Virus record (IMG/VR): IMGVR_UViG_3300044833_000035
Location: 1 to 20,831 of that record
DNA from: a virus
Strand: one strand, 5' to 3'
Length of the DNA: 20,831 bases
Shown here: piece by piece, positions 1 to 20,831 of the stretch
How positions within the stretch are numbered: position 1 is the stretch's first letter
How the letters are laid out: each line of letters starts with the position of its first letter
Translations under genes and position numbers: made by a program
The notes under the pieces: model-generated
Database searches by the model: none
The model's input: the letters and a program-made list of their open reading frames with translations, nothing else
Told to the model about the DNA's origin: nothing

Positions 1-340
1 GCTGGCCGGACACGATGCTGACCGAAGACAGAATAATGTCGCCGGAGGTTGCCGACACGGTCAGGCCGCTGATGATCAGGGTGCCGCCGCCGTCGATCGC
101 GGTCGTAACGGTCGCAGCCGCAGCCGTGCCAGACGCATCGGCGGTGGGGTCGGTCAGCGGGGTGCCCGAGAACGTCAGCACGCCGCCGGACACGGTGCCC
201 GCCGGGTTGGCCAGCGGAATGGAGCACAACAGGGTCGCGAGCGCTGCGGTGTAGATGTTGAGGAACGCGGCGGTGCCGAGCGCCGTGACCACGTCGGTCA
301 TGCGCGTGTTCTTCAGGGTCGTGTTGTAGGTGACAGCCAT
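1..340 (-). CDS. Phage structural protein, N-terminal part (runs off left edge)
   Basis: The reading frame is open from an ATG at 340 to the window edge, giving 113 residues and no stop, so the C-terminus lies outside. A very strong ribosome site (AAGGAGG, 7 bases before the ATG) fixes the start. The protein begins MAVTYNTTLKNTRM and continues with Ala/Thr/Gly-rich beta-prone sequence, including the segments GTVSGGVLTFSGTPL and GTLIISGLTV. Small proteins of this style occur near the tail-fibre end of phage genomes, but I cannot name a function. It lies 18 bases after the giant repeat protein and is probably co-transcribed with it. Role as a tail or virion accessory protein is inferred from position only. 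Confidence 0.8.
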   Translation of the reverse strand, partial: MAVTYNTTLKNTRMTDVVTALGTAAFLNIYTAALATLLCSIPLANPAGTVSGGVLTFSGTPLTDPTADASGTAAAATVTTAIDGGGTLIISGLTVSATSGDIILSSVSIVSGQ

Positions 341-358
341 TGAAAGCCTCCTTAAAGA

Positions 359-3300
359 TCAGGTTACATAGAACGTACGGCGGGGGCGAACCCGAACAAC
401 GCCAGAGCCGAGAGCAAAGAACCGATCGGGGTTTTCCGATGCGACGAAGACGCCCGAGATCGGAGTGTTACCAATGGCTGCGAGAACGTCCGGCGCTTCA
501 GTAGAGGCCCAAGGACCTCCGGTGCCGGGCGTAGTGGCATGGATGAGAGCTATATCACGGGCCTCGGTCGAATTCCAAGACCCAGTTACAGGCACCCTAA
601 TGAATGCCGAAAACTGATCTTTGGCTTCGGTCGAAGTCCAAACAGCAACGATCGGAGTTGAGCCTGCCGCCGCGAACGTGTCCTTCGCTTCGGTGCTCAA
701 GAGATCGCCCCGGATGCCAGCGGCGCCGACGTAGCCTACACCGTGGAAGCTATCCGTTGCTTCGGTGCTCTCCCATGAGCCGGGATCAGCGGTGCCGACA
801 ACCAACTCGTCATAGCCCAACGTCCAGTGCTTCACCGAAACGGGGAAGGGCATCAGGTCGTTGTCGGTCGTCAAGATGTTCTGCGCGCGAACCTGCGCGT
901 ACACGGTCAGCGCTGACGCGAGGCCGCCTCCGGTGCTGGTGCTCTCCTTGACGAGCGTATAGCCGGGGGGCGGGGTCGAGATATCGTTGACCGTGCTACC
1001 TGCAACGACTGACGTCGCCCAACCGATCACGATCGAGTGGTAGTCAACGCGCGTCGGTGTGACAGCGGGCTCGGTCGTCAGCCATCCCGCCTGAAAACCG
1101 GCAGGCGGCGAGCCAGCAAACGAAGTCGCGCCGAAGTTGTAGGTCTGGATTGCCGACGTCGTTGTGCCGCCGGGCGACGCGTAGGGCAGCACAGCGCCGG
1201 GGGTTGGCCATACGATCTTGCCACCGTTGCCAGACGAGAGCGGCTGATGCCCCGTCAGCGCGGCGAGCGAGAACGTGGACATACTCAGGCCGCCGATATC
1301 GAACTGCGGCAAGCCGCTGTGCCCGTTGTAGGTCAGGCCTTGCGTAACGTTCCTAAACCATGCCTCTCCTGTATCGAAATTGAGGGCGATGCCGATGACG
1401 TCGTTGTCCACGGGCGCCGTGCCAAGGATGCCGACCTGCGCGCCGGCCGCCCAGATCGAGCCGTCACCACGAACGAAGATGCCGCCCTGTCCGCTCTGGA
1501 TCAGGCCGTCAGGCGTGTGCCCGGGATAGAGCAGACCGGTCCCGTATTCAGCGCCAGCAATGTGGTTGAACTTGACTTCGTAATAGATCGTCCCCGTCGT
1601 CTTGCCGCCGTTGTCGAGAGCAGTCGTCCAGTTGTGCGGGTCATTCGTGCCCGAGCTTGTAACGATCAGGCCTCCGCCGCTCAGCGTGACGTTGTTATCC
1701 TTGCTGCTATCGAAAATCAGATGGGTGCCTGATCCACCGCTCGAACTGAGCGCTCCGGTCGCAACAGGGCGCGTGAGCTTCGGCTGTGAGACCAGCGGGT
1801 TCTGCGCGACCAGCGCGAAGCCGATGATATAGGTGTTGTCCGAACTGGTCGGCGATGAATAGGTGACGTTGCTGTACGGACCAGCGTCGTTGATCGGTCC
1901 GCTCGCGAACTGGCCGAGAACGAATTCCCCGTTGTTCTGCTGCTGGCCGCTCTGGAATTGACGATTGACACCATTGAACGTGACGTTCTGATGGTTGAGC
2001 GCGGTGCCCCACATACCCATGCACCAAACGGGGTAGGTCTCATTCGCGCTCGACGTCGACACACCGGTCAGGGTCTGCGCAGCGCTGCCAGCGTGGATGC
2101 GCAGGACATCCGGGAGCGAGCCGTTCGTGTCGAATGGGTTGACGATATCGCACCCAAGGAATTTGGGCGAGATGCTGCCGACCATCGCGTCGATCGTGCC
2201 GTCCAAGGTCACGGTGATGTTAAGCGACGTCCCGACTGTGGCGTTGTTCGTATACCAGACCTCAGTCGTGAAGCCCTTCTGCGCGCCGAGATGGGTGTTG
2301 GTCAAATTCCAGCCTGAGCCTGCCGACTGTGTCGTGTAGCGGGCCCATGTATTGCCGTTGTTATCCGTGACCGACGTGACGCTGTTCGGGGTGGAGGTTG
2401 TCGAAACGAATGCGAAGGTCGCGAGCACAAGCGCGCGCTTCGTCAGGCTTGTGCCGCCGAACGCGATTGTCTGTGTCGTGCTGGAGACGGAGTTGACACC
2501 GAACGAATTCTCAATGCCATCCGAGGTAATACCGGTGGCCATCGCCCCGGAGTTGCCGCCGGACGAATACGGGTTGGTGTCTGAGAATGGCTGCGCGTAG
2601 TTGCCATTGAGGCCCTTGATAGTGAAACCAACTGCCTGCACAAGAGACGCGGAGGTACCTGAGCCGAACGTGTAGCTGAAGGGCTCGTTGACGACCGGGA
2701 GATGAGAGAAGGCCCACCATACCTCAGTGCGGGTGACGTCGCCTGCTTCATCCGGGCCGCCAAGCATGATGTCTTGGCAACGCCAAGTGAGCGTTGATCC
2801 TACGGTCCCTGAGCCAGTGATGGCCGTGATAGGTTTGATGACCGAGGGGTCGGCGCCTGCGGCCACCACGTTGTTGACCACTAGCATCAGCACGCGATCG
2901 AAACCGCCCGACGTCAGGTTGAAAGACGTGCTGCCGTTGACCACGACCGCGTCTTCGATCTCCAGCCGCTGAGTGCCGTGCAAGGAGATGGTGCCACTGC
3001 CAGAGGCGAGGAAGGTATCCTTGGCCTCAGTCGACGACCACGTGCCAGTCGGAGGCACGTACACCGTGCCTGCGTAACCGTCTTGCGCCTCGGTCGAAGC
3101 CCACGTGCCATTGAGACCGGACGCGCCGCTCGCGGACATCGTATCCGCGCTCCCGGTCGAGGCCCACGTCCCGGTCACCCCCGTGCTGCTGCTATCAGCC
3201 GTGATAGCGTCAACAGTGAGCCCCCACTTATCGCTGGAGTTAGTCCACCCGGCGGTGATGCTTGATTGCGTCGAAGAAACACTGAGAGCGGCCACGTCAC

Positions 3301-3892
3301 CATACGACCAATTAGAGCCGGCGTTGTTTGACCACGAATTGATCAGTGTCGCGGAGGAGCCGCCGATCAGCGGAGACGTAAAGGCTGCATTGTGGTCCGA
3401 ACACACCAGAGAGATGATAAGATCATCCGCCTTTGTAGTCGAAATGCCCGTGACCGAGGCGTTCGCCGAAGGAAACAGGCCAGTGTTCCCGGTCTTGGGC
3501 AGCGAGCCATTGCCGTCCCATGGATTGGTCGCGTCGTGCCCCGTGACGATGAAAGCGACAAAGCCCGCATCGTCACAGTTGCCGGTGCTGAGCGAGGCCG
3601 TGATCAGGTTGCTGGCATTCGATCCGGTCGAGATGGCCCACCAAATCTCGACTGTGTTCTTGCCCGCGCTGGTCGTATACTGCTGCTGAGATCGGCGGGT
3701 GTAGGTGTTACCGATAGTATCCGAGATGCCCGAAAAATTTTGAGTGTTGCTCGGGTGCTCAGAGTGCGCGACAACGACGATCAAGTTTCCAGTGGACGTA
3801 TTCAACGCCACCGAAGTAGCCGACGACACCCCCGAAAAGCCATGGGGTGACGTGCCTACGGAAACTGATGCGCCTACTACCGGAGAGGCCAT
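359..3892 (-). CDS. Giant modular tail/adhesin-like protein with W-x-STEA-x-D repeats and a SPRY-like domain
   Basis: 1177 residues; the ATG is preceded by GAGG at 9-base spacing. Visible layout: a beta-rich domain at about 22-232 with NPWDGNGSLP; three W-x-ST-x-A-x-D repeats at about 240-300; a second, more diverged beta domain at about 320-460; a third at about 470-697 with the matching NPFDTNGSLP; a SPRY/B30.2-like domain at about 735-905 (G-x-IYYEVKF, then DVIGIALNFDTGEAWFRN); another beta region at about 912-1035; six more repeats at about 1036-1163; and a basic tail ending RVRPRRTFYVT. There is no signal peptide or membrane segment. Its size, modular beta build and place at the distal end of the tail operon suggest a tail fibre or receptor-binding adhesin. 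Function is inference; no enzyme motif was seen. Confidence 0.85.
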   Translation of the reverse strand: MASPVVGASVSVGTSPHGFSGVSSATSVALNTSTGNLIVVVAHSEHPSNTQNFSGISDTIGNTYTRRSQQQYTTSAGKNTVEIWWAISTGSNASNLITASLSTGNCDDAGFVAFIVTGHDATNPWDGNGSLPKTGNTGLFPSANASVTGISTTKADDLIISLVCSDHNAAFTSPLIGGSSATLINSWSNNAGSNWSYGDVAALSVSSTQSSITAGWTNSSDKWGLTVDAITADSSSTGVTGTWASTGSADTMSASGASGLNGTWASTEAQDGYAGTVYVPPTGTWSSTEAKDTFLASGSGTISLHGTQRLEIEDAVVVNGSTSFNLTSGGFDRVLMLVVNNVVAAGADPSVIKPITAITGSGTVGSTLTWRCQDIMLGGPDEAGDVTRTEVWWAFSHLPVVNEPFSYTFGSGTSASLVQAVGFTIKGLNGNYAQPFSDTNPYSSGGNSGAMATGITSDGIENSFGVNSVSSTTQTIAFGGTSLTKRALVLATFAFVSTTSTPNSVTSVTDNNGNTWARYTTQSAGSGWNLTNTHLGAQKGFTTEVWYTNNATVGTSLNITVTLDGTIDAMVGSISPKFLGCDIVNPFDTNGSLPDVLRIHAGSAAQTLTGVSTSSANETYPVWCMGMWGTALNHQNVTFNGVNRQFQSGQQQNNGEFVLGQFASGPINDAGPYSNVTYSSPTSSDNTYIIGFALVAQNPLVSQPKLTRPVATGALSSSGGSGTHLIFDSSKDNNVTLSGGGLIVTSSGTNDPHNWTTALDNGGKTTGTIYYEVKFNHIAGAEYGTGLLYPGHTPDGLIQSGQGGIFVRGDGSIWAAGAQVGILGTAPVDNDVIGIALNFDTGEAWFRNVTQGLTYNGHSGLPQFDIGGLSMSTFSLAALTGHQPLSSGNGGKIVWPTPGAVLPYASPGGTTTSAIQTYNFGATSFAGSPPAGFQAGWLTTEPAVTPTRVDYHSIVIGWATSVVAGSTVNDISTPPPGYTLVKESTSTGGGLASALTVYAQVRAQNILTTDNDLMPFPVSVKHWTLGYDELVVGTADPGSWESTEATDSFHGVGYVGAAGIRGDLLSTEAKDTFAAAGSTPIVAVWTSTEAKDQFSAFIRVPVTGSWNSTEARDIALIHATTPGTGGPWASTEAPDVLAAIGNTPISGVFVASENPDRFFALGSGVVRVRPRRTFYVT
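404..787 (-). repeat. C-terminal block of six W-x-STEA-x-D protein repeats
   Basis: Residues about 1036-1163 of the 1177-residue protein hold six copies, roughly 20-24 residues apart. Cores are SWESTEATDSF, LLSTEAKDTF, VWTSTEAKDQF, SWNSTEARDIA, PWASTEAPDVL and a degenerate VFVASENPDRF. The DNA copies differ in codon use, so the repeat is conserved at protein level and is not a recent DNA duplication. Confidence 0.85.
1178..1690 (-). other. SPRY/concanavalin-like domain inside the giant tail protein
   Basis: Residues about 735-905 contain a tryptophan segment (DPHNWTTALD), then G-x-IYYEVKF, several glycine-spaced strands, GDGSIWAAGAQVG and DVIGIALNFDTGEAWFRN. This order resembles the SPRY/B30.2 fold: ligand-facing strands, followed by 'GD-x-IG-x-x-x-D-x-x-x-G-x-x-x-F'. 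Such domains bind protein or glycan partners. The assignment is by eye and moderate. Confidence 0.5.
2993..3175 (-). repeat. N-terminal block of three W-x-ST-x-A-x-D protein repeats
   Basis: Residues about 240-300 of the 1177-residue protein contain TWASTGSADTM, TWASTEAQDGY and TWSSTEAKDTF at about 21-residue spacing. The block links the first and second beta domains and matches the six-copy block near the C-terminus. Confidence 0.85.
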
Positions 3893-3906
3893 GAACTAAA
3901 TCCTCT

Positions 3907-4215
3907 TTAGGTGATCGGGGTCCAGCCCGGTAGTCGGACATCTGTGAAACCGCTGCCCCCGATCACTGCGACCTTCTCTTCTGCATCGACTTCACTAGTG
4001 GGGTTGGAGAAATAAAACAAACGCTGTTGGACGTTATTAGTCCACGTCAATCCCGATATACCCAAAACGATAAAGCATAGACCGACCCCGGTTAGCTCGG
4101 GAGGGCTAGCCGTGCCGCCGAACGTCAGCGTTCTTATCGTCCCCGCGTCATCTTTGACGCCGTCCGCTACGAGCGTAGGGATAGCCGCGAATAGTCCATT
4201 GACGATACCAGTCAT
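3907..4215 (-). CDS. Hypothetical virion-associated protein, 102 aa
   Basis: The ATG is preceded by AGGAG at 7-base spacing, an excellent ribosome site. The protein starts MTGIVNGLFAAIPTLVADG and contains GVGLCFIVLGISGLTWTNN and NNVQQRLFYFSN. It ends in DVRLPGWTPIT. The moderately hydrophobic stretch at about residues 43-57 is too short and polar-flanked to call a clear membrane helix. It sits between the 285-residue fibre-like protein and the giant repeat protein, with 14 bases to the latter, so it is in the same operon. I do not recognise the family. A small tail-tip or fibre accessory protein is the most likely role from position alone. Confidence 0.75.
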   Translation of the reverse strand: MTGIVNGLFAAIPTLVADGVKDDAGTIRTLTFGGTASPPELTGVGLCFIVLGISGLTWTNNVQQRLFYFSNPTSEVDAEEKVAVIGGSGFTDVRLPGWTPIT

Positions 4216-4245
4216 GTTAAATCTCCTCTTTTGTGGGTCATAGTT

Positions 4246-5103
4246 TTAGACAGGCAGCAACAGATGCGCCACAAGCGTGAACGAGATGTTCGCCTGCACG
4301 GTGTCGGGTGTGGCAGGCGCGATGAGCGTGATCACGTCGCCCGGGACACACTCGACGTCCGAAGGGAACGACACGCTGATGGTTTCAGGCGAGGGACCAT
4401 CGAACGTGATCGAGCCGATCGGATTTCCATTGTGGAAGAGATCGTACTCGACACTTGTGAGCGTCCCGGTCTGTTGGAAGATGCTGGAGCCGAGCAGGCC
4501 CGAAGGCAACAGCATGTTGTCGACGACCGCAAACTGCATCAGCGTCTCGGACGGGTTCGGCTGCCCGTCAATGTAGAGCACAAGCCGGACGAAGTCAGTG
4601 GCCCACTCCGTAGTATACGGGCTCGACGTCGACTTGACGACGCGCTGGCCGGGAATGCCTCCGGCCGGGAGCGCGTTCGATGGAGCTTCAAGGATCAGCA
4701 CGTAAAGCAGATGGCCCATGCCGTCCGTCGCGAATGGTGAGAACGTCGACCCGCTCGTATGCGCGACCGCGACGAGGTACAATTGCCCGTTATTGCTGAC
4801 AACATCGAATGCTGCGTATGTCGTTGTCGGCCGCCAAGCCTGCCGGGGGTTCCACTGTGCCGCCGGCAGAGTGAACGGGCCTAGCACACGATGGTCGGTC
4901 AGATGGACGAAGAAGGTATTCCCGCCGACCGGCTGTGTGATGTAGTCGATCCCGGCGCCCACTCGGAAGTTATCTTCGAGAACTTGCACCGCAGAGAACA
5001 GCGTCCAAAAATTGATATCGATCTGGGTGGCGCTAAGGTTCGAGCCTTGGCCACCGCCCCAGCGCGTTCCGTCCGTCGTGCGGTATGTAAGACTGGCGAC
5101 CAT
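4246..5103 (-). CDS. Tail fibre-like protein with fibre linker motif
   Basis: 285 residues; AGGAG lies 9 bases before the ATG. The N-terminus has a W-G-G-G-x-G-S-N-L-x-A-x-x-I-D-x-N-F-W pattern (residues 15-33), which I associate with distal-tail proteins of related phages. Residues 84-115 (WNPRQAW, then TYAAFDVVSNNGQLY) resemble the W...Y-x-x-x-D-V-V...Y pattern of short chitin/carbohydrate-binding type modules. Residues 146-169 (LPAGGIPGQRVVKS, then TTEW) match the common fibre linker 'GGxxGQxLxKxSxxxxxxxW'. The C-terminus (about 215-285) is beta-rich. Role as a structural or receptor-contacting tail fibre component is inferred from these motifs and from its place in the distal-tail operon. 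Confidence 0.8.
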   Translation of the reverse strand: MVASLTYRTTDGTRWGGGQGSNLSATQIDINFWTLFSAVQVLEDNFRVGAGIDYITQPVGGNTFFVHLTDHRVLGPFTLPAAQWNPRQAWRPTTTYAAFDVVSNNGQLYLVAVAHTSGSTFSPFATDGMGHLLYVLILEAPSNALPAGGIPGQRVVKSTSSPYTTEWATDFVRLVLYIDGQPNPSETLMQFAVVDNMLLPSGLLGSSIFQQTGTLTSVEYDLFHNGNPIGSITFDGPSPETISVSFPSDVECVPGDVITLIAPATPDTVQANISFTLVAHLLLPV

Positions 5104-5128
5104 GGGAAAATTCTCCTAGATTGTGTTC

Positions 5129-5155
5129 ATTAACCATATTTGAATGGGGTGTCAA
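5129..5155 (-). promoter_or_regulatory. Possible weak promoter upstream of the fibre-like gene
   Basis: On the minus strand a perfect TTGACA (5155-5150) stands 15 bases before GTTAAT (5134-5129), inside the 56-base gap before the 285-residue gene. The -35 is consensus, but the spacer is short and the -10 matches at only 4 of 6 positions, so this may be chance. Confidence 0.2.
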
Positions 5156-5159
5156 GGGG

Positions 5160-6644
5160 CTAGAAGCCGCCCCCGTCTGTGACAGGTCGACGGTGAAGGC
5201 TGCTGCCGTCGTCCTTGAGTTTGACCTCCAACGTTTTCGTATCGATCTCAAACTGCGCCATGTACTGACCGGCGGGGCCCGGCGTCACTGCCGAAGCGCT
5301 GTGAGCGAAGAAGAGGGCGTCAAGCCCGAAGAAAATATCCTTCCCGATTGCGGCATCCGGAAATTTCTCCTGCCCTAATTCTGGGTTCGGGTCTTTGAAG
5401 AACGTGCTGACCCGCACGCTCATGACCGGTAGGTTCTCGGGTGTGCCGCCGCCTGCGGTCAGTTCAATCCAGAACGTGAACTTGCCGCCCACGTTTTTGG
5501 GCTGGATGAAACACATGCTCTCGACTTGGCCGTGGTCCGTCGCCTCACCGCCGGGCCGAAAACTTCCGAACCCGGTGATCTTCGGGGGGTTGGGTGGCGG
5601 AGCGCCGCCCGGGTCAAAGATCGTTCCGGCGATGGTGAACTGAAGCTCTCCCTTGATATCCTTCTCACTGATCAATATCGGGGTCGCGTTGGTATAGGTC
5701 GAGAACTTCGCAGGCGCCTTCTCGTTGTTGATCGTGAAGAGCGCGGGAGCGTGCACCGTATTCGGATCGATATTGGGAGTAGTATTGATCGGAAACATGC
5801 AAGCGGTACAAAAGAAGCCGCTGATCGCGCTATCCGTTCCAGTGGTGTCGAGCCTGATCCACAACTCGCCGCCCTTGATCTTACGCAACCACCAAAACGG
5901 GCCCATCGCGATTTTGGCATCTCCCGTGAAGAAGCTGCCGCCCTTGACGGCTGCGATGTAGGTGTGCTTGTCGTCGGTATCACTCAACAGCGGGGGCGGA
6001 GTGGGGTCCTTATCGTTGGTTGGATCGTAGTCTTCCGGCGTCATGAAGGTCTCTGCGCGTTTGAAGCTAGTCCCAGTGTCGTTGACATCGTCATCGCATG
6101 ACGGGCAAACGAGAATTACTTCTTCGCCTCGAACCTTGCGAAACGCAATCGCGTCAGAGCGAATGGACGTGAGGTAGCTGCTTTGGGCGTCGGATTTCTT
6201 TTTGCCCGCCGGGCTGGTGATAATTTCCGTGTGCACCCGGCGTGTAGCTTGCCCGTCTCCATCCCCGTCCGTGATACTGAAGCCTGCGGTCTCACTATCC
6301 GAGCCCGGCTGCAAATCCAAAATCCAGACGTCACCGTTCTGATCAGTTGCCGCCCAGCAATCGAGTACTTCGACGTCAAGCTTCTGGCTGCTCTCCTTGG
6401 GGTTGACAATGCGTTTCATGTGCGTGCGCTGTGTCGGTTGACTGGGGCTCTTATCATGGTTGCCGCCCGTGTCGTCTACAGTGAACGGATCACTGTTGCT
6501 CATGTTCAAGATCACTTCGTCGCCGTTCTCTGTCCTAAACGCAATCGCGTCCAGCACTTCGATGTCCGCGTAGCTGGCAGGCGGCGTGGTCGGCTTCTCG
6601 TCCAGCGGGACGCGAACGATATGGGTGCGACGGGTGGGGGCCAT
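5160..6644 (-). CDS. Repeat-containing distal tail protein, 494 aa
   Basis: No close family recognised. The N-terminal half carries four related units at residues about 4-48, 71-112, 134-180 and 226-267. Each begins with T-x-R-x-H or KHTYI and ends in a strand such as GDEVILN, GDVWILD, GEEVILV or GELWIRL. Acidic, Pro/Gly-rich linkers separate the units. The C-terminal half (about 300-494) is beta-rich, with Pro/Gly loops (GGAPPPNPP). The start lies 1 base after the preceding stop and has only a weak ribosome site, so translation is probably coupled. It lies between the hub-like protein and fibre genes, which suggests a tail-tip or fibre structural role (inference). Confidence 0.8.
   Translation of the reverse strand: MAPTRRTHIVRVPLDEKPTTPPASYADIEVLDAIAFRTENGDEVILNMSNSDPFTVDDTGGNHDKSPSQPTQRTHMKRIVNPKESSQKLDVEVLDCWAATDQNGDVWILDLQPGSDSETAGFSITDGDGDGQATRRVHTEIITSPAGKKKSDAQSSYLTSIRSDAIAFRKVRGEEVILVCPSCDDDVNDTGTSFKRAETFMTPEDYDPTNDKDPTPPPLLSDTDDKHTYIAAVKGGSFFTGDAKIAMGPFWWLRKIKGGELWIRLDTTGTDSAISGFFCTACMFPINTTPNIDPNTVHAPALFTINNEKAPAKFSTYTNATPILISEKDIKGELQFTIAGTIFDPGGAPPPNPPKITGFGSFRPGGEATDHGQVESMCFIQPKNVGGKFTFWIELTAGGGTPENLPVMSVRVSTFFKDPNPELGQEKFPDAAIGKDIFFGLDALFFAHSASAVTPGPAGQYMAQFEIDTKTLEVKLKDDGSSLHRRPVTDGGGF
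5844..6635 (-). repeat. Four internal protein repeats in the 494-aa protein
   Basis: Units of about 42-47 residues share an R-T-H/R-V-H/K-H-T opening, a central hydrophobic-aromatic core (DAIAFR, DCWAAT, DAIAFR, FWWLRK) and a G-[DE]-x-[VL]-[IW]-[IL] strand. The third unit contains DAIAFRKVRGEEVILV and the first DAIAFRTENGDEVILN, which makes the shared ancestry of these two clear. The fourth is the most diverged. Confidence 0.75.
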
Positions 6645-6645
6645 G

Positions 6646-6882
6646 TTACTGGGACAGCTTTCCGGTTGTCATGTCGAATGCAGTCGAAGCCTTCTCCGTA
6701 TGAACGGCGGCCATGTAGGACGTGAGCGTCACGCTGGAGCTAAAGCCGAACGTCTTCGACCCGCCTACGAGCCCGACCGCGAGCCGGACCGGCGGAGCGC
6801 TCGCAGAGTTCTGTCCGTGAAACGGCGTCGGCGCTGTGCTCTTGCCGACGAACGGGCGGATGATGCCTTCAAGACCAGCCAT
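6646..6882 (-). CDS. Hypothetical small tail-module protein, 78 aa
   Basis: The ATG follows the upstream stop by 2 bases and has AGGAG at 7-base spacing. The protein begins MAGLEGIIRPFVGKSTAPTPF, carries the proline-rich start common to small distal-tail proteins, and continues VRLAVGLVGGSKTFGFSSSVTLTSYMAAVHTEK. It has no membrane segment or enzyme motif. It lies between the 59-residue protein and the 494-residue repeat protein, all tightly packed. Function unknown; a small structural component of the tail tip is possible. Confidence 0.75.
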   Translation of the reverse strand: MAGLEGIIRPFVGKSTAPTPFHGQNSASAPPVRLAVGLVGGSKTFGFSSSVTLTSYMAAVHTEKASTAFDMTTGKLSQ

Positions 6883-6884
6883 GT

Positions 6885-7064
6885 TTACGCTCCTAGTTTA
6901 GCCGCGATGGCGCGCAGAGCAGCCGCGTCGCTGGCGGCCGGGACAGCGAAGTCGCCACCATCGCCGCGCTCGGCGACCCCCCGCCAGAACTTTTCAATAT
7001 TCTGCGCAACGCCTTCGAGGCTTTTCCGCTGCTCTTCCACGGTGTCGAATGAACGCATGGGCAT
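6885..7064 (-). CDS. Hypothetical small protein, 59 aa
   Basis: A short gene between the hub-like gene and the 78-residue gene. It starts at the ATG at 7064 with AGGAG 7 bases upstream, and ends with TAA at 6887-6885, two bases before the next ATG. The sequence starts MPMRSFDTVEEQRKSLEG and continues with VAQNIEKFWRGVAERGDGG, then ends in an Ala-rich stretch (ASDAAALRAIAAKLGA). It looks like one acidic amphipathic helix, a glycine linker and a second helix. A second in-frame ATG two codons in is an alternative start. Good ribosome site, tight packing and filled gap make it a confident gene; function unknown. Confidence 0.75.
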   Translation of the reverse strand: MPMRSFDTVEEQRKSLEGVAQNIEKFWRGVAERGDGGDFAVPAASDAAALRAIAAKLGA

Positions 7065-7079
7065 AATCTGTCTCCTGCT

Positions 7080-9659
7080 TTATGGCGCTGAGGGTGCTTC
7101 GAGGTTGATGCCTTGCTCGACTACGAGCGGCGAGACGATGATCGCATATGAGCCGCCGAACGGCCCATTGCCCGCGCATGGTTTGAGCAAGCACGACCAA
7201 GAGATCGGGTGCGCGTTCATGATGTACGGTGTGCTCTGACTGATGAGCGCGATCTGCTCCTGTGTAATCTTCCACGCTTCGTCCGGGGGCACGCCGCTGA
7301 TCTGTTGGTTCGCGGTGTTCGTGCTGAGCGAGCCGCCGGCACTGTTCAAGAACTGCAGTTCGCGAGCAGCGACGAACGATGCGGTAATGGCTGCCGCCTG
7401 TGATGCGAGATCGCCGCTGACGAGGCCGCCGTCGCTGACGTCTTGCCACCGGAGCGGGAAGTGCAGGCCGTCATCGAACCCGCCGCCGTTGACCGGTAGC
7501 GAGTAGGTCGTGTCGTTGCTGCCGTGCGCGACCATGGCGCCGTCATAAATCTGGTAGCCGACTTGCATGTAGCCGTCCAATGCATACTCGGGCGTGCCGG
7601 TGATCTCGACGATACTGTCTCCGAAACCAATGGGGCAGCCGATCTCGACTTTGCCGCGCACCACACCGCTGGTGCCTTCATACGTCAGCGTGTAGCTTGT
7701 GACCTTGCCGGTTGCCGCTCCGCCGGGAAGCCGGGGATCGAACAGCGTAGCGTTGTGACGGCATGACAGGGGCACGGCGTTCGCGAAACTGCACTCCCAT
7801 CCCACCTTCACCGCCCGCGAGCGGAAGCGCAGGCGAGCGCGGGCGCGGCTGATCAGATACTCGGCCGCTTGAATACCGCGCGTGGTCGGGAAGAAGGTCC
7901 GAGCCGTTACGTTGTCCGGCGTCCCGCCGATCGGGATGCTGAGGATGGCAGGCGACGTGCCGAGCACGGTCCACGTCACAGAGCCGTCGCCGATATGGGC
8001 GCCGACAGAGGTCGAGAACGCGGGCTGATTGATGACGCTGATGTTGCGGATGGCCGGGGTCGGCTCGACGTTGTTAAGAACCGGCGGTGTATAGGAGAAG
8101 ATCGTGTAGCGGCCATTGGTCTGGCCTTGGCCCGTGCAGAGGTAATAGCTCGACGCGCCGGGCACGTCTTCGTAGGTACCGGTGTTCACGTTGAACGTCT
8201 GCTTCTGCAGGAGCATGATCTGACCGCGGGGCACGAATGCACCCGGAGACCAAGACGAGGCCTCAGAGATGCCCTGTGTGCCAAGGCTTGCCCACTCCAC
8301 GCCGTTGTCATTCGTGACGAAGCCGGGGACGTCGCTGAAGACCGGCTCGACGGCGCCTGCAGTGCCCGCGGTGACGCTGATCTGATACGAGAGGCCGCCC
8401 GGTGTCGTCGGGTTGTTCGGGAAGATGACTTGCCCAAGGCCGACAGACCTACTCGCGAAGTCCGTCCACGCTTCGACTTCGACAAGCGGCTGGCCGATGT
8501 CAACGGAAGAGATCGCCAGCAACTCGGTGTTCTGGTCGACAGTCGGCGAAGCGAGGATGCCCTGCACGTTCGCGAGCATATCGAACGAAAGGATTTCCGA
8601 GAACTGGCGGCTCGCGTCATACCGGATGGTCATAGCCATGCTGACGTTATACATCGGGATGATGACGCCGCTTGAGGACATTTCCATCGGAACGTTCGTC
8701 GGAGGGTCGCTGTCCGGGAAGCAAACGCCCGACTTGAAGTAGGACGTCAAGATGTTCGTCAGCGGGTTCGGCGAGAGCAGCGCGGGCCCACTCGACGACA
8801 CGGACATCGACGCGTTCGAGCACTGGCCCGGGTTCGGGTCAGAGTTCGTCCACGACGAACTGTAGGACGTGGTGGGTGTCTCGTTGACGAAGTAGGTGTC
8901 GGTAACGAAACTCGTTTCGCACTTATAGCCGCCGCCGATGCTCGCGCCCGGCTTCGGCCAGTCGCTCAGCAGCGTGTCTCCGGTGTAGCTGGAGATGTTC
9001 ACGTTCGGAACGGTGAAGAAGCCTGACGAGCGCTGTGTCCAATTGACGGTGGCTTCGACGCGGATGTTGACGAGCGGCGGCTGCCCAAGCTGCAGCGAGA
9101 CGCTGTCATAGATCGCCATGCCTTCCGTGTATTCGAGATTGCCATCTTCACCGTCAAGGATGTCGCTCGCGGTGATCGCCAGCGACGTACGGTCGATATG
9201 CCACAGCGCGGACCAGCCTTCGAGGATGGTATCGGGGTCGTCGCGCTTGTTGGTCTCAATGAAGATCGGATCGTAGTAGGGCGGCGCCTTCATGGTTTCG
9301 GCGAGGGCTTGCTTGTTCGCAATGAATTCCGGCGAGCGCGCGATAAACTTGAGAACGACTTTCTCCTTAAACAAATTCGTCGGCACGCCGACCAGCACCC
9401 CGAAGAACAGGGGCACTAGCGCGCCGTGATAGTTCGGGTCGCTTGCGTCGCTCTGCCAACCAAGCCATCCCCACAGCCGACGACCCGGCGCGAGAAGCCC
9501 GACACGCGGGTTTCGAACCGTCATCTCCAGCGTAGGCATCTGACCTTCGTCATGCTGGATGACGAACGCGACGATCTCCTCATCGAACACGTTCATGGTG
9601 CTCGGGTTGAAGGTCGTCTGGTCTTCAAGTGCCCAGTAGAATGTGATGGGGAGCGTCAT
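7080..9659 (-). CDS. Baseplate hub / tail-tip protein, 859 aa
   Basis: Large protein after the tape measure and the 153-residue distal tail protein. The ATG overlaps the upstream stop (ATGA, 9656-9659), so translation is coupled. The N-terminus (about 25-110) contains FDEEIVAFVIQHDEG, then TLEMTVRNPRVGLLAPGRRLWGW. This reads as the first domain of a hub protein: curved beta barrel, then 'FFGVLVGVP'. Residues 150-180 (WHIDRTSLAITASDILDGEDG) are also characteristic of large hub-like proteins in related phages. The middle is Ser/Asn/Pro-rich with three cysteines at about 245-315; the C-terminal third is beta-rich. It probably forms the tail tip to which fibres attach. No peptidase or lysozyme motif was seen. 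Confidence 0.7.
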   Translation of the reverse strand: MTLPITFYWALEDQTTFNPSTMNVFDEEIVAFVIQHDEGQMPTLEMTVRNPRVGLLAPGRRLWGWLGWQSDASDPNYHGALVPLFFGVLVGVPTNLFKEKVVLKFIARSPEFIANKQALAETMKAPPYYDPIFIETNKRDDPDTILEGWSALWHIDRTSLAITASDILDGEDGNLEYTEGMAIYDSVSLQLGQPPLVNIRVEATVNWTQRSSGFFTVPNVNISSYTGDTLLSDWPKPGASIGGGYKCETSFVTDTYFVNETPTTSYSSSWTNSDPNPGQCSNASMSVSSSGPALLSPNPLTNILTSYFKSGVCFPDSDPPTNVPMEMSSSGVIIPMYNVSMAMTIRYDASRQFSEILSFDMLANVQGILASPTVDQNTELLAISSVDIGQPLVEVEAWTDFASRSVGLGQVIFPNNPTTPGGLSYQISVTAGTAGAVEPVFSDVPGFVTNDNGVEWASLGTQGISEASSWSPGAFVPRGQIMLLQKQTFNVNTGTYEDVPGASSYYLCTGQGQTNGRYTIFSYTPPVLNNVEPTPAIRNISVINQPAFSTSVGAHIGDGSVTWTVLGTSPAILSIPIGGTPDNVTARTFFPTTRGIQAAEYLISRARARLRFRSRAVKVGWECSFANAVPLSCRHNATLFDPRLPGGAATGKVTSYTLTYEGTSGVVRGKVEIGCPIGFGDSIVEITGTPEYALDGYMQVGYQIYDGAMVAHGSNDTTYSLPVNGGGFDDGLHFPLRWQDVSDGGLVSGDLASQAAAITASFVAARELQFLNSAGGSLSTNTANQQISGVPPDEAWKITQEQIALISQSTPYIMNAHPISWSCLLKPCAGNGPFGGSYAIIVSPLVVEQGINLEAPSAP

Positions 9660-10117
9660 TTCTCTTCAAGCTCCATCGACCAGCCGACGACGTTCTTCCA
9701 CTCATCGAACGTTGTCTCGACTGTCCGGACTAGCATCGTAAGCTCGGGCCGGTAAAACGTGTAGGCTCCTTCAGTGTATAGCGAGCCGGAGACCGGTGAT
9801 TTGTGCGGCAGGCCTACGGTACCGGTGACGAACGAAAACCCGACCGCACACTGGACGACGACCTCCATGCCGGGGAAGATGTTGTCGATCGGCGGTGCGT
9901 TGACATCGCTCGGCGAGTTGAGCTTGAGGCTGTACTTGCGAAACTGAGGGGCGGAGAAATCGGTGAGCGTGCCGTTGACGGTGCGCTCCAGCTGCGTTGC
10001 CCCGCCGATCACACTGAGCGAGTGCACGATGCCGCGCGCCTGATACAGCAGCGTGCCGAAAGACGATATAGACATCAGCGTGTCGCTGTTAGGGGGTAGG
10101 AGATTTTCGAAGGGCAT
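9656..10117 (-). CDS. Distal tail / minor tail protein, 153 aa
   Basis: The ATG follows the tape measure stop by 1 base and has only a weak ribosome site, suggesting coupled translation. The end overlaps the hub-like gene by 4 bases (ATGA). The protein starts MPFENLLPPNSDTLMSISSFG and contains the segment LKLNSPSDVNAPPIDNIFPGMEVVVQC. It then has FSFVTGTVGLPHKSPVSGS and ends in WKNVVGWSMELEEK. The sequence is beta-rich with no catalytic motif. The gene right after the tape measure usually encodes the distal tail protein or a small tail-tip adaptor, which is the basis of the call; I do not recognise a named family. Confidence 0.65.
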   Translation of the reverse strand: MPFENLLPPNSDTLMSISSFGTLLYQARGIVHSLSVIGGATQLERTVNGTLTDFSAPQFRKYSLKLNSPSDVNAPPIDNIFPGMEVVVQCAVGFSFVTGTVGLPHKSPVSGSLYTEGAYTFYRPELTMLVRTVETTFDEWKNVVGWSMELEEK

Positions 10118-10118
10118 G

Positions 10119-12602
10119 TTATTTCATCCATGACGGGTTGTCGCCGATCGCTGACGTTTGTCGAGCAATCGCGAAGCTAGAAAGGTCGTCGATCGTCTTC
10201 TTCGGGCCCTTGAGGCCGCCGAACGAACGCCCGTCGATAGACAGGTTCAGGGTACCGTAGTCGCCGCCACGTCCCTTATCCCAGTCCTTGCCAGACTGAT
10301 AATCGCCGCCCGCGCCCTTTGCCCAGTCCGTAGCCGCGCCGTTGTATGTCCCGGTGTCTGTGTCGCCGCCGGCAGCGAAGCCGGGGAACGTCATGTTGTT
10401 AATCGCGTGCATGAAGTCCGTGCCCCAGAACTGCACGGCCGCTGCACGCTGCACGAATTCTCCACGGGACAAACGCGCTAGGATGCTATCACTCGTAGTC
10501 GTGCCGGGACCATCGATCGGCCCGCCGTTCGCGCGCGAGAGCGGCTGCCCGTCGTCTCCGTACCCTTCGACGGCGCCCGAAATTCGGGGCTTGCTGCTAC
10601 TATCGTCGGTCGACGACGTAGACTTCGACTTACTTGAGAGCCCGAAGAAGCCCTTGAGCGCGTCCCATGCGTCGAGGATTGCCTTCTTGACATCGTTCCA
10701 GTGCTCGACCAGCAGGACCACGCCAGCACCTATCGCGCCGATAGCCAATGTCCACGGCGCGAACAGAGCGACGATCGCGGTGATGGCAATGCCAACTAGC
10801 TCCACGGCCAGCTTGTGTTTCTCGACCCACTCGGTCACTTCTTTCCAGTTATCCCGTAGCACCCCGACTGCCAGAACGGCCGCGCCGACTAGAGTGATGA
10901 TGATGCCGATGGGACCGGTCAGGGCGACAAGATACGCCCCAATGGCGATAATCGTTAGCTTGAGAATATCCCAGCCGGTCGTGAGATTATTTCCGTTGAT
11001 GTAGTTGATGAACTTGGCAACAACGTCGAGTGCGCTCGCGAACGCGCCAGCGAGTGCGCCAATAGCAGTCGCGAGCCCGCCGAGGCCCGAGATAAAATTA
11101 TGGAGGTAGCCGTCGTTGTTCTTGAGGCTGTCCCCGATCGCTTTCAGGAACACGGTCAGTGCCGGCGCGATTGCCTCCGCGAATGCCTGCGACAGTTTGC
11201 TGACCGTATTCTGGAGCGATGCCAGAGCGCCCTTGAAGTCCTCGATCACCTTCCGCTTATCATCGATCTTTCCGCCGAGGCTTTCTGCCTTGTCCGCTAG
11301 CTCATCGAATTCATGGCCATCCTTCTGCATCACGTCCAGAAGCTCGGCCGCCGTATGGTTGAATGACTGCATCGACGAGCCCGACAGTTCGGTCACGAGC
11401 CGAAGGCGCTGTTGCGGGTTGATCGTCTTTTCGATGTCAGCTGCGAGAAGCTTATGGATCGTGCGCAGGGCCTCGAAGCCAGTTGGCACGGTTGCCTTGG
11501 ACGTCTCCGCCGCGAGCGCAATGACGCCCTTCTTCAGGTTCTCGACCGACACTTCAGTGAGGTTGATCTGGCCTGCGGCTGCTTTGTTGCCGGAGACGAT
11601 CCCATCGAGCGCGCCCCGGATACTGGCGATATTGGTCTGCGCGAAGTGCAATGCCTTCTCATCGGCTTCGCCGCGGGCGATGATCGCCTCCTTGACGGCG
11701 TTCTCGTCCTTCTGGCGCTGCGACGCGTCGTCACGCGCATGTTCTGCGGCCTTGCGTGCGAGATCGTCATAGGCCTGCCGGGCCTGCGCCTGCTTCAGGC
11801 TGGCCTCTGCCGCCTTCTCTTGCTGCTGGAGGAGCGCATCTTGCGTGGCCTTGCGGGCCTGATCGACGGCCTGCTGCGCCTGCGCGATCTCCAACTCTTT
11901 TTTGTCAGCTTCCGAGACTGGGCGCCCCTGCAGTTCGGCCAGCCGCTGCATCGCCGCGATCTCGCCCAGCTGTGCGCCGGAGACCGACAACGCCGAAGCG
12001 CGCTGCTCGGACGCGGCGTTTTGCGCAGCGAACTGAACCTTGATATAGGCTTGCTCCAGCGACGTGGTGTCTTTGGCCATCTGCGAGGCGCGGGCGGCAG
12101 AGTTATCGGCGAGCCTGTTCTGCGCGTCCTGCACCCGGAGAGACGCGTTCTGAACGCGCAGCATGGACGCATCGTTCTCATTTGCGTAGGTGCGGATGCT
12201 CTCCGCGATCTGCGGCCACTCGCGCGCGATCGTGCCGGTGAGGCGAATAGCGAACCGTTCGAACTGTTCGACCTTAACGCCGCTCTCGGCGAAGATCGCT
12301 TCCAAGTCCTGAAGCTTGTCCCCGGTGATACCGAACGCGTCAGCGAGCAAGAGGGTATTTTGTGCAAGCTCGATCTGGTGCTCAACAAACACGACAGTCG
12401 CAGCGATGGCGCCTGCGAGAGCGGCCTCGATATAGCCGAGCCCTTTAGTCAGCAGTTCGGCGGCGGAGGCGTTATTTTTCTGGGCCTCTGCGAGCTTCTC
12501 AAAATTCTCTGCGCCCTCTTCGCCGACGCGCTTAAGCGACGTGAGAAACTCATCGTCTCCCTTGAGGAGGATTTCTGCAATGAGCGGATCGATCTCAGCC
12601 AT
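10119..12602 (-). CDS. Tail tape measure protein, 827 aa
   Basis: Sets tail length and fills the tail tube. Visible parts: an N-terminal helix region; a short hydrophobic stretch at about 57-75; a long Ala/Gln/Arg/Glu-rich coiled coil at about 140-320; hydrophobic segments at about 502-530, 548-583 and 600-633 (the membrane-active part typical of these proteins); a Ser-rich linker at about 655-672; and the C-terminal motif GGPIDGPGTTTSDSILARLS plus RGEFVQRAAA (693-721), which is characteristic of tape measures. Near the end, DW-x-KG-x-GGDY occurs twice (759-782). The ATG lies 1 base after the preceding stop. At roughly 1.5 angstrom per residue the length predicts a tail of about 120 nm, a rule-of-thumb estimate. 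Confidence 0.93.
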   Translation of the reverse strand: MAEIDPLIAEILLKGDDEFLTSLKRVGEEGAENFEKLAEAQKNNASAAELLTKGLGYIEAALAGAIAATVVFVEHQIELAQNTLLLADAFGITGDKLQDLEAIFAESGVKVEQFERFAIRLTGTIAREWPQIAESIRTYANENDASMLRVQNASLRVQDAQNRLADNSAARASQMAKDTTSLEQAYIKVQFAAQNAASEQRASALSVSGAQLGEIAAMQRLAELQGRPVSEADKKELEIAQAQQAVDQARKATQDALLQQQEKAAEASLKQAQARQAYDDLARKAAEHARDDASQRQKDENAVKEAIIARGEADEKALHFAQTNIASIRGALDGIVSGNKAAAGQINLTEVSVENLKKGVIALAAETSKATVPTGFEALRTIHKLLAADIEKTINPQQRLRLVTELSGSSMQSFNHTAAELLDVMQKDGHEFDELADKAESLGGKIDDKRKVIEDFKGALASLQNTVSKLSQAFAEAIAPALTVFLKAIGDSLKNNDGYLHNFISGLGGLATAIGALAGAFASALDVVAKFINYINGNNLTTGWDILKLTIIAIGAYLVALTGPIGIIITLVGAAVLAVGVLRDNWKEVTEWVEKHKLAVELVGIAITAIVALFAPWTLAIGAIGAGVVLLVEHWNDVKKAILDAWDALKGFFGLSSKSKSTSSTDDSSSKPRISGAVEGYGDDGQPLSRANGGPIDGPGTTTSDSILARLSRGEFVQRAAAVQFWGTDFMHAINNMTFPGFAAGGDTDTGTYNGAATDWAKGAGGDYQSGKDWDKGRGGDYGTLNLSIDGRSFGGLKGPKKTIDDLSSFAIARQTSAIGDNPSWMK
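10257..10328 (-). repeat. Tandem DW-x-KG-x-GGDY repeat in the tape measure C-terminus
   Basis: Residues 759-768 read DWAKGAGGDY and 773-782 read DWDKGRGGDY, a 14-residue period. This is a short in-frame duplication that has begun to diverge. Confidence 0.8.
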
Positions 12603-12603
12603 A

Positions 12604-13137
12604 TTATGATGCCCTAAACGCGTTGTCGAAGATAGATCGGAAATTAGCCATCACGCTTTTCTGGACCTCGGCGAGATGGAATTTCTTGGGAATAGTCACG
12701 CTCTCGGTGCCGAAATACTTCGGTAGCTTGTCGGTGATCGAGAAGAGCAGAGGCACTCCGCCGGACCGCCGCTTGACTGTGAACAGGCCCCCCGGGTAAT
12801 CCTTCGCTTCTCTTCCTACGGCATCGGTGCCGCTGAGCGGGAGCCACAACAGGGGCTTGCCGTGGATGACGCCGCCCTTCTCGAAGATGTCCGCGCCGGG
12901 CTTGTCGAGCGACATGCTGATGCGCATGTTGCCAAGGACCGGCGAGGCTTCAACTTTCAAGGCATCGGTCCAGTCCCTGCCGAACTGGCCCGCGCTGGAG
13001 ATGTCTGCATCTCCTTGCGTCTTGATCATGGACGCGGCCATGTTGAGCGATGCGGTAATGGCCGCTTGATACCGGTCGTGCAGGCCCGCTAGGTCCTGCT
13101 TGAACTTCGGGGCCGATACTTTGAAATCGATCCTCAC
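12604..13137 (-). CDS. DUF6441-like tail protein (tail completion / minor tail), 177 aa
   Basis: I chose the GTG at 13137. Its GTGA overlaps the stop of the chaperone -1 frame extension, and GGAGAGG lies just upstream. A further GTG at 13155 would add six residues. The protein starts MRIDFKVSAPKFKQDLAGL and has an early helical region (about 15-45). It then has GGVIHGKPLLWLPLSG, GLFTVKRRSGGVPLLFSI and ESVTIPKKFHLAEVQKSV. That order (a 'K-x-L-x-x-P' strand, an RR-x-GG loop, then 'IPKKF') resembles phage DUF6441 / gpZ-like proteins. Those are tail completion or minor tail proteins. It lies just before the tape measure rather than before the tube protein, which is slightly unusual. Confidence 0.7.
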   Translation of the reverse strand: MRIDFKVSAPKFKQDLAGLHDRYQAAITASLNMAASMIKTQGDADISSAGQFGRDWTDALKVEASPVLGNMRISMSLDKPGADIFEKGGVIHGKPLLWLPLSGTDAVGREAKDYPGGLFTVKRRSGGVPLLFSITDKLPKYFGTESVTIPKKFHLAEVQKSVMANFRSIFDNAFRAS

Positions 13138-13771
13138 GCGCAGTCCCTCTCCCACTTCTCCAGCTGCTTAACGATCTCTTTCCCATCGCCGCTGTTCGAT
13201 AGCGACAACATCGATAGTTGAGCATGCCACTCCCGCATGCGGCGCTTCTCAGCAAGAAAGCTGTACGCCGCCATTTGCCGGGGAGAATATCCCCAAACTA
13301 CGGTTGGGGGGTGTCCGGCGACAATGAGTTCTTCGATGGCTGCGGCAAGCTCGAACCCGGGTCCTTTCCAGAGGGGACGAAGGGCGGAACGACGACGCCC
13401 GCTCGTCGCATTATCTTCTCGACGAAAGGGCCGAAGCCGTTTTTGAACGTCAACCTCCCGATGACTTCGAGAAGGTCGTATTGTGTTTCGATGCCGATCT
13501 GCGCCGCCTGCGCTTCGGCATCGCTATCGGTGACGGCGTGCCCGGTCGCCACGGAGATGATCACGGCCGCCGCCTCGGGTGCGACTTCAAGGAAGGTAGC
13601 GAGATCGAAGCCACTGAGCATCTTCATGAGCTTTGGGAAGCGCTTGAAGATGGCAAGGGCATCGCCTGCCGAGATCGCCTTGACCGCAATAAACCGATCT
13701 CCGATCGGGACGTTTTCGCTTTGAATGGCAAGGTCGGCCAGAGTGAGGCCGGGCTGGTTATCTTCAGACAT
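13134..13771 (-). CDS. Tail assembly chaperone fusion (G-T type), made by -1 frameshift
   Basis: Predicted 212-residue product: 139 residues in the zero frame, then 73 in the -1 frame, stopping at 13136-13134. The -1 frame part runs FELAAAIEELIVAGHPPTVV, then WGYSPRQMAAYSFLAEKRRM and ends KQLEKWERDCA. This is the charged helical pattern (W-x-Y-S/T-x-x-Q, then R-x-x-x-E-W) of phage T domains. It has no good start of its own and would need fusion with the upstream chaperone. The best slippery site by pattern is C-CCG-GGT at 13361-13355; T-GGA-AAG at 13370-13364 is an alternative resembling lambda G-GGA-AAG. In lambda the longer product helps load the tape measure. Frame relationship and domain are seen in the sequence; the shift itself is inferred. 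Confidence 0.8.
13280..13309 (-). promoter_or_regulatory. Alternative hairpins around the chaperone stop codon
   Basis: CCCCAA (13309-13304) can pair with TTGGGG (13296-13291), putting the TAG stop in the 7-base loop. The same GGGGA can instead pair with TCCCC (13284-13280). The two stems exclude each other. They lie about 45-75 bases after the slippery sites, within the -1 frame coding part. Confidence 0.4.
13298..13771 (-). CDS. Tail assembly chaperone (G type), 157 aa
   Basis: Zero-frame product, starting MSEDNQPGLTLADLAIQSEN and ending at TAG 13300-13298. It is acidic to neutral and mostly helical, with FIAVKAISAGDALAIFKRFP and LKML-type helices at about 25-55, then AAAVIISVATGH and FGPFVEKIMRR. 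The last 18 residues (after PG139) are low-complexity Ser/Pro, as expected downstream of a frameshift site. It lies between tube protein and tape measure, the standard position. It binds the tape measure before tube polymerisation and is not usually kept in the virion (family knowledge). Its ribosome site AAGGA is 12 bases from the ATG, rather far, and overlaps a possible hairpin arm. Confidence 0.85.
   Translation of the reverse strand: MSEDNQPGLTLADLAIQSENVPIGDRFIAVKAISAGDALAIFKRFPKLMKMLSGFDLATFLEVAPEAAAVIISVATGHAVTDSDAEAQAAQIGIETQYDLLEVIGRLTFKNGFGPFVEKIMRRAGVVVPPFVPSGKDPGSSLPQPSKNSLSPDTPQP
13355..13370 (-). promoter_or_regulatory. Slippery sites for -1 ribosomal frameshifting
   Basis: Two heptamers in the correct zero-frame phase lie nine bases apart: T-GGA-AAG (13370-13364, one mismatch from lambda G-GGA-AAG) and C-CCG-GGT (13361-13355, a full X-XXY-YYZ fit). 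A weak stem TTCGA/TCGAA (13355-13351 with 13336-13332) starts 8 bases after the first heptamer. Confidence 0.6.
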
Positions 13772-13786
13772 TGTGATATGGTATCC

Positions 13787-13825
13787 TTATCAGTGGGGGA
13801 CGCCTGATAACGGGATTGTATCAGG
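13787..13825 (-). promoter_or_regulatory. Three-arm alternative hairpin before the chaperone start
   Basis: In the 58-base gap before the chaperone ATG, CCTGATA (13825-13819) can pair with TATCAGG (13809-13803). The overlapping TTATCAG (13810-13804) can instead pair with CTGATAA (13793-13787). The last arm runs directly into the AAGGA ribosome site (CTGATAAGGA), so the second pairing would partly hide it. A translational switch is inference. Confidence 0.4.
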
Positions 13826-13829
13826 GGCC

Positions 13830-14042
13830 TCAGTGGGGGTGGACGGAGCGGGGGTGCGGCGCCGGACCGGCGGGTACACCGCGCAGGGCGTTGGGGTTGG
13901 TGCCGTGCGGGGCCTCTGCAGGCTCTTCCGGGGCGGCTGGAGCGGGGTCTACGGCCGGGGCTGTCTCTGGGCCTTCCGCGGGCGCGACGCTCTGGGCGGC
14001 TGCGGCTGCTTCGGCGGCGGTATCTTCGGTAGTATCTGTCAT
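13830..14042 (-). CDS. Ala/Pro/Glu-rich small protein, 70 aa
   Basis: I chose the ATG at 14042, which has GGAG 9 bases upstream; a longer reading from a TTG at 14099 lacks a good ribosome site. The protein begins MTDTTEDTAAEAAAAAQSVA and is almost entirely Ala, Pro, Glu, Asp and Gly, then turns basic at the end (PHPRSVHPH). It is predicted to be disordered. It sits between the tube protein and the tail chaperone in the same direction. No homologous family recognised; low complexity makes chance openness of the frame possible, but start signals and packing favour a real gene. Confidence 0.55.
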   Translation of the reverse strand: MTDTTEDTAAEAAAAAQSVAPAEGPETAPAVDPAPAAPEEPAEAPHGTNPNALRGVPAGPAPHPRSVHPH

Positions 14043-14064
14043 GGGGAGGGTCTCCGGGTGAAGG

Positions 14065-14097
14065 TTTTTCACAGCCCGGAACGCTTTTTCACGGCCC
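14065..14097. repeat. Tandem direct repeat, 13 bases, period 20
   Basis: TTTTTCACAGCCC (14065-14077) and TTTTTCACGGCCC (14085-14097) on the plus strand differ at one base and are exactly 20 bases apart, about two helical turns. They lie in the gap after the tube protein gene. Confidence 0.6.
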
Positions 14098-14112
14098 AAG
14101 CCATTAGACCGG

Positions 14113-14142
14113 GGCCTGATTTGCTGTGCAGCAAATCAGGCC
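14113..14142. repeat. 30-base inverted repeat after the tube protein gene
   Basis: Arms GGCCTGATTTGCTG (14113-14126) and CAGCAAATCAGGCC (14129-14142) are perfect complements, 14 bases each, with a 2-base centre. The repeat starts 6 bases after the tube protein stop. No T-tract follows on the minus strand, so it is not a classical intrinsic terminator; an mRNA-stabilising or processing stem, or a protein site, is possible. The rest of the 106-base gap holds the tandem 13-base repeat and the next ribosome site. Confidence 0.75.
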
Positions 14143-14148
14143 AGAGCC

Positions 14149-14718
14149 TTACAGTTCGTTGGTCGGCGAATTCGGCAGGCTGACGGTCGCGGTGCCGAAG
14201 GTCTGTTGCAGCTGGTCAAACAAGACGTCACCTTCGAGATCGATGGTGCCCCACTTGTTGTCGATCAGGGACAGGGCCTTGCTCGGCGACAGCTTCACAA
14301 GCGGGAAGTTCACGGTCCACAGCGGGCCGATGTCATTGGTGCCGACGAACTTGACCGACCCGTAGATCACCGGGTTGGAGAAGATATCGATCACGTCCGG
14401 AGTGGGAGACGGACCGCCGGTCGGCAGGCCGAGCAGCGCGAAGCCCATGTTGCGCGCGGTCAACTCTTCCATCTGCATGGTAAGCGTGCCGGCGATCTCG
14501 ATCACGGCCGTGAAGTCCTTCACGCGGACACCGGTTCGGCTGCTGTAGTGATCCAGCTGGGTGACCTTGGCAAGGAATTCGAAAACGGGCACGTTGCCGC
14601 AATCGACGTAAGTGCTCTCGCCGAGCAACTTGATCGAGCAGATGCCCTTACCGATGTAATAGTTGCCGATGTTGGGGCTGACGAGAGAACCCTCGATATG
14701 TTCATTTCCAAGAGGCAT
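14149..14718 (-). CDS. Major tail tube protein, 189 aa
   Basis: Forms the stacked hexamer rings of the tail tube. The protein starts MPLGNEHIEGSLVSPNIGNY and continues YIGKGICSIKLLGESTYVDCG, then NVPVFEFLAKVTQLDHYSSR. It next has VKDFTAVIEIAGTLTMQMEEL. The 'Y-I-G-K-G', 'D-x-G-N-x-x-x-F', 'H-x-S-S-R-x-G' and 'T-x-x-M-E-x-x-x-x-x-N' landmarks are typical of siphovirus tube proteins. The length is in the usual range. GGAG stands 7 bases before the ATG. Its place between the tail-terminator-like gene and the chaperones is standard. It is expected to be strongly expressed; the perfect inverted repeat right after the stop could help stabilise its mRNA. Confidence 0.88.
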   Translation of the reverse strand: MPLGNEHIEGSLVSPNIGNYYIGKGICSIKLLGESTYVDCGNVPVFEFLAKVTQLDHYSSRTGVRVKDFTAVIEIAGTLTMQMEELTARNMGFALLGLPTGGPSPTPDVIDIFSNPVIYGSVKFVGTNDIGPLWTVNFPLVKLSPSKALSLIDNKWGTIDLEGDVLFDQLQQTFGTATVSLPNSPTNEL

Positions 14719-14730
14719 GTGCGTTCTCCG

Positions 14731-15237
14731 TTAGACCTGTCTGAATTCCCCGGGGATGAAAGGATACCCGAACGTGAAGCTGAGCCCCATCTGGCCCCTC
14801 ATGGTGCGGTTCCGAGCCAAGTCGGTGATCGCTCCATCGTACTGAATTGATCCGCCTTCACCAGTCAACTGCTGAAGGGTCTTGTCGCCGTACACAGCCG
14901 CGATGATCGCGTTCCGTGCCTTGTTCAAATCCTTGCCTACCAACTTGTTGTGCGGCTTGCGCACTTCGAGCACGATGTAGACTTCCGGTGTCATCTTCAT
15001 GTAGCCGGGGCCGGGCGGTCCGCCACGTCCCTGATTGGTAGGGAAGCGCGGATCACGAAGCTCATCGGCATCCAGAAGGATGATGCCCGGGACCAACTCT
15101 TTGGGAAGCTCATCGCGGTTACGCAAGAAGTTTCCGGCCGGAATTACTCCCGTAGTAAGTTCGATGGTCAAACTCGACAAGAGAGTTTCGAGTTCGTCCA
15201 GAATACGATCACGTCGGTCCATCAAAGCTGCCGTCAT
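14731..15237 (-). CDS. Tail terminator-like / minor tail protein, 168 aa
   Basis: I chose the ATG at 15237, whose ATGA overlaps the stop of the upstream gene; a GTG 21 codons earlier is less likely. The protein starts MTAALMDRRDRILDELETLL with an N-terminal helix. It then has LVPGIILLDADELRDPRF, a Gly-rich loop GRGGPPGPGY and KMTPEVYIVLEVRKPHNK. A helix with NKARNAIIAAVYGDKTL follows, and the C-terminus ends GLSFTFGYPF. The helix-strand-strand-helix-strand order resembles tail terminator proteins (lambda gpU / SPP1 gp17), and the position between stopper and tube protein fits. The domain assignment is by order and fold pattern, not by a firm motif. Confidence 0.65.
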   Translation of the reverse strand: MTAALMDRRDRILDELETLLSSLTIELTTGVIPAGNFLRNRDELPKELVPGIILLDADELRDPRFPTNQGRGGPPGPGYMKMTPEVYIVLEVRKPHNKLVGKDLNKARNAIIAAVYGDKTLQQLTGEGGSIQYDGAITDLARNRTMRGQMGLSFTFGYPFIPGEFRQV

Positions 15238-15620
15238 TGCCTCACCGTGAATTCCCAGAGTACCGGTATCCCCGCTGGCGCCGTCTTCTTCGGCTTGCAC
15301 GTCAATGGCAGAACTTCGTCTTCAACCGGTGGGTCCGTGAGGGGCTGCACGAACGTCACAAGCTCATCCTTCTCATTGTCCGGCTCGATCTCCAGCTGGA
15401 GGCCGGTGACCGGGTCGAGTGGCGACATGATGACCTTGCGGTCCATCGGGTTCGCCAAGTCCGCCGGCTTCTCGTGCGGATTAAACTCGATCACACAAAC
15501 CGTACAGGGCCTGTCGACCGGGCTGCTATCCGCTCGTCGGAGCAGTGCGCCCATCCCAAATTCATGGATAAGCTCGTCTGCATCCTTCTGCGTTTGAACG
15601 TAGTCGAATACGGAGGCCAT
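15234..15620 (-). CDS. Head-tail stopper-like connector, 128 aa
   Basis: The protein starts MASVFDYVQTQKDADELIHEFG and has GALLRRAD at about 24-31. It then has CTVCVIEFNPHEKPADLANPMDRKVIMS and ends GIPVLWEFTVRQ. The pattern 'FDY-x-x-x-Q-x-x-A-D-x-L-I-x-x-F-G', then 'DRKV', then a final 'W-E-x-x-V-R' is typical of small stopper/head-completion proteins in siphophages (SPP1 gp16 or lambda FII role). AGGA stands upstream of the ATG. The end overlaps the next gene by 4 bases. It seals the portal-proximal opening after DNA packaging (family role, inferred from order). Confidence 0.7.
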   Translation of the reverse strand: MASVFDYVQTQKDADELIHEFGMGALLRRADSSPVDRPCTVCVIEFNPHEKPADLANPMDRKVIMSPLDPVTGLQLEIEPDNEKDELVTFVQPLTDPPVEDEVLPLTCKPKKTAPAGIPVLWEFTVRQ

Positions 15621-15661
15621 TCTATTTCCTAATTAGAGCCCGAACAACTGACAGTTACACG

Positions 15662-16579
15662 CTAGCGGATGACGGTCCGGCCGCCGCCCGAATTGAGCAA
15701 TCCGGCCTTAGCCAACATACGGTCGACGATTGGGAACGAAGCAAAGAAACCAAGTCCGAGTTTCGTGTCATAAGCGAAGACGGTCTCGATCGGGCCGACC
15801 TTTTTGGTCACGCTGGAGAGCACGCCGCCGTTCGCCGCCAGCGTGCTGTCGTAGTCGGGCTGGAGCTTCACGCCATTGAGCACCCGGATGGCAAGCTCAG
15901 CATTCGCCGCCTTGATCTGCTTCGGGATGCCGTTCACGGTGTCGCCGTTGTAGTCGACGACGCCCTGCCGCGGCCACTCCGTAGACTGGGTGGTCGTCGC
16001 GGGCGTGAGATACGAGACGCCCTGCAGGGCATATGGCGTGAGCCACGTTTCGAGAAAGGTCGAGTTGGCGTCCATGATCGCGCTGCCGATCGTCTGCAGC
16101 CGCTTGACGCCGTTGTACCGATACTTCTGATCGAGGTAGTCCGTCCCCTGCACAATGGCTGCACGGACGTCGTCGACCGTCTTTGCGGGCGGGATCACAA
16201 TGCCGCGCGAGGCGCAATACTTGCCCAAGAAGGCTTCGTCGATATACGCGTTCGCGCCGTCGATCTCGATCACGGTGGCAGTCTCGGTCGCGTTGGCGCC
16301 GGTCTCCCACGTGATAGTACCGAACGCTGGCCAGTCAGCCATGTTGGCGTTGATGGTCGAGACGGAGAAGTGTTCGTTGTCCAACACTTGAATGACGACG
16401 AAGTGCAGGGACTGGAAAGAGGGAGCTTGGAAACTGGCGGTGCCGTTGTCCGGGAAGCCCTCATAGATGCCGCTATCGCCAACCTGCACAGGGCCCGCGG
16501 GCGCAGGCGAGGGCGAGGCCTGCAACGTGAGTTGCGCGACAGTGCCCGTTTCATCCTGTACTGAGAAGATCGCGTCCAT
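15662..16579 (-). CDS. DnaT-like head-tail connector protein with N-terminal extension, 305 aa
   Basis: The ATG shares its A with the preceding TGA (TGATG), so translation is coupled. Residues about 108-270 match the DnaT-like phage domain: YIDEAFLGKYCASRGI, then AAIVQGTDYLDQKYRYNGVK, EWPRQGVVDYNGD, IKAANAELAIRVL and KKVGPIETVFAYD. Despite its name, in phages this family lies with head-tail adaptors (SPP1 gp15-like), as here. Two oddities: an extra beta-rich N-terminal segment of about 105 residues (Pro/Ala-rich at 20-30), and about 35 extra residues (161-200) before EWPR. The 41-base gap after its stop contains the small inverted repeat AACTG-A-CAGTT and the next ribosome site. Confidence 0.75.
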   Translation of the reverse strand: MDAIFSVQDETGTVAQLTLQASPSPAPAGPVQVGDSGIYEGFPDNGTASFQAPSFQSLHFVVIQVLDNEHFSVSTINANMADWPAFGTITWETGANATETATVIEIDGANAYIDEAFLGKYCASRGIVIPPAKTVDDVRAAIVQGTDYLDQKYRYNGVKRLQTIGSAIMDANSTFLETWLTPYALQGVSYLTPATTTQSTEWPRQGVVDYNGDTVNGIPKQIKAANAELAIRVLNGVKLQPDYDSTLAANGGVLSSVTKKVGPIETVFAYDTKLGLGFFASFPIVDRMLAKAGLLNSGGGRTVIR

Positions 16580-16770
16580 CAGTGGTTTTTCCCGTCGCCT
16601 TGCGTGCCGCTCATCACGTCAGGATTGGGCGGCGACGCGCTGTAGGTGATATGGTCCGCAGCCTCTTTCGCCACGCGCTCACGACGGTTCTCGCGGGCAG
16701 TGTAGAGCGCCGCGTGCATCGCTGCACGTCGGCGCTTCGTTGTCGGCTTGCCTACAATGGAGAACGCCAT
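16579..16770 (-). CDS. Small basic hypothetical protein, 63 aa
   Basis: The ATG has GAGG 9 bases upstream, and the end overlaps the next start (TGATG). The protein starts MAFSIVGKPTTKRRRAAMHA and continues with an Arg/Lys/Ala helix (ARENRRERVAKEAADH). It ends in a polar stretch (PPNPDVMSGTQGDGKNH). The basic helix could bind nucleic acid or an acidic capsid surface. It lies in the head-tail joining region; family not recognised. Confidence 0.7.
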   Translation of the reverse strand: MAFSIVGKPTTKRRRAAMHAALYTARENRRERVAKEAADHITYSASPPNPDVMSGTQGDGKNH

Positions 16771-16781
16771 GCGGGGCTACC

Positions 16782-17411
16782 TCAGCTGATGGCACCACTG
16801 CGGCGCGGAAGATAGGCATTCACCGGACCGTTGCGACCATTGTCGCGCTTGCGGTCCATCATCTTGGCGTCAACCGGATTGAGCGCCACGGTCTCATACT
16901 TGCTGCCCGTGATGCGCTCGCGGAGCGCTTCCTGCTGACTGGCCAGATGCTGCTTAATATTGGCAGCCGCTGTCATCGGCGGGAATTTCGCGCTGTACTG
17001 CTGGATCGCGCGAGTGTGGCGCTGTTCGGCCAGCCCCACGGCACGATGAGCCGCAGTCACTGCCGCCTTCGCTTCCTGCAGCGCAAGCTCGGCATCCGTG
17101 ACGCGCTTCTGGGCAATCGCTCGGATACGCTCGCGCTCTTGCTCGACGGTGAGGAAGCCTTCGATCTCCTCGTCTTCGGGCTCGGCACTGGCCTTGACCG
17201 GCTCGGGCTCGGCCGGCGTTTCATTGGCGTCCACTAGCTTGCGGACAAAGCCCGGGAGCGCGTCGTTGATCATGGAGCGGGTGACAGTCGTGTCGTTGGT
17301 GGCCTTCTGAACCACTCCGACCAGCGGGGCGCCGTCGTCGGTCCACAGCGTGTCGTCTTTGTGATCGAGGGTCTTCAGAGCTTCGGCGATTACTTCTTTC
17401 GTGACTGTCAT
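16782..17411 (-). CDS. Coiled-coil head-module protein with W-T-x-D-G-x-P motif, 209 aa
   Basis: I chose the ATG at 17411 (AGAGGA upstream); a TTG 12 codons earlier would read through a terminator-like hairpin's T-tract. Residues about 10-58 show a module ALKTLDHKDDTLWTDDGAPL, then VGVVQKAT, then VTRSMINDALPGFVRK. I associate this pattern (LD-x-x-x-D-x-x-W-T-x-D-G-x-P-x-V, VTR, A-x-P-G-F-x-R) with uncharacterised phage proteins. Next is an acidic Pro/Glu linker (65-85). A coiled coil at about 88-165 is rich in Ala, Glu and Arg (VEQERERIRAIAQKRVTDAE). The C-terminus is basic (MMDRKRDNGRNG). It could be a scaffold, a capsid accessory or a connector helper; none is proven. No other scaffold candidate is visible. 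Confidence 0.75.
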   Translation of the reverse strand: MTVTKEVIAEALKTLDHKDDTLWTDDGAPLVGVVQKATNDTTVTRSMINDALPGFVRKLVDANETPAEPEPVKASAEPEDEEIEGFLTVEQERERIRAIAQKRVTDAELALQEAKAAVTAAHRAVGLAEQRHTRAIQQYSAKFPPMTAAANIKQHLASQQEALRERITGSKYETVALNPVDAKMMDRKRDNGRNGPVNAYLPRRSGAIS

Positions 17412-17444
17412 GGTATCCTCTGGGGGCTCGGGTGGGGGAAGGAT

Positions 17445-17472
17445 CAAACCGGGACGGTCGAAACCGCCCCGG
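17445..17472 (-). terminator. Intrinsic-terminator-like hairpin with UUCG loop
   Basis: On the minus strand CCGGGGCGGT-TTCG-ACCGTCCCGG forms a 10-pair stem with one G-U pair and a stable UUCG tetraloop, followed by TTTGATCCTT. The T-tract is short, so termination is probably partial, limiting read-through to the 209-residue gene. Confidence 0.6.
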
Positions 17473-17484
17473 CTGACTGATGAT

Positions 17485-17521
17485 GCGCGGGACCGAAAGT
17501 GTCCCCCTCTTAGTCCCGCGC
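17485..17521 (-). other. Stem-loop between the 76-aa and 209-aa genes
   Basis: GCGCGGGAC and GTCCCGCGC form a perfect 9-pair stem around a 19-base loop. No T-tract follows. With the UUCG hairpin it fills most of the 131-base gap 17412-17542; no gene is seen there. Confidence 0.6.
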
Positions 17522-17542
17522 GACCATCAAGCCATATGTTAT

Positions 17543-17773
17543 TTATGGAAGCGCTGCGAGATTGGCGGCGGCCTTGACGCGGGCTGCGCCGTACTTCGTC
17601 AGCTTGGCGAAGACGATCGCGGCCGTGGCGCCGCCAGCGAGGCGGGTTGCCTGCGCGGCGAGAAACGCTGCCAGCTGATCATCATGCCGACGACGTGCCT
17701 TGCTACTGTGCCGCTGATGGTTGTTGTACTCGCGGGGCGAGGCGCCGGTCTGGCCAGAAAGCTGGTTTGCCAT
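17543..17773 (-). CDS. Small protein after the capsid gene, 76 aa
   Basis: I chose the ATG at 17773 because GGAG lies 9 bases upstream; an ATG five codons earlier overlaps that site. The protein begins MANQLSGQTGASPREYNNHQ, has a very basic stretch (RHSSKARRRHDD), then an Ala-rich helical half (QLAAFLAAQATRLAGGATAA and KLTKYGAARVKAAANLAALP). It is flanked on both sides by stem-loops, so it has its own expression level relative to capsid and downstream genes. Small basic-then-Ala-rich proteins beside the capsid gene can be virion or assembly factors, but I recognise no family. Confidence 0.6.
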   Translation of the reverse strand: MANQLSGQTGASPREYNNHQRHSSKARRRHDDQLAAFLAAQATRLAGGATAAIVFAKLTKYGAARVKAAANLAALP

Positions 17774-17789
17774 GTGGGTGATCTCCATA

Positions 17790-17823
17790 CGAAGAAAGGG
17801 CGAGCGGTTTGAGCCGCCCGCCC
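17790..17823 (-). terminator. Terminator-like hairpin downstream of the capsid gene
   Basis: On the minus strand GGGCG-GG-CGG, a 6-base loop and CCG-CT-CGCCC form a stem with a small internal mismatch (17823-17798). TTTCTT follows at once (17797-17792). It lies 31 bases after the capsid stop. Attenuation after a highly expressed capsid gene is common in phages. Confidence 0.6.
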
Positions 17824-17844
17824 TACATCAATCGAAACTTGATA

Positions 17845-17864
17845 GCGAGAGCCTTAGCTCTCGC
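17845..17864 (-). other. Hairpin enclosing the capsid stop codon
   Basis: GCGAGAGC-TAAG-GCTCTCGC is a perfect 8-pair stem whose 4-base loop holds the TAA stop of the capsid gene. It ends 21 bases before the terminator-like hairpin. Confidence 0.7.
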
Positions 17865-18951
17865 GGGTGATCAGACGAGCAAGCTTGATCTGCTTGCGCT
17901 CGGGGAACACGCGCACCCACGAACCGGAGAACGCGAGGTTGTTCGCCGAGTTGGCGTTGGTCGGTCCGCCTTCCGAAGCCGGGCTGCCGACGTAGGCGTG
18001 GCCGACCGGATGGATGATCCATTCGACGCGGTTGTAGAGCGTGTCGCTGCCGGCGCCGTTACCGCGGTCCGGGTTGCGGAAGACTTCGGTCGGGACGATC
18101 GGGGTGCCGACGCCCAGACGGAACGATGCAGGGCCAACAAGCCACGTATGATAGACGCCAGCGGCGGTCTGCGCGCCGTTGGCGGCGGTACCGGCGGGGT
18201 TGGGCATACCGTCGTCGACGATCACGCGGCGGCCGAGGAAGGTCGGAATGTTGACCTTGCCTTCGCTGTCGGGGATGAAGTCGATCAGGTTGTTTTTCTG
18301 GGCGGTCGAGTAGACGATCGAGTGCATGAACACAGCGGTCACGTCTTCGGCGGCGTCGCCGAGCAGTGTCGCGGTATCGATGAACGCGGATGCGGAGAAG
18401 TTCGTCACGCCTGCGGAGAAGGACGAGCCCGAGATGTCATGGGTCAAGTCGTTCTGATGGCCGTAGGCGGCATTGATACCCAGCTGGCCGGAGCGACCGA
18501 GGGTCGGGTCGGCGAGGGCGTTGTTGTTGAAGACACCGTTCGCGACCGCGACGAAAGCGGCCTGCAGACGACGCACCCAGTAGTCGGAAACGCGCGAGGC
18601 GATCGACTGCATCGGGTCGGAACCGGCGAGGGCAGTGGCCAGACGCATGGTGCTCCAGCTGGAGTTACGCGACAGGCGGACCGCAACTTCGGCAGAGGTC
18701 TGGGTGATGTTCGGGGTCGACGTAGCGTTCGGGTCGTCGCTCGAAATATTCTCGGCCGGGTCGCCGATGTCCTGCCAAGACGGGACCGTGAAGGTCAGAC
18801 CGCCACCGGCAAGCAGATTGTCGAGAAAGTCATCGCGTGCGGCAATGCCGCTCTGGATGATCGCGGTCTTCTCCATCGTAAGCTGCTGCGTATACGGGGT
18901 GAAAACAGCGGGGACGATAACGTCCGAAATTTGGGTGGACACGTTGACCAT
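17854..18951 (-). CDS. Major capsid protein, 365 aa
   Basis: Builds the icosahedral head; HK97 fold expected. The protein starts MVNVSTQISDVIVPAVFTPY and has QQLTMEKTAIIQSGIAARD, the helix-and-turn opening of coat proteins of the 'capsid protein 13-like' type. FTVPSWQDIG follows, then a long spine-helix candidate at about 103-140 (QSIASRVSDYWVRRLQAAFV). FLGRRVIVDDGMPNPAG (238-254) is a hallmark of the P-domain and axial strands, and the C-terminus has VEWIIHPVGHAYV. The length is typical and there is no obvious N-terminal delta domain. GGAG stands 7 bases before the ATG. Specific landmarks make the identification strong; the precise family name is from memory. Confidence 0.9.
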   Translation of the reverse strand: MVNVSTQISDVIVPAVFTPYTQQLTMEKTAIIQSGIAARDDFLDNLLAGGGLTFTVPSWQDIGDPAENISSDDPNATSTPNITQTSAEVAVRLSRNSSWSTMRLATALAGSDPMQSIASRVSDYWVRRLQAAFVAVANGVFNNNALADPTLGRSGQLGINAAYGHQNDLTHDISGSSFSAGVTNFSASAFIDTATLLGDAAEDVTAVFMHSIVYSTAQKNNLIDFIPDSEGKVNIPTFLGRRVIVDDGMPNPAGTAANGAQTAAGVYHTWLVGPASFRLGVGTPIVPTEVFRNPDRGNGAGSDTLYNRVEWIIHPVGHAYVGSPASEGGPTNANSANNLAFSGSWVRVFPERKQIKLARLITRES

Positions 18952-19057
18952 GGATACTCTCCAGTGAATGGTGGGGTGAGCGTTTCAGCATCTCCCCATG
19001 GAGAGCTTCAAACTTGCGATCGAGCCGCGCATGCGGTGATCTAAATTCTGCCGTGAG

Positions 19058-19091
19058 ATTACACGGTACAAATCCCGAGCACAACTGCCAA
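19058..19091 (-). promoter_or_regulatory. Possible weak promoter in the capsid gene leader
   Basis: The 158-base gap 18952-19109 before the capsid gene contains TGTAAT (19063-19058, one change from TATAAT). Imperfect -35 candidates are TTGTGC at 15-base spacing and TTGGCA at 22. TGTAAT overlaps a small stem CCGTG-TAATCT-CACGG. The gap otherwise holds TCTCC/GGAGA stem options and the capsid ribosome site; no gene is seen. Confidence 0.25.
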
Positions 19092-19109
19092 TTAGGAATA
19101 AGCTCCTGA

Positions 19110-20117
19110 CTATCGTGGAGAAGCCGAAACGAATGCCTGTCGCATGACGAGATAGCCGCTCTGGAGAGGATGCAAACCATCTGGCCCGAGGAGGGCGCTA
19201 TTGCCGATCAGCGCGTCAGCGTCCACCAAATAGACATTCAACCCGAAGCTTTGCGCCGTCGTGACATTGGCCGCGATCAGGGTTTTGTATCGAGTGTTCT
19301 GCGCCGTAGTCGTGCCGTTCGCGGTATTGGCCGCAGCGGTGTAGTCATGGGTGTTGGCGACGACTACGAGTGGATCAGCGATGTTGACAACAGAGCCGTA
19401 GCCCGCCACGAACCCTATGTAGACTACATTTGATGCGCTCGTAGCAGAGACCACAGTGATGACCACGGTGTGCGTTGTGTTCGAGAGGCCGGTGAATGTC
19501 TGAGCGAATGGACCAGAGGTAAGCCCGATATTAGACGGGACCAAAGCTCCCGGCGGGGTCGCGTTGAACGTCCCTTTGCTGACACCGTCGATTGTGACTG
19601 AGAACTGACCGGCCTGCGAGTTATTCCAATAGCCAACGACAGCGACTGACGTTCCTGTAACCGAGCACGTCAGGGTCGATCCATTCGTCGTAGACGATCG
19701 CCCTTTAGGGTCTGTGGTCGAAGTCATGTTGGCCCACGTGCCCGCGGCAGTCATGCTCTGCGCACGAACTTTGTTCGCCCCTTCTTTCGTGGCCAGATGT
19801 AGGACGAGAGCAAGATGTCCCAGCTGTGTAGTTGTCTCGCGGTTAGTAATTCCCCCGCCGAGATTTTTATCGTTGGTGCCAAGCCATAGCGGATAGATGT
19901 CCCCCTGCGCAGGATTGAACATAAACGTATCAGGGGATTGATCGGCCACGGTGTTGCCGCCGCGCGCAGTGATGTTGGCCTCCCATCCGTAATAGTCGGC
20001 TAGCACCGGACCAAGGCCATTGAACATCAGGCTATCGCCAATCACAGCGCGCATGGTCCCCGATGACCCTACTACTGCGCCAGCGCTGGCACTCGTATAG
20101 AATGCAGTGGATGCCAT
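19110..20117 (-). CDS. SGNH/GDSL-family hydrolase with inserted beta domain, 335 aa
   Basis: Esterase-type fold that removes acyl groups, for example acetyl from surface polysaccharide (family role; substrate unknown). Block I is AVIGDSLMFNG with the nucleophile Ser29. Block II is ARGGNT (Gly53/54). Block III is LWLGTNDKN (Asn82). Block V is DGLHPLQSGY with Asp313 and His316. All four SGNH residues are therefore visible. Between blocks III and V a beta-rich insertion (about 120-235; GSTLTCSVTGTSVAVVGYW, then FSVTIDGVSKGTF and TTHTVVITVVSA) resembles a carbohydrate-binding sandwich. There is no signal peptide, consistent with a virion component. The ATG directly follows the collagen-like gene's TAA, so the two are probably co-translated. 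It is placed before the capsid gene. Confidence 0.85.
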   Translation of the reverse strand: MASTAFYTSASAGAVVGSSGTMRAVIGDSLMFNGLGPVLADYYGWEANITARGGNTVADQSPDTFMFNPAQGDIYPLWLGTNDKNLGGGITNRETTTQLGHLALVLHLATKEGANKVRAQSMTAAGTWANMTSTTDPKGRSSTTNGSTLTCSVTGTSVAVVGYWNNSQAGQFSVTIDGVSKGTFNATPPGALVPSNIGLTSGPFAQTFTGLSNTTHTVVITVVSATSASNVVYIGFVAGYGSVVNIADPLVVVANTHDYTAAANTANGTTTAQNTRYKTLIAANVTTAQSFGLNVYLVDADALIGNSALLGPDGLHPLQSGYLVMRQAFVSASPR

Positions 20118-20831
20118 TTATGCTGCGATCTCTTCAACGCAGAGGGCGACTACGCTGACCCCACCAAAAATGCGGGCCGACGACGTCCCGTTGATCCCAA
20201 GGGTAGTACCGCTCGCTGTGCCTGCGCGGACTGCGAGGGTCTGGGTCGAGGTCGATCCCGGAACGAATTCGTGCTCCAAAATAAGAAGCTGAGAAAATCC
20301 TGCGCTCGTGGACGAGTAGTGAGCCGCCAGCGCATTGGCCGTGCTGTTTACGAAGAGTGCTATAGCGATGTTGTCGGCCGCGGCGGGAGCGCCGACCATC
20401 GAGAACCGCACTCGCAACTTGTTCGATGTATTTTTCGGCGTGATCGACACCGAGATAATCTGCGTCCCCTCCGTATTTTGTGGGATCGTATCATCGACCG
20501 GGATCACAGCAGTCGTTGTCGAATAGGTAGCGACCTCAGCGAATGCACTGTTGACCACTGACCCTGCGCTGACCACGGCGGGCGGCCCCGGAATGTACGA
20601 CTGCTCGCCGTCATTGCCATCATCGCCGGGTGGGCCCATGAGACCTTGAGTGCCTTGGATACCTTGAATGCCTTGGACGCCTTGCGTGCCCGGAATGGTA
20701 GGCGCGTCTTCGCCGTCATTGCCATCATTGCCGGGAATGACGAAGCCTTGCAGACCTTGGATGCCTTGCGTGCCTTGCTGGCCCGGGATGCCTTGCGGGC
20801 CGGGAATGATAGGCGCGTCTTCGCCGTCATC
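20118..20831 (-). CDS. Collagen-like phage fibre protein, C-terminal part (runs off right edge)
   Basis: The frame is open to the right edge; 237 residues are visible, and the N-terminus lies outside, so the internal ATG at 20639 is not the start. Visible residues 1 to about 90 are Gly-x-y repeats (GPQGIPGQQGTQGIQGLQG, GTQGVQGIQGIQGTQGL) broken by an acidic unit (DG-x-DGEDAP-x-IPG). The last 145 residues form a beta-rich head: AVIPVDDTIPQNTEGTQII, SVSITPKNTSNKLRVRF, then a terminal ARIFGGVSVVALCVEEIAA. This 'IP-x-DDTIPQ-x-x-EG ... ITPK-x-x-x-x-KL' domain follows collagen stalks in many phages and probably trimerises them. Most likely a fibre; its place in the head module suggests a head or neck fibre. 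Confidence 0.85.
   Translation of the reverse strand, partial: DDGEDAPIIPGPQGIPGQQGTQGIQGLQGFVIPGNDGNDGEDAPTIPGTQGVQGIQGIQGTQGLMGPPGDDGNDGEQSYIPGPPAVVSAGSVVNSAFAEVATYSTTTAVIPVDDTIPQNTEGTQIISVSITPKNTSNKLRVRFSMVGAPAAADNIAIALFVNSTANALAAHYSSTSAGFSQLLILEHEFVPGSTSTQTLAVRAGTASGTTLGINGTSSARIFGGVSVVALCVEEIAA
20592..20831 (-). repeat. Collagen-like coding repeats
   Basis: The DNA unit around GGCGCGTCTTCGCCGTCAT (plus strand) recurs at 111 bases (37 codons), with a diverged copy of its inner part 105 bases (35 codons) further left. Between copies lie short GCCTTG/ACCTTG units encoding Q-G. Such tracts expand and contract easily. Confidence 0.8.

What the first reader, a model, noticed from the sequence alone, without database searches (positions are those of the whole stretch)
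404..3175. Nine W-x-STEA-x-D repeats in two separated blocks
A short repeat (consensus about G-x-W-x-STEA-x-D-x-F-x-A-x-G) occurs three times after the first beta domain and six times at the C-terminus. The codons have diverged while the core residues are kept, so the protein motif is under selection. I know of no described function. It could be a beta-hairpin or spiral stalk that sets fibre length or carries binding sites.
Basis: partly seen in the sequence, partly recalled or inferred. Interest (0 to 1): 0.6.

Follow-up and report, generated by a model that had tools for sequence, protein, structure and literature searches.

The report
21-residue repeat in phage fibre proteins
A large surface protein of an uncultured bacterial virus carries nine copies of a 21-residue repeat that also occurs, in 3 to about 36 copies, in hundreds of other uncultured viruses, nearly always beside a gene for a small 'garland' protein that in known phages wraps around the fibres gripping the host, so the repeat looks like an undescribed, length-adjustable building block of viral attachment fibres.

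Summary
ORF 359-3892(-), 1177 aa, has three plus six copies of a repeat with a 21-residue period (seven STEA-x-D cores, two degenerate); shuffles give 0.002 cores per protein. Synonymous sites among copies are nearly saturated while the core is constrained.

The repeat is not local. DNA-pattern scans plus a profile found about 2,500 copies in 245 proteins, nearly all from uncultured viruses, with 22-24-residue spacings arising only in one loop. Asp11 is 99.8% and Glu8 95% conserved. Close relatives differ by whole repeats (63, 126, 189 nt). Pfam and NCBIfam do not know it; PHROG 38872 (unknown function) covers many arrays.

Main new result: a small gene, PHROG 3758-like (window 2-340), accompanies the repeat gene in 80 of 87 loci with at least 3 kb of upstream DNA. 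Its profile matches the garland proteins of Agrobacterium phages Milano and 7-7-1 (solved chain 9rkv_A), which encircle the tail fibres. Used blind, this partner gene led to two further repeat proteins in named phages.

Best reading: a modular virion fibre whose beta-rich, variable-length arrays work with a garland protein, perhaps as its docking string. The fold (AlphaFold2: two-strand beta-solenoid, pLDDT 68) is unproven; AF2 over-predicts solenoids for repeats.

The parts
359..3892 (-). repeat-bearing virion protein, 1177 aa (P0001)
   Evidence: no Pfam, NCBIfam or PDB-sequence match; only a weak PHROG hit, E 0.012
3188..3892 (-). N-terminal beta-sandwich domain D1, aa 1-235
   Evidence: profile; AF2 model, core pLDDT 80-90; nearest predicted viral structures include mycobacteriophage minor tail proteins
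3113..3175 (-). repeat copy 1 (TGTWASTGSADTMSASGASGL), degenerate core
   Evidence: profile 13.0 bits
3050..3112 (-). repeat copy 2 (NGTWASTEAQDGYAGTVYVPP)
   Evidence: 17.7 bits
2987..3049 (-). repeat copy 3 (TGTWSSTEAKDTFLASGSGTI)
   Evidence: 25.2 bits
2507..2938 (-). second copy of the D1-type beta domain, aa 319-462
   Evidence: profile
2006..2497 (-). third copy of the D1-type beta domain, aa 466-629
   Evidence: profile
722..784 (-). repeat copy 4 (PGSWESTEATDSFHGVGYVGA)
   Evidence: 12.9 bits
650..712 (-). repeat copy 5 (RGDLLSTEAKDTFAAAGSTPI)
   Evidence: 24.9 bits
587..649 (-). repeat copy 6 (VAVWTSTEAKDQFSAFIRVPV)
   Evidence: 15.6 bits
524..586 (-). repeat copy 7 (TGSWNSTEARDIALIHATTPG)
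   Evidence: 17.2 bits
458..520 (-). repeat copy 8 (GGPWASTEAPDVLAAIGNTPI)
   Evidence: 22.0 bits
395..457 (-). repeat copy 9 (SGVFVASENPDRFFALGSGVV), degenerate core
   Evidence: 8.5 bits
362..394 (-). C-terminal basic/hydrophobic tail (RVRPRRTFYVT), conserved with L328, L352 and L298 (RVRRRRTLFVS, RVRRRRTVIVA)
   Evidence: alignments
2..340 (-). partner gene: garland-family protein (PHROG 3758-like), truncated by the contig end
   Evidence: PHROG 3758, E 1.9e-5; its profile matches Milano gp125/gp127 and both 7-7-1 garland-type proteins

Best explanation
The ORF is a virion surface fibre or adhesin of a siphovirus-like phage. It has probably host-facing beta domains and two arrays of a 21-residue repeat. 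Each repeat is a fixed unit of about 16 residues (strand G-x-L/W-x-x, arc T-E-A-x-D, strand T-x-x-x-x-G) followed by a variable loop. Arrays act as spacer or docking segments whose length changes by gain and loss of whole repeats. They work as a two-gene module with a small garland-family protein encoded next door; in phages Milano and 7-7-1 such proteins form a chain around the tail-fibre tips. Shown: the repeat and its spread, whole-repeat indels, conserved core, linkage to the partner, partner homology to garland proteins. Inferred: virion location, adhesion, and physical contact between repeat and garland protein. Most likely contact: the arrays are, or help form, the fibre segment on which garland dimers sit.
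For: Nine in-register copies. 245 proteins and about 2,500 copies elsewhere, spacing 21 in most pairs and insertions confined to positions 18-22 in the examples inspected. In units selected only by their flanks, D11 99.8%, E8 95%. Whole-repeat indels at 91-100% DNA identity. Gene order in the window: capsid, head-tail adaptor, tail tube, tape measure, tail-fibre-like gene, repeat gene, garland gene. Four relatives keep the same slot while the N-terminal part varies, giving proteins of 183 to 1177 aa. Partner within 3 kb in 80 of 87 loci holding at least 3 kb upstream, within 5 kb in 57 of 59 holding 5 kb, and in no locus that matched the genome scan by chance; only 41 of 50,697 isolate phages show a tblastn match to one partner sequence. 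Blind test: partner hits led to repeat proteins in Rhizobium phage RHph_TM3_14A and Caudoviricetes ctvy9321. Partner homologous to garland proteins, described around fibre ends in PMC10811340 and PMC12796354.
Against: No virion proteomics or structure of any repeat protein was found. Garland-family proteins exist without the repeat (7-7-1, Milano, mycobacteriophage Charlie, Vibrio K354), so the repeat is not their general string. In Curvibacter P26059A and Rhizobium RHph_TM3_14A the module lies beside portal or capsid genes, so some may sit on the head. Loci were found by patterns demanding T-E-x-x-D, so the counts are not population estimates. The isolate base rate comes from one tblastn query and is less sensitive than the iterated profile used on the loci.
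Confidence: 0.6

Rival explanations
1. Self-folding stalk: each repeat is one coil of a two-strand beta-solenoid, so the array is a rod growing about 0.48 nm per repeat, with Glu and Asp of TEA-x-D stacked at one edge, possibly with Ca2+.
For: AF2 model of the six-copy array: pLDDT 67.9, pTM 0.57, two strands per repeat; the better structural matches include beta-helices and an RTX beta-roll (3p4g Z 9.8, rmsd 4.1, 134 aligned; 7usl Z 9.7, rmsd 2.9, 121 aligned). Pairs 2:17, 4:15, 6:13 and 8:11 around the TEA-x-D arc covary across proteins, and the combination of a bulky residue at 6 with one at 15 is nearly absent, as expected if the two strands face each other.
Against: Foldseek finds no significant match. 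AF2 gives confident solenoids even for scrambled repeats, including a Glu-stacked mucin-derived one (PMC11795689). After removing protein-level composition there is no clear same-position correlation between neighbouring repeats, which stacked side-chain ladders might produce.
Confidence: 0.3
2. Trimeric beta fibre shaft of the triple beta-spiral type: two strands per repeat with a fixed turn and a variable surface loop, about 1.3 nm per repeat.
For: Fixed strand-turn-strand unit plus one loop of variable length; place in the tail-fibre region; phage fibres are commonly trimers (general knowledge).
Against: No oligomer could be predicted; the conserved acidic T-E-x-x-D turn differs from the Gly/Pro turn of adenovirus shafts (general knowledge).
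Confidence: 0.15
3. String for garland beads: the repeats are unfolded docking motifs, each binding one garland dimer, so the repeat number sets the number of beads.
For: The repeat nearly always comes with a garland-family gene, while the garland family often occurs without the repeat. In the related A511 connector an extended chain of another protein threads dimers like beads, and Milano's string is unidentified (PMC10811340). Repeat pLDDT falls to about 50 when the array is modelled beside D1, although that alignment is shallow.
Against: Adjacent genes need not bind each other. The six-copy block is predicted with regular strands on its own. Binding was not testable here.
Confidence: 0.3
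4. Low-complexity S/T/A/G-rich sequence without specific function, spread by replication slippage.
For: Composition is biased and whole-repeat indels occur.
Against: The extra segments are only about 60-65% identical in DNA to their neighbours in two of the three clean indel pairs, pN is far below pS at the core, D11 is 99.8% conserved, and linkage to one partner gene is above 90%.
Confidence: 0.03

Closest known systems
PHROG 38872 (unknown function)
   Same: Matches 46 of 78 six-repeat arrays from the related loci, best E 1.9e-19.
   Different: No function recorded; the window's own array does not reach E 0.01.
Curvibacter phage P26059A ASJ79159.1 (hypothetical protein)
   Same: 15 copies of the repeat, almost all at 21-residue spacing, with the garland-family gene two genes upstream.
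   Different: No Trp, no large beta domains; lies between portal and protease genes.
Garland proteins of Agrobacterium phages Milano (gp125, gp127) and 7-7-1 (9rkv_A)
   Same: Same sequence family as the partner gene at 2-340.
   Different: Those phages have no STEA-x-D repeat by profile in the stretches examined; the neighbour in 7-7-1, gp104, is a different protein.
RTX beta-roll and Ca-dependent beta-helix (7usl_C, 3p4g_B)
   Same: Overall shape of the AF2 model of the array.
   Different: 21-residue period with T-E-x-x-D instead of GGxGxDxUx nonapeptides; no significant Foldseek match.
Triple beta-spiral shafts (adenovirus fibre)
   Same: Strand, turn, strand, variable loop organisation (inference).
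   Different: Acidic turn; trimer not tested.

Membership tests
Garland / fibre-network connector family (partner gene 2-340) | Sequence homology to known garland proteins | tested here: met
   Alignment profile finds 9rkv_A at E 4e-11 and 44nx_B at 2e-12; the iterated profile finds both Milano and both 7-7-1 garland-type genes at E about 1e-12 to 1e-20; 9rkv_A sequence agrees with 7-7-1_000103 over the aligned part and in length
Garland / fibre-network connector family (partner gene 2-340) | Dimers forming a chain around fibre tips | not testable with these tools
   No complex prediction available
Beta-solenoid proteins | One coil per repeat, stacked in parallel | tested here: inconclusive
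   AF2 model pLDDT 68; no significant Foldseek match; AF2 bias for repeats; no neighbour-repeat ladder signal
RTX calcium beta-roll | GGxGxDxUx nonapeptide repeats | tested here: not met
   Period 21; consensus [TS]G[TS]LAxTEAxDTxxxxG
Collagen-like phage fibre | Gly-X-Y triplets | tested here: not met
   No Pfam match for the repeat protein; the separate collagen-like ORF is 20118-20831
Triple beta-spiral fibre shaft | Homotrimer with interleaved strands | not testable with these tools
   No multimer prediction offered
PHROG 38872 | Profile match of the array | tested here: inconclusive
   46 of 78 arrays match; the window's array does not at E 0.01

The most novel reading that the evidence does not exclude
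The STEA-x-D repeat is the missing string of a beads-on-a-string virion organelle: a tandem docking motif onto which garland-protein dimers thread, with phages tuning the size of the garland around their fibres by adding or deleting 21-residue repeats.
Probability: 0.28. Interest if true: 0.78.

Novelty: new variant of a known kind. Interest (0 to 1): 0.6.

Why it matters
A repeat family present in well over 200 mostly uncultured virus contigs, some over 240 kb long, has no described function and was recognised in only six of 50,697 isolate phage records here (one by direct search, five through the partner gene). Tying it to garland proteins gives it a testable role in host attachment, offers a marker pair for finding attachment modules in viral dark matter, and gives cultured phages (Curvibacter P26059A, Rhizobium RHph_TM3_14A) in which array length, garland and adsorption can be measured.

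Tried and rejected
Whole-protein search of viral contigs with P0001 found nothing, so degenerate DNA patterns at 63-nt spacing were used instead. Of 118 genome loci matching the three-unit pattern only about ten are true repeats; the rest are chance matches, so they are not counted as bacterial hosts of the repeat. Plasmid search: no match. Brevundimonas giant-phage hits at E 8-9 hold a different, cadherin-like repeat and were dropped. Mean-field DCA is dominated by same-position pairs that reflect relatedness within an array; after removing protein means, only short-range volume compensation stood out (13-15, 4-6), so DCA is not used as proof of stacking. AF2 solenoid not accepted at face value. 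D1 found no significant PDB match (best VIA Z 6.2). Searching D1 alone converged on the window protein itself until seeded with relatives. The P26059A paper holds no proteomics for the gene. Paper searches found no description of the repeat.

Full report
WHAT IS THERE. The window is a 20,831-base uncultured-virus record. All main genes read on the minus strand: collagen-like ORF, SGNH/GDSL-like ORF, major capsid protein (PHROG 247, 1e-99), head-tail adaptor, Ig-like major tail protein, tape measure, two large tail-tip ORFs, a tail-fibre-like ORF with a CBM5/12 match, the repeat gene (359-3892) and, at the contig edge, a PHROG 3758-like gene. The capsid protein is 54-56% identical to Roseobacter RDJL3, Sphingomonas MMDA13 and Xanthomonas and Pseudomonas siphophages.

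THE REPEAT. Nine copies, three after the first beta domain and six at the C-terminus, with spacings 21, 21 and 24, 21, 21, 22, 21. A position-specific matrix built mainly from other viruses recovers exactly these nine. Shuffled versions of the protein have on average 0.002 STEA-x-D cores. Between copies synonymous sites differ at 77-78%, while nonsynonymous sites of S-T-E-A-D differ at 21%. The copies are therefore old and held by selection at the protein level.

ELSEWHERE. Whole-protein searches found only Curvibacter phage P26059A, whose 394-aa protein is 15 such repeats, 13 of 14 spacings being exactly 21. After scoring there are 245 proteins on 242 loci, about 2,516 copies; spacings 21 (1552), 24 (302), 23 (119), 22 (92). 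In every example inspected the extra residues fall between positions 18 and 22, so the unit is about 16 fixed residues plus one variable loop. Among 964 units chosen only because both flanking units match, D11 is 99.8%, E8 95% (Asp 4%), T7 79%. True arrays also occur on contigs of Brevundimonas Root1279, Methylobacterium terricola, Sinorhizobium, Herminiimonas and several MAGs, most likely prophages (inference). No plasmid match. PHROG 38872, of unknown function, matches 46 of 78 arrays; Pfam and NCBIfam report no repeat family.

COPY NUMBER AND MODULARITY. L015 and L148 (91% DNA identity) differ by two 63-nt segments, L015 and L045 by 189 nt, L063 and L350 (about 100% identical) by 126 nt; the segments in the first two pairs are only about 60-65% identical to their neighbours, so simple assembly collapse is unlikely there, whereas in L063/L350 the segment is 99% identical to its neighbour and an artefact is possible. 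L013 and L070 (99%) differ by one 696-nt insertion, about the size of a beta domain. In four relatives of the window (L296, L298, L328, L352) the same slot between the fibre-like gene and the garland gene holds proteins of 318, 389 and 183 aa (the L352 protein is identical to that of L328), against 1177 here, with a conserved C-terminus G-x-GV-x-RVR-x-RRT-x-x-V in three of them (the L352 slot itself was read only as far as the partner gene). D1-type beta domains precede repeats in six relatives.

THE PARTNER. A profile started from window 2-340 converged on 168 sequences, none of them a repeat protein, all E below 1e-16. It lies on the same strand within 3 kb in 80 of 87 loci with at least 3 kb of upstream DNA, and within 5 kb in 57 of 59 with at least 5 kb. 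No genome locus that had matched the pattern by chance carries it. In 50,697 isolate phages one partner sequence finds 41 records, best of all P26059A, whose gene 0005 is two genes upstream of its repeat gene. Looking next to the partner in the other hits revealed repeat arrays in Rhizobium phage RHph_TM3_14A, with identical copies in three sister phages, and in Caudoviricetes ctvy9321, but not in mycobacteriophage Charlie or Vibrio K354. A partner alignment matches two solved chains, 44nx_B and 9rkv_A. 9RKV is the tail-fibre model of phage 7-7-1 (PMC12796354), and chain A agrees with 7-7-1_000103, 141 aa, next to the long tail fibre gene. That paper describes 36 homodimeric garland proteins around the lower parts of the fibres; equating 9rkv_A with the garland protein is my inference from size, copy number and gene position. 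The profile also finds Milano gp125 and gp127, named as garland proteins with a T4 gp8/A511 gp105-like fold and a beads-on-a-string arrangement whose string is unknown (PMC10811340).

STRUCTURE. AF2 of the six-copy block with 78 sequences: pLDDT 67.9, pTM 0.57, two strands per repeat around TEA-x-D. Foldseek found nothing significant; the second-look aligner's rows are largely beta-solenoids and beta-rolls, at Z up to about 10. D1 plus three repeats: confident beta-sandwich core, repeats near pLDDT 50; similar predicted viral structures include mycobacteriophage minor tail proteins. PMC11795689 reports that AF2 gives confident solenoids to random repeat sequences, though it suggests the bias may matter mainly for near-perfect repeats, which these are not. 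Independent of AF2, covariation across proteins links positions 2:17, 4:15, 6:13 and 8:11, and bulky residues pair 4 with 15 (308 units) or 6 with 13 (135) while 6 with 15 is nearly absent (5). This supports two strands facing each other across the TEA-x-D arc but does not separate hairpin, solenoid coil and partner-bound string. It is partly a protein-level signal.

MECHANISM. Shown: a conserved modular repeat, array-length change by whole units, beta domains in the same proteins, near-constant linkage to a garland-family gene. Inferred: virion location, adhesion and physical contact. The one-way dependence (repeat nearly always with partner; partner often without repeat) suggests the repeat needs the garland protein, either as docking string or as fibre segment that the garland clasps.

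VERDICT. The interpretation as a structural or binding repeat is partly supported. It is an undescribed repeat in a known kind of object, phage attachment fibres.

Noticed in passing
L296, L298, L328 downstream of the repeat and garland genes: Relatives carry sugar-nucleotide genes next to the tail module: GDP-mannose 4,6-dehydratase (L296, L328), an epimerase and a DUF5672 protein (L296), plus unannotated ORFs. Phage-encoded glycosylation of the Thr/Ser-rich fibre or of the host surface is conceivable.
   Followed up: partly
L296:6309-8345: The GDP-mannose dehydratase ORF is interrupted by a LAGLIDADG-type insert, intein-like.
   Followed up: no
window 362-394 and C-termini of relatives: Repeat proteins end in several recurring short tails: R-R-T-h-x-V, acidic-then-LLLL, W-T-P repeats, R-T-V-x-V-x-A-E nonamers. 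They may be virion anchors.
   Followed up: no
L373:4336-5553 (mycobacteriophage Charlie gp22): The minor tail protein two genes upstream of Charlie's garland-family gene has its own, different G-x-L-x-A-type repeat of roughly 22-24 residues, a possible analogue.
   Followed up: no
window 4246-5103: Tail-fibre-like ORF with a CBM5/12 match (E 1.4e-6) and PHROG 7049.
   Followed up: no
window 19110-20831: An SGNH/GDSL-like ORF and a collagen-like ORF lie upstream of the capsid gene, an unusual place for such proteins.
   Followed up: no
L013 and L070: Two nearly identical phages differ by one 696-nt insert, about the size of a beta domain, a recent domain gain or loss.
   Followed up: partly
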